From Cellvibrio sp. KY-GH-1 (GTDB lineage: Bacteria; Pseudomonadota; Gammaproteobacteria; Pseudomonadales; Cellvibrionaceae): a stretch of 64,000 nucleotides of DNA. A program made the translations under genes and the position numbers. Numbering within the stretch: position 1 is the stretch's first letter; the number at the start of each line of letters is the position of its first letter. A model generated the notes under the pieces. The model was not told where the DNA came from. It did no database searches and saw nothing but the letters and a program-made list of their open reading frames with translations. Of this stretch, positions 1 through 64,000 are shown in pieces. The stretch is from assembly GCF_008806975.1 (NCBI RefSeq), contig NZ_CP031728.1:310001-374000 (forward strand), in the 5' to 3' direction.

Positions 1-76
1 ATAAAAGTGCTAAGAGATCGAGTTAGGAGAGATAACGCGCATGCGCGGTATACAAATGTTATAAAGGGGTGCCAGA

Positions 77-394
77 TTGCCAGAGCGTCGGCAGATTTTT
101 TTACTTGGTATTTTGATTGGCTTGATTTCAATGTTCATGCTCTGGGTAATACTTTTTACCACTGTAAGCGGACCAACTAAACTCGGTGTCTTCGGGTTAT
201 GTGCGTTTATCGCATTTGGAATTCAAGTGTTTGCCTTAAGAAAACTGAAAAGACCACAGTTTTGGCAGCGCTATAACTTGGCTGCGTTTCATCAGGAAGT
301 TCGTAATTATAAATGGTTCGGAATATTTTTATTCGGCGTTGCTTCGCCCTATATGTTATCTCTAATTATATATGTGTTTTTAAAAAATTTATAA
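77..394 (+). CDS. integron cassette gene, small membrane protein
   Basis: A 105-residue protein of unknown function with about three hydrophobic segments (residues 7-28, 34-54 and 80-102), so probably inner-membrane. I chose the TTG at 77 because a GGGGT ribosome-binding-like element lies 7 bases upstream; an internal ATG at residue 19 would cut into the first membrane segment. The stop codon overlaps the R'' end (TAACAAAGC) of the next attC, which is how cassette genes normally end. Bases 1-76 hold no gene; a GTTATAA at 58-64 could be the R' end of a previous attC, but I could not find its other arm. No family recognised. Confidence 0.6.
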   Translation: MPERRQIFLLGILIGLISMFMLWVILFTTVSGPTKLGVFGLCAFIAFGIQVFALRKLKRPQFWQRYNLAAFHQEVRNYKWFGIFLFGVASPYMLSLIIYVFLKNL

Positions 395-484
395 CAAAGC
401 GTAGCAACACGCCACTGCGTGGCTGGACAGTTTGTAAGTCGCAGTTTTGTGGTTTTGCTGCGCAAAAGTAATCCACAAAACTAC
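392..484 (+). repeat. attC site 1, left half (split by an IS110-family element)
   Basis: It starts with the R'' core TAACAAAGC and continues with the arm GACAGTTTGTAAGTCGC and central hairpin. It stops abruptly at 484. The missing right arm, ACTTACAAACTGCC, and the R' core GCGTTATGC are found at 1909-1942, so a single attC was split by the element at 485-1908. The intact site at 3508-3636 shows the uninterrupted form. Confidence 0.88.
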
Positions 485-799
485 ATATATGGACTCCTCC
501 CGTTTGCCAACACCCGTTTCTGATTTTTCAGGATAAGACTGCAACCATATATTCGGCTTATTAATGAGCATTTTCTTGCTCTAGCCATGATGGCGATTCG
601 CTCGCACTGTGCCGAACAACTTATCGGCTTTGCTATTCAGCAGTGAGCCCTTGTGGTTTTAGGCGTTTCAGTGCGTCGGTTTTACCTGTTTCCATCAGCA
701 ACGTTTGTTACGCAATCGTAAGATGGTGGTGCTTTTGCATCTTTGCTTTGTTGTTAACGCGAACTACTTTTTAACGGTTTGATTTGTTGGTTTGTATTT
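485..799 (-). ncRNA. candidate bridge RNA (seekRNA) region of IS110 element 1
   Basis: This is the roughly 315-base noncoding end downstream of the transposase. In IS1111-group elements this end encodes the RNA whose loops pair with target and donor DNA; that is established for the family, not shown here. I see no ORF that would explain the length. RNA ends and loops were not resolved by eye. Confidence 0.4.
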
Positions 800-1819
800 T
801 TATGCGGCGGGTTGGTAACGTTCGCCGCGCGTCAGTATTGACCAGATGATGCGTGCGTTTTTATTGGCCATGGCGACAGTGGCAATATTTTTGTTGCGTC
901 GAGCAATGAGTGCATTGATCCAGCGGCTTCGCTTGTCTGTTTTAGTATCGCTACACCGCATTGCTGAGCGGGCGCCGTGAATTAATAAGGTTCGCAAATA
1001 CTTGTCACCGTGTTTACTGATGCCTCCTAGCTTTTCTTTGCCGCCGCTGGAGTATTGCTTGGGTACCAAACCTATCCAGGCTGCCATATCGCGGCCGCAG
1101 GTAAATTGCTTGGCATCTCCGACTGCGGTGACGATGGCAGAAGCGCTAATCGGGCCGAGGCCCTCTATCTCCATGATGCGCTGAACTCGCTCATCCTGGC
1201 TGCAATGCTGATTGATTTTATGTACGTAGCCTTGAATTCGATTGTCGATTGCATCGAGCTCTTCATGCAAATCGAAGAGTATTTCGCGCATTTTTGCGGT
1301 TAATCCATTGTCGGCATCCTCCAGTGCCTGTAGTAAGCCGCGACGCGTGGCCGGCACACCGGAATGGGCGATAACGATCCCGTATTCGGCGAGTAATCCG
1401 CGCACTTCGTTGGCAAGTGCGGTGCGAGATTTGACGAGTCTATCCCGTATGCGATGAATAGCCTGCATGTCTTGTTGCTCTTCTGACTTGATTGCAACGA
1501 ATCGCATTGTTGGGCGCGATACTGCTTCACAAATCGCCTCGGCATCGCGCTTGTCATTTTTTTGGGATTTTACATACGCTTTGACATGTTGTGGGGCCAT
1601 TGCTTTAACGGTATGGCCGAGTTTGCTTAGCATACGGGCCCAATAGTGGGCTCCACCGCAGGCCTCTATGCCGATTAGCATAGGTGGCTTGTTGGCGAAG
1701 TACTCGAGCAGTTCGGCGCGTTTTAGTTGCTTGCGAACAGCAACTTTTTCGTGCTCGTTTACACCGTGTAATTGGAAAACATTCTTTGCCAAATCAATGC
1801 CCATTCGTGTAATGTTCAT
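800..1819 (-). CDS. IS110 family transposase (DEDD, IS1111 group)
   Basis: A 339-residue recombinase that uses a RuvC-like DEDD domain and a C-terminal Tnp20 domain with a catalytic serine to move the element, guided by its bridge RNA. The N-terminus has GIDLAKN (first Asp), GIEACGGAHYWAR (Glu) and KNDKRDAEA (last two Asp). The C-terminal half has AAWIGLVPKQ and SSGGKEKLGGISKHGDKYL, typical of IS110. The start at 1819 is preferred over an upstream in-frame start at 1873 because an AGGAG lies just before it and it gives the canonical MNITRMGIDLAK start and family length. Appears intact. Confidence 0.92.
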   Translation of the reverse strand: MNITRMGIDLAKNVFQLHGVNEHEKVAVRKQLKRAELLEYFANKPPMLIGIEACGGAHYWARMLSKLGHTVKAMAPQHVKAYVKSQKNDKRDAEAICEAVSRPTMRFVAIKSEEQQDMQAIHRIRDRLVKSRTALANEVRGLLAEYGIVIAHSGVPATRRGLLQALEDADNGLTAKMREILFDLHEELDAIDNRIQGYVHKINQHCSQDERVQRIMEIEGLGPISASAIVTAVGDAKQFTCGRDMAAWIGLVPKQYSSGGKEKLGGISKHGDKYLRTLLIHGARSAMRCSDTKTDKRSRWINALIARRNKNIATVAMANKNARIIWSILTRGERYQPAA

Positions 1820-1908
1820 GGTGACTCCTCTCTCCTGGTTCGACTGTTGTTGACCAATTACAGTCTGGCACATTGATGCCGTTTAGGGAGGGAGGGGTCC
1901 ATGCCATT

Positions 1909-1942
1909 AACTTACAAACTGCCGTTGTACGCGGCGTTATGC
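1909..1942 (+). repeat. attC site 1, right half
   Basis: It contains the arm ACTTACAAACTGCC and R' core GCGTTATGC and completes the site begun at 392. The next cassette gene starts 19 bases further on. Confidence 0.85.
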
Positions 1943-1960
1943 TGTTCTAGGAATTAAGAA

Positions 1961-2524
1961 ATGCGCGTAATTTTAATGAGGCATGGAAAGCCTTCGCTTC
2001 CTGCTCAAAATTCAGTTACCTCTGAAGAGTTTAAAAATTGGATTGAAGCTTATAATTCTGCTGAACTTTGTAAAAATTTAACGCCTGAATTAAAATCACT
2101 TGAAATTGCTAAAAGCAGCAGTGTTGTAATATGCAGTAGCTTGAAGCGTTCATTAAATTCAGCAAGTGTTCTTGGCGTAAATGAAATTTCTTCAATTGAA
2201 TATCATTTGCGAGAAATGGAAATGCCGTGGGGCAAAATTACTAATATTAAACTAAAGCCAGAATATTGGGCGGTAATATTTCGTATCCTTTGGTTTTTGG
2301 GTTATTCTAAAAACAGTGAGTCGTTTAAAGAAGCAAAGTTAAGGGCAGCACATGCAGCTTTATTGCTTGAGAGTTATGCAAAAGAAAATGGTAGCGTCTT
2401 ATTTATAGGGCATGGCATGCTGAACCGCTTCATTGCAAAATACCTTGTAGCGAAAGGCTGGAAAATTACAAAGAAAGTCGGTTCAAATTACTGGGAGTTT
2501 GGTGTTTTAGAGTGTGAAGCATAA
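1961..2524 (+). CDS. cassette gene, histidine phosphatase family protein
   Basis: A 187-residue cytoplasmic protein of the histidine phosphatase (phosphoglycerate mutase-like) superfamily. The N-terminal MRHGK supplies the phospho-accepting His of the RHG motif. Ser-Ser-Leu-Lys-Arg at about residues 59-63 fits the second phosphate-binding Arg, and IGHGML at about residues 148-153 supplies the second catalytic His. The substrate cannot be read from sequence; small members act as SixA-like or alpha-ribazole-phosphatase-like enzymes. It sits alone between two attC sites and its stop codon abuts the downstream R'' core. Confidence 0.8.
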   Translation: MRVILMRHGKPSLPAQNSVTSEEFKNWIEAYNSAELCKNLTPELKSLEIAKSSSVVICSSLKRSLNSASVLGVNEISSIEYHLREMEMPWGKITNIKLKPEYWAVIFRILWFLGYSKNSESFKEAKLRAAHAALLLESYAKENGSVLFIGHGMLNRFIAKYLVAKGWKITKKVGSNYWEFGVLECEA

Positions 2525-2649
2525 CAAGTCGTTGCAGCACCAGTCGCTTCGCTCCTTGGACGGCTTTTAAGTCGCTTTTTTGTGGCTCGCTGCGCTCACT
2601 GTATCACAAAAAATCAACTTAAAAACCGCCGCTGAACTCGGCGTTACAC
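2522..2649 (+). repeat. attC site 2
   Basis: R'' TAACAAGTCG at 2522 and R' GCGTTACAC near 2641. The arms GGCTTTTAAGT and ACTTAAAAACCGCC form the long imperfect dyad, with a central TGTGGCTCGCTGCGCTCAC stretch. About 128 bases. Confidence 0.85.
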
Positions 2650-2951
2650 ATGTATATTTTTAGTCTTTTCAGTTTGTGTGGTCTGAAGTTTCGGTAGTTG
2701 GTGGTTTGTTGCAAGAATGTAGTTTTTAAACAACACTGCTCCGTCGCCGTCAATATTGTGGTCAATTTGAGCGGCCTGCCATTTATAGGCACTAAAAAAT
2801 AACAGCTTCGCGTTATTTTCGGGCTAGTTTATCCCTCCGAATAACGCAGTAGAATTAAGCGTTTCGCAAGCGGGAAGGGCATCGTATTTTGTGGTCACCT
2901 GTTGGTTCGACAGGCTTTGCAGGTGCGGTTTAATCAATGAGCCCGTTTGTG
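2650..2951 (+). other. cassette without a convincing ORF
   Basis: About 300 bases lie between attC 2 and attC 3 with no ORF of plausible size contained in the cassette on either strand. The only ORF over 60 codons runs through attC 3 and is rejected. A 15-codon ORF starts right after the core at 2650. A perfect 8-bp hairpin (AAAATAAC / GTTATTTT, 2796-2819) is present. The unit may carry a small RNA, a promoter or only a decayed gene. Confidence 0.55.
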
Positions 2952-3078
2952 TAACAAATCGTTCAAAGTCGCGCACTTCGTGCGCTGGACAGTTTGTAAG
3001 TTGCGCATTTAGCGAATCGCCGCGCGAAGTTTATCGCTATGCGCAACTTACAAACTGCCCTTTAACTCAGCGTTATGG
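2952..3078 (+). repeat. attC site 3
   Basis: R'' TAACAAATCG at 2952, arms GACAGTTTGTAAGTTGCGC and GCGCAACTTACAAACTGCC, R' GCGTTATGG. About 127 bases and close in sequence to attC 1, 4, 6 and 8. Confidence 0.88.
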
Positions 3079-3087
3079 AAAGTGAGA

Positions 3088-3510
3088 ATGAGATTTCTGG
3101 GAAAGCTAATTTTAACAGTTGCATCGACGTGGCTCGTGTTGAGTTTATATGCAATTTTTTGGCCGTCTGCACCCGCAGTTATAGTTGAAAAATCAAATTT
3201 TTCACTAAGCCAGAACGGCTACAATGGGGTGAGTAAATTTGGAGTTTCAAATTTTAAAGGCTCAAACACGGTTTTTAATTTCGCTTCATATCATTACACA
3301 GTTAAAGAAAAAACCTATAAAGGCTATGGGAATATTGGCTTAAATTCTGATAACACTGTTACAGTATATTATTGCCCTATTTATCCAGCATTCTCATTAA
3401 CAAATAACACTATTCCTTTGCCGTGGCTTTTTTTGCTATATATTCTTGGTTTTGGGTTTTTAGAAATAAATAAATGGCTTCGAGGTTTTCAAAAACAAAG
3501 GCAGCCATAA
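3088..3510 (+). CDS. cassette gene, DUF3592-like membrane protein
   Basis: A 140-residue protein with a hydrophobic N-terminal segment (about residues 5-25), an extracytoplasmic beta-rich middle and a C-terminal membrane segment (about 113-130). The pattern YHYTVKEKTYKGYGNIGL followed by VTVYYCPIYPAFS resembles DUF3592 proteins, whose role is unknown. I chose the ATG at 3088, which has GGAAAG about 5 bases upstream; an in-frame GTG at 3082 is the alternative. The gene ends on the R'' core of attC 4. Confidence 0.65.
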   Translation: MRFLGKLILTVASTWLVLSLYAIFWPSAPAVIVEKSNFSLSQNGYNGVSKFGVSNFKGSNTVFNFASYHYTVKEKTYKGYGNIGLNSDNTVTVYYCPIYPAFSLTNNTIPLPWLFLLYILGFGFLEINKWLRGFQKQRQP

Positions 3511-3636
3511 CAAAGCGTATCAACCCGCGCACTTTGTGCGCTGGACAGTTTGTAAGTCGCAGTTTTGTGGTTTTGCTGCGCAAAAGTAATCCACAAAACC
3601 ACGACTTACAAACTGCCGTTGTACGCGGCGTTAGCC
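3508..3636 (+). repeat. attC site 4
   Basis: Intact reference site: R'' TAACAAAGCG, arms GACAGTTTGTAAGTCGC / GACTTACAAACTGCC, inner TTTTGTGG / CCACAAAA stem, R' GCGTTAGCC. About 129 bases. The interrupted sites 1 and 8 have nearly this sequence. Confidence 0.9.
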
Positions 3637-3642
3637 AATCTT

Positions 3643-4059
3643 ATGAAATGTAAAAATTGCCATACTGAAATTTCTCTTAGCAAGTATAGAATTCGCGAAT
3701 ATATTGACTGCAAGAATTGCGGGGCACGGCACCTAGAGAAGCGTATATTAACTAGCAAGGGGCAACCTTGGGTTATTTTTATCGTGTTTTTTTTGGCAAT
3801 ATTCTTCGGAACTAAAATAACTAATTTCCTTGAATCAAGCTTTGGTCAAGGCATCGGAAAGTTAATTGCAGTGCTACTATTTTCAGGTCTATTTATTCTT
3901 CTTACCCGCTTCTGCTCACCTAAATATGGGGAGTCAGAATTTAACTTAATAGAGAAGTTCGGAAATCCAATAACAAAAGAAGATGTAAAAATAGTAGCAA
4001 GTATATTCCTTGCTGTTGTTATCGTTTCAATTATCCTATGGCGCTTAGCGTTTAATTAG
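3643..4059 (+). CDS. cassette gene, zinc-ribbon membrane protein
   Basis: A 138-residue protein. The N-terminus carries two CxxC pairs (CKNC at about residues 3-6 and CKNC at about 24-27) expected to bind one Zn in a ribbon. After it come three hydrophobic segments (about residues 44-60, 74-95 and 115-135). The start at 3643 lies 7 bases after the attC core; the reading frame is open upstream into attC 4, but a start there would translate the recombination site. Function unknown. It shares its layout with the next cassette gene but not obvious sequence identity. Confidence 0.65.
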   Translation: MKCKNCHTEISLSKYRIREYIDCKNCGARHLEKRILTSKGQPWVIFIVFFLAIFFGTKITNFLESSFGQGIGKLIAVLLFSGLFILLTRFCSPKYGESEFNLIEKFGNPITKEDVKIVASIFLAVVIVSIILWRLAFN

Positions 4060-4065
4060 GGTGGC

Positions 4066-4176
4066 TAACAAAACAATCAAACGGATGGTTTTTAAGTTGC
4101 ACTTTTTCCATTCCGCTTCGCTCCATTTTATGGAAAAAGTGCAACTTAAAAACCACCGTTTATAGCGGCGTTAGAA
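4066..4176 (+). repeat. attC site 5
   Basis: R'' TAACAAAACA at 4066; near-perfect long arms GGTTTTTAAGTTGCACTTTT and AAAAGTGCAACTTAAAAACC; R' GCGTTAGAA. About 111 bases. Its arm sequence differs from the common family in this array, suggesting a cassette captured from elsewhere. Confidence 0.85.
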
Positions 4177-4185
4177 AGGGAAAGT

Positions 4186-4518
4186 ATGAGCGACTATTGT
4201 CCTTACTGTAAAGCCAGGATTTCTTGGCGTGGGCCAAGAATCGAGACTTCAAATGTTCGAAGTGGAATATTAAATCAACGGGAACCGAAATATTTTTGTA
4301 ACACCTGCAGCTCAGAACTGGAGCTAGTAAGGTTTAAGCTAGAAACAATTTTTGAAATAATGGTTATGTTTGGAGTTTGTTTCATTTCTCTTGCCGGATT
4401 TTTTGGCTTTAATGCTAAAAGCATTCTAGGTTACTCTGTTTATACACTAATATTTGTATTGGCCATTGTATGGCTCTATTTAATTCATACACATCAGCAC
4501 TATAAGCTCAAAGAATAG
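4186..4518 (+). CDS. cassette gene, zinc-ribbon membrane protein
   Basis: A 110-residue protein starting MSDYCPYC. Cys pairs at about residues 5/8 and 38/41 (CNTC) could form a zinc ribbon. Two hydrophobic segments follow (about 56-76 and 81-101), then a charged HTHQHYKLKE tail. The start has AAGGGAAAG upstream, just inside the cassette. Function unknown. Bases 4519-4597 between stop and attC 6 hold nothing recognisable. Confidence 0.65.
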   Translation: MSDYCPYCKARISWRGPRIETSNVRSGILNQREPKYFCNTCSSELELVRFKLETIFEIMVMFGVCFISLAGFFGFNAKSILGYSVYTLIFVLAIVWLYLIHTHQHYKLKE

Positions 4519-4597
4519 TTATGCTAGTTTCTATTTATCAGTATCATATAATAAAGTTAGCTAACATTTATTAATATATTAAATTTGAAAATATTTC

Positions 4598-4719
4598 TAA
4601 CAAGGCGTTGCAGCACGCCACTTCGTGGCTGGACAGTTTGTAAGTTGCGCTTATGTGGTTTTGCTTCGCAAAAGTATTCCACAACACACAACTTACAAAC
4701 TGCCGCTGAACTTGGCGTT
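4598..4719 (+). repeat. attC site 6, disrupted at its R' core
   Basis: R'' TAACAAGGCG at 4598, arms GACAGTTTGTAAGTTGCGC / ACAACTTACAAACTGCC, right core GGCGTT. The IS1182-like element begins directly after this GTT at 4720, and a second GTT follows it at 6536-6538, so the core reads GTT-element-GTT. Confidence 0.88.
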
Positions 4720-6535
4720 GAAGCTGTAGAAAAACCCCAAAAATCGATTGTTTTTCGTTAAAATGGCGCATCCCCTCAGGAGTGCGCTTATGCCAAAGTT
4801 TATTCCTTACAATCATGATCAAAATGCGATGGTGGTGATTAATTTTCGCGACCAGTTGCAACCCGGCACCTTCGAGCACGCTATTCATTACTTGATTCAT
4901 GAAAAGCTCGATCTTTCTATCTTTGATTACGCTTACAACAACAAAGATGGCGGTAGGCCTGCGTATAACCCTGCCATTTTACTCAGTGTTGTGTTGTTCG
5001 CTTACTCCAAAGGTATTACGTCCAGCCGCGAAATTGAGTGGTGCTGTACGAACAATATTATTTTTAAAGCGCTTTCTTGCGATACCGTTCCTCATTTCAC
5101 TACTATCGCCAGTTTTATCAGTAGTCATCCGCAAGCGATTGAAGCGCTGTTCGAACAAATTCTGTTGGTTTGTCATGAGCAAGGATTATTGGGCAATGAG
5201 CTGTTTGCGATTGATGGTTGCAAAATGTCCTCTAACGCCTCCAAGGAATGGTCGGGAACATTTAAAGAATTGCAGCAGAAACGCGCCAAATTAAAAAAGT
5301 TGATTCGGCACCATATGCGGGAGCACCGCCGTATCGATAAAACCGAATCTGCCGATGCAGAAAAGCAAAGGCGCACCGCCCAGACAATCGAAACCTTAAG
5401 TAAAGCGCACGATAAGATTGATAAATTCCTAAAGACAGCAGCCCCACGGATGGGGCAGGCGAAACGGCCGACTGAAGTAAAAAGCAATATTACCGATAAT
5501 GAATCAGCCAAGATGACGACCAGCAAAGGTACCGTCCAGGGTTACAACGGTATTGCAGCAGTTGATAAAAAGCACCAGATCATTATTGATGCCCAAGCCT
5601 TTGGCGCAGGCCAGGAGCACCACACCTTACAGCCTGTTATTGAAAGTATTAAGGTGCGTTACCAAAAACTGAAATTTGCGCACAATATCTATCGCAAGCA
5701 GACACTGGTTACAGCGGACACTGGCTTTGCTAATGAGGCCAATATGGAATACCTCTACACCCATAAAATTAATGCTTATATTCCAGATAATAATTTTCGC
5801 AGTCGCGACCCAAAATTTGCTGAGCAGAAAGCGAAATATGGCAAGCGCAAGCCCATCAAGAAAATAAAAACCCGTTATAAAGAAGTCATTCCGGCTAGTG
5901 AATTCCACTTTGATGCATCGACAAAAACCTGCATTTGCCCAGCAGGGGAAACCATGTGGTTAAAGCGCGAAGGGGCGGATCGTTATGGCAAACATCAAAA
6001 GTTGTATTTTGAAGGAAGGCTCAGCAAGTGCCGGGTATGCCCGCTAAAGGAACAGTGCATGCAAAACCCGGATTCAGCCAATGATCGAACCGGGCATGGG
6101 CGGCAGGTGTCCTTTATTATTGATAAGGAAACCAAAAACAAATATACCGAATGGATGAAGTCTCGGGTCGATAGCGAATTTGGCAAAATGGTTTATAGTC
6201 ATCGCATGTCCACGGTTGAGCCTGTGTTCGCTAATATCGGCACAAACAAAGGGCTAAAGCGCTTCAGTCTACGTGGCAAAGCCAAAGTTCAGGGGCAATG
6301 GCAGTTGTTTTGTATGATCCACAATATAGAAAAGCTCGCGAATTATGGTGATTTGACCAACGCGAAGCGAAAATAAGAACGAATATAGGCAAACAACTCG
6401 CTTTTTCAAAGCGCAACGCAATTAATGAATAAGAGCAATTGAAAATCCAAGAACAGTTAGGCAAAGTTGGCTAATTAATTATTAATCAATTAGCTGTAAG
6501 TAAATTCAGTGGTTATTGGGTTTTTCTACGGCTTC
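4720..6535 (+). mobile_element. IS1182-like element, copy 1, inserted at the attC 6 R' core
   Basis: 1816 bases bounded by terminal inverted repeats: left GAAGCTGTAGAAAAACCC (4720-4737) and right GGGTTTTTCTACGGCTTC (6518-6535), one mismatch in 18. It is flanked on both sides by GTT (4717-4719 and 6536-6538), consistent with a 3-bp duplication of the attC core. One transposase gene, same orientation as the cassettes. Copy 2 at 9191-11006 has the same length and almost the same sequence. Confidence 0.88.
4790..6376 (+). CDS. IS1182-like DDE transposase, copy 1
   Basis: A 528-residue transposase. It has an N-terminal DUF772-type domain (GGRPAYNPAILLSVVLFAY), a first catalytic Asp in LFAIDGCKMSS, a second in VTADTGFANE, a Cys-rich insert (CICPAGE, CRVCPLKEQC) and a C-terminal Glu in VEPVFANIGTNKGLKRF, the layout of IS1182-type enzymes. 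I use the ATG at 4790 because CAGGAG lies just upstream; the frame is open to 4748. It differs from copy 2 at only about four residues. Intact. Confidence 0.88.
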   Translation: MPKFIPYNHDQNAMVVINFRDQLQPGTFEHAIHYLIHEKLDLSIFDYAYNNKDGGRPAYNPAILLSVVLFAYSKGITSSREIEWCCTNNIIFKALSCDTVPHFTTIASFISSHPQAIEALFEQILLVCHEQGLLGNELFAIDGCKMSSNASKEWSGTFKELQQKRAKLKKLIRHHMREHRRIDKTESADAEKQRRTAQTIETLSKAHDKIDKFLKTAAPRMGQAKRPTEVKSNITDNESAKMTTSKGTVQGYNGIAAVDKKHQIIIDAQAFGAGQEHHTLQPVIESIKVRYQKLKFAHNIYRKQTLVTADTGFANEANMEYLYTHKINAYIPDNNFRSRDPKFAEQKAKYGKRKPIKKIKTRYKEVIPASEFHFDASTKTCICPAGETMWLKREGADRYGKHQKLYFEGRLSKCRVCPLKEQCMQNPDSANDRTGHGRQVSFIIDKETKNKYTEWMKSRVDSEFGKMVYSHRMSTVEPVFANIGTNKGLKRFSLRGKAKVQGQWQLFCMIHNIEKLANYGDLTNAKRK

Positions 6536-6548
6536 GTTAATGTAAGGA

Positions 6549-7373
6549 ATGCACTTGAGAATTATTGCCCCGAGACTCCATATAATATTTGCTGAAAATT
6601 TGGCTTCTGCGGTGATTTTGCGACGAGGTCCCACAAGGCATGTTGCTACATTTGGTTGGAACGTTGCATCGAATGAAATTAAGCTGGGCCAGTGGTTCTA
6701 CGGACGTATTTATGAACATAGATCTAGTCTTTCACCAGACGGAAAATATTTTTTATATGCTGCAATGAACTGCAAATGGGAGTCTGAGACTGGAGGAATT
6801 TGGGCGGCGGTTTCTAAAGCGCCTTATATTAAGGCCATAGAATTATATACTGAAGTTCCAGAAATGGGTGGTGGCGGTCTCTTTGTTTCTGAAACAGAAT
6901 ATGTCCTAAATGAAATATTTTTTAACCCTTCACGTTTTCTATTCAAAAGTAGTGAAGTGACGTGCCTTTCGAAGGAAGATGAACATTGTATGTACGGTGT
7001 TAAAGGTGTGTATATTGAAAGGCTACTTCGTCTTGGTTGGAAATATGAAAAACGTATAGAACATGAAAAACGCCATACTACAATTGTTTTTTCCAAAATA
7101 CTCTCCGAAGGAAAAGTGCTTTATAAAGGTCTAGTGAGTAAATACCCAGCTAAAAAGACCGAGTGGGAAGAGCACACAATAATTTATAATGAAAAAGTTG
7201 TTTTCTATACAGACGAATGGGAGTGCGGTGACGCCATAAACGGCAATATATACTTCACAAAATCTGGACAGCTTAAGTACATAGATTTAACTTCTGAATG
7301 TGGCAATTTAAACGAGCATCTAATCCATGACTTTAATAACTATAAATTTCAAGCTAATGAAGCGCCCTACTAA
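6549..7373 (+). CDS. cassette gene, unknown 274-residue protein
   Basis: A 274-residue soluble-looking protein with no signal peptide or membrane segment, and no family I recognise. It is rich in Trp, Tyr and short beta-like stretches; SLSPDGKYFLYAAM and later strands could suggest a beta-propeller-like fold, which is only a guess. TAAGG precedes the ATG at 6549, which lies 11 bases after the GTT that follows the IS1182-like element, so the insertion left the gene intact but separated it from upstream cassettes and any read-through promoter. Confidence 0.65.
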   Translation: MHLRIIAPRLHIIFAENLASAVILRRGPTRHVATFGWNVASNEIKLGQWFYGRIYEHRSSLSPDGKYFLYAAMNCKWESETGGIWAAVSKAPYIKAIELYTEVPEMGGGGLFVSETEYVLNEIFFNPSRFLFKSSEVTCLSKEDEHCMYGVKGVYIERLLRLGWKYEKRIEHEKRHTTIVFSKILSEGKVLYKGLVSKYPAKKTEWEEHTIIYNEKVVFYTDEWECGDAINGNIYFTKSGQLKYIDLTSECGNLNEHLIHDFNNYKFQANEAPY

Positions 7374-7378
7374 ATTAT

Positions 7379-7492
7379 TAACAATCGCATCAAGCTGATG
7401 GTATTTGTGTTCTGGCATTTTGCCATTCTATTTCGCTCATTTTATGGCAAAATTCCAGAACACAAATACCACAGCTTATACGGGCGTTGTGT
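7379..7492 (+). repeat. attC site 7
   Basis: R'' TAACAATCGC at 7379; strong dyad GGTATTTGTGTTCTGG / CCAGAACACAAATACC with inner TGGCATTTTGCCA; R' GGGCGTTGTGT. About 114 bases, with an arm sequence unlike its neighbours. Confidence 0.85.
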
Positions 7493-7508
7493 TCTCCGGA
7501 TAATCTAA

Positions 7509-7790
7509 ATGACTAAAGTGTTTGCTGGTGTCTTAGGTATCTTTCTTATTGTTGTGTTTTTGTACTTTGGGTTTATGAAATTTATACTAAATGAACAAGG
7601 TTCTGCGGATATTAACGGTTTGGGTACTGTTTATATTGGCTCCACAATAAGCCATTCTAAGTTTGGTGTTGGCAAAGTTGAAGAAATTCATAAGAATGAA
7701 GAAAGCCATACTTTAATTGTTGAATTTAAAGAAGAGGGTATGAAGGTTCTCATCGCGGAACTATCTCCCATTGAAATTCAAAAAAATTAA
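7509..7790 (+). CDS. cassette gene, membrane-anchored UvrD/PcrA Tudor-like domain protein
   Basis: A 93-residue protein with one N-terminal hydrophobic segment (about residues 5-27) and a small C-terminal domain. The stretch GSTISHSKFGVGKVEEI, then LIVEFKEEGMKVLI, matches the Tudor-like domain at the C-terminus of UvrD/PcrA helicases (pattern V-x-H-x-x-F-G-x-G-x-V), which binds RNA polymerase in PcrA. Having it alone and tethered to a membrane is unusual. It could interact with RNA polymerase or nucleic acid at the membrane, but that is inference. Confidence 0.65.
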   Translation: MTKVFAGVLGIFLIVVFLYFGFMKFILNEQGSADINGLGTVYIGSTISHSKFGVGKVEEIHKNEESHTLIVEFKEEGMKVLIAELSPIEIQKN

Positions 7791-7806
7791 ACACTAAAGT
7801 ACAACA

Positions 7807-7829
7807 TAACAAATCGTTGCAGCATCGCA
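7807..7829 (+). repeat. attC site 8, left fragment
   Basis: R'' TAACAAATCG followed by TTGCAGCATCGCA, ending in GCA (7827-7829) where the IS3 element begins. The site resumes with GCACTTCGTGCG at 9087, so GCA is duplicated by the IS3 insertion. Confidence 0.85.
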
Positions 7830-7883
7830 GGGAACCTAACCCGCTTTTGAACACACCTCCATCTAATCAATGTGGAGGTAATT

Positions 7884-8213
7884 ATGGCCAGAAGAAAGCA
7901 CTACAATTTTTACGACGATAACTTTAAGGCTACTGCCGTCGCTTTAAGCGAAATCCCAGGCATAAAGGCCACTCATGTCGCCGAGGCGCTCGATATCCAT
8001 GAGGTCATGCTATATCGTTGGCGTATGGAAATGCGACGAGGCCAAATCATGGCAAAGAAGAAAGATATCAATATAGATCCTGAGCTCAAGTCAGAACTAA
8101 AGCGCCTGCGCAAGCTTGAGCGTGAGCACAACCTCCTGAAGGAGGAGCATTCCCTTTTAAAAAAAGCCATCCAGTTCTCTTTGCAACCAAAGGGGAAGTC
8201 TTCGAGTTCATAG
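7884..8213 (+). CDS. IS3 family transposase OrfA
   Basis: A 109-residue DNA-binding subunit with an N-terminal helix-turn-helix (KATHVAEALDIHEVMLYRWR) and a C-terminal leucine-zipper-like coiled coil (residues about 65-95). Start at ATG 7884 with GGAGGTAATT upstream. Near its end lies a run of seven A (8159-8165), the classic A6G/A7 slippery site; a -1 shift there would fuse it to OrfB. Confidence 0.9.
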   Translation: MARRKHYNFYDDNFKATAVALSEIPGIKATHVAEALDIHEVMLYRWRMEMRRGQIMAKKKDINIDPELKSELKRLRKLEREHNLLKEEHSLLKKAIQFSLQPKGKSSSS

Positions 8214-9052
8214 ATAGAAACCGGGATCTTCACTCTATTGCACTCATATGTCGTGTATACAGCGTAACGAGGGATGGCTATAACGCGTGGCGACGACGCG
8301 GAATTTCTAATCGTCGGATTGAAGATGGCGAATTGTTGGAGTCAATTGTGAAGATCTTCAATCGGCATGATGGCTGCTATGGTAGTCCTAAAATCATGCA
8401 GGAGCTGCGCAAAGCGGGCATACGAGTAGGTCAGAAGCGGGTTGCTCGATTAATGCGAGAGCGCGGTTTAAAGGCCATCAAAGCACGTATCTATAGGTCT
8501 CGCCCAGGCCTGTATAGTTATATTAATCGCGTGCCGTGCAGAATTGTTGGAGTAGAGGTCTCTCGCCCTAACCAGCTATGGGTGGGGGATGTAACTTACC
8601 TGAAAATGCGCGATGGAAGCTGGCAGTACCTCTGTGTCATTATGGATCGCTTTAGCCGGCGAATCATATCCTGGTCGTTGAGTGATAAGCGCGATGCACA
8701 ATTGGCTTTGTCTGCCTTGCAGCGCGCCGTGAGAAATCGCGGTTATCATCCGGAGTTAATTTTTCACTCGGATAGGGGCGTGGAATACATGGCTGGCGAT
8801 TACCGGAAGCGGCTTGAGCAGTGCGGTATTTTGCAAAGCATGAATAGAGCGAAGACGATGAATGACAATGCGTTTATGGAGTCATTCTTTCAGCAATTTA
8901 AAACTGAACGTATTAAGCGATCAGTGCTTGAAACAGTAGAGCAACTGCGCGGAATTGTTGCGGAGTATATGCGCTACTACAATTATGATCGCTCTCATTC
9001 ATCAATTGGGTATTTATCACCTCATGAATTTGAGGCTAGAATGAGTTGCTAA
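8165..9052 (+). CDS. IS3 family transposase OrfB (made by -1 frameshift)
   Basis: The catalytic part. From the slippery A run at 8159-8165 the -1 frame is open and reads SHPVLFATKGEVFEFI into the first ATG at 8333, so the product is most likely the OrfAB fusion; an independent start at 8333 would give 239 residues. The integrase core has WVGDVTYL (Asp), FHSDRGVEY (Asp) and a Glu in NAFMESFFQQFKTE, the DDE triad of IS3. It ends with YNYDRSHSSIGYLSP. Appears intact. Confidence 0.9.
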   Translation, partial: SHPVLFATKGEVFEFIDRNRDLHSIALICRVYSVTRDGYNAWRRRGISNRRIEDGELLESIVKIFNRHDGCYGSPKIMQELRKAGIRVGQKRVARLMRERGLKAIKARIYRSRPGLYSYINRVPCRIVGVEVSRPNQLWVGDVTYLKMRDGSWQYLCVIMDRFSRRIISWSLSDKRDAQLALSALQRAVRNRGYHPELIFHSDRGVEYMAGDYRKRLEQCGILQSMNRAKTMNDNAFMESFFQQFKTERIKRSVLETVEQLRGIVAEYMRYYNYDRSHSSIGYLSPHEFEARMSC

Positions 9053-9086
9053 CAAATAGGTGTGTGCAAATGCGGGTTAGGTTCCC

Positions 9087-9190
9087 GCACTTCGTGCGCT
9101 GGACAGTTTGTAAGTCGCGGCTTTGTGGTTTTGCTGCGCAAAAGTAATCCACAAAACCACGACTTACAAACTGCCGTTGAGCACGGCGTT
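9087..9190 (+). repeat. attC site 8, right fragment, cut again at its R' core
   Basis: It continues the attC begun at 7807: arm GACAGTTTGTAAGTCGC, inner CCACAAAACCACGACTT, then CACGGCGTT. Directly after GTT (9188-9190) comes copy 2 of the IS1182-like element. This attC was therefore hit twice. Confidence 0.88.
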
Positions 9191-11006
9191 GAAGCTGTAG
9201 AAAAACCCCAAAAATCGATTGTTTTTCGTTAAAATGGCGCATCCCCTCAGGAGTGCGCTTATGCCAAAGTTTATTCCTTACAATCATGATCAAAATGCGA
9301 TGGTGGTGATTAATTTTCGCGACCAGTTGCAACCCGGCACCTTCGAGCACGCTATTCATTATTTGATTCATGAAAAGCTCGATCTTTCTATCTTTGATTA
9401 CGCTTACAACAATAAAGATGGCGGTAGGCCTGCGTATAACCCTGCCATTTTACTCAGTGTTGTGTTATTCGCTTACTCCAAAGGTATTACGTCTAGCCGC
9501 GAAATTGAGTGGTGTTGTACGAACAATATTATTTTTAAAGCGCTTTCTTGCGATACCGTTCCTCATTTCACTACTATCGCCAGTTTTATCAGTAGTCATC
9601 CGCAAGCGATTGAAGCGCTGTTCGAACAAATTCTGTTGGTGTGTCATGAGCAAGGATTATTGGGCAATGAGCTGTTTGCGATTGATGGTTGCAAAATGTC
9701 CTCTAACGCCTCCAAGGAATGGTCGGGAACATTTAAAGAATTGCAGCAGAAACGCGCCAAATTAAAAAAGTTGATTCGGCACCATATGCGGGAGCACCGC
9801 CGTATCGATAAAACCGAATCTGCCGATGCAGAAAAGCAAAGGCGCACCGCCCAGACAATCGAAACCTTAAGTAAAGCGCACGATAAGATTGATAAATTCC
9901 TAAAGACAGCAGCCCCACGGATGGGGCAGGCGAAACGGCCGACTGAAGTAAAAAGCAATATTACCGATAATGAATCAGCCAAGATGACGACCAGCAAAGG
10001 TACCATCCAGGGTTACAACGGTATTGCAGCAGTTGATAAAAAGCACCAGATCATTATTGATGCGCAAGCTTTTGGCGCGGGCCAGGAACACCACACCTTA
10101 CAGCCTGTTATTGAAAGTATTAAGGTGCGGTACCAAAAACTGAAAATTGCGCACAATATCTATCGCAAGCAGACACTGGTTACAGCGGACACCGGCTTTG
10201 CTAATGAGGCCAATATGGAATACCTCTACACCCATAAAATTAATGCCTATATTCCAGATAATAATTTTCGCAGCCGCGATCCCAAATTTGCTGAGCAGAA
10301 AGCGAAATATGGCAAGCGCCAGCCCATCAAGAAAATCAAAACCCGTTATAAAGAAGTCATTCCGGCTAGTGAATTCCACTTTGATGCATCGACAAAAACC
10401 TGCATTTGCCCAGCAGGGGAAACCATGTGGTTAAAGCGTGAAGGGACGGATCGTTATGGCAAACATCAAAAGTTGTATTTTGAGGGAAGGCTCAGTAAGT
10501 GTCGGGTATGCCCGCTAAAGGAACAGTGCATGCAAAACCCGGATTCAGCCAATGATCGAACCGGGCATGGGCGGCAGGTGTCCTTTATTATTGATAAGGA
10601 AACCAAAAACAAATATACCGAATGGATGAAGTCTCGGGTCGATAGCGAATTTGGCAAAATGGTTTATAGTCATCGCATGTCCACGGTTGAGCCTGTGTTC
10701 GCTAATATCGGCACAAACAAAGGGCTAAAGCGATTCAGTCTACGTGGCAAAGCCAAAGTTCAGGGGCAATGGCAGTTGTTTTGTATGATCCACAATATAG
10801 AAAAGCTCGCGAATTATGGTGATTTGACCAACGCGAAGCGAAAATAAGAACGAATATAGGCAAACAACTCGCTTTTTCAAAGCGCAACGCAATTAATGAA
10901 TAAGAGCAATTGAAAATCCAAGAACAGTTAGGCAAAGTTGGCTAATTAATTATTAATCAATTAGCTGTAAGTAAATTCAGTGGTTATTGGGTTTTTCTAC
11001 GGCTTC
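9191..11006 (+). mobile_element. IS1182-like element, copy 2, inserted at the attC 8 R' core
   Basis: 1816 bases, same ends as copy 1 (left GAAGCTGTAGAAAAACCC at 9191, right ...CTACGGCTTC ending at 11006), same orientation, and GTT on both sides (9188-9190 and 11007-11009). The identical position relative to attC in two different sites (the sites differ in sequence upstream of GGCGTT) points to target preference, not one duplication of a larger segment. Confidence 0.88.
9261..10847 (+). CDS. IS1182-like DDE transposase, copy 2
   Basis: 528 residues, nearly identical to the protein of 4790-6376. Differences I can see are Val to Ile in the TSKGT(V/I)QG stretch, Phe to Ile in LK(F/I)AH, Lys to Gln in GKR(K/Q)P and Ala to Thr in REG(A/T)D. 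All catalytic motifs and the CAGGAG-preceded start are kept. The few DNA differences are scattered, so the copies are recent but not brand new. Confidence 0.88.
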   Translation: MPKFIPYNHDQNAMVVINFRDQLQPGTFEHAIHYLIHEKLDLSIFDYAYNNKDGGRPAYNPAILLSVVLFAYSKGITSSREIEWCCTNNIIFKALSCDTVPHFTTIASFISSHPQAIEALFEQILLVCHEQGLLGNELFAIDGCKMSSNASKEWSGTFKELQQKRAKLKKLIRHHMREHRRIDKTESADAEKQRRTAQTIETLSKAHDKIDKFLKTAAPRMGQAKRPTEVKSNITDNESAKMTTSKGTIQGYNGIAAVDKKHQIIIDAQAFGAGQEHHTLQPVIESIKVRYQKLKIAHNIYRKQTLVTADTGFANEANMEYLYTHKINAYIPDNNFRSRDPKFAEQKAKYGKRQPIKKIKTRYKEVIPASEFHFDASTKTCICPAGETMWLKREGTDRYGKHQKLYFEGRLSKCRVCPLKEQCMQNPDSANDRTGHGRQVSFIIDKETKNKYTEWMKSRVDSEFGKMVYSHRMSTVEPVFANIGTNKGLKRFSLRGKAKVQGQWQLFCMIHNIEKLANYGDLTNAKRK

Positions 11007-11024
11007 GTTAACTAGGGTGAAACA

Positions 11025-11609
11025 ATGAAGAAGCTTTTTTCAATATTTTTACTTGCTATGGTTATTTCAAATAATACATACGCCGATTATGATTATCAAT
11101 TTCTACGTATTGCATGCATTCCTGAAGCTGGATTCTTAGATATATCGCACCAGTTTGTTCATAATACTGCCATCGATGTGCCAGTTAAAAACGTATACCA
11201 GATTTTTGAAGAAAGCGGATTCTATAGCCCTCATAAGCTTGACATTAAATGCAAATTTGCTGGAGGCGAATATAGAATTGTAGCAACTCAAGAAGAACCC
11301 TATAGCGGCATGTGTGGGGCCACACCTGACATCCTCCTAAGCCTATATAGAAATGAAAAACTCATGATTGAAAACGTTATCTTCGGTTATAGCTGTTTTA
11401 ATAATCCATCCGTGAACAAAATATATATTCATGCCTCTAAAAATGAGTATCCACCGAAAGAAATGGAAGTTTGCTTAAGTAATAACAGTTCCACTGAAAA
11501 GGTAAAAAAAGAAGAATGCAAATGGTTTTTTTCAAACTATATAGAATCGTATGAAAAAATGTTTCCCCTAAATTCGAATCGCCTAAATTCCTATTTCAAA
11601 CCAAAATAG
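11025..11609 (+). CDS. cassette gene, exported protein of unknown function
   Basis: 194 residues with a clear signal peptide: MKKLF, a hydrophobic core, then a likely cleavage near NTYA-DYDY at about residue 20. The mature part has seven cysteines (for example IACIPEA, DIKCKFAG, SGMCGAT, YSCFNN, EVCLSN and EECKWFF), so disulphides in the periplasm are likely. No family recognised. The ATG lies 16 bases after the GTT behind IS1182 copy 2, with GGGTGA upstream. Confidence 0.68.
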   Translation: MKKLFSIFLLAMVISNNTYADYDYQFLRIACIPEAGFLDISHQFVHNTAIDVPVKNVYQIFEESGFYSPHKLDIKCKFAGGEYRIVATQEEPYSGMCGATPDILLSLYRNEKLMIENVIFGYSCFNNPSVNKIYIHASKNEYPPKEMEVCLSNNSSTEKVKKEECKWFFSNYIESYEKMFPLNSNRLNSYFKPK

Positions 11610-11610
11610 T

Positions 11611-11713
11611 TAACAAAGCATTGCACCAGACGAATTGTAAGTAGCGCTTATGCAATATCGCTGCGCTAAGTTTATCGCAACGCGCTACTTACAATTCGCA
11701 GGTGAACGCAACG
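11611..11713 (+). repeat. attC site 9, split at its R' core
   Basis: R'' TAACAAAGCA at 11611; arms CGAATTGTAAGTAGCG and CGCTACTTACAATTCG pair perfectly; inner GCAATATCGCTGCG. It ends at CGCAACG. The R' continues as TTATG after the second IS110 element (13174), so the insertion point is within G|TT of the core, the position where integrase cuts. Confidence 0.87.
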
Positions 11714-12062
11714 TGAACTCCCCCAAGTGTCAAGCTAAGGCTACTTTTGACGTTCAGATATAGACTGCATCTCTACATTCGGTTTACTTGTGGCAATAAA
11801 ATTGCCTGAACCAAGATGAGTATTCGCTGGGAGCTGCCTCATTCGTTAGACGATCTTGATGATCACCACGATAAACAGGCTTTGGCTCCCCCGGTCTGAC
11901 CTGATTGTCATCTGCTACCGTCGCAGGACTCGGTGGGTTGCTATTCACTCTTCGGTGATGAATAGCACTTAACTCGTTTTAACCTTTACTGATTACCGCT
12001 TTTGCTGTCGCTTTTTCATTTCTAATCACTCTCGATAGTTTTTGATTTTCTTTGCGGTTGTT
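11714..12062 (-). ncRNA. candidate bridge RNA (seekRNA) region of IS110 element 2
   Basis: About 350 noncoding bases downstream of the transposase gene, the location of the guide RNA in the IS1111 group. It contains several short inverted repeats, for example around GAATAGCAACC/GGTGATGAATAGC (11936-11966), but I could not define loops by eye. The call rests on family knowledge and position. Confidence 0.4.
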
Positions 12063-13085
12063 TTAATTGGCCGCTATGACTTTGTAATCTTCCTGCTTAA
12101 CCATCAGCGTCCAAATAAGTCGTGCGTTTCTTGCTGCCATTGCGACTACCGCACGCAGATAGCCTCGCCGTGCAATTAATTCGCGCGCCCAGCAACTGAT
12201 TTTATCTTGCTTGTCTTTCAGGTTGGCAAGCACCGAACGTGCGTCGTGCACCAAACACATTCGCAGGTAGCGATCTCCTTGTTTGGTAATGCGGCCTAAC
12301 CGTACATTTCCACCGGTTGTGTGTTGCCTGGGAACCAATCCGAACCATGCTGCAAACTGGCGGGAATCTTTAAACAACGATGGATCTGGTACGCTTGCAA
12401 CAACGGCGGATGCAACTTGCTCGCCTACGCCCGGGATGGTGAGCAACCGTTTTGCAACCGGATGATGATGCGCTTGCTTGTGAAGTTCGCGGTCATAAAA
12501 CAGGACTTGTTCGTTGGCGATTTTGATGCGATCCCACAGATTACTAATCATTTGCCGTGCGAGCATGGGTAAACCGTTGTTGGCATCTTCCAAAATAAGT
12601 GGAATTTCCCGTTGTGCGGGATAGCGCCCCTTGGGCATGACGATGCCAAACTCGCTCAACAATCCGCGCAATTGATTAATCAGTGCTGTGCGCTCGGAAA
12701 CCAAGCCCTGGCGAACCCGATGTACACAAAGTTGTGCTTGTTGCTCGGCGGTTTTGATCGGGATAAACCAAATGTTCGCACGACCAACGGCTTCACAAAT
12801 GGCTTCGGCGTCGTTGTTGTCATTCTTGCCGCCTTTGCGAAAGGGGGCGATAAATTTGCTGGCGATAATGCCAACCTTGTGACCCAGTTTGGTAAATTCC
12901 CGCGCCCAATAGTGTGCGCCACTACAGGCTTCCATACCAATCAAGCAGGTCGGGCACTGTGCAATAAACGGCAGCAGTTTGGCTCGACTGAGCGTTTTGC
13001 GTAATACGACCTTGCCGTGCTGATCCATGCCGACCAAGCTAAAAGAAGTTTTCGCCAAATCAATACCGAGTGCTGTAAGATTCAT
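12063..13085 (-). CDS. IS110 family transposase (DEDD, IS1111 group)
   Basis: 340 residues. N-terminal RuvC-like part: GIDLAKTSFSLVG (Asp), GMEACSGAHYWAREF (Glu), KNDNNDAEAICEAVGR (Asp residues). C-terminal part: IPGVGEQVASAVVASV, FAAWFGLVPRQHTTGGN and LGRITKQGDRYLR with the conserved serine region shortly after. Length and layout are those of IS1111-group enzymes. The start at 13085 gives the canonical MNLTALGIDLAK, with GGAGCGAT upstream. About the same length as the transposase at 800-1819 but clearly diverged from it, so the two elements arrived independently. Confidence 0.92.
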   Translation of the reverse strand: MNLTALGIDLAKTSFSLVGMDQHGKVVLRKTLSRAKLLPFIAQCPTCLIGMEACSGAHYWAREFTKLGHKVGIIASKFIAPFRKGGKNDNNDAEAICEAVGRANIWFIPIKTAEQQAQLCVHRVRQGLVSERTALINQLRGLLSEFGIVMPKGRYPAQREIPLILEDANNGLPMLARQMISNLWDRIKIANEQVLFYDRELHKQAHHHPVAKRLLTIPGVGEQVASAVVASVPDPSLFKDSRQFAAWFGLVPRQHTTGGNVRLGRITKQGDRYLRMCLVHDARSVLANLKDKQDKISCWARELIARRGYLRAVVAMAARNARLIWTLMVKQEDYKVIAAN

Positions 13086-13182
13086 GGAAATCGCTCCTCT
13101 GGTGGTTGTGACATCACCGATAATTTACGCCGGCACAGGGCTGCGTGTTAAGAGGGGGAGTTCATATCATTCGTTATGTGAA

Positions 13183-13488
13183 ATGGGAGTTCATCTTAAA
13201 GTGAAGGAATTATTCACGTTCCTAGTTGATTTTGATGGTGGAACTTTTATATCTCAGCATCAGGCAGGGAGTTTAAGTGCGGCTATTTTGAGTTGGGCAG
13301 AGACTTTTGATTTTAGTGTTTTTACTGACGTTTCAAAAAAAGATTGGTCCAATTTAATTGCTCAAGTCCATGAGCCAGACAAACAGCCTGTTGCTGTAAA
13401 CGGGTTGAAAAATACTTGGTGCGCTAGCTATTTGGTAGGCGGCCACATTTTAATTGTTCATATAGTCAACACAGTAGAAGGCACATAA
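13183..13488 (+). CDS. cassette gene, unknown 101-residue protein
   Basis: The frame is open upstream into the IS110 element, but the plausible start is the ATG at 13183, 9 bases after the restored core TTATG. The product (MGVHLKVKELFTFLVDFDGG...) is a small soluble alpha/beta-looking protein with no signal peptide; no family recognised. The stop lies on the TAACAAAGTG of attC 10, the usual cassette arrangement. The insertion upstream did not damage the coding region. Confidence 0.65.
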   Translation: MGVHLKVKELFTFLVDFDGGTFISQHQAGSLSAAILSWAETFDFSVFTDVSKKDWSNLIAQVHEPDKQPVAVNGLKNTWCASYLVGGHILIVHIVNTVEGT

Positions 13489-13534
13489 CAAAGTGCTCCA
13501 ACACGCGCACTTCGTCCGCTGGACAGTTTGTAAT
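13486..13534 (+). repeat. attC site 10, left fragment
   Basis: R'' TAACAAAGTG, then CGCACTTCGTCCGCTGGACAG (hairpin and left arm) ending in TTTGTAAT. The sequence then changes completely into the intron-like segment at 13535. The right arm is not found downstream; only an AAAGTTATGG at 14139-14148 could be the R' end. Confidence 0.75.
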
Positions 13535-14141
13535 GTGTGCCGAGAGTAAATTGGTGGGGTCGCGTAGCGTCCACACTTTTACGTAACTTCGCAAGAGATG
13601 GTGGCAGGCCACCGCATTCGCTTTGCAGTAAGTGAAAGCAAACCACTTCAAGCGGCATTGATAAAGAGTCATTGTCGTGAGTGTTGAAGAAAAGTCGGAA
13701 TAAAATTCGGCAGGTGTGATAAACGGAGACGAACGCAAGTGAACCTTTGATGAGGCGTCGTGAAGTCTAACCCGTTGTCAAAATCAGTGGCCCTTACAAC
13801 TACTGAGAGAAATCGAGAAGAAAACTGCTTACTGACTCGATGGCAACCGGCGTAAAGAAGGCGTGACCGTTTATCAGGCTTTTGTGATGAACTCGGGAAG
13901 CTGTCGTGCTGATGATAAGAGAGAAGCCGAAAGCGGTGACCCCGTAAGGCGAGAGTATCAATGCAGCGCACATTGGCGGAATCTTTCGTAGTAGTGATGA
14001 AGTTGTTGTAATGACAATGGAGCGAAGGGGCGACGCCTATTGATTTAAATAAAGAGAAGGTATTGATTGAACCAAAAACCGCAAGGTGGGAATCAACAAT
14101 CAATGTAGTGCTAGCAATCAAGTAATCAGACGGTGAGCAAA
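13535..14141 (+). mobile_element. truncated group II intron (5' part, no reverse transcriptase, no domain V)
   Basis: It starts with GTGTGCC, fitting the GUGYG 5' end of group II introns. Over the next roughly 500 bases there is no convincing ORF but the kind of sequence seen in ribozyme domains I-III. The segment near 13990 (GTAGTGATGAAGTTGTTGTA, then AATGACAATGGAGCGAAGGG) is typical of domain III. TTACAA at 13794-13799 is complementary to TTGTAA of the upstream flank (13528-13533), fitting an EBS1-IBS1 pair. No maturase gene and no domain V hairpin follow, so the 3' part is deleted. Class not determined. Confidence 0.7.
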
Positions 14142-14155
14142 GTTATGGTAAATGT

Positions 14156-14557
14156 ATGTTTCTAAGAGGTGTTATTCATGGGGCGGTATTAAGTGCTTTA
14201 GCTATCTTGCTTGCTTTTTTACTTCCGTATTTAACAATGGATAATGATTTGCTAAAGATTTTTGCCGTTCTCATACTGGTAGCTCCATTGTTGTATATAG
14301 GCTACAAATTTCGCGGCAAAATTGACGTGCCGGTTATTGAATATATTGTTTATAGAAATCATAAATTATGGATATATTTAATGGGAGCAGGTCTTATAAC
14401 TGCACTCACATCTACAATGCTTAAAATTCATTTAAATAGCATCATTAACTTTGATCCTCTAACATTTGTAATTACTTATGTATCATCACTTTTCGGAAAT
14501 ACAGCAACCATGGCTACAATCATTTTTATTGGCTCCTCATTGAATAGAAAGCAATAA
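14156..14557 (+). CDS. last cassette-like gene, polytopic membrane protein
   Basis: 133 residues with four hydrophobic segments (about residues 6-25, 33-52, 73-92 and 103-127). No family recognised. It begins 8 bases after a GTTATGG that may be an R' core and ends with TAACAACTGG, which could be a degenerate R'' end, but no attC dyad follows before the next gene. I take this as the end of the recognisable cassette array in this window. AT-rich codon use resembles the other cassettes, not the genes downstream. Confidence 0.6.
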   Translation: MFLRGVIHGAVLSALAILLAFLLPYLTMDNDLLKIFAVLILVAPLLYIGYKFRGKIDVPVIEYIVYRNHKLWIYLMGAGLITALTSTMLKIHLNSIINFDPLTFVITYVSSLFGNTATMATIIFIGSSLNRKQ

Positions 14558-14640
14558 CAACTGGCTGTGGCAAAAAACAGTACCTACGCTTTTCGGTCAA
14601 CTGTTGCGGGTTTTAATTTAAACAAAAGAAGGAGGTGTCC

Positions 14641-15237
14641 TTGAGGAAAGATAATAAAACCAGTCCCAAGGTCGATGCATTTATGACGAAAGCCAAAAGC
14701 TGGCAAGAGGAATTTGCGCTGCTGCGTGAAATTGCACTAAGCTGCGATTTAAACGAAGACCTGAAATGGGGGCAGCCGTGTTACACATTGGATAATGCCA
14801 ATGTGGTGTTGATTCACGGTTTCAAGGAGTATTGTGCGATCCTTTTTTTTAAAGGCGCGTTGGTTGGTGATCCCCAAAATATTTTGGTTCAGCAAACCGA
14901 AAATGTGCAGGCTGCACGGCAAATTCGTTTTACCAGTGCTGCGCAAATCAAAAAAATGAAAGCTACGATAAAAGCCTATATTCGGGCAGCTATTGACGTC
15001 GAAAAGGCAGGCTTGAGTGTAGAGTTTAAAAAGACGGAAGAATTTTTAGTTCCGGAGGAATTCCAGCAAAAGCTGGATAAAACACCTGGTTTAAAAGACG
15101 CATTTGAAGCGCTTACACCGGGCCGGCAACGTGGATACCTGCTACACTTTTCCTCTGCCAAGCAATCCAAAACCCGGGAGTCCAGAGTTGAAAAATGCAT
15201 TCCCATGATTTTTGACGGGCTAGGGTTGAATGACTAA
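14641..15237 (+). CDS. DUF1801 / YdeI-family protein
   Basis: 198 residues, cytoplasmic. The N-terminal two thirds is a DUF1801 (YdhG/YdeI-type) domain: LREIALSCDLNEDLKWGQPC, then VVLIHGFKEYCAILFFKGAL. A C-terminal OmdA-like helix region follows (ALTPGRQRGYLLHFSSAKQS, then TRESRVEKCIP). Members are small conserved proteins of unclear role. The TTG at 14641 is chosen because AAGGAGG ends 5 bases before it; a GTG at 14635 overlaps that site. First chromosomal-type gene after the array. Confidence 0.75.
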   Translation: MRKDNKTSPKVDAFMTKAKSWQEEFALLREIALSCDLNEDLKWGQPCYTLDNANVVLIHGFKEYCAILFFKGALVGDPQNILVQQTENVQAARQIRFTSAAQIKKMKATIKAYIRAAIDVEKAGLSVEFKKTEEFLVPEEFQQKLDKTPGLKDAFEALTPGRQRGYLLHFSSAKQSKTRESRVEKCIPMIFDGLGLND

Positions 15238-15299
15238 TGCTGGGTTAATCATTCAACTGCTTAGGCTATAAAATGCAGGGTGAATCGAGGGGCGTGAAA

Positions 15300-15833
15300 A
15301 TGTTTGCTAATATTTATCGAACATTTCTTATATTGTTGATGCTAGTCAGCGTTCCGGGTTTTGCCGGTGAGGTTTATAAATGGACTGACAAGGATGGCAA
15401 GGTGCATTTTAGCTCGACGCCGCCTAAGGACAAGGAGGCCAAAGTGGAAGTTAAAAACTATAAAGGCGCGATAAACTCCCAAGCAGCGCCCACTAAAGAA
15501 ATTCCGCCCGAAGTAAAGGAAATGATGCAAGGTATGCAGAAGGCGCTATTGGAGGTTCACGAAGATGGGGCCCCGCTCAATTGCGAAATGGCGATGGGTA
15601 ATATCAATTGGCAAATCGAAACTATGTTGGCTCAGGGGAAGAAAAACCTGGAGGGCGGTTACATTACTCAGGAGCAATATGAGTTAGCCACCGGTGCGTT
15701 TAAAAAGGCCCAGGCTGAATTGTCACTAGATGACTGTAAAACAGCCTTATCCACTAAGCGCTCTTTTTACCAATGTATGTCCAGCGATAAAAACCATGTG
15801 GCGGGCTGTGGGCAGAAATACAATTTTGACTAG
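15300..15833 (+). CDS. exported DUF4124 protein
   Basis: 177 residues. Signal peptide (residues 1 to about 21, cleavage after GFA), then a DUF4124 domain: EVYKWTDKDGKVHFSSTPP, the usual KW-x-D-x-x-G-x-x-x-F-S pattern. The C-terminal half is helical with four cysteines (NCEM, DDCK, QCMSS, GCGQ). Periplasmic, role unknown. Start ATG at 15300 with GAGGGGCG upstream; an in-frame ATG at 15273 would put ten residues before the signal peptide. Confidence 0.75.
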   Translation: MFANIYRTFLILLMLVSVPGFAGEVYKWTDKDGKVHFSSTPPKDKEAKVEVKNYKGAINSQAAPTKEIPPEVKEMMQGMQKALLEVHEDGAPLNCEMAMGNINWQIETMLAQGKKNLEGGYITQEQYELATGAFKKAQAELSLDDCKTALSTKRSFYQCMSSDKNHVAGCGQKYNFD

Positions 15834-15904
15834 GTACTGCAGTATTTTTGGGTGATTAACAGTCATGCCTAAATTGCGAATCCTTAAGTTCTTAATAACG
15901 GGCT

Positions 15905-17809
15905 CTATTGTTTCAATCCCAGCCGTTTAATGCGCGAAGCCAGTGTTGTGGGTTTTATTTTCAATAGCGCGGCGGCGCCATCATCTCCAAATAATTTCCA
16001 GTCGCATTGCTCAAGTGCAGCAAGCATGTTGCGCTTTACTCGATCCTGCATTTCATCATCGGGAATGATATTTTCCCCTGTCACAGTTTCTGCTTTGATG
16101 ATAGCTTCCTGTGTGCTGGTGCTTAGTGGTAAATCTATAGTCACTCGACCTTGCTGTGAGGTGATGGCGGCACGTTCCATAACATTTTGCAGCTCGCGAA
16201 TATTGCCGGGCCAATTATAGCTTTGGAGTGGTTTTAAGTCGCTCTGGCGCAGCTTGCAGTCCTTTTTACCAAATTTTTGACTGGCTTGTTCAAGGAAATG
16301 GGTTGCCAGCAAATTGATATCTGTGCCGCGCTCGCGCAGGGGTGGTGAATGGATGGGAAATACATTTAGACGGAAGTATAAGTCCTCACGGAAGCGATGG
16401 GCTTCGGCTTCTTTTTTCAAATCCCGATTAGTTGCCGCAATTATGCGTACATCGACATTGCGGGTTTTTTCTTCCCCGACGCGTTCGAGTTGTCCTTCTT
16501 GCAGTACTCGCAGTAATTTACTTTGTAACTCTATTGGAATTTCGCCTACTTCATCCAAAAATAGAGTGCCGCCATTGGCCAATTCAAAGCGGCCAATGCG
16601 GTCGCGCACCGCGCCGGTGAATGCTCCGCGAATATGGCCAAAGAATTCACTTTCAAATAATTCGTGAGGAATTGCGGCGCAATTAACGCGAATCATGGGT
16701 TTGTCTTTGCGGCTGCTGGCGTCGTGGATGGCGCGTGCGATCAATTCTTTGCCGGTGCCGGATTCGCCGGTGATCAGCACTGCAGCTTCCGTTTGCGCGA
16801 CTAGCTCGATTTGTTGGTGAATACGTTTTATCGCTGTGCTTTCGCCGATAATGCCGTGATAGCGCTGTTCACTTAAAATTTCCTGCTGTAAGTAGGCGTT
16901 TTCATCTTCAAGGCGCGCTTTTAGTTCGCTAACTTCTGTTAACGCTTCGCGCAATTTTTTTTCGGTTTCTATGCGTTGGCTGATATCGCGAAATACGACT
17001 ACCGCACCAATAATGCTGCCATCGGAAATTATTGGTGTGCTGGTAAATTCAACCGGGAAGGGCGTTCCGTCGTGTTTCCAGAATACTTCCTGAATGCCTT
17101 CGTGCACTACGCCATCCCGAATTGCCGCGTAAATCGGGCATTCTTCAACAGGGTAGTGGGTTCCATCATCGTGGGTGTGGTGATGCACGTAATGAATGTT
17201 TTGCCCAAGTACATCGCCATCGGTGCGACCCAATAGTCGTTTGGCGGCGGGGTTGATAAAGGTGCATAGCCCGTTGGTGTCTACACAATAAATCCCATCG
17301 CCTACGGATGTAAGCATTAATAAATTATCGCGTTCACCTTGCTGGAAAATAGAGCGCAAATGTTTCCATTCGAGGATGCCGTTGCGTGCGAGTCGGTCGG
17401 CTTCGGCTTTATCGCGCTGGCGTTCTTCAAGGTCGATATCTTTAATCGATACCACTAAATACTCGCGGCCTTTAATCACGGTGCGCGATGCAGATAACTC
17501 CACCGGGATATGCATATCATTTTTTAACCGGCAGGAAATGCGTTTGCTTTTGGCGTGACCGCGTTGCATTGCTTCCTGGGTAAACACAATCAATTGCCCC
17601 AGTTCGCGCCCGTGGATATAAGAGATGGGCATCTTCAAGATTTCCTGCCGATCAAACCCCAGCATCTGAGTGGCGGCGATATTGCAGTCGATGTATTTGT
17701 TCTCCTGCGGATCAAGCAGCATTAACGGCTCCGGGCACTGCTCGAATGCGGCATTGCGCATCCAGTAGGCAAGGCGGCCCCATTCTTCGGATGAGTCTGT
17801 ATCTAGCAT
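15905..17809 (-). CDS. PAS-PAS sigma-54-dependent activator, likely regulator of the Nit1C cluster
   Basis: 634 residues. Two PAS domains (about residues 15-125 and 160-285; the second has the [11 protein letters not shown] and [11 protein letters not shown] motifs), a coiled-coil linker, an AAA+ domain with Walker A GESGTGKE, the sigma-54 contact loop GAFTGA, Walker [10 protein letters not shown] and an Arg finger region, and a C-terminal Fis-like helix-turn-helix ([17 protein letters not shown]). It would sense a small ligand or redox state through PAS and open sigma-54 promoters. Divergent from the Nit1C genes, whose candidate sigma-54 promoter and activator site lie in the 285-base gap. 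The ligand is not readable from sequence. Confidence 0.9.
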
Positions 17810-17840
17810 GGCGGATTGTCCGGTGTCGTGTAAGTTGCTC

Positions 17841-17895
17841 TACGCAAGTGAGTAGACTAATGCTACGCACTTGCGTATTTCGATGCAATTGCGTA
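17841..17895. promoter_or_regulatory. candidate upstream activator sites for the Nit1C regulator
   Basis: A perfect 10-bp inverted repeat, TACGCAAGTG (17841-17850) and CACTTGCGTA (17868-17877), plus a third copy CAATTGCGTA (17886-17895) with one change. It lies about 125-175 bases upstream of the candidate sigma-54 promoter and just in front of the activator gene, the usual position for an enhancer that could also serve autoregulation. Confidence 0.65.
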
Positions 17896-18017
17896 GTGAA
17901 AATTTCCTGATTATTAATGGGGCTGGGTGTACGGAGCCTGTTCAGGGTGGCGCTAACGCTCTGTTTTTAATAGATATTTAAAATAATTGCTAATCCTGAT
18001 ATCGCTTCACCTGCAAC

Positions 18018-18033
18018 TGGTACGGATGTCGCA
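18018..18033 (+). promoter_or_regulatory. candidate sigma-54 promoter of the Nit1C operon
   Basis: TGGTACGGATGTCGCA compared with the consensus TGGCACG-N4-TTGCA: the GG (18019-18020) and GC (18031-18032) are kept with exactly 10 bases between. Two positions differ. It lies 62 bases before the first gene and next to a divergent sigma-54 activator. Confidence 0.65.
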
Positions 18034-18094
18034 ATAGGGGTAGTACGGCTTGAATAAAGTCGCTCAACCTAACCCAAATTACGAGGAAACCGCT

Positions 18095-18577
18095 ATGCCA
18101 GCCGTGGATATCCCCCATTACCAAACCGGTGACTTTCTGGTCGATTACGAAGAAAAAGTGTTTGAGGATGTACAAGCTGAACCCGGCGCAAAAGCGCTCT
18201 TGACCTTTCACACCGTGGCCTTTGAAGGTTCGATTGGTCTGGTGAACTTGTTACAAGCCAAGCGCATTTTACGCAAAGGGTTTGAGACCAAAATATTGCT
18301 TTACGGCCCAGGTGTTTTGTTGGGTGTTCAGCGCGGTTTCCCGACTCTGGGCGCGGAAGCGTTTCCCGGCCACCTCGCTTACAACGCGCAACTGAAAGCG
18401 TTTATGGCGGAAGGTGGTGAGGTATATGCCTGCCGATTTGCATTGCAGGCACTTTACGGTCAAACCGAAAAAGCATTGATAGAAGGTATTCGCCCGATTA
18501 ATCCACTCGACGTAATGGATCTGCAACTGTTGATGCGCCGTGAAAATGCATTTGTTGTCCACACCTGGACGACGTGA
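18095..18577 (+). CDS. nitB: Nit1C protein, MSMEG_0572/Sll0783 family
   Basis: 160 residues; first gene of a complete Nit1C cluster. A conserved protein ([20 protein letters not shown] core, [15 protein letters not shown], then [19 protein letters not shown]) with a DsrE-like fold appearance, annotated in databases as a nitrogen-starvation-response protein. Exact role unknown. Start at 18095 with ACGAGGAAACC upstream; the frame is open further 5' but lacks a ribosome site. Followed after 81 bases by the nitrilase. Confidence 0.85.
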
Positions 18578-18658
18578 TTTTTATTACACAATTTTTCTAA
18601 TTTTTTTATCGACCAACCTTTTTCGACATTAATTTTTTAACTCAAATCAGGGTTTCCT

Positions 18659-19699
18659 ATGAACAAAGTCGTGGCTGCTGCCGTTCAGTGCAGCCCGGTG
18701 CTTTACTCTTGCGCCGGAACTGTAAATAAAATTTGCGATTGGATTGCAGATTTGGGCAAACAAGGGGTGGAGCTTGCCGTGTTCGCGGAAACCCTGGTGC
18801 CTTACTACCCGTATTTTTCGTTTATCCAGGCGCCCTGTGCGATGGGTTCACAACATCTATTATTGATGCAGGAATCCGTAGAGGTCCCATCCATCTATAC
18901 CCAACAAATTGCCGCTGCCGCAAAAGCGGCGAAGATGGTTGTTTCGGTGGGTGTTAATGAACGTGACGGCGGCTCTATCTATAACGCGCAATTATTATTT
19001 GATGCGGATGGTCAGCTCGTTCAGCACCGCCGAAAAATTACGCCGACATTCCATGAGCGGATGGTGTGGGGGCAGGGTGACGGTTCCGGTTTGTGCGCGG
19101 TGGATACAGCAGTGGGCCGTGTTGGTTCGCTCGCGTGCTGGGAACATTACAATCCCCTCGCGCGCTACGCGTTAATGGCAGATCGCGAACAAATTCATGT
19201 AAGTATGTTTCCCGGTTCGTTGGTCGGCGAAATTTTTGCCGAGCAAATTGAAGCTACTATTCGTCACCATGCGTTGGAATCCGGTTGCTTTGTAGTAAAT
19301 GCAACCGGGTGGTTAACGCCGGAACAGCAAGCTCAAATCGTAAAAGATACCGGTGGGCCTATCGCGGCAATTAGCGGTGGTTGTTTTACAGCAATTGTGT
19401 CTCCGGAAGGAAAATTACTCGGGACTCCGTTACGTAGTGATTCCGGCGAGGGCGCTTGCATCGCCGAACTGGATTTTAATCTCATCAATAAACGTAAACG
19501 CATGATGGATTCCGTGGGGCACTATAGTCGCCCTGAATTGCTCAGTTTGCTTGTCAATAAAAATCCGGCAAGCCATACGCGTCCGCTAACGCAAGCTGTT
19601 ACTTCCACAGAGAAAAATGAGCAGCAAGATGTTGCTGCAGGCGTAACGCTTGCTACGTGCCTTTCTACTGCAAATGCATTTAGTGCAAGCAACTTTTAA
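18659..19699 (+). CDS. nitC: nitrilase (branch 1, Nit1C)
   Basis: 346 residues, carbon-nitrogen hydrolase fold. The catalytic triad is visible: Glu44 in [10 protein letters not shown], Lys126 in [19 protein letters not shown], and Cys160 in ACWEHYNPL. Such enzymes hydrolyse nitriles to acids and ammonia. Nit1C clusters have been linked experimentally to growth on cyanide as nitrogen source in Pseudomonas fluorescens NCIMB 11764, so the true substrate may derive from cyanide. Start preceded by CAGGGTTTCCT. The last about 35 residues are low-complexity and look non-conserved. Confidence 0.92.
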
Positions 19700-19776
19700 T
19701 GTAATGAATTATTAGTGCAAGTAATTGGCAGTTGGTTATCAGCCGCTGTTTATTCGTAATCGGGGGATTTCTGATC

Positions 19777-20901
19777 ATGGCATTGAGCAGTCAGCAGTTA
19801 ACGAAAATCCAAACCCAGGGGCTGCGTTGGGTGGATGAAGGCAGCCTTGGCTTGACGCGGACGGGTGGTGCTGGTCCGACGGATCACAAAGCATTCAACT
19901 TTGTCAGCCAGACCAGCATGATTCCGGTGTTTAACGAGCAAATACAGCATTCGCCATTTAGCGCTAAGGCCGATGCAAACCACGAGCAGGTGTTGATTTT
20001 TGAAAACGAAAAATTGATTGCAAAAGCAGCTATGCCGGGGCGGCCAAAATTCTACGATTTAACAACGGAGGATGGAATTCCCTATTGGAAAATTGCAACA
20101 CTGCACAGCAAGGATGTGTTGGCGACAACGGTGTTGCAAGAATGTGTACGCTACCGTAACCGCGATACTTCTTGTCAATTTTGTGCGATTGAAGAATCGT
20201 TAAAAAATGGAAAAACCATCGCCCACAAAACGCCGCAACAGTTAGCAGAGGTTGCACGTGCGGCAGTTGAGTTGGATGGCGTAACCCAAATGATTATGAC
20301 GACCGGCACACCCAGAACATTGGATCGCGGTGCTGCTGTGTTGGTGGATTCCGCGCGCGCTGTGCGTTCACTGGTTGATATTCCCATTCAAGCACAATGC
20401 GAACCGCCGGATGATGATGTGTGGTTTCAGCGTTTGAAAGATGCTGGCGTGGATGCACTCGGTATGCATCTGGAAGCTGTTAGTGACCGGGTGCGGAAAA
20501 ATATTATGCCCGGTAAAGCGAGTGTTCCTCTCAGTCGTTACATGTCTGCATTTAAAGCCGCAGTGGCTGTTTTTGGGCGCGGCAATGTAAGCACTTATAT
20601 CCTCGCGGGCCTGGGGGACACCGAAGACGAAATTGTAGCGATGAGTAAGCAATTAATTGAGCTTGGTGTGTATCCCTTTGTGGTTCCTTTTGTGCCTGTC
20701 GCTGGAACGCCGCTCGAGCATCACCCTATGCCCGGCGCAGATATGCTTGACCGTATATTTAAACAACTCGGTCCTGCGTTAGTGCGCGCGGGGATTCAGT
20801 CGGATTCACTGAAAGCAGGTTGCGCAAAATGTGGTGCCTGCTCATCACTCAAAAGTTACGAACAGGAGGTGGCTCATGGCCCGGCTGCAGTATGCATTTG
20901 A
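19777..20901 (+). CDS. nitD: radical SAM protein, MSMEG_0568 family (Nit1C)
   Basis: 374 residues. The cluster motif is CVRYRNRDTSCQFC (Cys123, Cys133, Cys136), so the first spacing is nine residues, wider than the standard CX3CX2C. A second Cys group, CAKCGAC, near the C-terminus could bind an additional cluster. TIM-barrel features: HLEAVSDRVRKNIMPGKAS and TYILAGLGDTEDEI. Start at 19777 after GGGGGATTTCTGATC; the frame is open to 19732. Its 3' end overlaps the next gene by 26 bases, indicating translational coupling. Confidence 0.88.
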   Translation: MALSSQQLTKIQTQGLRWVDEGSLGLTRTGGAGPTDHKAFNFVSQTSMIPVFNEQIQHSPFSAKADANHEQVLIFENEKLIAKAAMPGRPKFYDLTTEDGIPYWKIATLHSKDVLATTVLQECVRYRNRDTSCQFCAIEESLKNGKTIAHKTPQQLAEVARAAVELDGVTQMIMTTGTPRTLDRGAAVLVDSARAVRSLVDIPIQAQCEPPDDDVWFQRLKDAGVDALGMHLEAVSDRVRKNIMPGKASVPLSRYMSAFKAAVAVFGRGNVSTYILAGLGDTEDEIVAMSKQLIELGVYPFVVPFVPVAGTPLEHHPMPGADMLDRIFKQLGPALVRAGIQSDSLKAGCAKCGACSSLKSYEQEVAHGPAAVCI

Positions 20902-21418
20902 TGACCAACAATTTACCGATTTCCGCTCACACCACATTCAAGTCAAGTTGGCCGAAAGTTCCTGGGAAAAGCAGCGCTATTTTGCCTTGCGCAAATCAGT
21001 GTTTGCGCAGGAGCAACAAATTCTGCAAGACAATGAGCAGGATGGGCAAGATTTTCGGGCAATCGCAATTGTTGCGCTCGCTGCTAATTGCGCGATTGCC
21101 GATGATGTGGTCGGTGCCGTGCGCATTTATCAGGTCGATGATGAAATCCACAATCTCTGGTTTGGTGGCCGTTTGTGTGTTGCGCGTGCCTATCGCGGTC
21201 ATCAGTCGATTGGCAAGGCATTAATTAATGAGGCGGTATCGCGCGCGAAAGATTTGGGCTGCACGCGTTTTCTCGCCAATGTGCAACCGCAAAATGAAAC
21301 CTATTTTCGTTCGGTTCATTGGCAGACGTTGGGCGTAGTAGAAGTTGCAGGGCGCCCCCATGTGCGCATGCAGGCGGAGTTAGAACATTATCCGTTTATG
21401 GGGCGGCACATATCATGA
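20876..21418 (+). CDS. nitE: GNAT acetyltransferase, MSMEG_0567 family (Nit1C)
   Basis: 180 residues. The GNAT fold is recognised by the acetyl-CoA loop region LCVARAYRGHQSIGKALIN (R-x-x-G-x-G/A-like), followed by a helix and ARFLANVQPQNETYFRS-like strand with the late beta-bulge. N-terminus reads MARLQYAFDDQQFTDF. Start ATG 20876 has CAGGAGG upstream and lies inside the end of the radical SAM gene. Its stop overlaps the next start (ATGA). Acetyl acceptor unknown. Confidence 0.87.
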   Translation: MARLQYAFDDQQFTDFRSHHIQVKLAESSWEKQRYFALRKSVFAQEQQILQDNEQDGQDFRAIAIVALAANCAIADDVVGAVRIYQVDDEIHNLWFGGRLCVARAYRGHQSIGKALINEAVSRAKDLGCTRFLANVQPQNETYFRSVHWQTLGVVEVAGRPHVRMQAELEHYPFMGRHIS

Positions 21419-22467
21419 ATAGCCTTGCAATAAGTAGTGAAATTAAAAAAGCGGCCTGTAGCAGCCGGATGCATCACCAACAAAGCGAATTGGAGTTGCT
21501 GTGCGATGAGCTGCGCATGCTGCCGGAGATTCAGGCAAAAGCTGCTATTAAATTAGCGGCAGAATTTTGTGATGACCAATCAGGTTTAACACTTGAACAG
21601 CGCTATGCGATGCCGGGCGATGATTGCGCGGCGTTCAAAATTGGCGATGGATTTCAGTTGTTGGCCATGGAAGGCATGTTGCCGGAGTTTGTAAGAACTG
21701 ATCCGCGCGCGGCGGGTTGGTCATCGGTGATGGTGAATATTAGCGATATAGCGGCGATGGGCGGCAGGCCAACCGCCATAGTAAATGCTTACTGGCATAA
21801 CGATGAAGACGCGAGTGCGATCTTATTAAAACATATGAAGCGCGCGTGCGATGTATTCGGGATTTCATTTGCAGGCGGTCACAGTAGTATTCAGTCCGGC
21901 TTTTCCGCAAACCTTGCGGTTGCAATTACTGGCTATGCAAAAAAATTATTGTCTTGTCACCACATTAAGGCCGGTCAGCGGTTATTTATGTTAACGGACT
22001 TAACCGGCAGCTGGCATGGCGATTTACCCTATTGGGGCTGCGTGCAGGGAAAGACACAGGAACAAATTCGCGCACAGTGGAATTCACCGGCGGAATTAGC
22101 AGAGGCGGAATTGGCCGTTGCTGCAAAGGATATTAGCAATGGTGGATTGCTCGGTACGCTGATCATGATGCTGGAGTTGACGGGTTGTGGTGCTGTTGTG
22201 GATTTAAGTGCGATCCCGCGGCCAGAAGGTGATTTGTTTCGCTGGCTGCGCGCTTTCCAAAGTTTTGGCTTTTTACTCGCCGTAGAACCCGAAAAGGTTT
22301 CGTCATTATTACATTATTTTCAATACTCCCATTTAAGTTGTGCGCCGATTGGAAGCTTTACCGGCGATGGGAAAATTCAACTCGATCATCTGGGGGCAAC
22401 TGCCGAGTTTTGGGATATCAAAAAACAACCGCTCACCGCAATGGGAGGTGGCCATGCCATCCGTTAA
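21415..22467 (+). CDS. nitF: AIR synthase-related (PurM/ThiL/HypE-fold) protein (Nit1C)
   Basis: 350 residues. PurM/ThiL-like ATP-binding fold: GDDCAAFKIGDGFQLLAMEG near residues 60-82, VMVNISDIAAMGGRPTAIVN, and the glycine-rich AKDISNGGLLGTLIMMLE in the C-terminal domain. Such proteins activate a substrate with ATP; the substrate is unknown in Nit1C. Start fused to the previous stop as ATGA, and the next gene overlaps its end by 14 bases. Confidence 0.87.
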   Translation: MNSLAISSEIKKAACSSRMHHQQSELELLCDELRMLPEIQAKAAIKLAAEFCDDQSGLTLEQRYAMPGDDCAAFKIGDGFQLLAMEGMLPEFVRTDPRAAGWSSVMVNISDIAAMGGRPTAIVNAYWHNDEDASAILLKHMKRACDVFGISFAGGHSSIQSGFSANLAVAITGYAKKLLSCHHIKAGQRLFMLTDLTGSWHGDLPYWGCVQGKTQEQIRAQWNSPAELAEAELAVAAKDISNGGLLGTLIMMLELTGCGAVVDLSAIPRPEGDLFRWLRAFQSFGFLLAVEPEKVSSLLHYFQYSHLSCAPIGSFTGDGKIQLDHLGATAEFWDIKKQPLTAMGGGHAIR

Positions 22468-22741
22468 TTTTAAAGTCATTTGGCCCGATGGCGACCAGGC
22501 TACTTACTACTCTCCATCTACCATTGTGCATGAGCATTTGGTGGCGGGTGGTAAATACAGTCAGGCTGAATTTGATCAGCGAATACACTCGGCACTAAAC
22601 GCCGCATCAGAACGTGTGTATAAAAAATTTGGTTATTACTGTACCGCTGCCAGTGCGGAGCTGGAAAAAATTAATCGCAAACTACAGTTCTTGCGCGAAC
22701 AAGAAATTGTGGGTGAGGTTCGTGTTACGCAGCTCGGCTAA
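22454..22741 (+). CDS. nitG: Nit1C small protein, MSMEG_0570 family
   Basis: 95 residues, MPSVNFKVIWPDGDQATYYS at the start, then GGKYSQAEFDQRIHSALNAA and a helical C-terminus. Conserved in Nit1C clusters, of unknown role. Start ATG 22454 with GGGAGGTGGCC upstream, overlapping the end of the AIR synthase-like gene. Confidence 0.83.
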   Translation: MPSVNFKVIWPDGDQATYYSPSTIVHEHLVAGGKYSQAEFDQRIHSALNAASERVYKKFGYYCTAASAELEKINRKLQFLREQEIVGEVRVTQLG

Positions 22742-22794
22742 CGCAGTGTCCAATATCCATACCTACATTGGTTAATTACTTTACGGGAAATATT

Positions 22795-24093
22795 ATGAAC
22801 ATGGCTGCAACTCCATCATCTACTAGCGGAAAATCGGCAGCGACAAAAAGTCGGCAACATCACAGCGCAATTGTGATTGGTGCGGGTCAGGCCGGGCTTT
22901 CTATGAGTTACTGTTTGTCCCAGCAGGGTATCGACAATATTATTCTGGAAAAATCCAGTCAAATCGCCGATAACTGGCGCAACCAGCGTTGGGATACCTT
23001 TTGCCTGGTAACTCCCAACTGGCAATGCCAATTGCCGGGATATCCTTACCAGGGAGACGATCCAGATGGGTTTATGGTGAAGGATGAAATCGTGGCATAT
23101 CTGGAAGGCTATCGCGCCTTTTTTAGCCCGACTATTATTTTTAATAGCCCGGTAATATCTCTTACCAAAAACGGTGAGCTGTTTACGTTGGTTACTGTGG
23201 ATGCCATTTACACAGCTGACCAAGTGGTCATCGCCTGCGGCAGTTATCACGAACCGCGTGTACCGGCGATGGCAAAAAAAATGCCGGCACATATCGCCCA
23301 TGTGCATTCCAGTTTTTATAAAAATCCGGATCAGCTCCCCTCAGGAGATGTGATGGTGGTTGGTACTGGGCAATCCGGTTGCCAAATCGCAGAAGATTTA
23401 CATCTCGCCGGACGCAAAGTGCATTTATGTGTTGGCCCCGCGCCGCGTGTAAATCGCCGTTATCGCGGACGCGATGTGGTGAATTGGCTGGATGATATGG
23501 GCTACTACAATACCACATTGGAAACCCATCCGGATGGAAAAAATGCAGTGCATTCTACTAATCATTACGTAACCGGCCGTGATGGTGGGCGCGATTTAAA
23601 TCTGCGTATTTTTGCCGAGCAGGGAATGAAATTATACGGTGTATTAAAAGATACTGATGGCAAACGATTATTTTTTAACGATGACCTGAAACAAAACCTG
23701 GATTACGCAGACCAGGTTGCTGAGCGAATCGTAAAGGGTATTGAGGATTACATCCAAAGAAACAACATCAATGCCCCCGCGGATGACAACATTCGTAGCA
23801 GCTACTTGCCTGAACTGGTTACCGAGTTGGAAATTGAATCTTCAGGTATTAATTCGGTTGTGTGGTCCACTGGTTTCAATATGCGATTTGAGTGGATTAA
23901 CTTGCCGGTGTTTGAAGACAACGGTCATCCGAAACAAAATCGCGGCGTGACTGACGTGGACGGACTGTATTTTATTGGCCTTAACTGGATGCATACCTGG
24001 GGTTCCGGACGTTTCTATCAAGTAGGGCGCGATGCGGAATATTTGAGTGAAGTCATGGTGACAGTGACCCACAATTTGGTTGGTGCAATCTGA
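22795..24093 (+). CDS. nitH: flavin-dependent oxidoreductase, MSMEG_0569 family (Nit1C)
   Basis: 432 residues, class-B monooxygenase-like. FAD-binding GAGQAGLSMSYCLSQQG at about residues 28-44, NADPH-binding GTGQSGCQIAEDL at about 190-202, and the region IADNWRNQRWDTFCLVTPN typical of these flavoproteins. VYSTGFNMRF-like and GLYFIGLNWMHTWGSG segments close the fold. It probably oxidises a nitrogen compound. Start at 22795 with ACGGGAAATATT upstream; earlier in-frame starts are possible. Last gene of the cluster; 200 bases without a gene follow. Confidence 0.88.
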   Translation: MNMAATPSSTSGKSAATKSRQHHSAIVIGAGQAGLSMSYCLSQQGIDNIILEKSSQIADNWRNQRWDTFCLVTPNWQCQLPGYPYQGDDPDGFMVKDEIVAYLEGYRAFFSPTIIFNSPVISLTKNGELFTLVTVDAIYTADQVVIACGSYHEPRVPAMAKKMPAHIAHVHSSFYKNPDQLPSGDVMVVGTGQSGCQIAEDLHLAGRKVHLCVGPAPRVNRRYRGRDVVNWLDDMGYYNTTLETHPDGKNAVHSTNHYVTGRDGGRDLNLRIFAEQGMKLYGVLKDTDGKRLFFNDDLKQNLDYADQVAERIVKGIEDYIQRNNINAPADDNIRSSYLPELVTELEIESSGINSVVWSTGFNMRFEWINLPVFEDNGHPKQNRGVTDVDGLYFIGLNWMHTWGSGRFYQVGRDAEYLSEVMVTVTHNLVGAI

Positions 24094-24293
24094 TTAATTC
24101 CTGCATGCGTTAACTCTCACTTCTATTCTCTGCGTCATAGTTTTCCTCTCATAAACAGCCGCAGCACAAAAATTGTGTTGCGGCATTTCTTCCTTATGTT
24201 AAATCTCTTAATATGAGGTGCCTGCCACCTTAACGTACAGGATGTTCAATCTATGTCAAGGTAGTGGCTGTCTGATATAGAAAAGGTATAACC

Positions 24294-24800
24294 ATGCCCC
24301 AATACATAAACCCAATCATCGGCATTAAAGTCGAGTTTCCTGATAATTGGAGTTTCAGGTATTGGAAGAATAGAAAAAGTCCACCTGTTAATCCTGACGC
24401 TCATCAATCGTCATATGATGATCTACCGTCAGCTAAAAGCCCCCATAAAACCCTATTTACCGCACTGCCTCGTTATGAAAAAGGCCTTCCGCTTCTTAGT
24501 GGTTGTGTGGAGTTTGTAATGCTCTATCGCGAGGGAGGCTATGATATAGATTCTGAATTTCAACGCAATGAAGACGAAGTCATCCGTAGTTATGGGAAGC
24601 ACTGTGTCGCAGGAAATGATGCGGAATATATGCATTTTGAACAGCGATTTGATGGGTGTATTTCAATCAGACGTGTATATTACTGGCAGTATCAGCCCGA
24701 GGTTTGGATTGCCTGTATCGTTGGTGGAAACTCTTCGGAACAATTTAAAGAAGCATTATCTATTTTGGAAAATAGTAGAAAATTAAAGTTGGTTCAATAA
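24294..24800 (+). CDS. hypothetical protein
   Basis: 168 residues, soluble, no signal peptide. It starts MPQYINPIIGIKVEFPDNWS, and the middle has CVEFVMLYREGGYDID and a C-terminal VWIACIVGGNSSEQFKEAL, suggesting a small alpha/beta domain of the PsbP/SRPBCC-like kind, but I do not recognise the family. Start ATG 24294 is weakly supported by AAAAGGTATAACC upstream. 21 bases before the next gene, so co-transcription is likely. Confidence 0.65.
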   Translation: MPQYINPIIGIKVEFPDNWSFRYWKNRKSPPVNPDAHQSSYDDLPSAKSPHKTLFTALPRYEKGLPLLSGCVEFVMLYREGGYDIDSEFQRNEDEVIRSYGKHCVAGNDAEYMHFEQRFDGCISIRRVYYWQYQPEVWIACIVGGNSSEQFKEALSILENSRKLKLVQ

Positions 24801-24821
24801 ATTAAAAACCGGGAATGTATT

Positions 24822-25109
24822 ATGAGCAAGGGCTATTGGATTGTACGTGCAGATGTTACCGATATGGAAAAGTTCAAGGAATACGCCAGCAGAACTCCGG
24901 CGGCAGTTGAAAAGTTTGGTGGAAAATTTCTGGCGCGTGGAGGTAAATATGAAGTGGTTGAGGGGAGTACCCGTTCACGCAATACCATTATCGAATTTCC
25001 CTCCTATGAATCTGCATTGGCGTGCTGGGATTCAGCAGAATACCAGGATGCAAAAACCTACCGAATCGGCGGGGCGGAATTAGATGTTGTGATAGTGGAA
25101 GGTGTTTAG
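24822..25109 (+). CDS. DUF1330 family protein
   Basis: 95 residues, a dimeric alpha/beta-barrel (ferredoxin-like) fold family. Conserved pieces are GYWIVRADVTDMEKFKEYAS, FGGKFLARGGKYEVVEG, and the FPSYESALACWDSAEYQDAK helix. Role unknown. ATG at 24822 with CCGGGAATG upstream. The next gene begins 11 bases downstream. Confidence 0.88.
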   Translation: MSKGYWIVRADVTDMEKFKEYASRTPAAVEKFGGKFLARGGKYEVVEGSTRSRNTIIEFPSYESALACWDSAEYQDAKTYRIGGAELDVVIVEGV

Positions 25110-25120
25110 GAGACTAACAC

Positions 25121-25546
25121 GTGAAACAAGAGTTTATGCTGCGTGCATTAGCAGTTTCTAAAAATGCACTTCCCCATTGCATCCCAAATCCTCCAGTTGG
25201 CTGCGTGCTGGTTAAGAATGGTGCTATTGTTGCTGAAGGTTTTACCCAGGCAATTGGCGGTAACCACGCCGAAGTTGAAGCGTTTAACGCTTTTAAGGGC
25301 AACCTGGATGATGTAACGGCCTACGTAACTCTGGAGCCTTGTTCATTCGTAGGCAGAACGCCCTCCTGTGCTGCTATGCTGGCAAATTCTGGTATTAAAA
25401 ATGTTGTGGTGGCGATATTAGATCCCGACCCGAGAAATAGCGGTAAGGGTATTCAAATGCTGCAGCAAGCGGGTATCGATGTTCAGGTTGGGCTGTGTGG
25501 AGCGGCTGTTGCGGAGTTTTTAATTCCCTATTTAGGGAAATCCTGA
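25121..25546 (+). CDS. cytidine/deoxycytidylate deaminase family protein (RibD N-domain-like)
   Basis: 141 residues. Zn deaminase motifs are complete: HAEVEA (His and catalytic Glu) and PCSFVGRTPSC (two Cys ligands). IPNPPVGCVLVKNG and the PCSxxGRTPSC form closely match the deaminase half of RibD, but the reductase half is absent, so it may be a stand-alone riboflavin-type deaminase or act on a related pyrimidine. GTG start at 25121 preceded by TTTAGGAGACTAACAC. Confidence 0.87.
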   Translation: MKQEFMLRALAVSKNALPHCIPNPPVGCVLVKNGAIVAEGFTQAIGGNHAEVEAFNAFKGNLDDVTAYVTLEPCSFVGRTPSCAAMLANSGIKNVVVAILDPDPRNSGKGIQMLQQAGIDVQVGLCGAAVAEFLIPYLGKS

Positions 25547-25582
25547 CTTTTATTTAACAACAATTTTGAGGGAGCATTTTTC

Positions 25583-25885
25583 ATGCAAAAAGCGGAGATT
25601 TATTGCCCCGAATGTAAGTGGATTCCTCCGGGTTTGCCCCTATGGCGTTGTCTTGATGTGTGTGGGAACGTTTGGGACACATTTGCTACTGGAGGCATAT
25701 GTCCAAAGTGCTATGAAAAATTTGAACATACGCAGTGCTTGAGCTGCTGGAAATTATCGCCCCATAAAAATTGGTACCACTACCCTAAAAAAGCACCCAA
25801 AGAAATGCTGGAAAAATTAAATAGAAAGAAAAATATTAAGATTGAGCCGACGGAGTTGGATATTGTGATAATGGAGGGGATTTAG
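25583..25885 (+). CDS. zinc-ribbon-like hypothetical protein
   Basis: 100 residues with three possible metal pairs: CPEC (8-11), CLDVC (23-27), CPKC (40-43) and CLSC (53-56). Soluble, no signal peptide; no family recognised beyond a Cys-rich zinc-binding appearance. Start after GAGGGAGCATTTTTC. Confidence 0.7.
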   Translation: MQKAEIYCPECKWIPPGLPLWRCLDVCGNVWDTFATGGICPKCYEKFEHTQCLSCWKLSPHKNWYHYPKKAPKEMLEKLNRKKNIKIEPTELDIVIMEGI

Positions 25886-25907
25886 CCTAGTCTAGATTAA
25901 TGCTGAT

Positions 25908-26012
25908 ATGAACATTAACAAACTCTTTAAAAATGAAGCACTTCTTATGATGCTGCTCATCTTATTACCGATTTTGATTGGTTTAGCGGTGGGCTTTTTC
26001 GTCCCTGAGTAA
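25908..26012 (+). CDS. possible 34-residue membrane peptide
   Basis: A short ORF encodes MNINKLFKNEALLMMLLILL followed by PILIGLAVGFFVPE: a charged start and a single hydrophobic helix. It fits between two genes without overlap, but there is no good ribosome-binding site, so the call is tentative. Confidence 0.3.
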   Translation: MNINKLFKNEALLMMLLILLPILIGLAVGFFVPE

Positions 26013-26023
26013 AAGTGGTAAGT

Positions 26024-26398
26024 ATGGAAATACAAGGTCATATTAAATTTACAATTACACAGAAGTCGCCTGAAGAGGTGATCGCCGAAATGCCGGTGCA
26101 GCCGGGTATATTGAATCCGTTTGGTGTTGTGAATGCGGGAGCTACTTTGTGGTTTGCGGATGTTACAGCTTCTATTCTAGTGCTTGGTGATTTGGAGCTT
26201 GCCGAAGGCATGAAAGGTTTTCCGCTGGCGATCAACCTGAACGCCAATTTGTTGGGCAATAGCACTACCGGAATATTTATCGCAAAATCCAGTTACGTGA
26301 AAAATGGTCGCACGGTAAAAGTGGTTAAAACTACGGTGACTGAAGCCTCCGGTAAATTAATTGCCGACGTGACTACCAGTCATGTGTTGTCTGTTTAG
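26024..26398 (+). CDS. hotdog-fold thioesterase (PaaI-like)
   Basis: 124 residues from the ATG at 26024 (GTG at 26015 is an alternative). The pattern GILNPFGVVNAGATLWFADV corresponds to the PaaI/YdiI hotdog core (HG-x-hhaxhaD), with Asn in place of the usual His. NLNANLLGNSTTGIFIAKSS follows. Likely hydrolyses an acyl-CoA thioester; substrate unknown. Confidence 0.82.
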   Translation: MEIQGHIKFTITQKSPEEVIAEMPVQPGILNPFGVVNAGATLWFADVTASILVLGDLELAEGMKGFPLAINLNANLLGNSTTGIFIAKSSYVKNGRTVKVVKTTVTEASGKLIADVTTSHVLSV

Positions 26399-26430
26399 CC
26401 GGCTTTGGCCGGCGCAACTCTCTTGCTAGT

Positions 26431-26536
26431 CTCCTTCAGATTTAGACTCCTTCAGATTTAGACTCCTTCAGATTTAGACTCCTTCAAATTTAGTCTCCTT
26501 CAAATTTAGTCTCCTTCAAATTTAGTCTCCTTCAGC
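26431..26536. repeat. tandem 16-bp repeat, about 6.6 copies
   Basis: Unit CTCCTTCAGATTTAGA, repeated head to tail at 26431, 26447, 26463, 26479, 26495, 26511 and a partial at 26527. The last copies change to CTCCTTCAAATTTAGT. It occupies the gap between the thioesterase gene and the flagellar operon (26399-26817). The rest of the gap holds a GC-rich dyad-containing stretch around 26660-26735 and the candidate sigma-54 promoter. Confidence 0.95.
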
Positions 26537-26777
26537 TTTTCCGCTTTTTCTGTTTCACCCTCAAATTTTCTATCCGGTTTAAAAAAGCCCCCATTCCCGT
26601 CGCCTTTTTACCCTGAGGTTGGGTCGATTTTTTATCGGCTCGCGCACTTATGGGAATGGGCTATGCGGAAAGGGCTTTTCCCCCTGGGGCTCCGCAGGGC
26701 ATTTCCGCTGGTCTATGCGGAAGTTCCTTTTCACCCTGTTTTATTGATAAATTCTTTTAAAACAACAAGTTACTGAT

Positions 26778-26793
26778 TGGCATTCATGTTGCT
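26778..26793 (+). promoter_or_regulatory. candidate sigma-54 promoter of the flagellar operon
   Basis: TGGCATTCATGTTGCT matches TGGCACG-N4-TTGCW except for two bases; GG at 26779-26780 and GC at 26791-26792 with 10 bases between. It lies 25 bases before the fliD start. Sigma-54 control of this flagellar class is usual in related systems. Confidence 0.68.
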
Positions 26794-26817
26794 AAACCCC
26801 TCGGGAGGAGAATTGCA

Positions 26818-28143
26818 ATGGCTATAGATTCTGATTACGTCAAGCAGATGGCGACCCAACTGGCCAGTTACGAGGTACAGGCGTCGTTGACCAAGGCGAA
26901 TCGCAACCAGTCCAACTACAAGGCGCAATTGACGGCGATGGGTTCGCTGGAAACCGCGCTAAAAACCTTTAGTACCTCGGTAAAAGGGCTGAAAGGCGTG
27001 GATAAAAGTGTGTTGACCAATACCGCTACGTTTAGCAGTGAAGGTTTTGCAACCGCGAAAGTAGGCACAACGGCGGTCGCTGGCAACTATCAATTTTTTG
27101 TAGAGCAGCTGGCCGGTGCTCATCAGGTGGCACTGGAAGGTTTAACGGACGCAGATATTCCCACCAGCGGCGATTTGGTGATTGGCCAGGGCGCAGGCAG
27201 CTTCACGATTGATTTAAGCAGTATCGACACCGATGGCACCGCAGGTAATTCGCTGGCGGAATTAGCGGCAGCAATTAACGCCGCAACTGACAACACCGGT
27301 GTTAACGCCACCCTGGTGCGCAGCAACGGCAATGTGTCGCTGGTGCTCGCGAGTGAAAAAACCGGAGCAAGTAATGCGATTAGTTTATCTACCAGCGGTG
27401 TTGCCGCCGGTGCGTTCGATACCGCTGTGGGTGCGCCGCGCGAACTGAGCGCGGCGAAAGATGCGAAGGTGCGTTTGGGCGGCGCAACCGGAATGCTGTT
27501 AACCAATTCGAGCAACACATTCGACAACATTATTGATGGCGTGAGTATGAGTTTTACCAAAGCCCACGCGGTAGGTGAAACACCCTTGTCCGTCACAGTG
27601 GGGCGCGATGACAAAGCGACCAAAGACAAGGTGCAGGGCTTTGTAAATGCCATTAACAGTCTGTTTAGTACCTTCGATAGTTTGACCGCGAGTGGTGGTG
27701 AAAATGCATCGCGTGGTGTGCTGGCTGGCGATTCCAGCATTCGCTCGATTGAAGGTATGTTGAACAAAGTATTGCGCACCGAATTTGGCGGCGTGACTTT
27801 GATGGAAATGGGCATAGTGGCTGATCGCTTCGGCAAGCTGACGATTGACACGGCGCGTTTTGAAAAAGCTATTGCCGCAAACCCGGAAGGCCTGGATAAA
27901 TTATTTAACGCGAAGGACGCACTGCTCGACACCATCGACAAAAATGTCGCGGTGTATACCACGGGTCCAAACAATTTAATGAAGGCTCGCAAGGAAACTC
28001 TGAACACTATGTTGCGCCGCGTGGATGATCAATTTGATGGTATTCAGAAGCAATACGACAACTATTACACCCGCTATTTAAAGCAGTACACCAACATGAT
28101 GCAAACCATGTCGGCAATGGAACAAACCTTCGGAATGTTTTAA
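26818..28143 (+). CDS. fliD: flagellar filament cap FliD (lateral-type, LafB)
   Basis: 441 residues. Filament cap that assembles flagellin at the tip of the filament. N-terminal coiled coil (residues 1-60), central variable domains (GNYQFFVEQLAGAHQVAL, then the hook-associated IN motif-like stretches), and a C-terminal FliD_C domain ending in QYDNYYTRYLKQYTNMMQTM, EQTFGMF. GGGAGGAG precedes the start. First gene of an operon fliD-fliS-fliT-fliK-fliL-fliA-motA-motB, the gene order of the lafBCDEFSTU lateral flagellar operon. Confidence 0.92.
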   Translation: MAIDSDYVKQMATQLASYEVQASLTKANRNQSNYKAQLTAMGSLETALKTFSTSVKGLKGVDKSVLTNTATFSSEGFATAKVGTTAVAGNYQFFVEQLAGAHQVALEGLTDADIPTSGDLVIGQGAGSFTIDLSSIDTDGTAGNSLAELAAAINAATDNTGVNATLVRSNGNVSLVLASEKTGASNAISLSTSGVAAGAFDTAVGAPRELSAAKDAKVRLGGATGMLLTNSSNTFDNIIDGVSMSFTKAHAVGETPLSVTVGRDDKATKDKVQGFVNAINSLFSTFDSLTASGGENASRGVLAGDSSIRSIEGMLNKVLRTEFGGVTLMEMGIVADRFGKLTIDTARFEKAIAANPEGLDKLFNAKDALLDTIDKNVAVYTTGPNNLMKARKETLNTMLRRVDDQFDGIQKQYDNYYTRYLKQYTNMMQTMSAMEQTFGMF

Positions 28144-28196
28144 CGAGTGAATAGCGTTCACGCACAAGTTCTCATTTAAAAACAGGAATGGATCTA

Positions 28197-28598
28197 ATGA
28201 ATGATCTTTATCTCGCCCACGAAAGTTATGACAGCTATCGCTCCATTGATTTGGAAGCTAAAGCGGCTACTGCATCACCCTATGAATTGGTGCTGGTACT
28301 GTTTGATGGCTTGCTCGATGAATTGGCGCGCGCGCGCGGTCATATTGAAGCAAAGCGCTTTCAGGAAAAGGGCCGTTCATTGGAAAAATGCATGAACATT
28401 ATTAATGGCCTTAACAGCGCGCTGGATTATGACAACGGCGGCGAAGTAGTGCAGGGGTTATCACGTTTGTACGACTACTGCATTTATCGCCTGTCCGATG
28501 TCAGTGTGAGTTTATCGCTTGAAGGTTTGGATGAAGTGGTGCAATTGCTCAGTGTGGTGCGCGAGGGGTGGGACGGTGTCAATGCCAAGCGCGCCTGA
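28197..28598 (+). CDS. fliS: flagellin export chaperone FliS (LafC)
   Basis: 133 residues, helical bundle that binds the flagellin C-terminus. Typical pieces: ATASPYELVLVLFDGLLDEL at about residues 24-43, KCMNIINGLNSALDYDNGGE and RLYDYCIYRLSDVSV. I prefer the ATG at 28197 over 28188 since the AGGA is only 1 base before the latter. The next gene overlaps its end by 17 bases. Confidence 0.9.
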   Translation: MNDLYLAHESYDSYRSIDLEAKAATASPYELVLVLFDGLLDELARARGHIEAKRFQEKGRSLEKCMNIINGLNSALDYDNGGEVVQGLSRLYDYCIYRLSDVSVSLSLEGLDEVVQLLSVVREGWDGVNAKRA

Positions 28599-28908
28599 TC
28601 GTTACCAGCAGCTGAAGCTGATCACCCTGGGCGAACAAATGGCGGCTGCGCTTAAGGCTCAGGATTGGGACAGTGTGGGTGGCATAGACCAACGTATTCG
28701 CGAATGCTTGCAAGAATTATCGGCCGCGGAAACACTCAGTCCGGAATTGCAAGCGGCCAAACAACAGCTGCAACAACTCTATGCCCGTGTGTTGCCGGCT
28801 TATGCTGAAGCCTGTGAAAAACTGCGGCAATTATTGTTGGCGCATGTGGACTATGCCGAAGCGCGCTCGGCTTATTTGCGCACGGGTTTATTGCAAGGTG
28901 AAAAATAA
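28582..28908 (+). CDS. FliT-like flagellar chaperone (LafD position)
   Basis: 108 residues, entirely helical, no signal peptide. Sequence similarity to FliT is weak; the call rests on length, helical content and its place between fliS and fliK, where lateral systems carry lafD. Start ATG 28582 with GAGGGGTGGGACGG upstream. Its stop overlaps the next ATG (TAATG). Confidence 0.65.
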   Translation: MPSAPDRYQQLKLITLGEQMAAALKAQDWDSVGGIDQRIRECLQELSAAETLSPELQAAKQQLQQLYARVLPAYAEACEKLRQLLLAHVDYAEARSAYLRTGLLQGEK

Positions 28909-30263
28909 TGTTGTCAACAGCGCTTCAAACCAGCACTAACACCACGCGTGCAAATACCGAAGAAAAATCAGCTGCGCCTGCGGCAGCAAGCAGCTCTGCT
29001 ACTTATGTTGGTGTTAACGATTTGCAGAAAAAAAATGTTGCCGCGGAACAGCAAGTGGAATTATTTCCCGGGCAATTAAGTGATGCTTTGGTCAGTGCAG
29101 AATCTGCTGCCGAACTCATTGCTGCTGAGTTGACGGCAACGGAAAACCCTGGTGAGCAGGTTGTTGCCGCACCAACCTCTGATCAATCTGGTTTTAATCA
29201 ATCAGATGAACAGCAGCAACAGCCCAATGCCGAAGCCTGGTTGCAGGCAATGCTGGATCAACAGCAGTTGCAATTGCAGGCGCGCGACTCTGATAGTGCT
29301 GCAACCCTTGCTACTCCTGTTTCCATTGTGACACCCGTGGTGGCAGACGTTAATGGGGTAAATCAGGCGTTAATTAAAACAGCCGCTTCTGCGCAAGCAT
29401 CGCAATCTATTTCAATGGTTGCGCTGGAAAAATTTGCCCATGTAAATCTTGCCAATAATACTTTTGGTTCGGCAATAATCCAGCAACAGGTTCAAGCGGA
29501 TAGCACGAATCAATCGCCCGTAACTGATAAGTTTTTCGATGCTGCTGCTAAAGCAGCTTCCCATCAATCCACCGTTAATAGTATGTCTGCTGGCGATCTG
29601 CGTACAGCTGATGTAAGTAATGCAGCTAGTAGTGCATTGAATAGTACAGCGAATAGCACAGTGAATAGTACGGCAGCGATAAATTTATCAGCGATAAACG
29701 CAGCGCAAAATGCAGTGCAACAGACAGTAGCAGCAATGAGCGAATCAAATACGGGTGACGCCATTTCATCGGGCGTTACTCCGGTAGCTTTAACAACACA
29801 TGGCTCTGAGAGTGCACAGCGCAGTGTGCAATCGCAATTAAGTTTGTACGCACCAGAAGCCAAATGGGGCGAACAGTTGTTACATGCGCTGCGCGATAAC
29901 GTGCAGGTGCAGATTCAGCAAAAAATACAAAACGCAACCATTCGCCTGGACCCACCTGAACTGGGCAGTTTGGAAATTTACCTCAGCCACGAATCTGGCC
30001 GCCTGCAGGTGCAAATTACGGCTAGCCATGCGGATGTGGCGCGCTTGATCCAGCACACCAGTGATCGCCTGCGTCAGGAATTATCTGGCCCGCAATTTAC
30101 CCACGTCAATATCCAAACGTCAGCGGAAGGGCAATCCGGCCAGCAGCAATCGCGCGAACGCCAACGCTTTGTGAATGACGAACTTATTCTTGCAAATGAA
30201 CAAGCGTTTGCCGGCAATGATGAGCAAACCAAACGTCCCGGCGATATTCTGGTAACTGTCTAA
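28908..30263 (+). CDS. fliK: flagellar hook-length control protein FliK (LafE)
   Basis: 451 residues. The N-terminal roughly 300 residues are low-complexity (Ala, Ser, Gln, Thr), as in other hook-length rulers. The conserved C-terminal domain (about 320-430) has ATIRLDPPELGSLEIYLSHE and LSLYAPEAKWGEQLLHALRD, then RLRQELSGPQFTHVNI. It measures hook length and switches export specificity. Start shares a base with the previous stop. Confidence 0.88.
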   Translation: MLSTALQTSTNTTRANTEEKSAAPAAASSSATYVGVNDLQKKNVAAEQQVELFPGQLSDALVSAESAAELIAAELTATENPGEQVVAAPTSDQSGFNQSDEQQQQPNAEAWLQAMLDQQQLQLQARDSDSAATLATPVSIVTPVVADVNGVNQALIKTAASAQASQSISMVALEKFAHVNLANNTFGSAIIQQQVQADSTNQSPVTDKFFDAAAKAASHQSTVNSMSAGDLRTADVSNAASSALNSTANSTVNSTAAINLSAINAAQNAVQQTVAAMSESNTGDAISSGVTPVALTTHGSESAQRSVQSQLSLYAPEAKWGEQLLHALRDNVQVQIQQKIQNATIRLDPPELGSLEIYLSHESGRLQVQITASHADVARLIQHTSDRLRQELSGPQFTHVNIQTSAEGQSGQQQSRERQRFVNDELILANEQAFAGNDEQTKRPGDILVTV

Positions 30264-30318
30264 TTTTGTAAAACATTGGTTTTTAAAAAATCGATCTTTA
30301 AAGAAGGCTTTTCGAAAA

Positions 30319-30397
30319 GGGTTTGTAGAAACGGTTTGTAGAAAAAGATTCGTAGAGAAAGGTTTGTAGAGAAAGGTTTGTAGAGAAAGGTTTGTAA
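30319..30397. repeat. tandem 14-bp repeat between fliK and fliL
   Basis: Unit GGTTTGTAGAGAAA in about five to six head-to-tail copies with early copies degenerate (GGTTTGTAGAAAC, GGTTTGTAGAAAAA, GATTCGTAGAGAAA), the last two perfect. It fills most of the 193-base gap before fliL. Confidence 0.9.
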
Positions 30398-30456
30398 ATT
30401 CTATTTTTTCGCTCCGGTATTTGCTGGAGTCATTCTGTAAGGGGAAACACTCAATC

Positions 30457-30939
30457 ATGATGCAACGGATCATTTTAGCTTTGCTGGTTGTGAACACATT
30501 GGTGGCGGCAGGTTCGGCCTATATCAGCTTTCAGGTGCTGTCGCGCCCGCAAGTTTCCAGTGTGCCTGTTGCCGCTGATGGCAGCGTGGAAAATTCATCG
30601 TCAGTGGCCACATCGGGTGAAGCTGAAGAGTACACTTTTTTCCCAATTGAAAAAGTGATTGTCAGTTTGCAAGGCGAGGGCCGTGAACACTATTTCGTGC
30701 TGGATCTGGTACTGCAAGCGGAGCAGGATACGGACAACAAAAAACTCAAACAAATTGATCCTGTGGTACGCAATTCCGTAGTCGCCCATTTGTCGTTGAT
30801 GAATTTTAATACGCTGCGCGCTATGCCGATTGCAGAGCTCCAATCCAGTTTGGAAAAAGTCGTGCAGGCAGATTTTGCCAGTCGTCAAATTGTCCAGCCC
30901 TTTGCGCATGTGCTGGTTAGTAAACTGGTTGTGCAATAA
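30457..30939 (+). CDS. fliL: flagellar basal body-associated protein FliL (LafF)
   Basis: 160 residues. N-terminal membrane anchor (residues 3-24), a linker, then the FliL periplasmic domain (YTFFPIEKVIVSLQGEGREH, then YFVLDLVLQAE and DPVVRNSVVAHLSLMNFNTL). It stabilises stator units around the motor. ATG 30457 (or 30460) follows AAGGGGAAACACTC. Gap to next gene 11 bases. Confidence 0.87.
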   Translation: MMQRIILALLVVNTLVAAGSAYISFQVLSRPQVSSVPVAADGSVENSSSVATSGEAEEYTFFPIEKVIVSLQGEGREHYFVLDLVLQAEQDTDNKKLKQIDPVVRNSVVAHLSLMNFNTLRAMPIAELQSSLEKVVQADFASRQIVQPFAHVLVSKLVVQ

Positions 30940-30950
30940 GGATTGCGGCT

Positions 30951-31739
30951 ATGAATGCCTCGGTAATGAATAGCACTGCCATGAATAACTCTGTTGTGGA
31001 TAACGCTGGCGTAAGCGATTACGGCTACGCATCCAACCTGGCTCCAGGAACGGCGGCTTGCACGCTTGCGCCGGCACAAGAGCAGCAATTGTTGATTCAA
31101 TATTTGCCGCTGGTAAAACGTATTGTTCGCCAGTTATCGCTGCAAGCCAATCAGGTGATGGATCGCGATGACATGGAGCAAATTGGCTTGATGGGATTAT
31201 TGGAGAGCCTGCGTCGATATGGTCAGCCCGATGAAAACTTTGCGGCGTTTGCCAAGCTGCGTATTCGCGGCGCAATCCTGGATGAGCTGCGCCGGCAAGA
31301 TTGGCGCCCGCGTCAGGTGCGCCAGCAAACGCACAAAATTCGCGATGCAATTCGTGAGCTGAGTCGTCGTTTAGGCCGCGTGCCACAAGACTCCGAAGTG
31401 ATGAAGTATACCGGCTTGAGTGATAAAGATTACCAGGAATTTTTACAAGCAGATGCCTGTGAAGCGATTGAAAGCCTGGATGAACTATTGTTAAACGGTC
31501 CGGAAACATTTTCCGATGGTGGATCGGGTTTGGAGGAGCGTGAAATTACCGAGCGTTTATTAGCTCAGGCGCTATCCAGTTTGAATGAACGTGAGCGTTT
31601 GGTGCTGATGCTGTATTACCAACAAGAGTTGAGTTTAAAAGAGATCGCCCTGGTGTTGGATTTAACGGATGCGCGTGTGTGCCAGTTAAGTAAGCAGGCA
31701 ATTCAAAAAGCCAGCCGCTTTATGCAAGAAGCCAAATAG
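30951..31739 (+). CDS. fliA: flagellar sigma-28 factor FliA (LafS)
   Basis: 262 residues. Sigma-70 family: region 2 (LLIQYLPLVKRIVRQLSLQA, then MDRDDMEQIGLMGLLESLRR and FAAFAKLRIRGAILDELRRQD), region 3 (KIRDAIRELSRRLGRVPQDS) and region 4 (LSSLNERERLVLMLYYQQEL, then LKEIALVLDLTDARVCQLSKQAI). The first about 45 residues are a non-conserved extension. It directs transcription of late flagellar genes such as the flagellin. No FlgM homologue is seen here. Confidence 0.92.
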   Translation: MNASVMNSTAMNNSVVDNAGVSDYGYASNLAPGTAACTLAPAQEQQLLIQYLPLVKRIVRQLSLQANQVMDRDDMEQIGLMGLLESLRRYGQPDENFAAFAKLRIRGAILDELRRQDWRPRQVRQQTHKIRDAIRELSRRLGRVPQDSEVMKYTGLSDKDYQEFLQADACEAIESLDELLLNGPETFSDGGSGLEEREITERLLAQALSSLNERERLVLMLYYQQELSLKEIALVLDLTDARVCQLSKQAIQKASRFMQEAK

Positions 31740-31790
31740 ATGTGTGGCGAAGGTCTTAAAAAACAACGGGACAATTAAAGAGAATTTATC

Positions 31791-32570
31791 GTGCAGAAAT
31801 TATTAGGTGCAATCATTATCGTAGGCTGTGTGTTGGGTGGTTATAGCCTCGCACACGGTGAACTCGCCATGCTGTGGCAGCCTGCCGAAATCCTGATTAT
31901 TTTGGGCGCCGGTTTGGGTAGCCTGGTGGTGGGCAACCCTAAAGAAGTGCTGTTGGAAATGGTGGATGTCGGCGGCCTTAAAGCGCTCGATGCGCATATC
32001 GAAGATCCGGACCAAAGTGATTTGTTCACGCGCTATCCGTTAATTCTACAAGAACCAAACCTGATGGCGTTTATCGCCGACAATTTCCGCTTGATGGCGA
32101 TGGGGAAAATCAGTGCGCATGAATTGGAAGGTTTTTTGGAGCAGGAATTGGAAGCTATGGAGCACGCGTTAATGCAACCCTCGCGCTCGCTACACAAAAT
32201 CGGTGAGTCTATGCCGGGCTTCGGTATTCTCGCCGCAATTATGGGTATTGTTATCACCATGGGTAATATTGACGGTTCAGTGGCCGAAATTGGCGCGCAT
32301 GTTGCCGCGGCTTTGGTGGGAACTTTCCTCGGAATTTTTGTGTGCTACTGCGTAATGGAACCGCTGAGTAATGCCATGAGCCAGCGGGTAAAAACCGAAT
32401 TGTCAGCATTGGAATGTGTGCGCACAACTTTGGTCGCGCACGTTGCTGGCAAACCGACATTGCTTGCGGTGGATGCTGGCCGCAAATTGATCGAGCAGGA
32501 TGTGAAACCGGCGTTCCGCCAGCTGGAAACCTGGGTCAACCAATACGAAGACCAGCGCGATGCGGCGTAA
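31791..32570 (+). CDS. motA: flagellar stator protein MotA (LafT)
   Basis: 259 residues with four membrane segments (about 1-22, 30-50, 165-190 and 197-218). The PGFGILAAIMGIVITMG and GAHVAAALVGTFLGIFVCYC segments contain the conserved Pro and ion-path residues of MotA. Proton-type rather than PomA-type is suggested by the lateral context. GTG start at 31791 with AAAGAGAATT upstream. Confidence 0.9.
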   Translation: MQKLLGAIIIVGCVLGGYSLAHGELAMLWQPAEILIILGAGLGSLVVGNPKEVLLEMVDVGGLKALDAHIEDPDQSDLFTRYPLILQEPNLMAFIADNFRLMAMGKISAHELEGFLEQELEAMEHALMQPSRSLHKIGESMPGFGILAAIMGIVITMGNIDGSVAEIGAHVAAALVGTFLGIFVCYCVMEPLSNAMSQRVKTELSALECVRTTLVAHVAGKPTLLAVDAGRKLIEQDVKPAFRQLETWVNQYEDQRDAA

Positions 32571-32635
32571 TTATGTTTCGCATTGAAAAAGTTTGCACGC
32601 AATTGACGTAAAATTTTTAGCAAAGTAAGAGTGCC

Positions 32636-33547
32636 ATGAGAAGACGCAACGAAAAAGATTTTGAGGTAATCGTGAAGCGCCGCAAAAAGGGTGGGCACGA
32701 AGAAAGCCACAGCGGCGCCTGGAAGGTTGCCTTCGCTGATTTCACCATGGCGATGATGGCATTGTTTATGGTGCTCTGGGTAATTACGCCACAGAATCCC
32801 AAGCAGACGGCAGCCGCCGAACAAATTACCAATCCGTTGGTGGATGGTGGTGCCGGTGTATTCGATGGCAATAGCAAAACGCCTTTGGAAATGCCTGCGG
32901 CTCCAACCCAACCGAATAAAGTGGAATCGCATGAACCAACAAAAGAAACCGGCAAGGTTGAACCAGTTAAATACAGTAGCCCCGCTGAATTAAAAGAGTT
33001 GGCGGATTTAATGCAAGCGATGGCATTGGAACTGGATGCGCAGGCCAATGTGGAAGTTCAAGTGGTGCCTCAGGGGCTGCGTATTTTAATTAAAGATGAT
33101 CAACAACGTTTTATGTTTGAACGCGGCAGTGTGCAATTAAATCCGCATTTTGCGACGCTGTTAGAGCGCCTTGCGGGTGTGCTGGCAAAAGTTGGCAATA
33201 AATTAATTATCAGCGGCCATACCGACTCCGTGCCTTACAAAACCGTTAAGGGCTACAACAACTGGAACCTCTCCGGTGATCGCGCGCTGCGCGCGCGCAA
33301 TGTGATGGTGGATTCCGGTTTGGCGCCTGGCTCAGTACTGCAAGTGGCTGCACAGGCGGATGTAATGCCGCTGCGGCCGGATGCACCGGAAGACGGCGCA
33401 AATCGCCGCATCGAAATTCTAATGTTAACCGCCAAGGCGGAAGGTTTGTATCGCGAAATTTTCGGTGAGCAGCAAGCGCGGGTGGATTATTCCAGCGAAA
33501 AAGCCGAGTTGGTTATTCCCACGATAGAGCCACCGCAAACCCTGTAG
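32636..33547 (+). CDS. motB: flagellar stator protein MotB (LafU)
   Basis: 303 residues. One membrane segment (about residues 33-53) with the essential Asp in VAFADFTMAMMALFMVLWVI, preceded by a basic N-terminus; plug/linker region; C-terminal OmpA-like peptidoglycan-binding domain (LIISGHTDSVPYKTVKGYNN, then NWNLSGDRALRARNVM and ANRRIEIL). Last gene of the operon; a terminator follows. Confidence 0.9.
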   Translation: MRRRNEKDFEVIVKRRKKGGHEESHSGAWKVAFADFTMAMMALFMVLWVITPQNPKQTAAAEQITNPLVDGGAGVFDGNSKTPLEMPAAPTQPNKVESHEPTKETGKVEPVKYSSPAELKELADLMQAMALELDAQANVEVQVVPQGLRILIKDDQQRFMFERGSVQLNPHFATLLERLAGVLAKVGNKLIISGHTDSVPYKTVKGYNNWNLSGDRALRARNVMVDSGLAPGSVLQVAAQADVMPLRPDAPEDGANRRIEILMLTAKAEGLYREIFGEQQARVDYSSEKAELVIPTIEPPQTL

Positions 33548-33587
33548 CGATTTGTTCTGGCGCGTGAAAGAAATGGTTCAATGCTTT

Positions 33588-33615
33588 GCCTCCTTTACAG
33601 GGGGCTTTTTTTTTT
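33588..33615 (+). terminator. rho-independent terminator after motB
   Basis: GCCTCC / GGGGGC 6-bp stem with a TTTACA loop, followed by ten T. It ends the flagellar operon just before the convergent regulator gene. Confidence 0.85.
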
Positions 33616-33619
33616 GCGT

Positions 33620-34513
33620 TTAGGGTAGGCAGGAAGCTAAATCCTGATCGCTAAGTTGCGCGAAACGGCTCTCGGGAATGTGTAATGTACGGGCACTGCC
33701 GTCCGCGCGCAGGCAGACCAGATCCACTTCGGATTCGTCTAATCCGACGACCAGGTGCAGTGGTGCTTTGACTTTGGCGCTGAGGTGCTGCTCGATGGTT
33801 TTTCCGTAAGGGATCAGGCTTGCCAGCTGGTCGGGATGGTGCGGGGCATAGGTAATTCTGAGCAATGTATTCGGTGTCACATTGGGTTGCTTGGGCGCTG
33901 TGAGTTGGTGGTAGGCAATTGCAGTGCCCAACACCAGCAGTGCTGAAATACCTGCAAGAAGCGGTACGCGCCGGTTTTTGGTGGCTGCTGGTTCGCTTAC
34001 TGCCGGTTGCCGTGAAATTGTTGAAGTTTCAACCCTTGTGGGCACAGTTGCGCCAATGGTTGCTGCAAGAGCGGGCTCAATAACAGGAGTTGCCTCCAGA
34101 GATATATCGACAAAGCTGGGGTTGATCAAGTACCCGCGGCGCGGCAATGTTTGGATAATTTCCCGTTCGCTTTCATCGGCCAGAATCTGGCGCAGCGTAT
34201 AAATCTGCTGGTTCAAACTGCCCTGACCAACAACGCGGCCAGACCAGGCATGGTTCATTAATTCGTCTCTATCTACCACTTCTCCGGGGTTGCGTACCAG
34301 GCGCTCCAACAAACGACTTCCGGAAAAACCCAAGTCTACTTTTTCTTCTGTGCCGTTTTTAAGCAGCGTGAGCTGGTAGAGCGATGGGTAAAAGCGGGCA
34401 ACACAATCTGCTTTGCCGGTACGAATGGTCAGGCAGGTGAGATTTTCCATCGATTTGGCGGCGCGAGGTTCCGCTTGTGCATTTGCTGCATTATCGATTT
34501 GCATCATACCCAT
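33620..34513 (-). CDS. membrane-bound winged-helix regulator (ToxR/CadC-like)
   Basis: 297 residues. N-terminal OmpR-type winged helix (about residues 45-140: SRLLERLVRNPGEVVDRDEL, then MNHAWSGRVVGQGSLNQQIY and TLPRRGYLI), a proline/alanine/threonine linker, one membrane segment (about 186-204), and a C-terminal periplasmic domain of about 90 residues. No phosphorylation domain. It lies between motB and the flagellin gene, so it may control motility genes in response to a periplasmic or surface signal; this is inference. No clear ribosome site at the chosen start. Confidence 0.78.
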   Translation of the reverse strand: MGMMQIDNAANAQAEPRAAKSMENLTCLTIRTGKADCVARFYPSLYQLTLLKNGTEEKVDLGFSGSRLLERLVRNPGEVVDRDELMNHAWSGRVVGQGSLNQQIYTLRQILADESEREIIQTLPRRGYLINPSFVDISLEATPVIEPALAATIGATVPTRVETSTISRQPAVSEPAATKNRRVPLLAGISALLVLGTAIAYHQLTAPKQPNVTPNTLLRITYAPHHPDQLASLIPYGKTIEQHLSAKVKAPLHLVVGLDESEVDLVCLRADGSARTLHIPESRFAQLSDQDLASCLP

Positions 34514-34722
34514 GGTTATCGCCGGTTAGAGGAAGTTAGTTTGTGTGCCAAATCGATGGCGCCAACAAATTGCTGTTGGCAATAATAGCTGCGTTTCTGC
34601 CGTAAGCCATCGAATTAGGGGGTTTCTACTCAAGCTGGCGTGTTAATTTTTGATAATAATGAGATAAGAGGGGCTTTTTATACATCAAAAAGTGCTTTAT
34701 CGTTGATTGGTATTCCAAAAAC

Positions 34723-34752
34723 AAAAACGCCCCAAGTTTATTGAGGCGTTTT
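34723..34752 (-). terminator. terminator downstream of the flagellin gene
   Basis: AAAACGCCCCAA / TTGAGGCGTTTT hairpin with a short loop, located about 90 bases past the flagellin stop, U-rich on the minus strand. The rest of 34514-34839 holds nothing else I recognise. Confidence 0.8.
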
Positions 34753-34839
34753 CTAGTGTCTGTTGCCATCCCTGTGCCCTGCCAGACAAGCTCCGGAAGA
34801 ATCCCCGAAAAGTGGGCTGGCAGGGCGGCTCTAGTCGGA

Positions 34840-35727
34840 TTAACCGAGCAGTGACATCACCATGCCTGGCATTTGACCTGCTTGCTTCAACATGGAGATG
34901 CCGGATTGCATCAGCATGGAATTTTTGCTCATTTGTGCACTTTCCAGCGCGAAGTCAGCGTCCATGATGCGGCCTTTAGACATGTCAGTGTTGTCTTTCA
35001 TGTTGGCCAGGTTGTTCGCGGTGTGGTTCAAACGGTTGATGGTTGCACCGAATTGTGAACGCAGGGTGCCTACCGCATCCAGCGCGTCTTTTACCAGGTC
35101 GATAGTTGCATTGGCAGCGCCAGTGATTTCGGTACCAGCGGTGGCGGCAGAACCTGCGGTGTATACGGTAGACATACCATCCAATGCGTCAGTCAGGGTT
35201 TGGATAGCATCAGTACCGGCAGCGGTCAGGTCCAGGGTCATGGTTTCAGCAGAGGTAGCACCGATTTGGAAATCTACGGCAGCGGCGAATTTACCGGTGC
35301 TGTTGTCTTTGCTGAACAGCGCTTCACCGGCAAAGCTGGTGTTGTCCATGATGTTAGCGAGTTCTTCACCCAGTTGATCGTATTCAGATTGCAATGAGTC
35401 CAGGTCGTCGGCGCTGTTAGTACCGTTCGCACCTTGAGTTGCCAGGTCTTTCATACGTTGCAGAATGTCGGTCATTTCGTTGAATGCGCCTTCTGCGGTT
35501 TGCAACAGGGAGATAGAGTCGCCAGTGTTGCGAATTGCCACTTCCATACCGCGAGATTGTGAGTTCAAACGCACCGCGATTTGCAAGCCTGCGGCGTCAT
35601 CTGCTGCGGTATTTACGCGGAAGCCAGTGCCTAAACGTTGTTGGTTGGTAGACAGCGCGCTGTTGGTTTTGGTCAGGTTAGTTTGGGTAACCAGTGAAGA
35701 GTAGTTGGTATGGATTGACAGAGCCAT
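34840..35727 (-). CDS. lafA: lateral-type flagellin (LafA)
   Basis: 295 residues. D0/D1 N-terminal part MALSIHTNYSSLVTQTNLTK and GFRVNTAADDAAGLQIAVRL, a reduced middle region, and the C-terminal helix ANMKDNTDMSKGRIMDADFA, then SMLMQSGISMLKQAGQMPGM. The MALSIHTNYSSLVTQ start and short length are typical of lateral flagellins. It would polymerise into the filament capped by the FliD above. A clear sigma-28 promoter upstream was not found by eye. In Vibrio, lafA precedes lafB; here it is after the operon and inverted. Confidence 0.92.
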   Translation of the reverse strand: MALSIHTNYSSLVTQTNLTKTNSALSTNQQRLGTGFRVNTAADDAAGLQIAVRLNSQSRGMEVAIRNTGDSISLLQTAEGAFNEMTDILQRMKDLATQGANGTNSADDLDSLQSEYDQLGEELANIMDNTSFAGEALFSKDNSTGKFAAAVDFQIGATSAETMTLDLTAAGTDAIQTLTDALDGMSTVYTAGSAATAGTEITGAANATIDLVKDALDAVGTLRSQFGATINRLNHTANNLANMKDNTDMSKGRIMDADFALESAQMSKNSMLMQSGISMLKQAGQMPGMVMSLLG

Positions 35728-35957
35728 GAGAGTATTCCTGCGTTATGTAAACAATGAATGTTCAGTTAAAACCGGGTTTGAAGCTGGCTTTGTTTGCCTG
35801 CTGAAACTTAAAGGCGACGGATTTGGCTCAGGACTTAAATGGGATTTAAAAAGTTTTCATCTAATGGCCAATGCAGGGGATGGGCGAGGGGCTTAACTGT
35901 GATCCGCACGGGTTTCAATTGACAATAAATCACGTCATATGTATACAAGTAAACAAG

Positions 35958-37172
35958 ATGCTTCATCACAATAAAGAATTCAGAACGTCCACCCTGGTTT
36001 TTTCATCAATGATCAAGTTTTACCGCAATCTTGCCGTTGGATCTTTTGTGGTGGCGATCTTTACGGCCTTCCTGGTTTATGTCGGCTATAAAAAATCCCA
36101 GTTGGAGATGTCGTTATTTCCGGCGCGTGATCAGGGCGTTACCTGGAAAACAGCACTGGAACCGGAACAGCCCAAAGGTAAAACTCAATTACTGCTTAAA
36201 AATGAAGTCGGCAACATTGAATACGATTTTTTTCTGGACCCCGAACCGCGCTTTACCTATATCCATTATTCGATGGCCTTTATCGATGCCGTTCAATCCA
36301 GTTTGCAGTTGGATCTGACTCGCTATCACACAGTCACCTTCAGGGTAATGTGTGACCCTAAAAACGTACTGCTGTTTGTCTTGTTTAGTTTTGATGACAA
36401 GGCGACGGATTTAAAAAATTTAGTAACACGGCGCGTATCTTCAACGGCATTTTCCTGTACCCAAAGCTGGTCCAGAGTTGCGATAGAACTTGACGATCTC
36501 GAAACTCCCCAGTGGTGGTTGAGCAAGTACGGGTTTGAATACAGTGAAAAAGGTTATGCGTTGGATAAAACGATGGGGTTAGCTTGGGCTAACTCGTTGC
36601 AAAGCCCGAGTAACACACTCTCTAACGTAAAAATAACCGAAATCCAATTGCAAGGTTTTGAGCCGCGCTATATTTATGGCGCCAGTGCGTTGGCGGTATG
36701 TGTTTGGGTTTTGTTTTTGGTATGGCAACTGCGTCGCTACACCGCTGCACTGACATTGGATATACGCGCACGAGTAAAGGATGACCAACCGTTGATGGCT
36801 TACAAGAAGTTATTGATCGAGCCGCAAAAAGACAAGGAAAAGGACGCACTCCTGCGCTTTATGGCGAATGAATATACCAACCACGATTTAAGTCTGGAAA
36901 CTGCCAGTTCAGCGCTTAATATTAATCGTAATAAAATGAATGACCTTTTAAAGGAAGAGCTGGGGCTGACCTTTGTTGCATATCTCAATAAGTTACGCCT
37001 GACGGAAGCGGCGCGCTTGTTAACCCAAAATTCCAGTGCAAACGTCTCTGAAATCGCCTATGCGGTGGGCTATAACAACGTGCCATATTTCAATAAATTG
37101 TTTAAGCAGGAGTATGGCTGCACCCCAAAAACCTTTAAAACGCTCTACCAAGAAAAATCTGTCGATGAATGA
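35958..37172 (+). CDS. membrane-anchored AraC-family regulator
   Basis: About 404 residues (start uncertain; ATG at 36009 is equally possible). A membrane segment near the N-terminus (about residues 24-44), a periplasmic domain of about 210 residues (starting LFPARDQGVTWKTALEPEQP), a second membrane segment (YGASALAVCVWVLFLVWQL), then a C-terminal AraC HTH (SSALNINRNKMNDLLKEELG and VSEIAYAVGYNNVPYFNKLF). This layout senses a signal outside the membrane and activates DNA directly. It lies 329 bases upstream of the xylanase-esterase gene in the same direction, so control of xylan degradation is plausible. Confidence 0.83.
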   Translation: MLHHNKEFRTSTLVFSSMIKFYRNLAVGSFVVAIFTAFLVYVGYKKSQLEMSLFPARDQGVTWKTALEPEQPKGKTQLLLKNEVGNIEYDFFLDPEPRFTYIHYSMAFIDAVQSSLQLDLTRYHTVTFRVMCDPKNVLLFVLFSFDDKATDLKNLVTRRVSSTAFSCTQSWSRVAIELDDLETPQWWLSKYGFEYSEKGYALDKTMGLAWANSLQSPSNTLSNVKITEIQLQGFEPRYIYGASALAVCVWVLFLVWQLRRYTAALTLDIRARVKDDQPLMAYKKLLIEPQKDKEKDALLRFMANEYTNHDLSLETASSALNINRNKMNDLLKEELGLTFVAYLNKLRLTEAARLLTQNSSANVSEIAYAVGYNNVPYFNKLFKQEYGCTPKTFKTLYQEKSVDE

Positions 37173-37358
37173 AACTAGCTGCAATAGAATTCGTATATAA
37201 AAATAAAATTGCCGAAGAATTGCAACGTCCCGCATTGGTAAAACTTCAATTATATTTTCCGCACTATTAATGTCATTTTTTGCACCCTGCTAGTGATTGT
37301 GCGGAAACTGTAAAATTTTCCGTTCCAATTTCTATATCTTCCGAGTCTCTCCACTCAG

Positions 37359-37374
37359 GTCCGCGAAAGCGGAC
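37359..37374 (+). other. hairpin in the leader before the xylanase-esterase gene
   Basis: GTCCGC-GAAA-GCGGAC: a perfect 6-bp stem with a GNRA tetraloop followed by AGGTTTTATT. It could be a weak terminator of the AraC gene. The rest of the 329-base gap 37173-37501 holds no ORF; I saw no convincing promoter motif by eye. Confidence 0.5.
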
Positions 37375-37501
37375 AGGTTTTATTAATAAAAATAATTTTT
37401 ATGTTGCTAAAACACTCACAGGTGTTTTCCAGCGGTAAGCCAACAACCTTGGCTGAAATAATTTCTGCCACTCCATAGTTTCCCATTCGGAGATATAGCT
37501 A

Positions 37502-40500
37502 ATGTATTACCTAAAAACTTTTCCAGGGCCCATCGCCCAGGCGCTAAAACGAACTCGCGGTCTGATTACCGCTGGTACCCTTATGGCCATGGCGGCGCAA
37601 GGCGCATCAGCGGCCTGTACTTACACGGTGGAAAGCGAATGGAACAATGGTTTTGTGGCCAATATCACTATCAAAAATGATAGCGGTGCCCAAGTTAACA
37701 ACTGGAGTGTGAATTGGAGTTACCCCACCAATCGCATTACCAGCTCCTGGAACGTGAATCTGTCCGGTGCAAATCCTTACACGGCCACCAATGTTTCCTG
37801 GAACGGCGGCATAGCCCCGGGTCAATCGGTGACCTTCGGATTCCAAGGCACCAAAGGCGCCAGTGCGGCTGAGCGTCCCACCATCAACGGCAGTCTCTGC
37901 GGTGCTGCACCTGTGTCTTCGGTCAGATCTTCAACTCCGCCGAGCTCTGCGCCGGTTTCAAGCGTTAGCAGTTCAGTAGCTCCTAGTTCAATTGCACCTA
38001 GCTCTGCGCCACGTAGCTCGGTAGCGCCAAGCTCTGTCACACCCAGTTCAGCTCCGGTAAGTTCAAGCAGCCGTTCGTCAGTGGCGCCAACTACCCGTAA
38101 GTTCGTCGGCAACATCACCACCTCGGGTGCTGTGCGTTCCGACTTTATTAACTACTGGAACCAAATCACGCCGGAAAACGAAGGCAAGTGGGGTTCAGTG
38201 GAAGCAACGCGCGATGTATATAACTGGGCTCCAGTTGACCGTGTTTACGCCTATGCGCGCCAGCACAATATTCCGGTGAAAGCGCATACCTTTGTGTGGG
38301 GCAGCCAATTCCCGAGTTGGATTACCAACCTGAGTGCTGCGGAACAAGCGGCGGAAATAGAAGAGTGGATTCGCGATTACTGCACCCGCTACCCGGACAC
38401 AGCGTTAATCGATGTGGTTAACGAAGCGACCCCGGGGCACGCGCCGGCTACTTTCGCCCAAAATGCCTTCGGCAATGACTGGATTATCAAATCCTTCCAG
38501 TTGGCGAGAAAATACTGCCCCAATGCGACCTTGATCCTTAATGACTACAACGTGTTGAGCTGGAATACCAATGAGTTTATTGCCATGGCGACTCCGGCGA
38601 TTAATGCCGGCGTAGTGGATGCCTTGGGCATGCAGGCCCATGGTTTGGCCGATCGCCCATTGTCAGAAACCACCAGCAAGTTGAATCAAATTGCGGCTCT
38701 GGGGTTACCGATTTATATCTCTGAATATGACATCGAAAAAACCAACGATCAGGAGCAGCTGCAAGTGATGCAGCAACAGTTCCCGCTCTTCTATAACCAT
38801 CCTTCGGTAAAAGGTATTACCCTGTGGGGTTATGTGGTGGGTAAAACCTGGCGCGATGGCACTGGCTTGATTCAGGACAATGGCACGCCTCGCCCGGCGA
38901 TGACCTGGTTGATGAATTATTTGGCCAGCCAAATGCCAACCAGTAGTTCCGTACGTAGCTCTGCGCCGAGTTCAGTACCTGCATCATCCCGATCCAGTTC
39001 TTCTGCAGTGCTGGCCAGTTCATCATCAGTGGTGATTGTACCGTCCAGCTCAAGCAGCTTGGCGTCAAGCTCAGTACGCTCATCCAGTTCCAGTTCGATT
39101 ATCTCCAACCAGTCACAACTGGTGGTGGCGATTAATGCGGGCGGCGCACAAGTGGCTTACAACGGTGTTCAGTATCAGGCGGATCGTTTCAGCACGGGCG
39201 GCACTGCTAACAGCACTACCGATAACATCAGCAACGTGGCAGAGCCAGCGCTGTTCCAAACCGAGCGTTACGGTACTTTCGGTTATGAGGTTCCTGTGAC
39301 CAATGCCACTTATTCTGTGGAGCTGCATTTTGCGGAGATCTACCACACTACCGTGGGCAAACGTTCATTTAACTTGTCAGTAGAAGGCAAGCAGGAATTG
39401 TCGCAAGTGGATTTGTATTCACTGATCGGCGCTGACGCGGCTTACAGCTACACAGTGAACAACGTGCAAGTCACCGACGGCAAATTGAATATTGATTTGG
39501 CGACTTTGGTGGATAACGGCACTATCGCGGGCTTCGCTATCTACTCGTCCAACGGCGGTAAATTGGTGGAGACTCCACCGGTAACTCCGGGCACTGCCAG
39601 CAAAGAAAATGAAGGCGCGGATTGTGTGCTGGGCACTGCACCAGCGGCGGCCAGCAATGCCAAACTTCCTGATCCGTTCAAGAAATACAACGGCACCCGC
39701 ATCAGCAGCAAATCCGATTGGCGCTGCCAGCGTCAGGAAACCCTGAAGCAAATCGAAGCCTCAATTTACGGCACCAAACCGGGCAAGCCTGATTCAGTCA
39801 CAGGTACTGTGAGCAACACGCAAATTACTGTGAATGTGTCCCATCAGGGTAAAACCGCCAGCTTCTCTGCCAAGGTGGAAATGCCAACTAACGTAAGCGG
39901 CCCAGTGCCTGCGGTAGTTGTGCTGGGCGGCTTTGGTGCTGACACAGCTACCATCAAAGCGGAAGGTGTGGCAGTAATCACATACGATCCTTATGCGGTT
40001 GGCGCAGAGTCTGGCAGCCGTACCAATAAAACCGGTGCCTTCTATACCATTTACGGCAACAGAAGCACGACTGGCTTGTTGGCCGCTTGGGGTTGGGGTG
40101 TAAGCCGTATCATCGACGTGTTGGAGCAATCTGGCACTGTGCTGAAAGCAGATGCCATCGGGGTCACAGGTTGTTCACGTTTCGGGAAGGGTGCCTTTGC
40201 GATTGGCGCGCTGGATCAACGTATCGCCTTAACCATGCCGATTGAATCCGGCAGCGGTGGCGTACCTATCTGGCGCGGCATCCCCGGTGAAGGTGCGCAA
40301 AGCCCAAGCAGTGCCTATGGTGAAACCTATTGGTTAGGTGATGCGTTCAGCAACTACACCGCTGACACCAAACGACTGCCGGTAGACACGCACCAAATCA
40401 TTGGCCTGGTTGCACCGCGCGGTCTGTACATTATGGACAACCCGCACATCGCCAACCTGGGGCCAAAATCGGCGCACGCTGCGGCCTTAGCGGGTGCAGA

Positions 40501-40723
40501 AATTTACAAAGCGTTGGGTGCAACCAGTTCCATTACGTATTTATCCAATATCGCTGATGGCAACCACTGCGCAATTCGCCCTGAATTCAAAGCGCCACTA
40601 CAAGCCAACATCCGCCGCTTCCTCAAAAAGGAATCAGCAACCACCGGCGGCCTGAACGCGCGTTCCAATGCAACTGCAAATTTCAGCGATTGGGTGGATT
40701 GGACTACGCCGACATTGAATTAA
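37502..40723 (+). CDS. secreted CBM2 - GH10 xylanase - malectin - CE15 glucuronoyl esterase
   Basis: 1073 residues. Signal peptide (1 to about 37), CBM2 cellulose/xylan-binding module (about 39-134), Ser-rich linker, GH10 endo-xylanase catalytic domain (about 200-478; acid/base Glu308 in VVNEATP, nucleophile Glu408 in ISEYDIE), second Ser-rich linker, malectin/CBM57-like module (about 540-690), and a CE15 glucuronoyl esterase (about 700-1060; Ser892 in GCSRFGKG, Glu915 in PIESGSGG, His1022 in DGNHC). The GH10 cuts xylan chains while CE15 cuts ester bonds between glucuronoxylan and lignin, so one protein attacks both. The GH10 domain is shorter than the usual 320 or so residues and should be compared with full GH10. 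SD GGAG just upstream. Confidence 0.93.
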   Translation: MYYLKTFPGPIAQALKRTRGLITAGTLMAMAAQGASAACTYTVESEWNNGFVANITIKNDSGAQVNNWSVNWSYPTNRITSSWNVNLSGANPYTATNVSWNGGIAPGQSVTFGFQGTKGASAAERPTINGSLCGAAPVSSVRSSTPPSSAPVSSVSSSVAPSSIAPSSAPRSSVAPSSVTPSSAPVSSSSRSSVAPTTRKFVGNITTSGAVRSDFINYWNQITPENEGKWGSVEATRDVYNWAPVDRVYAYARQHNIPVKAHTFVWGSQFPSWITNLSAAEQAAEIEEWIRDYCTRYPDTALIDVVNEATPGHAPATFAQNAFGNDWIIKSFQLARKYCPNATLILNDYNVLSWNTNEFIAMATPAINAGVVDALGMQAHGLADRPLSETTSKLNQIAALGLPIYISEYDIEKTNDQEQLQVMQQQFPLFYNHPSVKGITLWGYVVGKTWRDGTGLIQDNGTPRPAMTWLMNYLASQMPTSSSVRSSAPSSVPASSRSSSSAVLASSSSVVIVPSSSSSLASSSVRSSSSSSIISNQSQLVVAINAGGAQVAYNGVQYQADRFSTGGTANSTTDNISNVAEPALFQTERYGTFGYEVPVTNATYSVELHFAEIYHTTVGKRSFNLSVEGKQELSQVDLYSLIGADAAYSYTVNNVQVTDGKLNIDLATLVDNGTIAGFAIYSSNGGKLVETPPVTPGTASKENEGADCVLGTAPAAASNAKLPDPFKKYNGTRISSKSDWRCQRQETLKQIEASIYGTKPGKPDSVTGTVSNTQITVNVSHQGKTASFSAKVEMPTNVSGPVPAVVVLGGFGADTATIKAEGVAVITYDPYAVGAESGSRTNKTGAFYTIYGNRSTTGLLAAWGWGVSRIIDVLEQSGTVLKADAIGVTGCSRFGKGAFAIGALDQRIALTMPIESGSGGVPIWRGIPGEGAQSPSSAYGETYWLGDAFSNYTADTKRLPVDTHQIIGLVAPRGLYIMDNPHIANLGPKSAHAAALAGAEIYKALGATSSITYLSNIADGNHCAIRPEFKAPLQANIRRFLKKESATTGGLNARSNATANFSDWVDWTTPTLN

Positions 40724-40757
40724 AAACTGCTGCCACGGAAGGTGAGTTAAAACCCCC

Positions 40758-40788
40758 AAAAAGTCCGGCGGCTGCCGGACTTTTTTAT
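40758..40788 (+). terminator. terminator after the xylanase-esterase gene
   Basis: AAAAGTCCGG-CGGCTG-CCGGACTTTTTT: strong stem with T run; symmetrical, so it can also serve the minus-strand gene at 40810. Confidence 0.9.
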
Positions 40789-40809
40789 TTCTAGCTATCA
40801 ACTTGCTAA

Positions 40810-41295
40810 TTACAAACTCTTGCAATAAACGGTGACTAAACCGCCTTGGCTGGAGCAGGACGCATTGTTTTGATCGAGAGTGCGATTGCCAATGCCGCCG
40901 CAAGGTTGACAGGTGGTATTCATATAGTTTGCCAGGTTTGGATTGTTCATTTGTGATGCGCAAGCCTGCACAACTTTTTGGCCACAGGCGGCTGGAGAGG
41001 CGTTGATTTTGCTGATCACTGGTTGCTCGCAAGAGCCTGACCAGCTATAACCGGAAGCGGGTTGTACCTGGCATGAGCGTGGATAACCGTATTCATAAGT
41101 TACATACTTTGCGGCTACTTGCGTATTGCTTGCATCAAAGCATCCGTAAACAACATTCTGCCAGGGATAGCCATTGTCATTGCTCACATACTGCCAGGTG
41201 CAAGATACGGGGGTTGTTGTTTGTGCCTGGCTTGCTACCGAAAAAAATACGCTCGCTGCCATTAATAATCCGGTTACTACCTTAACTAATTTCAT
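40810..41295 (-). CDS. secreted small Cys-rich protein
   Basis: 161 residues. Signal peptide (MKLVKVVTGLLMAASVFFSV, cleavage near SQA-QTT), then a mature part with ten or more cysteines (SCTWQYVSN, YGCFDASN, RSCQVQP, GSCEQPV, ACGQKVVQACASQM, TTCQPCGG, SCSSQGG, VYCKSL), likely disulphide-bonded. AGGAA precedes this start. No family recognised; it may be a cell-surface or secreted binding protein. Confidence 0.68.
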   Translation of the reverse strand: MKLVKVVTGLLMAASVFFSVASQAQTTTPVSCTWQYVSNDNGYPWQNVVYGCFDASNTQVAAKYVTYEYGYPRSCQVQPASGYSWSGSCEQPVISKINASPAACGQKVVQACASQMNNPNLANYMNTTCQPCGGIGNRTLDQNNASCSSQGGLVTVYCKSL

Positions 41296-41702
41296 AAAAA
41301 TTTCCTGATGTTTTTTAACGATATTCCCGTAGAACAATCCCTGGTGATCAGATGAAAATATCTGATTTTGTTCATCGGTGAAGTTGATTTCCGCGTATCC
41401 CCACGGATATTTGCCCGCATAATGTATTGGTGATATGACGAGCAAATGCTGTTCGGTAGCGCCGCTAAAGATGGCGGCAACACCTGAAACTGTCGAGGGG
41501 CATGGGTAGCTGGAGTGGGGTCAGGAATCGCGTGTTTTTATATTTTCGGAGACTCTACCAAGATTTTTAAAAATAATGTTTCAAATCACAATCGGTGTAA
41601 AAAGATTTGCAATTGATCACACTTTTTGTCGCATAAAAATTTGTCGGGTAAATCAGCTAAAAATAAATGGCTTGTTTGGTTTCACTGATCCGCCTGAAAA
41701 AA

Positions 41703-41728
41703 AAGGCCCAACCAGTGGGCCTTATTTT
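41703..41728 (-). terminator. terminator after the astacin-like gene
   Basis: On the minus strand AAGGCCCACTGGTTGGGCCTT followed by T run: stem AAGGCCCA / TGGGCCTT. 13 bases after the protease stop. The remaining gap 41296-41702 (about 400 bases) holds no ORF I trust. Confidence 0.85.
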
Positions 41729-41741
41729 AAACGGATTGTGT

Positions 41742-43373
41742 TTAATTAATTATCCAGAGCGCACTATGCCACTGAGGTAAAATGGTTCCAGATTGGATAA
41801 CACCATTTTCAATGTGCAGGTATTGGTCCGGTTTCCAGCGGTTTTGAATGCGGAAGGTTTGGCCGTCGATGGTTTCAGGGTTGGTGCCATCGCGATATTC
41901 AACCAGTTTCCAGTGGGCGCTGGTCCAATAGGGTTGGATGGTGCTGGAACGAATAACCCCGGTTTCAATATTTAAGTACTCATTCGGTTTCCACAGGTTG
42001 CGAATGCGCACATAGCCGTCCCCGGTAACCTGAAATTGCCAGATCGCGCTTAGCCAATAGGTTTGGATTGCACTGGAACTTATTGCACCATATTCGATAT
42101 TTAAATGTTCAGCGCGTTTCCAATAATTTTGTATGCGTTGATTTTGGCTTTGCACGCTCCAGGTTTGTTGTACAGTGCTATTGCACACCCACATTTGTAC
42201 CTTGGCACCGTTGTTGTTTAGATCGGGGGAGTGTACATCGAGGCACTGGCCATTAGCGCTTTTTAACTGACCATTTTGGTTGATGCTCCAGCGCTGATTG
42301 ATCGCGCCATTACAAGCCCATTGCTGAACTTTTCCCCCGTTGATTTTGGCGTTGTAGTCAGGAGTGTGCACATCCAGACACAGTCCATTTTGGTTTACGA
42401 GGTAACCATCGGCAGTCAAAATCCATTGTTGGTTGGTGCCATTCAAACAGTCCCATGTTTGAATGCGGCCGCCGTTGACTTTATTGATAGCGTCGGCGCT
42501 ATGAATATCCAGACATTTACCCGAGCTGATTAAAATATTTTGGGATTTTCCATAAATATTTTCCACTGTGTCTATATCGCGACTACTTAACGCAGTGCGT
42601 TGGCCAATGGTAGCGGTGGAAGGATTTATCGGCTCTATGGTTGGCAAAATACCATCGATAGAAAACGCCGTGCGACCATAGTGCATGATGGAGCCGTAAT
42701 CATAAGGGCCATGATCATCGCCATCGGTAATTTGCTGATTAAAATTATGCTCCTTGCCTGCTTGTATGTTAGCGGTATTTATTTTTACCCAGGAATTGCG
42801 ATCTTCGCGACTCTGCTCATGCCACAAGGCAACGGCGTGGCCAATTTCATGGATAACAGAACCCAAAACACAACCGGATTCCAACGTAATCGCTTGCATG
42901 CCTCCGACTCGGCCAACCCAGGAAGAGCAACCTGTGCCGGATTGAAAGCGCACATAGTCGGGGTATTGCGCTGCATTCGCAGCAGTTCTTAACACCAAAT
43001 TGATGCTGGTATTGGTTTCCCAATGACGTATTGCATCATTAATGCGTGTGACCATAGTTGCGCTAAAACCAGTACCTATTTCGTAAGGAACAATTCGATT
43101 TGGCCAGCGCACGTTAGTCCCTGTCACAACCACCGAATCCACAGCGCCATCGTTCTGCGCAGCAGCAGCTTGTAATTTAGCGACAGTTCCCAGCACTATG
43201 TCACCTTCAAAAATAGCAAGGCCATTGATGTTTTCATAGGTGATGGTTTTTCCATTAAAAATGGCGGTTCCAGTGGGGCCGACATAATTTTTTTTCACCG
43301 TTTCTGTGGCGTATGTTCCCAGCGGCAAGAGCGCACATAAACTGGCAGAAAGTATTAAGCGTTTAATTAACAT
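41742..43373 (-). CDS. secreted astacin (M12A) protease with ricin-type lectin and three C-terminal repeats
   Basis: 543 residues. Signal peptide (1 to about 22), propeptide-like stretch, astacin metalloprotease domain (about 90-275) with zinc motif HEIGHAVALWHE (His175, Glu176, His179, His185) and Met-turn SIMHYG, then a ricin B-type lectin (about 284-412) with QQW/QRW/QTW repeats, then three tandem about 45-residue repeats (about 417-543) of the form RIxNxWKxxxYL, IExGxIxSSxI, then a Trp-rich end. The lectin and repeats suggest binding of a glycan at the substrate. Repeats are not a family I recognise. Confidence 0.88.
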   Translation of the reverse strand: MLIKRLILSASLCALLPLGTYATETVKKNYVGPTGTAIFNGKTITYENINGLAIFEGDIVLGTVAKLQAAAAQNDGAVDSVVVTGTNVRWPNRIVPYEIGTGFSATMVTRINDAIRHWETNTSINLVLRTAANAAQYPDYVRFQSGTGCSSWVGRVGGMQAITLESGCVLGSVIHEIGHAVALWHEQSREDRNSWVKINTANIQAGKEHNFNQQITDGDDHGPYDYGSIMHYGRTAFSIDGILPTIEPINPSTATIGQRTALSSRDIDTVENIYGKSQNILISSGKCLDIHSADAINKVNGGRIQTWDCLNGTNQQWILTADGYLVNQNGLCLDVHTPDYNAKINGGKVQQWACNGAINQRWSINQNGQLKSANGQCLDVHSPDLNNNGAKVQMWVCNSTVQQTWSVQSQNQRIQNYWKRAEHLNIEYGAISSSAIQTYWLSAIWQFQVTGDGYVRIRNLWKPNEYLNIETGVIRSSTIQPYWTSAHWKLVEYRDGTNPETIDGQTFRIQNRWKPDQYLHIENGVIQSGTILPQWHSALWIIN

Positions 43374-43663
43374 ATAGCATCTCCTTTGTATTTAAATGTT
43401 TACCCGCAATCGGGCAAACAGAGTAAAGCTTAAATACTGAAGAATGCTTGCCTGGAATATTCTGGTGCAGTGAGATTTTATGTTTGAATTTTCGACAAAA
43501 ATGTCGCCAGACATTTAGTGTTGTCATCAGGAAAACGTCTAAAATGATTGATGTGAAACATAGTGAATTTTTTTGTAAATTATTCCGGCAATCGTTCCTT
43601 TTATATTTTTTTTCTAATGTGAGTCGCGTCTCAAAAAAACGCCCTTGGATAAACATGGCAGGC

Positions 43664-43687
43664 GCAGGATTGTTTATGCAATCCTGC
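43664..43687 (-). other. hairpin downstream of the FGE-domain gene
   Basis: Perfect 9-bp stem GCAGGATTG / CAATCCTGC with a 6-base loop, about 60 bases past the FGE gene stop on the minus strand; no T run, so possibly mRNA-end protecting rather than a terminator. The rest of 43374-43748 holds nothing recognised. Confidence 0.5.
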
Positions 43688-43748
43688 CCTTCACTAATAG
43701 CCTCAAAGGCACTACAGACTAATTGCTGTGAAAAAATCCGATCTTATT

Positions 43749-45719
43749 TCATTTTTCTGTTTTTCGTTTGGTGCGCTCCGCTTGTTGCGCCTTCGCTAAT
43801 TCGATTTCAAACGGATTATTTTTATCATCCCTTTCATTAACTGCCAGCGCTGGATCAATTTCTTCAACTATACGAAAACCTTCACCCAGGGCCGAGCGGT
43901 TGGTTTGCCCGCCGTGGCCGCGCATGGTTACTTGTGATTCATTGTGTGGACCGTAGGTATTTCCCCGGCGCACGCGCATGTTGCATTCATCTGCAAGCCA
44001 GGCGCTGCCATCGGTGGGAGCACCGTTATAGTTGTTGTGATCACAATCTTGCACCCATTCGCTTACGTTACCAGTCACATCATAAAGTCCGAAGCTATTC
44101 GGCTTGTACATGCCGACAATGCTGGTGTACTCCGCATAGTCATCGCAAGTTTTTTCTTTCTGTTGATAGTTTTTATCGCGGGCAAATGCACGCATTCCGC
44201 TCTTATCAAAGGTGTTGGCGTATTCACACAGCTTCTTGTCATCTTCACCGAAAAAATAGCGAGTAGTGGTGCCGGCACGGGCCGCATATTCCCATTCTGC
44301 TTCGGTGGGTAAACGGAATTTTCGCCCGGTTTGTTGTGACAACCAGGCGAGGTAGGCATTGGCATCATCCCAGCTCACGCACATTACCGGATGAAAATCG
44401 CTTGGCGCATAGTCGGTGGTTAACCAATTACCTGGCGCTGGTTCAAAACCGTTATTAAAACGTCCGCCATTTTGGTTCACAAATTTCCAGCAAGTATTGC
44501 CGGTTATATACTGGGTTGCAGCAGCAAATTGTTTGAACTGCTTGATGGTGACTTCGTATTTTGAAATCCTAAAACTTTTCACGCTGACCTTATGAATCGG
44601 TTTTTCATTGTCTGCAAACTCGCTGCCCATTAAAAAATCACCGCCGGTTATGGTCACCATGGGTGGCGTAACTAATGGTGTTGTGCGCAGGGTTTTATAG
44701 GCGTCCAATAAATTTTGATGTTCCTTGCGCATTAGTGATCTGCGTTCCTGTGCGACTTTTTGTGCGCTGGTTAAGCCCGTCAAAAAATCTTTCTGTTGTT
44801 CGCTGGTCGGCGCAAGGTGATTACCTGCCTCATCCAATGCCAGGCGAAAGCCGCGATCAGAAAAGCGCGTGTCCTTAGTGCCGCTAACATCCTGTGCCAG
44901 TGGGCGATACGCAGTGCGTAAAGAACTGGCATCGGTCATCCAGGAGCCGCCACGCGCAAATTGCTGGCAGCTGTCGCTGTGCCGTGGTTTAGCGGTTGCA
45001 GACGCCTTCTGGTAGTCGGGGTGATAACAATCGGCAATCCATTGGCGTACGGTACCTTGCATGTCGTAGAGTCCGTAAGCATTGGGCTTATAAAGGCCGA
45101 TGGTGTTTGCGAAGGTTTCTCCATCGTCGCAGGCCAGGGGTTGTTCCCTTGAGTGGAAATCACGACTGAACGCGAAGTAAATGGTCTGGTCGTAACCATT
45201 GCCGTAGTCGCAGAGCTTTTTTTCATCATCGCCAAAATGGAAGCGCATATTGCTGCCGGCGCGGGCGGCGTATTCCCACTCAGCTTCACTGGGTAAGCGA
45301 TAGTGTTTGCCAGTCTGCTGGTTAAGCCAACTGATATAGTCCTGCACTTCGGTCCAGCTTACACAACTAATTGGGGCGTATTCACCCGCGATGCGCGCCA
45401 CTCCCGCAGGTGACTGCGCATCCAGTTCATGTAGTTTTCCATCCTCCATTTTATACAGGCACTTGCCGGTTGCCTGATAATTGGTCGCCTCGGTAAACTG
45501 CAAAAACTCTTTTATGGTTACCGGATATTGCGCCAGGCGGAAGGGTTTTATTTTTACTTTGTGAATTGGCTGTTCGGCAGGGGTCTCGCTGCTCCCCATT
45601 AAAAACTCCCCGGCAGGAATGGGAACCATAAGCGGTTCTAACACCGGGGGGCTGGCTTTATCGGCGGCGTAAAGGGTTGCACAACAAAGTGCTAAGAGGC
45701 CGGTAACAAGGTGACGCAT
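43749..45719 (-). CDS. exported protein with two FGE-sulfatase (SUMF1-like) domains
   Basis: 656 residues. Signal peptide (1 to about 18, cleavage after LYA). Two FGE-like domains in tandem: about 30-300 (VPIPAGEFLMGSSETPAEQP, RLPSEAEWEYAARAG, NAYGLYDMQGTVRQW, GFRLALD) and about 355-620 (ITGGDFLMGSEFADNEKPIH, RLPTEAEWEYAARAG, NSFGLYDVTGNVSEWVQD, GFRIVEE). Neither has the two active-site cysteines of true formylglycine-generating enzymes (positions near FARGGSWMTDASSLRT and RRGNTYGPHNESQ have none), so it probably does not oxidise sulfatases. Related proteins can be structural or ligand-binding. Confidence 0.85.
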   Translation of the reverse strand: MRHLVTGLLALCCATLYAADKASPPVLEPLMVPIPAGEFLMGSSETPAEQPIHKVKIKPFRLAQYPVTIKEFLQFTEATNYQATGKCLYKMEDGKLHELDAQSPAGVARIAGEYAPISCVSWTEVQDYISWLNQQTGKHYRLPSEAEWEYAARAGSNMRFHFGDDEKKLCDYGNGYDQTIYFAFSRDFHSREQPLACDDGETFANTIGLYKPNAYGLYDMQGTVRQWIADCYHPDYQKASATAKPRHSDSCQQFARGGSWMTDASSLRTAYRPLAQDVSGTKDTRFSDRGFRLALDEAGNHLAPTSEQQKDFLTGLTSAQKVAQERRSLMRKEHQNLLDAYKTLRTTPLVTPPMVTITGGDFLMGSEFADNEKPIHKVSVKSFRISKYEVTIKQFKQFAAATQYITGNTCWKFVNQNGGRFNNGFEPAPGNWLTTDYAPSDFHPVMCVSWDDANAYLAWLSQQTGRKFRLPTEAEWEYAARAGTTTRYFFGEDDKKLCEYANTFDKSGMRAFARDKNYQQKEKTCDDYAEYTSIVGMYKPNSFGLYDVTGNVSEWVQDCDHNNYNGAPTDGSAWLADECNMRVRRGNTYGPHNESQVTMRGHGGQTNRSALGEGFRIVEEIDPALAVNERDDKNNPFEIELAKAQQAERTKRKTEK

Positions 45720-45929
45720 AGTTAAATCCTTTGCTGGGTTTGTGATGTTTTGCTACTGCCGGACTCTATGAAATGCGTTCTGCGAAGTCTTATTTTTTTT
45801 CTATTTTTTCTCGATGAGAAAACGTTGAGAAATTTGTACGGCTATGGGTGGGTGTTTTTTGGTCAAATCAATCGATCTATAACCACACAATAACGATTCG
45901 CTCCCCGTAACGAGGAAATAGCGGTACTG

Positions 45930-47804
45930 ATGAAATATCTGTTTAATGATTTTATGTTCGACACTGAACAACTCACACTTTATAAAAAGAATGAGGTGAT
46001 TGGCTGTCGATACAATGAAGCGAGGCTGCTTGCACTCTTTCTCAGTGAGCCGCAGCGTGTCTTTAGTAAAGACGATATTCTGGCGCAGGTCTGGAACGGC
46101 AAGGTCGTTTCCGAGCAGGCCGTATTCCAAAACATTAGCGTGCTGCGTGCGTTATTGGGCGATGAAGCCATAAAGACCTTTCCTAAAAAAGGTTATCAAT
46201 GGCAGCTTGAGGTGAAACCTTTTATAGATGCTGCACCTGCGCAGCCGATTGCTTCTAATGAAGGGCCTTCAAAAGCCACCTTTGGAAATGGACGGCGTCT
46301 CTGGTTGTTGGCTATTCCGGCAGTAGCGATCGTGTGCGTGATTGCTGTTCTGCTTATGCGCCCACAGGAACAATTGGTGCGAACCCGCGTTGCCTTATTG
46401 CCACTCTTAATTGAACCTGCCAATCAGCACAGCCAATCCATTCATGCTGAACTGGTACAACCTGTGTGGGATTCGCTCAATCAAACCGACAGCATTTCAG
46501 CGGTTGCCGTAAAGGATGTTAAGGATTACCGGGATTTTTTTCATGCGCCTCAAAAATACCTGGGTCGGCTCCTGCAGCAAACGAATGGCAGTGTCGTAAT
46601 GGCCGCAATAGTCGGAATGCATGATCAGCAGGTTTCCATTCGCTATCTATTAAAGAGTAAGCAGGGAGGTTGGTCTGCCAGCCACAGCGCTAACAATCTT
46701 CCCCTGTTATTGGAGGCGCTCGATAAACACCTGGCCTTGATTGTAAATTCGGGAGTTTTAGAGATAGATCCGGCGGATTCCAATCTAATCAATGCGCGTT
46801 TGAAGATTCTGTACCAACAGGAACCGGATGATCTAGTGGTGCTCGCCGCATTGGCAAATAGCGAGTCGCGCACTGGCAACCACAGCAATGCCATCTTATT
46901 AGCCGATGCACTGGGTGCTAAAGCCAAATTACACAATGACAAAACGTGTGAAGGTGAAGCTTATGTAATAGCGGCTAGTGCCTATATGGCGCAATCACTG
47001 TTTGCCGAAGCCGCAGCTGCTTTGCGCAAGGCATTAGAAATATTTACCGTACAGCAAGATTACCGCAACCTGGCGTTAGTGCAGCAAACCTATAGTTATT
47101 TGGCGTTCGAGCAGCATGACTACGACGGATTTAAACAAGCGTTGATTCTTGCCATGGGGTTTGCACAACAAGCAAATGACCCACTACTGGAGATGAGTAT
47201 AAGCGCATACCTCTCTGTTGTAGCCAATAAATTCGGTAATAAAGACGATCGTCAAAAATATTTAGAGCGTGCGGAATCGATACTCGATCAAATCCTTCAA
47301 GCGCGCGAGCATTATGGGCTGATTTATTTTTACTCCGGTATGTATGCGGAAACTGATCCCGCGGCAGAAAAATACTATCGTAAAGTGCTAGCCATATTGC
47401 CCGTCGATCAAAAGTGGTGGGAGAGAGATCGCGCACGGGAGCATTTAACGCAGCTATTCATTAAACAGTCGCGCTGGGACGAAGCCCTGGGTTTATATAC
47501 AAATGTTGGCAAGTTGGGCGCATCCGAAGAATTGATAGTGTCCAATATTCACGCCGCCCGTCAGGATTGGCCTCAAGCAGAAACGCATGCATTATTGGCT
47601 TTTAAATTGGCCAATTTAAGTGGGCAGAAATACATCGCACTGGATTCGGCGCTCGCCCTGTTGGGGGTTTATAAGGCAACTAACCAGCCCGAAAAAATGG
47701 CAATTTATAAACAGTTTCTTGCTAAAGAAGCCAGCAACTACTCTTATTGGCTACGAGTAAATCGCGAAGCGTTGGACAGGTTTTCGATCGCGATACCACG
47801 TTAA
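45930..47804 (+). CDS. CadC/ToxR-like winged-helix regulator with TPR repeats
   Basis: 624 residues. N-terminal winged helix (about 5-100: RLLALFLSEPQRVFSKDDIL, then AVFQNISVLRALLGDEAIKT and PKKGYQWQLE), a single membrane segment (about 125-145), then a large extracytoplasmic part with TPR-type helical repeats (about 280-600). It would sense something in the periplasm, as in CadC. Reads toward DUF3142 and two unknown genes in tight spacing, so they form one operon. Confidence 0.82.
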   Translation: MKYLFNDFMFDTEQLTLYKKNEVIGCRYNEARLLALFLSEPQRVFSKDDILAQVWNGKVVSEQAVFQNISVLRALLGDEAIKTFPKKGYQWQLEVKPFIDAAPAQPIASNEGPSKATFGNGRRLWLLAIPAVAIVCVIAVLLMRPQEQLVRTRVALLPLLIEPANQHSQSIHAELVQPVWDSLNQTDSISAVAVKDVKDYRDFFHAPQKYLGRLLQQTNGSVVMAAIVGMHDQQVSIRYLLKSKQGGWSASHSANNLPLLLEALDKHLALIVNSGVLEIDPADSNLINARLKILYQQEPDDLVVLAALANSESRTGNHSNAILLADALGAKAKLHNDKTCEGEAYVIAASAYMAQSLFAEAAAALRKALEIFTVQQDYRNLALVQQTYSYLAFEQHDYDGFKQALILAMGFAQQANDPLLEMSISAYLSVVANKFGNKDDRQKYLERAESILDQILQAREHYGLIYFYSGMYAETDPAAEKYYRKVLAILPVDQKWWERDRAREHLTQLFIKQSRWDEALGLYTNVGKLGASEELIVSNIHAARQDWPQAETHALLAFKLANLSGQKYIALDSALALLGVYKATNQPEKMAIYKQFLAKEASNYSYWLRVNREALDRFSIAIPR

Positions 47805-47826
47805 CTCTATGGGAAAGGTTTGGTTC

Positions 47827-48558
47827 ATGTCGATAATCAGGGTCATGTTAAAAAAGGGAATGCCAGCTTTTTGTTTGCTATTTATGGTGGCCGGTATCTA
47901 TTTTTTTAACAGTAAGGAGGCGGCAACCGTAAAATCCTATTGGTTGTGGAAAGAAAGTGATTTGCGTTTTGTGTCTGCAGGGGATCAGTTATACCTGTAT
48001 CAAGGGGATTATCTATTGGAGGGGAGCTCGCGGGATTTTGTAAAGCGAGGTGTTTCCCCGTCCGCCCGCTTTAAGCAACATTCCCTTATTCTGCTGGTGC
48101 GCCTGTATAGAATAGAAGATGTTGAACGATTGGTGTTTCATCTCAGGTATTTGCTGAGTGAATGGAAGTTAAAAGGCGTTGAAATTAAAGAGATTCAGCT
48201 GGATTATGATTGTGCTTCCGCGCACTTGGCAGATTATTCCAGCTTTTTAAAGCAGCTTGCTGCTACCCTTAATAATAATGGTCAAGGGGATGCGGTCATG
48301 CTGAGTGTCACAGGGCTGGTGACTTGGTTAACGGATAACCCTGCTGCGCTGGCTGATGTGTCCCGCAATGTAAGTTACATACATTTTCAGTTGTACAACA
48401 ATTTTTTTCCGCTACCGAATATCGCTAATTACTTGCATCATATTGGTAATTACAAACACCCTTATAAACTTGGAATAACAATGGCTAAGCCTTTTCAAAC
48501 ATTGGAGTTTTCGCTAAATGAATATTATCAAGGAACCACAATTTTCCTTAACCGTTAA
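47827..48558 (+). CDS. DUF3142-like exported protein
   Basis: 243 residues from the ATG at 47827, which has GGGAAAGG upstream; an ATG at 47809 has no room for a ribosome site. N-terminal hydrophobic anchor (about residues 10-27) then an alpha/beta domain with VKSYWLWKESDLRF, EIKEIQLDYDCASAHLADYS and VSYIHFQLYNNF, resembling DUF3142 proteins (TIM-barrel-like, possibly glycan related). The downstream gene starts 41 bases inside its end. Confidence 0.62.
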   Translation: MSIIRVMLKKGMPAFCLLFMVAGIYFFNSKEAATVKSYWLWKESDLRFVSAGDQLYLYQGDYLLEGSSRDFVKRGVSPSARFKQHSLILLVRLYRIEDVERLVFHLRYLLSEWKLKGVEIKEIQLDYDCASAHLADYSSFLKQLAATLNNNGQGDAVMLSVTGLVTWLTDNPAALADVSRNVSYIHFQLYNNFFPLPNIANYLHHIGNYKHPYKLGITMAKPFQTLEFSLNEYYQGTTIFLNR

Positions 48559-51043
48559 TATCGGAACTGTAAGGAAAAATTGTTTAGCGGTAATGATTGG
48601 TACGCTGCTTGTGGGCTTTCCCGCATTAGCTTGCGGGCCTGAGTACGATGCACTGGAAACAGATATGCTTTCTACGCTTCCCTTTGATCCCGCCGCTCCA
48701 AAAGGTAAAGACAGTTTTTATATTTTTGAGCAGTTTATTGAATCGTCAATCAGCAAGTCTGATGAAGTTGATAATCGCACTATTCAAAAGCAAAAAGACG
48801 CCGATTTTCTCGCCGCTATCGGTAATGCGCTAAGCCAATCCGGAAGAAAGATAACGGTTGCCTTTGCAACTGAGTCATCCGCTACTATAAATCAGAATGG
48901 TGGTTGTAATTACGAGCGCTACAGCAGTATTTATGATTTGGTGATAAATAGCGCGGTTCCTATTAAGGATATATCTGTTGCAGATAATAAAGCGCCGGAC
49001 GGACTGGGTTCGCCGACCTACCAACAATTTTTATCCTCTCATAGTAGTGTTTATTGGTCGCTACGGTTTTGCAAAAAGGAAGGGCTGACTCCAGCGGGTT
49101 TTGCTTATGAGCTTGATCGTTGGCATGAACTTAAGGCAAAACTGATAAAAATGAGTGAAAAGGAACCTTTGCGTTATGTTGCCCAGATCTATTTGGTGTG
49201 GGGTAGTTTTAACTATGGTGAATTGGATGATGCCAAAAAATACTTGGCAGATATCCCTGTGCAAAATCTCAATGTTCAGCAGCATAGTCTAACGAGTCAG
49301 CTGCTATCTGTTTTAGGTGGAACCCCGGGCGAAAATGCTGAAAGTGCTAAAGCTCAAGCTGATATTTACCTTCCCTTGATGGATAAGGATTATTACTGGG
49401 GGCGTTGTCAAAGTAATAATGTTGATTCAATTCAAGCGTTTGCTTCCCGGCTTGGCGCTTCGTCGCTTGATAAGGCTGAAGTGGTTCGGTTAATGAGCGC
49501 AAGGTTTGAGTTGTATGAGAGTTGTGCTTCTGCCGAGGCGCTAACTGCAAGTGCAGAAAAATTTTCGGAAAATAGCGGCTCCGAGTTTGATCTTTATTTG
49601 CAAGCCGCTGCAAATTTTTATCTCAATAAGAATAAAGAATCCGAATTACTATTTAACGAAATAGCCAAAGGGTCGAATAGCCAGTTGCGTGATCTGGCTG
49701 CCTATATGAGTGCCCGTATTAGTTTAATTGATGCTCAACCAGCGGAGGAGTACCTGGAGTTTTATGAGTCGCCCGAGCAGCAAGAAGAGGCTAAAGTTCG
49801 GGCTTCAGTAGCTATTGAGCGGCTGAACCAATTCACCCAGGATTACCCCGATAGCAAATATGTTGCTTCGGCTCAAGGGTTGATGCGTCGGGGCTATTGG
49901 CTGGTTGGTGATAACGTTAATTACAATGCTCTGTTGCGTGTATACAGCGATGGTGTTGTGTCGCCTGTTTTGAAAAAAGCGGTGTGGCAAAAAAGTGATA
50001 CTGAATTATTAGAAAATACCCTGGTTGAATATTGGCGATTTGCTTCGTTTGACGCAACCATTGATTCCCTTGCCCCCATCCGCTTTCTATTGGCAAAGGA
50101 ACTGTCGGATAGTAATACTCTAGCGTCAGCGTCCGCTCCTGTAAAACGCTTAACTCAATTTATAGCCTTGGTTGACGCATATAAGGAGCAGAAGTATGCG
50201 CGTGTTGTTGACGAACTCTCTACGAAAGTGGAATTGAATGAAGCCGAACACTTGCTGCTGTTGCGTGCGCTGGAAGCAAAAGGTGATTGGCAGGTGGCCA
50301 TTGTGCGTTGGCGCGACACTATTAAATACCAATACCACTATAATCTGCATCGTCATGCGGACTACGAAATCGCGCGAATTGTGGCTGCCAAACAAGGTGT
50401 TGAGGGATTATTCCTGAATAATGTTATGGAAAACGGATTGATTAAACAAAATTACCTGGCATCGCTGTGCGATATTGAGCTGCAAAAAAAATCATTGGGT
50501 AATCCATTAATCAGTTTGGATAACAAGCACCTACTGTTTGCGGATATCGCCAAGCGTTATCTATATAACGGAGATTTTGAATCCTTGCAGGCGTTGATGT
50601 CATCGCACACCGATGAATTGATTCAGGAGTATGTGGCAATTCGAACGGCGGTAAAAAACATCGTTGCCAAACAAAAGCTGGGTGCGGCTTATATGAATGT
50701 AGGTTATTTCATGAAAGTTCATGTGGCGCCGCTGCATAATTTGCCCTTGGCATTGCAGCGGGAAGATCTTCCGGAATCTTGTGCACAAACATTAACTGCA
50801 CAAGATAAAGAAACGCCTTTTAGCTATTTCAACAAGGCAATGTCCTTGTTTAAGTCTGGTAAGGACGAAAACGAAGCAAAAACACTCCATTTCCTCACTA
50901 TGTGCGGCAAGGTTGGTATTGAGGGTTACAGCTGCACTTGGGGGTACGGTAAGGAGGGAATGACTAGTGAGGCCGCTTTTAAATTGTTGCATCGGAAATA
51001 TGCTAACAGTAACTGGGCTGAGAAAACCCCGTATCACTATTAG
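48518..51043 (+). CDS. exported protein of unknown function, helical repeats
   Basis: 841 residues. N-terminal signal-type segment (about 20-40: LAVMIGTLLVGFPALACGPE); Cys39 sits after ALA, not a perfect lipobox. The rest is helical with TPR/SEL1-like features and no recognised enzyme motif. ATG 48518 has TGGAG upstream and overlaps the end of the DUF3142 gene. Closely linked to it and to the upstream CadC-like regulator, so they likely work together at the cell envelope. Large size and lack of known domain make it a real unknown. Confidence 0.7.
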   Translation: MNIIKEPQFSLTVNIGTVRKNCLAVMIGTLLVGFPALACGPEYDALETDMLSTLPFDPAAPKGKDSFYIFEQFIESSISKSDEVDNRTIQKQKDADFLAAIGNALSQSGRKITVAFATESSATINQNGGCNYERYSSIYDLVINSAVPIKDISVADNKAPDGLGSPTYQQFLSSHSSVYWSLRFCKKEGLTPAGFAYELDRWHELKAKLIKMSEKEPLRYVAQIYLVWGSFNYGELDDAKKYLADIPVQNLNVQQHSLTSQLLSVLGGTPGENAESAKAQADIYLPLMDKDYYWGRCQSNNVDSIQAFASRLGASSLDKAEVVRLMSARFELYESCASAEALTASAEKFSENSGSEFDLYLQAAANFYLNKNKESELLFNEIAKGSNSQLRDLAAYMSARISLIDAQPAEEYLEFYESPEQQEEAKVRASVAIERLNQFTQDYPDSKYVASAQGLMRRGYWLVGDNVNYNALLRVYSDGVVSPVLKKAVWQKSDTELLENTLVEYWRFASFDATIDSLAPIRFLLAKELSDSNTLASASAPVKRLTQFIALVDAYKEQKYARVVDELSTKVELNEAEHLLLLRALEAKGDWQVAIVRWRDTIKYQYHYNLHRHADYEIARIVAAKQGVEGLFLNNVMENGLIKQNYLASLCDIELQKKSLGNPLISLDNKHLLFADIAKRYLYNGDFESLQALMSSHTDELIQEYVAIRTAVKNIVAKQKLGAAYMNVGYFMKVHVAPLHNLPLALQREDLPESCAQTLTAQDKETPFSYFNKAMSLFKSGKDENEAKTLHFLTMCGKVGIEGYSCTWGYGKEGMTSEAAFKLLHRKYANSNWAEKTPYHY

Positions 51044-51058
51044 TGAGAGAAGGATGAT

Positions 51059-51322
51059 ATGGTGATTTTTGTGGTAACTCGTAACGGCTATGAAGAAATG
51101 AAGTCGTTGATCATGAGTGCTCAATATCCTGTATGGATTGGCGCTGGTGTTTTGATTGATCGGGAAATTGATGCGATTCGAACGTTGGGTGTAGAGCTTA
51201 CTAATTTTACTTATACCGTAGCGCCAGATGATAGGTATCAAGTCGAGTGCGCATTAGAAACCATTGATCAACATCATCCTGGTCAAAGAGTTTGGTGTGA
51301 GAGGATAGCTAGTGATGCGTAA
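51059..51322 (+). CDS. small protein of unknown function
   Basis: 87 residues; MVIFVVTRNGYEEMKSLIMS at the start, no signal or membrane segment. AGAAGGA precedes the ATG at 51059, which lies 15 bases after the previous stop, so it is probably the last gene of the operon. No family recognised. A 165-base gap with a terminator follows. Confidence 0.6.
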   Translation: MVIFVVTRNGYEEMKSLIMSAQYPVWIGAGVLIDREIDAIRTLGVELTNFTYTVAPDDRYQVECALETIDQHHPGQRVWCERIASDA

Positions 51323-51442
51323 TAATTTACTCAGTAAACAGATCCTACATACGGACGTGTGTGAGTTGTTTGCTTGGGCATTTCTTAATTGATTTGAATG
51401 TGCATACAAATTAAACACGCGAAATTCTTGTAGTTTGAAAAC

Positions 51443-51474
51443 AAAAAAGCCACGCAGTTGCGTGGCCTTTTTTT
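51443..51474. terminator. bidirectional terminator between the small gene and argS
   Basis: AAAGCCACGC-AGTT-GCGTGGCCTTTTTTT: stem GGCCACGC-type with T run on both strands; lies just downstream of the argS stop (minus strand). Confidence 0.88.
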
Positions 51475-51487
51475 CAAGGGAGTCGGA

Positions 51488-53227
51488 CTACATCCGCTCC
51501 ATCACTTCGATACCTAATAAATCCAGCCCTTGCTCGATGGTTCTCGCTACCAAATGACACAGGCGCAAGCGGCTGTCGCGAATTTCTGGCGTTATACCAT
51601 CTTTCAAAATCGGGCAGGCTTCATAGAATGTCATATAGAGGCTAGCGATTTCATATAGGTACGTGCAGAGTAAATGCGGTAGTGCTTCACGCGCGACTTG
51701 ATCCAATACCTCGCTGAATTGCAGTAATTTAATCGCAAGTGTCTTTTCTTGCTCGGTGCCGATAATAATTTCATTTTTCAATGATTCAGGGGCAACACCT
51801 GCTTTGCGGAAAATACTTTGCACGCGCGTAAATGCATATTGCAAATAGGGTGCAGTATTACCTTCAAAGCTGAGCATGGATTCCCAGCTGAATACGTAAT
51901 CATTAGTGCGGGTTTTACACAGGTCGGCGTATTTGACTGCACCTATGCCAACCTTGCGCGAAATCTCGGCAATATCGGTTGCAGACAATTCCGGATTTTT
52001 TTCGCTCACCACTGTGCCTGCGCGCTCAACGGCTTCCACTAATAACTCGGCGAGTTTTACGGTGCCTCCGGTGCGGGTTTTAAACGGTTTGCCATCGCTG
52101 CCCATCATGGTGCCGAAGGCGAGGTGTTCCAGGCTTACGCTGTTATCAACAAAACCGGCTTTACGCGAAATGGTAAATACTTGCTGCATATGCAGTGATT
52201 GACGCGCATCGATGAAATACATAATGCGATTGGCTTTCAACGTATTTACCCGGTAGCGGAGGGCCGCCAAATCGGTGGTGGCATACAAAAAGCCGCCGCC
52301 TTGTTTCTGGATAATAACTGGAGACGGGTTGCCCTCTTTATCGGCAAGCTCTTCCAGAAATACTACCTGCGCGCCCTTATCTTCTACTGCAAGTTTTTTA
52401 TCTTGTAACTCTTTTACCAGCGGTGCGAGATCATCGTTGTAAAAACTTTCGCCGCGCACGTTTTCATCGCGCAGTGTTACATTGAGTTTTTCGTAGATCT
52501 CGGTGGAGTGATGTAGCGATACTTCCTTAAATTGTTGCCACAGCTTCAACATTTTTTCATCGCCACCTTGCAGGCGCACAACGTAATCACGCGCTTTGTT
52601 GGCGAAGGCTTCATCATCATCAAAATGTTTTTTGGCTTGCTGATAAAAGACTTCGAGGTCTTTCAGTTGCATCCCGGCATCGCCATGGGTACCTAGTTGC
52701 TCTTCGAGTTCGGCAATCAACATACCGAACTGGGTGCCCCAGTCGCCAACGTGGTTTTGACGAATAACATTATGGCCGAGGAATTCCAGCAGGCGTGCCA
52801 GGGAGTCGCCAATGATGGTGGAGCGCAAATGACCCACGTGCATTTCTTTGGCAAGGTTGGGGCCGGAGTAGTCGATTACCACGGTTTGCGCTTGATCAGT
52901 CGTACTGACTTGCAGGCGCACGTCGGTTTGGGCGTTGGCAATTTGCTCACCTAACCATTCAGGTTTGAGGTCGATATTAATAAAGCCGGGGCCCGCGATT
53001 TCCAATTTTTCGGCGATGCCGTCCAGATCCAGCGCTGCCACGATTCGGGTGGCGAGTTCGCGGGGGTTAGTACCCATAATTTTCGCGGCACCCATGGCAC
53101 AGTTGGCCTGGTAATTGCCAAAACCGGCTTTTTTGCCCGGAGCAATCAAAGCGGGTAGGTCGGCAGGTACGCCGCACGCGGCCATGGCGGCAAGCACTTT
53201 CTGGTTTAGTAATTCGCGGATATTCAT
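51488..53227 (-). CDS. argS: arginyl-tRNA synthetase
   Basis: 579 residues, class I synthetase that charges tRNA-Arg. Arg-tRNA N-domain ([20 protein letters not shown]), HIGH-type motif in [21 protein letters not shown]-equivalent in [15 protein letters not shown], and the anticodon-binding domain (about 460-579, ending LGIEVMERM). The start at 53227 gives the normal N-terminus; an upstream in-frame start at 53383 would add a non-conserved 52-residue stretch. Divergent from the enoyl-CoA hydratase gene. Essential gene, useful chromosomal anchor. Confidence 0.95.
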
Positions 53228-53416
53228 AAATTCGGGGTCGCCGTTTGCTGAAAAAGTGGCCAAGGGGCCGGTCAAATAGGGGCAATCAAATAAGGGTGGG
53301 AATTGTACCTGCGCGGGGTGGGGGATGCCATGGGTTATGGCTATACTCAAACCACGGTTTTTAGCCTTCGTCCCCAAGTTCAACTTTCAACCATCAACGT
53401 GCATAAGGATAAGAAG

Positions 53417-54196
53417 ATGATCGATAGCCCGATTCCACAGGTAGTGACACAGTTGCAGGAGCGCATTCTCACGCTCAGCCTCAATCGCCCCGAACGTAAA
53501 AACGCCTTGTCCCTGGCCATGTACTCTGCATTGGCAGACTTAATTCTCGCGGCGGATGTCGAAGCGAACGTTAGGGTGATTGTGCTCACCGGCACGGAGG
53601 AGTTTTTCACCAGCGGCAATGACTTGATGGATTTTATGAATGAGCCGGAAATCCACGATAAGCACCCGGTAGTGCGCTTTATTAACGCCCTGCGCCATTG
53701 TGCAAAACCGGTGGTGGCCGTTGTACGTGGCCACGCGGTGGGAATTGGCACAACTATGTTACTGCATTGCGATCTGGTGTATGTCGCGGAGGATGCGCGC
53801 TTGCAATTACCTTTTGTAAACCTCGGGTTGTGCCCTGAATACGCGAGTAGCTTTTTGGTTCCCCGTGTCGTGGGCCAACAAAAAGCAGCAGAGTTATTTT
53901 TATTGGGTGAGCCATTTTCGGGAGCTGAAGCGGCGACTATGGGTTTGGCAACCAAAGCGGTTGTTGCAAGTGAACTAAACAATTACGCGCATGGAAAAAT
54001 CCAGCGCCTTGCACATCAACCACCGGCAGCGGTTCGCCGCTCCAAAGCATTGCTGCGCGCGGCGACTAAAAGTGCTGTCGAGCAATCCTTGCAGGCCGAA
54101 TATGCGGGCTTTGCCGAAGGCTTGGCATCAGAAGAGTGCAAAGAATCGGTAACAGCGTTTTTTGAAAAACGCGCGCCGGATTTTTCCAGGTTTTAA
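53417..54196 (+). CDS. enoyl-CoA hydratase/isomerase family protein
   Basis: 259 residues, crotonase fold. RPERKNALSLAMYSALADLI near residues 24-43, the oxyanion-hole region TGTEEFFTSGNDLMDFM and VRGHAVGIGTTMLLHCDLVY, then LGLCPEYASSFLVPRVVG. The Glu/Asp pair typical of hydratases is replaced partly (Pro-Glu in LCPEYASS), as in isomerase-type members. AAGGATAAGAAG precedes ATG 53417. Together with the next SDR it suggests a small fatty-acid oxidation unit for unsaturated acyl chains. Confidence 0.85.
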   Translation: MIDSPIPQVVTQLQERILTLSLNRPERKNALSLAMYSALADLILAADVEANVRVIVLTGTEEFFTSGNDLMDFMNEPEIHDKHPVVRFINALRHCAKPVVAVVRGHAVGIGTTMLLHCDLVYVAEDARLQLPFVNLGLCPEYASSFLVPRVVGQQKAAELFLLGEPFSGAEAATMGLATKAVVASELNNYAHGKIQRLAHQPPAAVRRSKALLRAATKSAVEQSLQAEYAGFAEGLASEECKESVTAFFEKRAPDFSRF

Positions 54197-54236
54197 TAGA
54201 GCGGTTCGGTTTTTAAAGATAGGGCGCAATAAATCA

Positions 54237-54303
54237 GGGCGCAATAAATTGTGCCCCTACGATGGGGTTTTGATTGTATGTAGGGGTTCAATTTATTGAA
54301 CCC
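54237..54303. repeat. pair of inverted palindromic elements (GTAGGGG type)
   Basis: GGGCGCAATAAATTGTGCCCCTAC (54237-54260) and the reverse-facing GTAGGGGTTCAATTTATTGAACCC-type element (54280-54303; inner palindrome GGGTTCAATTTATTGAACCC). Two related palindromes in opposite directions in a 140-base intergenic gap resemble the widespread short palindromic repeats of many bacteria. Confidence 0.7.
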
Positions 54304-54340
54304 AATAATTGAACTCATTAAATTAATCCGGGATATATCC

Positions 54341-55165
54341 ATGACTTTTACATTCGATTTTAACAATAAAAACATTTTAGTGGTCGGCGGTACCAGTGGC
54401 ATAAATCGCGGTATTGCAGAAACGTTTGCCAAGGCTGGTGCGCGAGTAGCAGTAGTCAGTCGCTCGCAGGAAAAAGTTGATGATACGGTGCAATCGCTGA
54501 AAAATTACGGCGCCGCAAATGCCACGGGTTTTTCTGCTGATGTGCGCGAAGTGGACGCGATCAAAGCTGGTATCGATAAAATCGCCGCCGATTGGGGAAA
54601 ACTGGATGTGGTCATATCCGGTGCGGCGGGAAATTTTCCGGCGCTGGCGATGGGTATGTCCCCCAATGGTTTTCGTTCAGTAATTGAAATTGACTTGTTG
54701 GGTACATTTCACGTTATGCAGGCTGTATACCCTCACCTGAAAAAGCCGGGTGCATCGATTATCAATATTTCCGCGCCGCAAGCTGAAATCCCAATGGCAG
54801 GGCAGAGCCATGTGTGTGCCGCTAAAGCGGGCGTGGATATGATTACCCGGACGTTGTGTTTGGAGTGGGGCGCAGAAGGTGTGCGCATTAATTCGATTAT
54901 TCCCGGCCCTATCGATAATACCGAAGGCATGCGGCGTCTTTCACCCAGTGAGGCACTTCGCACAGCGGTTACCAAATCTGTACCACTTCAACGCTTGGGA
55001 TCTACAGATGATATTGCCAATGCTTGCTTATTTTTGGCGTCGGATTTTGCGAGTTACATCAGTGGCGCGGTGATTCCGGTGGACGGGGGTTGGGCGCAGG
55101 GCGGGGCAGCGGTTGTAGGGGCCGGTTTAGCGGAAATGTTAAAATCCACGCCAAAGGCAAAATAG
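54341..55165 (+). CDS. SDR oxidoreductase, DECR2-like 2,4-dienoyl-CoA reductase
   Basis: 274 residues. Rossmann GGTSGINRGIAETFAKAGAR near residues 16-35, ISGAAGNFPALAMG (NAG-type motif), then SAPQAEIPMAGQSHVCAAKA: the usual active Tyr of YxxxK is missing and the Lys is kept, as in 2,4-dienoyl-CoA reductases. PGPIDNTEGMRRLS and SGAVIPVDGGW agree with DECR2 members. It would use NADPH to reduce dienoyl-CoA in breakdown of unsaturated fatty acids. Paired with the hydratase upstream. Confidence 0.83.
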   Translation: MTFTFDFNNKNILVVGGTSGINRGIAETFAKAGARVAVVSRSQEKVDDTVQSLKNYGAANATGFSADVREVDAIKAGIDKIAADWGKLDVVISGAAGNFPALAMGMSPNGFRSVIEIDLLGTFHVMQAVYPHLKKPGASIINISAPQAEIPMAGQSHVCAAKAGVDMITRTLCLEWGAEGVRINSIIPGPIDNTEGMRRLSPSEALRTAVTKSVPLQRLGSTDDIANACLFLASDFASYISGAVIPVDGGWAQGGAAVVGAGLAEMLKSTPKAK

Positions 55166-55208
55166 GTATTAAAAGCAAATTTTCATAAGCAAAATTTTTT
55201 CTCGCTAA

Positions 55209-55251
55209 CCCGTAGAAATTGCAAACTGTTTCGCAATTCTACGGGTTTTTT
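55209..55251 (+). terminator. terminator after the SDR gene
   Basis: CCCGTAG...GCAATTCTACGGG hairpin followed by TTTTTTATTT. The remaining gap 55252-55670 (about 420 bases) before the GH5-like gene has no ORF. Confidence 0.85.
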
Positions 55252-55622
55252 ATTTGGCAACCGGATTGCGTATTCAGTTGTACCCGTGCAAGCTGTTGTA
55301 AACAACAATAAAAATATAATCTTCCTGTAAATGAGATTCGTTATCTCGGCATTAACAATAAAGTCATTCGAAACCCTGTTTTTATTTCATCTTTTCTGTT
55401 TTTGAAGTTAGTCATTGTATTGACATAATTTTTCTTTTGACTGCATTTTATAAAAAATAGCTTGATAAGAGCCTGGTGGAACTGTCTTTTTTTGCGTGAA
55501 ATAGAAATATAAAAATAATGTTTGCATTCAATCAATACCCCTGTCGATGGTGAGAGATAAGCGATTAGCAAGTGATTTTTTCATGTAAAAAAGCGCGCGC
55601 TACTCATTAATAACGACAAGAC

Positions 55623-55652
55623 GTGCCGCTTTTTACAGTTTTGAGGCGGCAC
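55623..55652 (+). promoter_or_regulatory. hairpin in the 5' leader of the first GH5-like gene
   Basis: Perfect 7-bp stem GTGCCGC / GCGGCAC enclosing a 16-base loop, ending 19 bases before the ATG at 55671 and just upstream of AAGGAAA. It could control ribosome access or be an attenuator; function unproven. Confidence 0.5.
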
Positions 55653-55670
55653 TAGATAAAGGAAAATAAG

Positions 55671-57488
55671 ATGGGATATTTTGATAATAAATCTGCTTCA
55701 CTTTTAAGAACCCTTGGGATTGCCGCTTTAGCACTTTCGAGCTCGCAAGCGGTGTTGGCCAATTGGACTGTTCAGGGCAGCCAATTAATTGATCGTAACG
55801 GTCAGCCATTTGTGTTTCGCGGAGTAACTATTGACCATACCTTGGCTCCCGAAAAAACCGTGCAAGCGATAAAAGATGTCGCGGCTACTGGAGCCAATGC
55901 GGTACAAATCGAATTTCCCATCGCATTTTATAATGGCTTCCCGCGTGAAGTTGCAGCCCAGTTGAAACAAATCGTAGCGGCTTGTAAAGCAAACAAGTTG
56001 ATTTGCGTATTGGAATCCAATGATATTAGTGGGTATCCGGAAGGTACTGGTTCGCAATCTCCCGATATTTATGCTGGTTCATGGTCTTGGGATGATTTTT
56101 TGCCAGTCGTTGCCGGTCAGCAGGATTACATTATTATCGGTTTGGGCAATCAAGCGCTTGGCAATAGCGCGCCGGCTGCCGAATATAAGTCCCGTATGTA
56201 TACCTATTTAAGCAACCTGCGTTCGTCCTTGCCCGGCTTCACTGTAATGGTGGATGGCAATTTGTGGGGCCAGGATGTTGATAAGGCGATGGTTTCTCTC
56301 GCGGAGGAAACTCGCGCTCCTGGAAACGCGCTACAAAACGTTATTTTTTCCATTGATATGTTTGATAAATACTCGAACCCTGAAACGGTTCGTGAATACA
56401 TTGCGCGCTTCAAGGCGATTGGTGCTCCGTTAGTCATCGGTGGGTTTGCACCAACCGCTTATTATCATCCGAACTACAATGGCTCTATGCCGCTAGTGGT
56501 GCCACAACTCCCAGCCGCGTCCGTTATGCAATATGCGCAGGAAGCAGGCGTTGGTTATTTTGCATGGAGTTGGAGTGGTAATAAAAATTCTGCGCTTGAT
56601 TTAGTGAGTAATTGGAACCCTGCGCAGCTAACTACTTGGGGTGATTTAGCACTTAACGGAGTCAATGGAATAAAAGCTACTGCAAAACCTGCCAGCATAT
56701 TTAGTAGTACTAGCAGTTCGAGTAGTAGTTTCAGTTCGGCAAATCTTCCGCCGGTACCCGGCTTTAGTGTAAGCAACTATCCCACTACGTTCTGTAATGG
56801 GCGGGAAGCGGTTGGAATCATCAACGCAAATGCGGACGCAACTATTGACCCGGAAGGTGATGCATTCTCTTGTTCCTGGCAAATTAGCGGTGGTGCATCT
56901 ACATCCGCATCAGCCTGTACTGCCAGTTTCCCAAGCCAAAATAGAATGTACTACCAGTTGACGTTGACGGTAACTGATTCAAAAGGTGCATCTGCACAAT
57001 TAACGAAAACAGTTCAACCGTTTTACGTAGATTGTCCAAGTAGTTCAAGCAGCAGTTCTAGTTCAATTAGAAGTTCCAGCTCAATACCTGATGCGAGTCG
57101 CCCAAGTACTTCTAGCAGTTCTGTGCGTAGTTCCAGCAGCAGCTCAATCAGAACATCCTCTAGTTCTTCCGTTCCTCAAACGACAAAGGCGCAATGCAGC
57201 TATGTAATTAACAGCCAGTGGAATAATGGCTTCACTGCGGCCATTCGCATTAAAAATACCACTAGTACCGCGATCAACGGGTGGGATGTGAATTGGCAAT
57301 ATAGCGACGGTTCAAAAGTCACCAATTTATGGAATGCGACTTTGAGTGGTAGCAATCCATACACTGCAAAAAATCTGAGTTGGAATTCTACAATCCAGCC
57401 TGGCCAAACAGTTGAATTTGGTTTCCAAGGTACCAAGTCGGCTGCAGTCGCTAGCACTCCTGTTGTAACTGGCAGTATCTGTCAGTAA
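55671..57488 (+). CDS. secreted GH5_8-like protein without catalytic glutamates, CBM2 (paralogue 1)
   Basis: 605 residues: signal peptide (1 to about 31), GH5_8 mannanase-like domain (about 32-345), Ser-rich linker, PKD-like Ig domain (about 360-450), long Ser-rich linker, C-terminal CBM2 (about 505-605, [17 protein letters not shown]). The match to GH5_8 is clear (WTVQGSQLIDRNGQPFVFRG; SWSGNKNSALDLV; LTTWGDLALNGVNGIKATAK), but the active site has changed. Arg to Gln79, His to Asn117, acid/base Glu to Gln161 (GLGNQALGN), His to Asp229, Tyr to Phe231, and nucleophile Glu to Gly258 (VIGGFA). So it is not a normal mannanase; it may bind glycan or use other residues. First of four tandem paralogues. 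Confidence 0.88.
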   Translation: MGYFDNKSASLLRTLGIAALALSSSQAVLANWTVQGSQLIDRNGQPFVFRGVTIDHTLAPEKTVQAIKDVAATGANAVQIEFPIAFYNGFPREVAAQLKQIVAACKANKLICVLESNDISGYPEGTGSQSPDIYAGSWSWDDFLPVVAGQQDYIIIGLGNQALGNSAPAAEYKSRMYTYLSNLRSSLPGFTVMVDGNLWGQDVDKAMVSLAEETRAPGNALQNVIFSIDMFDKYSNPETVREYIARFKAIGAPLVIGGFAPTAYYHPNYNGSMPLVVPQLPAASVMQYAQEAGVGYFAWSWSGNKNSALDLVSNWNPAQLTTWGDLALNGVNGIKATAKPASIFSSTSSSSSSFSSANLPPVPGFSVSNYPTTFCNGREAVGIINANADATIDPEGDAFSCSWQISGGASTSASACTASFPSQNRMYYQLTLTVTDSKGASAQLTKTVQPFYVDCPSSSSSSSSSIRSSSSIPDASRPSTSSSSVRSSSSSSIRTSSSSSVPQTTKAQCSYVINSQWNNGFTAAIRIKNTTSTAINGWDVNWQYSDGSKVTNLWNATLSGSNPYTAKNLSWNSTIQPGQTVEFGFQGTKSAAVASTPVVTGSICQ

Positions 57489-57509
57489 ATCAAAATTAAT
57501 TTTTGCAAA

Positions 57510-57534
57510 GCACAGGGCTTTAACAGCTCTGTGC
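57510..57534 (+). other. intergenic hairpin between paralogues 1 and 2
   Basis: GCACAGGGC / GCTCTGTGC 9-bp stem (one G-T pair), loop TTTAACA, no T run. It may stabilise or process the mRNA. Confidence 0.55.
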
Positions 57535-57562
57535 ATTTGTTAACTAATCAAAAGGAAATGCC

Positions 57563-59131
57563 ATGAAAAAATTATTCAGCGCTCATAAATCAAAGATTGG
57601 AAAAGCTATTGCCATTTTAAGTGTAGGGCTTCTCGCAGCACCTGCATTTTCCCTTTCGCCACTTGCCCTCACTTTTTGGAAAGTGCAGGACGGAAAATTA
57701 ATTGATCCGAATGGAAATCCGTTTGTGTTTAGGGGGGTAACCATCAATCACACCTTGGCTCCTCAAAAAACCGTGCAAGCGTTGAAGGATATTGCCGCAA
57801 AAGGCGCTAACTCTGCACAAATTGAATTCGCAATTCAGGGGAGTTTTCCCCGTCCCGTTGTTGCTGAATTACGAGACATCATTCAGACCTGTAAAGATAA
57901 TAAATTGGTTTGCGTCCTGGAGCCCAATGACGGGAGTGGTTATTCGGAGACATTGAATTCGGTAAGCCCAAGCATTATGGCCTATTACTGGAGCTGGAAT
58001 GACTTGCGCGAAGTGCTGAATGGTGCTCAAGGTCATATTATTCTTGGGCTTAGTAACCAGATTCTAGGAAATGTTTATTCGGATTTCGACTATGTTGTAC
58101 GGATGGAAACCTATCTCTCAGAATTTAGAGCAAACTTGCCTTACGGCTTCATGATAATGATCGATGGAAATAAATGGGGTCAGGATAGCGATAAGGCAAT
58201 GTTGCAATTAGCTGCCAGAAACCTCCAGCGAGGTGGCGATTATGCGAATATTATTTACTCCGTAGATATGTTTGATTCCTACACGACTGGGGAATCGGTG
58301 CGCAATTACATTTCGAGTTTTTCCGAACTTAAAGCGCCTTTGGTAATCGGCGGTTTTGCGCCTACCGCATATTATCATCCCTATAACACTAGCCCACGTC
58401 CTGCTGTGGTCTATGATTTGCCTGAAGACTTGGTAATGCAGTATGCGGAGCAGTATGGTGTGGGATACTTTGGTTGGAGTTGGAGTGGTAATGAAAATTC
58501 GGCTTTGGATATGGCGGTGAATTACAATCCAACAAATTTAACCCCCTGGGGAAAATTGCTGTTTGATGGCACGAGTGGTATTAAGGCCACTGCAAAACCC
58601 GCGAGTATTTATAACAGTAGTGCAAGTAGTATCACGAGTAGTTCGATAAACTTTTCTAGCTCCAGTGCGTCTAGTATAAGTGTAGTTAGTTCCTCCTACA
58701 TGAGTTCGGAGCGAGCCCAACCGTCGAGTTCTTCGAGTTCGTTAATGTCTACTAGTAGATCCAGCTCGTCAATTAAGTCTAGCGTTTCTACCGCCAGTTC
58801 AAAGTCATCGTCTAGTTTGGCTGTCACGAAAGCGGTTTGTTCCTATGTGATAAATAGTCAGTGGAACAACGGTTTCACCGCATCTATTCGTATTAAAAAC
58901 ACGTCTACAACCGCTATTAATGGGTGGGATGTGAATTGGCAATACAGCGACGGTTCAAAAGTCACCAATTTATGGAATGCGACTTTGAGTGGTAGCAATC
59001 CATACACTGCAAAAAATCTGAGTTGGAATTCTACCATTCAACCTGGACAAACTGCCGAGTTTGGTTTCCAAGGTACCAAATCCGCTGCTACAGCGAGCGT
59101 GCCTGTAGTATTAGGAAGTATTTGCCAGTAA
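57563..59131 (+). CDS. secreted GH5_8-like protein without catalytic glutamates, CBM2 (paralogue 2)
   Basis: 522 residues: signal peptide (about 1-30), GH5_8-like domain, Ser/Thr-rich linker, CBM2 (about 425-522); no PKD domain. Acid/base position is Gln166 (GLSNQILGN) and nucleophile position Gly264 ([13 protein letters not shown]). His in the third loop is replaced by Asn (EPNDGSG) and His-Met-Tyr by SVDMFD. AAAAGGAAATGCC precedes the start. 74 bases behind paralogue 1, so one operon is likely. The CBM2 DNA is almost identical to that of paralogue 1 over about 113 bases. Confidence 0.87.
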
Positions 59132-59153
59132 TCATTAATCATTTTTCGGACGT

Positions 59154-59179
59154 GCACACAATGGTAAACCATTGTGTGC
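59154..59179 (+). other. perfect intergenic hairpin between paralogues 2 and 3
   Basis: GCACACAATGG-TAAA-CCATTGTGTGC: perfect 11-bp stem with 4-base loop, followed by GCCGGTTTTTTT, terminator-like but weak. It lies between the two genes, 29 bases before the start at 59208. Confidence 0.75.
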
Positions 59180-59207
59180 TGCCGGTTTTTTTAAAAAAGG
59201 AAATTCC

Positions 59208-61064
59208 ATGAAAAGATTATTTTCTCACCGTAAATTATTACTTGTAAAAGCCATAGGGGCACTTGTCTTGGGGGCATCGGCTACATCTGCTTTTGCATTG
59301 TCGCCGGTAGCCTTAACCGGGTGGACGGTGCAAAACGGAAAGTTAATGGATCCTAATGGTAATCCATTTATTTTTCGTGGTGTGACTATTGATCACGGCC
59401 GTGCACCGGATAAAACAATACAGGCACTGAAGGATATTGCCGCACTGGGTGCGAATTCTGCACAAATTGAATTTCCATTAAATTGGACGGTTCCCTTTAC
59501 TTATCCGCGTACGGCGGTAACCGAATTAATTGGAATTATCAAAACCTGTGCAGAAAATAAATTGGTGTGTGTACTGGAACCGAATGATGTTGCTGGTTTC
59601 GGTGTGGTAGATGGCGTCGCTAGTCCCTCCAACACGGCTTCTTTATGGGATTCAAGCGATATGAGAATGGCTTTGTCGGCACCTGGCGTGACGAACCATA
59701 TTATTATCGGTTTTGGTAACCAACATTTTGGTCATGGCACAGAACAATTTTACAGAGACACAGCCCAGAGCTATACCCATGGGATACTAAGTTCGTTACC
59801 GCCGAATTTTATGATAATGCTAGACGGAAGCGATTGGTCGCAGGATACCACCAAGGCAATGCATTATGTTGCACAGGGTATCAGTCAGGACAGTACATTA
59901 AAAAATCGTGTGATTTTTTCTGTGGATTTTTTTGATGATTATCAATATCCGGAAAAAGTACGTGATTACATAGCCAGTTTTGCGGAAATTGGTGTTCCAC
60001 TGGTTGTTGGTGGATTCGGCCCAGCGCCTTATTACCACCCGTTCAATACGACTATTCCTGTGCAACTAAATGCACCGCAATTGCCGGCTGCCTCAGTTAT
60101 GCAATATGCGCAGCAATATGGAGCTGGCTATTTTGGATGGAGCTGGAGTGGTAATGAAAATTCTGCATTGGATTTGGTTGCTAATTGGAATGCAAATGCT
60201 CTGACCAATTGGGGTAATTTATTATTTAACGATGTGAACGGCATTAAAGCAACTGCTAAGCCAGCCAGCATTTTTAATGGTACTACCAGTAGCGCTAGCA
60301 GCAGCTCTGTTGCTTCAAATAACTTTCCTGTCGCAGTTATCGATAACGTTGCGATGGAGTACGTTCGCTGTGGAGTGGTTTATGGTAAGGCCTCCGCATT
60401 GCGTTCGACGGATTCTGATGGTGATGCGCTGAGTTACAAGTGGACTGTGAGCGGCCCCGAGAACTATACCTCTACTAACTCGGAAATTCGGTTTTCAATG
60501 TTTTGGCCATTGGTTGAATACAGGGTAAATCTGGAAGTGAGCGATGGAAAGGGTGGTGTCAGCGTAGCGACTACGGTGATGAAACATTCTTACTCTAACG
60601 TTTGTCCGCAGCCATCTTCTTCCGCATCGAGCCATTCCAAATCGACTAGCAATTCCTCAAGCTCTATTAGATCTTCCAGCTCAGTGCAAACCTCTAGTTC
60701 ATCGCTTAGCTCATTGAATTCATCGAGGAGTTCATCGAGGAGTTCATCGAGCACTGCGGCGGTTGGCAAGTGCAGCTACATAATTAACAGTCAATGGAAT
60801 AATGGCTTTACCGCAGCTATTCGCATAAAAAATACCACCAGCACTGTGATTAGCGGTTGGAATGTGAATTGGCAATACGCAGATGGTTCCAAGGTTACTA
60901 ATTTGTGGAACGCCACATTGAGTGGAGCTAATCCTTACAACGCAAAAAACCTGAGTTGGAATTCAACTATTCAACCGGGGCAAACCGTTGAGTTTGGATT
61001 TCAAGGTACTAAATCCGCTGCCGCAGCAAGTATTCCTGCAATTACCGGCGCGGTCTGTGAGTAA
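59208..61064 (+). CDS. secreted GH5_8-like protein without catalytic glutamates, CBM2 (paralogue 3)
   Basis: 618 residues. Signal peptide (1 to about 31), GH5_8-like domain, PKD-like domain (FPVAVIDNVAMEYVRCGVVY on), Ser-rich linker, CBM2. Acid/base position is Gln172 (GFGNQHFGHG) and nucleophile position Gly269 (VVGGFGPAPYYHP). Other site changes repeat those of paralogues 1 and 2 (SAQIEF; EPNDVAG; SVDFFDD). AAAGGAAATTCC precedes ATG 59208; the frame is open upstream to 59172 without a ribosome site. Same function class as its neighbours. Confidence 0.87.
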   Translation: MKRLFSHRKLLLVKAIGALVLGASATSAFALSPVALTGWTVQNGKLMDPNGNPFIFRGVTIDHGRAPDKTIQALKDIAALGANSAQIEFPLNWTVPFTYPRTAVTELIGIIKTCAENKLVCVLEPNDVAGFGVVDGVASPSNTASLWDSSDMRMALSAPGVTNHIIIGFGNQHFGHGTEQFYRDTAQSYTHGILSSLPPNFMIMLDGSDWSQDTTKAMHYVAQGISQDSTLKNRVIFSVDFFDDYQYPEKVRDYIASFAEIGVPLVVGGFGPAPYYHPFNTTIPVQLNAPQLPAASVMQYAQQYGAGYFGWSWSGNENSALDLVANWNANALTNWGNLLFNDVNGIKATAKPASIFNGTTSSASSSSVASNNFPVAVIDNVAMEYVRCGVVYGKASALRSTDSDGDALSYKWTVSGPENYTSTNSEIRFSMFWPLVEYRVNLEVSDGKGGVSVATTVMKHSYSNVCPQPSSSASSHSKSTSNSSSSIRSSSSVQTSSSSLSSLNSSRSSSRSSSSTAAVGKCSYIINSQWNNGFTAAIRIKNTTSTVISGWNVNWQYADGSKVTNLWNATLSGANPYNAKNLSWNSTIQPGQTVEFGFQGTKSAAAASIPAITGAVCE

Positions 61065-61078
61065 ATAAAATAAATTTG

Positions 61079-61101
61079 GCCTCACGTTGTGGGGCTTTTT
61101 T
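61079..61101 (+). terminator. weak terminator between paralogues 3 and 4
   Basis: GCCTCAC-GTT-GTGGGGC hairpin followed by six T. It may lower expression of the fourth gene rather than end the operon fully. Confidence 0.65.
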
Positions 61102-61138
61102 ACGTTAGTTGAGAATTAACCACAAGGAAAAATGAATT

Positions 61139-62929
61139 ATGAGTTCGTTATTAAAAAATTCGATTAAGCAATTCAAAAAAATCGGTCTGGGTTTGGCGGT
61201 TTTGGCCGTTACCCAATCAGCATATTGTGATTGGACGGTGCAAGGGAGTCAGATTATTGATCCTAATGGCACACCCTTTGTGTATCGCGGTGTGAATTTG
61301 GGAATATTGCCTGATGACGCATCGTTACCGTTTGTGATGAGCGATATCGCCTTTTCGGGCGCAAACGCAGTGCGCATTCCTGTGCAGGGTATGGGTAATG
61401 ATCGTTTGACGCGGTATGTAGAGCAGTGTAAGCAAAATAGATTAGTTTGCGTACTTACGGATACCAGTATTTACGGTTATGGAGATAATTTTGGACCCTC
61501 GAATCAGTCAGATATCTTGTACGCATGGTTAAGCCGCAAGCCGGTTCTTGATGCCTATAAAGATTACGTCATCGTCGATATTGCCAGTGGCCCTAGCGGG
61601 AATGGTGGAAATCTTATAATGCAGTTTTACGAGTTTATCGTTGTGCTTTTACGGCTACAAGGCGTTACGAATCAATTAATGATTAGTGGTTCGAATTGGG
61701 GGCAGGACTGGAGTAACGAACTGCGCGATAATGCCGAGTACATACGTTCCAAAGATAGTTTGAACAATGTTATTTTTTCCGTGCATATGTATGAAGCTTA
61801 TAGCGATCCCGCGACTATTCGTTCCTATCTGAAGTCTTACCTTGATCGTGGCTTACCGATTGTTGTGAGTGAGTTTGGCCCGGTTCGTCGCGATAGAACT
61901 AATGAGACCAGAAACCCCTATGTGAATAATACGGTTGCTGTAGATTCCATCATGGCGACGACTCAGGACTTGGGTGTTGGTTATTTGGGGTGGACCTGGA
62001 GTGGTTACACCACTAAATTTACAGATTTGAATATGTTTACCGCGTTTGACCCAAATAAGATTACTCCCTGGGGAACTCGCTTGATCGACGGCGAGAATGG
62101 CATTAAGGCAACGGCCAAACGTGCATCGCATTTTTCAGCAGGCAGCGCTTCATCGCGTAGCTCTTCCAGCGTGTCCAGTGAAAATCTACCGCCTTACGCG
62201 GTCATTACGGGTCGTGTTGTAAATCCTGCGTGTGGTTCGGCATTTGCGGAAATGAGCGGCGCCGATAGTAAGGATCCAAACAATGATCCACTGACTTATT
62301 CGTGGCAAGTGTATGACTCTTCACTTTATTCTTATCAAAATTTCACTGGAAGGGATTTGAATTTTCCTATTCGTTCAAACGTTGTTTATCAATTTATATT
62401 AGATGTGGAGGATGGTCGCGGTGGAAGAAGTACGGCGACTAAGGATATGAGCCTCAATTTCCCGAGCGCTTGCCCGCCACCGCCAAGTTCATCCTCATCG
62501 ATGCGCAGTTCGAGTAGTCGTTCATTCAGTTCAAGCAGCAGTTCGTTTAGCTCGCGTTCCAGTGTCAGTTCGCGGCCGTCGAGCAGCTCGGTATCTTCAC
62601 GCAGTTCATCCAGCGCTGGAGCGACCAAAGCACAATGTAGCTACGTTATTAATAGTCAGTGGAGCAATGGGTTTACCGCAAGTATCCGCATTAAAAACAC
62701 CAGCAACACGGCGATTAATGGTTGGGACGTGAATTGGCAATACGCCGATGGCTCAAAAGTGACTAATCTGTGGAATGCTACCTTGAGTGGATCTAATCCG
62801 TATTCGGCAAAAAATCTAAACTGGAATTCTACGATCCAACCAGGGCAAACCGTAGAGTTTGGGTTCCAGGGGAGTAAATCGTCCGCTGCGGCTGCGGTTC
62901 CTGCGGTAACGGGTGCTGTGTGCCAGTAA
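61139..62929 (+). CDS. secreted GH5_8-like protein with partial active site, CBM2 (paralogue 4)
   Basis: 596 residues. Signal peptide (about 1-30), GH5_8 domain (about 31-335), PKD-like domain, Ser-rich linker, CBM2. Closer to true GH5_8: Arg is kept (AVRIPVQG), His and Tyr in SVHMYEAYS are kept, nucleophile Glu245 is kept (VVSEFGPV). But the acid/base pair Asn-Glu is Ser-Gly here (DIASGPSGN; Gly151 in place of Glu). Retaining hydrolysis would be crippled. This gives an order of decay across the four genes. Confidence 0.86.
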   Translation: MSSLLKNSIKQFKKIGLGLAVLAVTQSAYCDWTVQGSQIIDPNGTPFVYRGVNLGILPDDASLPFVMSDIAFSGANAVRIPVQGMGNDRLTRYVEQCKQNRLVCVLTDTSIYGYGDNFGPSNQSDILYAWLSRKPVLDAYKDYVIVDIASGPSGNGGNLIMQFYEFIVVLLRLQGVTNQLMISGSNWGQDWSNELRDNAEYIRSKDSLNNVIFSVHMYEAYSDPATIRSYLKSYLDRGLPIVVSEFGPVRRDRTNETRNPYVNNTVAVDSIMATTQDLGVGYLGWTWSGYTTKFTDLNMFTAFDPNKITPWGTRLIDGENGIKATAKRASHFSAGSASSRSSSSVSSENLPPYAVITGRVVNPACGSAFAEMSGADSKDPNNDPLTYSWQVYDSSLYSYQNFTGRDLNFPIRSNVVYQFILDVEDGRGGRSTATKDMSLNFPSACPPPPSSSSSMRSSSSRSFSSSSSSFSSRSSVSSRPSSSSVSSRSSSSAGATKAQCSYVINSQWSNGFTASIRIKNTSNTAINGWDVNWQYADGSKVTNLWNATLSGSNPYSAKNLNWNSTIQPGQTVEFGFQGSKSSAAAAVPAVTGAVCQ

Positions 62930-62998
62930 TCCCGCGTTAATATTAAATAACCGGTAAAGATTTTTAAGGTAAAAACCAAATACTGGATCAAGAAAAAT

Positions 62999-63024
62999 TG
63001 CCCCGCACTCGCGGGGCTTTTTTT
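62999..63024. terminator. terminator after paralogue 4
   Basis: GCCCCGC-ACTC-GCGGGGC followed by seven T: strong stem, ends the four-gene cluster. It also lies about 40 bases beyond the stop of the convergent barrel gene. Confidence 0.92.
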
Positions 63025-63065
63025 GTTCGAGCTATCGCAAAATTTACAGGTGTTTAAAGTGAATA

Positions 63066-64000
63066 TTAAAAGCTGCTTTTGATTTGTACGGAGAATTGAT
63101 ATTTGTCGATTTCAGGGCCGCCATCGAGCGGGTAGGCAATATCAATATGAGTGACGTTGTGAACGTTATCGTCTTTACCACCGGTACGGGTTCCAGAGAT
63201 GCGCAGCCCTACGCCGACACTGCGCAACGTTTGTTGAAAGGTTTGGGTGACCGCAGAGTTGCCCCATACGCGCCCCTCGTCATAGAAAACGGCGGCGCCC
63301 ATATGAAACAGCGAAAGCCACTCTTTCTGGCCAAAAAAACGTTGTTCGACGGTGAATAGGCGCAACTTGTCGCCGGCTTGAAAGCGGGCAGGGTAGCCAC
63401 GCAAACCTGTATCACCTCCAAGCTCCAGGGGTGTATCGATAAAAAGATTTTTACCGTAAGCCTCTTGCACATGCGCATAAAATTGCCCACGTTCAAAATT
63501 TTGCCAGTGGTAGCTCAGGCTAAGTTGATTAACGGATTGTGTGGTTGCACCTGAACCATAAAATCCGGAGCTGGTAAATTCACCTATCAATAATTGCTTG
63601 GCGGATAAAGAATAGGCGCGTGAGTAATCCACTTGCACCAAGGTTGTTTGGTCTAAAGCGGATGCGTTGGCATTGACGGTTCCAAGGCGAATTCGTAGCT
63701 CCGCGCCGAGGTTAATATCTTCTACGCGATTAATTTGTTGGATGTTGTTGGCTTCTATGAAGTGGTTGTTCGTGTATTGATATTCTGCCCAGAGTGTTTG
63801 GTAATCCCGGTCGTAAGGCAGCACGAATGGTTCAGGGCCGGTGATTGTCGGTAAGTTAAAAAACTCATCGTAGTTGTCGTCATAGCCAAACAACAGCCGA
63901 TGGGTGCGCTGGTCGGTTGATTGGGGAAAACGAAAACCATAAAAAACAGAATAAGCATTACTGTTGTGTATAAAACGTGCCGCTTCATCTCCAGCGTTAA
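63066..64000 (-). CDS. Omp85/BamA-type outer-membrane barrel protein, 5' end outside window
   Basis: The last 311 or so residues of a protein whose reading frame runs open to the window edge, so the N-terminus is missing. The internal start some annotation would use (63893) is not real: the frame continues upstream in an uninterrupted barrel-like sequence (NAYSVFYGFRFPQSTDQRTH). The conserved LELGGDTGLRGYPARFQAGD motif, followed by VEQRFFG and GAAVFYDEGRVWG, marks the Omp85/surface-antigen barrel; alternating strands end with a C-terminal Phe (IKSSF). Could be a TpsB-type transporter or BamA-like insertase. Confidence 0.83.
   Translation of the reverse strand, partial: NAGDEAARFIHNSNAYSVFYGFRFPQSTDQRTHRLLFGYDDNYDEFFNLPTITGPEPFVLPYDRDYQTLWAEYQYTNNHFIEANNIQQINRVEDINLGAELRIRLGTVNANASALDQTTLVQVDYSRAYSLSAKQLLIGEFTSSGFYGSGATTQSVNQLSLSYHWQNFERGQFYAHVQEAYGKNLFIDTPLELGGDTGLRGYPARFQAGDKLRLFTVEQRFFGQKEWLSLFHMGAAVFYDEGRVWGNSAVTQTFQQTLRSVGVGLRISGTRTGGKDDNVHNVTHIDIAYPLDGGPEIDKYQFSVQIKSSF

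Follow-up and report, generated by a model that had tools for sequence, protein, structure and literature searches.

Double displacement in family GH5 depends on a defined set of active-site residues. The closest described relatives of the four proteins considered here, W1–W4, are the GH5_8 endo-beta-1,4-mannanases (1bqc, 3wsu/4y7e, 4fk9 and a GH5_8-CBM10-CBM2 enzyme of C. japonicus), with which they have the barrel and the secreted CBM2 layout in common; they differ in that the catalytic Glu pair is lost or halved, the beta7-alpha7 loop is longer by 10–14 residues, and part of the aromatic platform is gone. Non-catalytic GH5 modules are already known. Aspeborg et al. (2012; PMC3526467) report several, among them three lipoproteins near GH5_8 that resemble W1–W4 in having an inactive GH5 module derived near GH5_8, and from which W1–W4 are set apart by description through their CBM2 C-terminus, layout and group size. 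The same paper describes Rsi24C-GH5 of Clostridium thermocellum, a distant GH5 module without the acid/base that interacts with cellulose but leaves it uncut and that lies on the extracellular side of a putative biosensor whose anti-sigma domain is intracellular, whereas W1–W4 are secreted with a CBM2. It also describes GH5_30, all of whose members lack the catalytic residues and several of which were misannotated as mannanase; this is a whole non-catalytic GH5 clade, as is clade A below, but it is fungal and belongs to a different subfamily. In searches of open-licence papers, no title or abstract opening described the present group, and we regard its two clades, A and B, as a new, large variant of the non-catalytic GH5 module.

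Four tandem genes with a GH5_8 barrel and a CBM2

W1–W4 are four intact, consecutive plus-strand open reading frames of Cellvibrio sp. KY-GH-1, lying in the window (the whole 64,000-nucleotide stretch of NZ_CP031728.1 that was analysed). The features of the region are as follows:

54338..55165, + strand: SDR (short-chain dehydrogenase) gene that borders the conserved locus on the left
55671..57488, + strand: W1, 605 aa, site QNNQDFGW (open reading frame, profile and alignment)
56151..56153, + strand: W1 codon 161 (Gln), GH5 acid/base position, computed from 55671
56442..56444, + strand: W1 codon 258 (Gly), GH5 nucleophile position, computed from 55671
57563..59131, + strand: W2, 522 aa, clade A pseudo-GH5_8 and CBM2, Q166 and G264
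59208..61064, + strand: W3, 618 aa from ATG, Q172 and G269 (ATG numbering)
61139..62929, + strand: W4, 596 aa, clade B, Glu245 kept as nucleophile, Gly151 at acid/base
63000..63017, no strand assigned: candidate shared terminator behind W4, a GC-rich stem with a T run on both strands, found as a consensus match

W1 comprises a signal-like N-terminus, a clade A pseudo-GH5_8 domain (about aa 30–345), a weak PKD-like match, Ser linkers and a CBM2 (507–604). W3, for which an alternative TTG start at 59172 is possible, also has a clade A domain, a weak PKD-like match and a CBM2, and W4 has the same layout with a clade B domain; unlike these three, W2 lacks a PKD match. The original prediction of four tandem genes with a GH5_8 fold and a CBM2 was borne out: each protein matched Pfam Cellulase (E 3e-10 to 1e-15) and CBM_2 (PF00553, E 1e-34 to 1e-32), and the top PDB matches for both W1 and W4 were GH5_8 mannanases, with which their models superpose at 1.8 A (28–36% identity in structural alignments). 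The barrel thus rests on sequence and fold for W1 and W4, and on alignment for W2 and W3. NCBIfam gave only a sub-cutoff match, covering the linker and CBM2. By eye, the signal regions of W1–W3 are free of Cys, and Cys30 of W4 falls outside a canonical lipobox. Terminator-like sites were about as frequent as in shuffled sequence (9 vs. 9.5), and promoter-like matches were fewer than in shuffles.

Replaced catalytic residues in two clades

We aligned W1–W4 with 240 proteins from the database, namely the best 120 of 437 matches in one search and the best 120 of 246 in another (244 rows in all), and read the eight canonical GH5 site positions (79, 117, 160, 161, 229, 231, 258 and 301 in W1 numbering). 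Sorted by eight-site pattern, 91 rows carried the canonical RHNEHYEW, 120 were assigned to clade A and the other 33 to clade B; these counts are of database clusters rather than independent events, from searches that share words with their queries. The rows include near-copies of the window proteins (P0008 is identical, and P0001 and P0101 differ at 2 and 4 residues, respectively). A third search, of which the best 120 of 212 matches were used, contributed 89 further proteins: all were canonical except for one of clade B, leaving 88.

The site reads QNNQDFGW in each of W1–W3, so that the first three genes are indeed altered alike, and RTSGHYEW in W4. The acid/base Glu on beta4 is replaced in all four (Q/Q/Q/G), and the nucleophile Glu on beta7 is Gly in W1–W3 and kept only in W4; every residue quoted beforehand (Q161/G258, Q166/G264, Q172/G269 and G151/E245) proved correct. 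W1–W4 are therefore each a GH5 domain with incomplete catalytic machinery. Across clade A the site is mostly QNNQ[D/E]FGW vs. RHNEHYEW in the canonical rows, with position 161 being Gln in 115, Asn in 4 and Arg in 1 of 120 rows, and position 258 being Gly in 115, Ser in 4 and Asp in 1. The mean entropy of the eight sites within clade A was 0.34, vs. 1.44 for random eight-column sets (3/20000 as low), and since this is far below the random sets, the changes are not random drift. In clade B, position 258 is Glu in 33/33 rows, and position 161 is Ala in 22, Gly in 8 and Glu in 3. Judged from these residues, clade A has lost both catalytic Glu and clade B only the acid/base side; the loss of GH5 machinery that had been proposed is thus upheld by conserved substitutions at the canonical sites. 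We considered whether a misalignment could hide an alternative catalytic Glu and rejected this, as the beta4 and beta7 motifs align unshifted and the models superpose; no other Glu residues emerged as the true catalytic pair, and the canonical positions align unambiguously. On residue grounds, GH5 double displacement is excluded for W1–W3 and unlikely for W4.

The four genes had been treated as one set. Instead, three belong to clade A and the fourth to clade B, where only the acid/base side is lost. Trees were built on samples of rows, 54 with the site columns included and 47 with the site and loop columns removed. In the latter, clades A and B were supported at 100/100 and 100/100, and all 15 canonical rows fell on one side (89/92, not starred); in the former, shared A+B ancestry had a support of 17. 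Rows P0150–P0152, which hold both Glu with the beta3 His changed to Met, form the deepest clade B branch (P0151 in the first tree only). These trees indicate that W1–W3 and W4 are two pseudoenzyme lineages and that W4 is a member of a separate clade, not a milder copy of W1–W3; descent of both from one common long-loop ancestor is plausible.

Probable glycan binding and a possible new chemistry

Our preferred reading, to which we give rather better than even credence, is that W1–W4 are anchored to cellulose and bind glycans in a rebuilt cleft without cleaving them, probably holding plant-wall sugars. W1–W3 and W4 would descend from a GH5_8 beta-mannanase and be exported without retaining its cleaving activity. 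The CBM2 would anchor the protein to cellulose, and the old cleft, where Gln/Gly have replaced Glu and the beta7-alpha7 loop is longer, would hold a wall glycan uncut, putatively mannan or another beta-1,4 chain related to it, perhaps in decorated form. Tandem copies with diverged loops could cover several wall glycans, and the result would be that wall material, enzymes or oligosaccharides are retained near the cell. The proteins would be a natural counterpart of laboratory substrate-trapping mutants, in which Glu is changed to Gln or a small residue. Binding is favoured because Asn160 (in clade A) and Trp301 stay, because the replacement of Glu is itself of this trapping kind, and because 4y7e, in which Ala occupies the nucleophile position that is Glu in 3wsu, is titled as a mannohexaose complex. 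Glycan binding by W1–W4 is a reasonable inference. PMC8952944 reports cellulose binding by the CBM2 and CBM10 of GH5_8 enzymes.

The Trp-rich platform had been described as intact, and this held for Trp138, 199, 299 and 301 (retained in 114–118 of 120 clade A rows) but not for Trp58 (91/91 canonical rows; 0/120 in clade A and 0/33 in clade B), the aromatic at 59 (91/91 vs. 1/120) or Trp203 (89/91 canonical, 0/120 in clade A, 33/33 in clade B); Trp90, present in 88/91 canonical rows, is mostly lost (Trp in 6/120 clade A rows, any aromatic in 74/120). With Trp58, the aromatic at 59 and Trp203 gone, the clade A ligand may not be mannan.

Clade A has also gained residues. As anticipated for the acids of QIEF and SIDMF, Glu81 is found in 118/120 rows (Val in 91/91 canonical) and position 229 is acidic in 119/120 (Asp in 85, Glu in 34); Tyr264 (120/120), His266 (119/120) and Pro267 (120/120) are likewise fixed. 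The beta7-alpha7 loop (positions 258–286) spans 25–29 residues in clade A and 26–27 in clade B vs. 15 in 91/91 canonical rows, and in the enlarged set no canonical row (0/179) exceeds 18. The near-invariant polar residues Glu81, Asp/Glu229, Tyr264 and His266 would also be in keeping with a new catalytic centre, which argues against a pure binder, and a new catalytic pair may lie elsewhere. Clade A could accordingly be a new enzyme that uses Glu81 (beta2) and Asp/Glu229 (beta6), helped by Tyr264 and His266 of the enlarged loop, on another glycan or bond; we think this unlikely, as the alternation of Asp and Glu at 229 would be odd for a catalytic residue and the papers searched showed no precedent. 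A broader version strikes us as similarly doubtful: six of the eight site residues would have been swapped in concert and an acid pair (Glu81, Asp/Glu229) and a Tyr-x-His-Pro loop gained, so that clade A would be a new enzyme class on the GH5_8 scaffold with a new reaction on a cellulose-associated glycan, and clade B, in parallel, a nucleophile-only glycosyl trap or transferase. A new activity could arise from the rebuilt loop and acids.

For clade B, the retention of Glu245, His216 and Trp287 (33/33 each) and of Arg79 (31/33), beyond what a pure binder would seem to need, fits a half-active retaining enzyme, as do the variability of the acid/base-side positions 107, 109 and 151 and the presence of both Glu in the deepest branch; Arg253, Glu256 and Pro260 are also fixed (33/33 each). 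W4 might then form a covalent glycosyl-enzyme from activated donors, or, lacking an acid/base, serve as a transferase or covalent trap. We hold this to be improbable, however, since natural polymers lack an activated leaving group and the residues may persist for structure or binding alone.

Distribution, locus and selection

Clade A comprised 16 genes in 10/21 Cellvibrio-type genomes (the genus), and clade B was found in 2/21. A survey of the family (144 genomes) gave 52 GH5_8 matches outside the genus, of which 45 were read, all (45/45) RHNEHYEW. A wider host range was considered and set aside: among 274 sampled genomes of the class, the one that carries the window was alone in giving a match at E 1e-60 (the unmatched genomes named in the result are of other families; a further 253 are counted without names). 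Source labels of clade A proteins, where a genus was given, were mostly Cellvibrio among the best 120 of 437 matches. A canonical GH5_8 gene is also present in 9/10 clade A genomes, the tenth (G008) being 79% complete. This coexistence, together with the precedent of GH18-derived xylanase inhibitors cited in PMC3526467, would suit W1–W4 as decoys or protection factors, covering the polysaccharide or binding to inhibitors of the true mannanases, a role that we consider highly improbable.

One chromosomal locus holds the clade A genes in 9/10 of these genomes, and spread as a mobile element is unsupported. In six genomes (G000, G001, G010, G013, G014 and G019) the left flank is the SDR gene, preceded by enoyl-CoA hydratase and argS, and the right flank consists of DUF5666/DUF6502 or glutamine cyclotransferase/DUF502 genes; the right flank was seen in G002 and G011, and the SDR flank, followed by a contig end, in G008. 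Copy number at the locus is four in G000, two in G013, one clade B and one clade A gene side by side in G011, and one in the others. G005 carries two clade A copies elsewhere, and G010 and G014 have a second location in common. The search of related genomes for the array, as had been suggested, recovered a conserved locus; a set of four at that site occurs only in G000. Twelve genomes have the SDR gene without an adjacent clade A or B gene, and 11 were read (G020 was left out), counting open reading frames of at least 130 aa and those of up to 200 aa only if matched. In G004, G006, G007, G017 and G018 the usual right-hand neighbours come next after the SDR gene, no further frame being listed in between; in G016 another gene intervenes; and in G003, G005, G009, G012 and G015 the right neighbours differ.

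We compared dN/dS (NG86, catalytic domain) among the 16 clade A genes (120 pairs, not mutually independent, 87 of them saturated) and nine canonical genes (36 pairs). Clade A values were 0.047–0.247 in the 33/120 finite pairs and equally in the 9 with dS<2 (0.047–0.127 in the five with dS<1.5), vs. 0.023–0.178 for canonical paralogues of the same genomes (32/36 pairs finite, 19/36 with dS<2). The single usable W1 pair gave 0.159 at a dS of 2.54. We dropped the idea of faster evolution in clade A than among the canonical enzymes, because the full pair set gives overlapping ranges; by these estimates, clade A is clearly under purifying selection, not measurably different from that on canonical paralogues. 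The dN/dS comparison that had been suggested was thus informative for clade A and not for clade B, whose sole DNA pair is saturated and for which the case for constraint is its invariant residues. Selective maintenance, as originally proposed, is further supported by the conserved substitutions, the fixed locus and the CBM2, carried by 120/120 clade A and 33/33 clade B rows with five Trp invariant in 153/153. Key residues are lost, yet we give almost no credence to W1–W4 as decaying, functionless mannanase copies, a view largely refuted for clade A by its dN/dS of 0.047–0.247, by the same replacement residues across a clade of 55% mean (39% minimum) pairwise identity, and by the absence of in-frame stops from the matched stretch of all 16 clade A genes recovered from genomes.

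If W1–W4 are non-cleaving binders, such proteins are candidate glycan-binding reagents. Clade A accounts for at least 117 database clusters at 90% identity (best 120 of 437 matches). These cannot work by the GH5 mechanism, and some are source-labelled 'mannan endo-1,4-beta-mannosidase' or 'man5B'. Together the clades offer a series from nature: clade A shows one route by which the enzyme family was disarmed, complete loss, and clade B the other, loss of the acid/base; the clade B rows that still have both Glu may represent an intermediate. The genomes concerned mostly keep the canonical enzyme too. The role of non-catalytic glycoside hydrolases in biomass breakers thereby becomes directly testable.

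ORFs around the pseudo-GH5_8 array

Two ORFs lie outside the four tandem secreted pseudo-GH5_8 genes (W1-W4):

48518-51043, + strand: 841-aa ORF, left of W1-W4
63069 to beyond 64000 (ends at 64757), - strand: 563-aa ORF, with W4 on one side and the DUF5666 gene on the other

We found no Pfam match for the 841-aa ORF at an E-value of 0.001, nor for a 275-aa piece of the 563-aa ORF, and the latter was not observed at the corresponding place in three Cellvibrio-type genomes (G001, G010 and G013).

GH5 genes elsewhere in G000

Outside the window, the Cellvibrio-type genome G000 carries further GH5 ORFs:

C1:3282764-3286261: 1792-aa ORF with three GH5-like stretches
C1:249972-250715 and C1:260819-261562: two 1023-aa ORFs with a GH5 match

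Two fragments of the 1792-aa ORF read RYNEHYEW and --NEHYEW at the eight canonical site positions, and an equally long ORF with a match was present in G019, another such genome. The two 1023-aa ORFs, ~10.8 kb apart, had identical GH5 scores and possibly represent a recent duplication.

Clade B relatives retaining both glutamates

In the alignment, the clade B database proteins P0150, P0151 and P0152 combined both catalytic Glu residues with the long loop, and their β3 His was replaced by Met. These three proteins may represent an intermediate.
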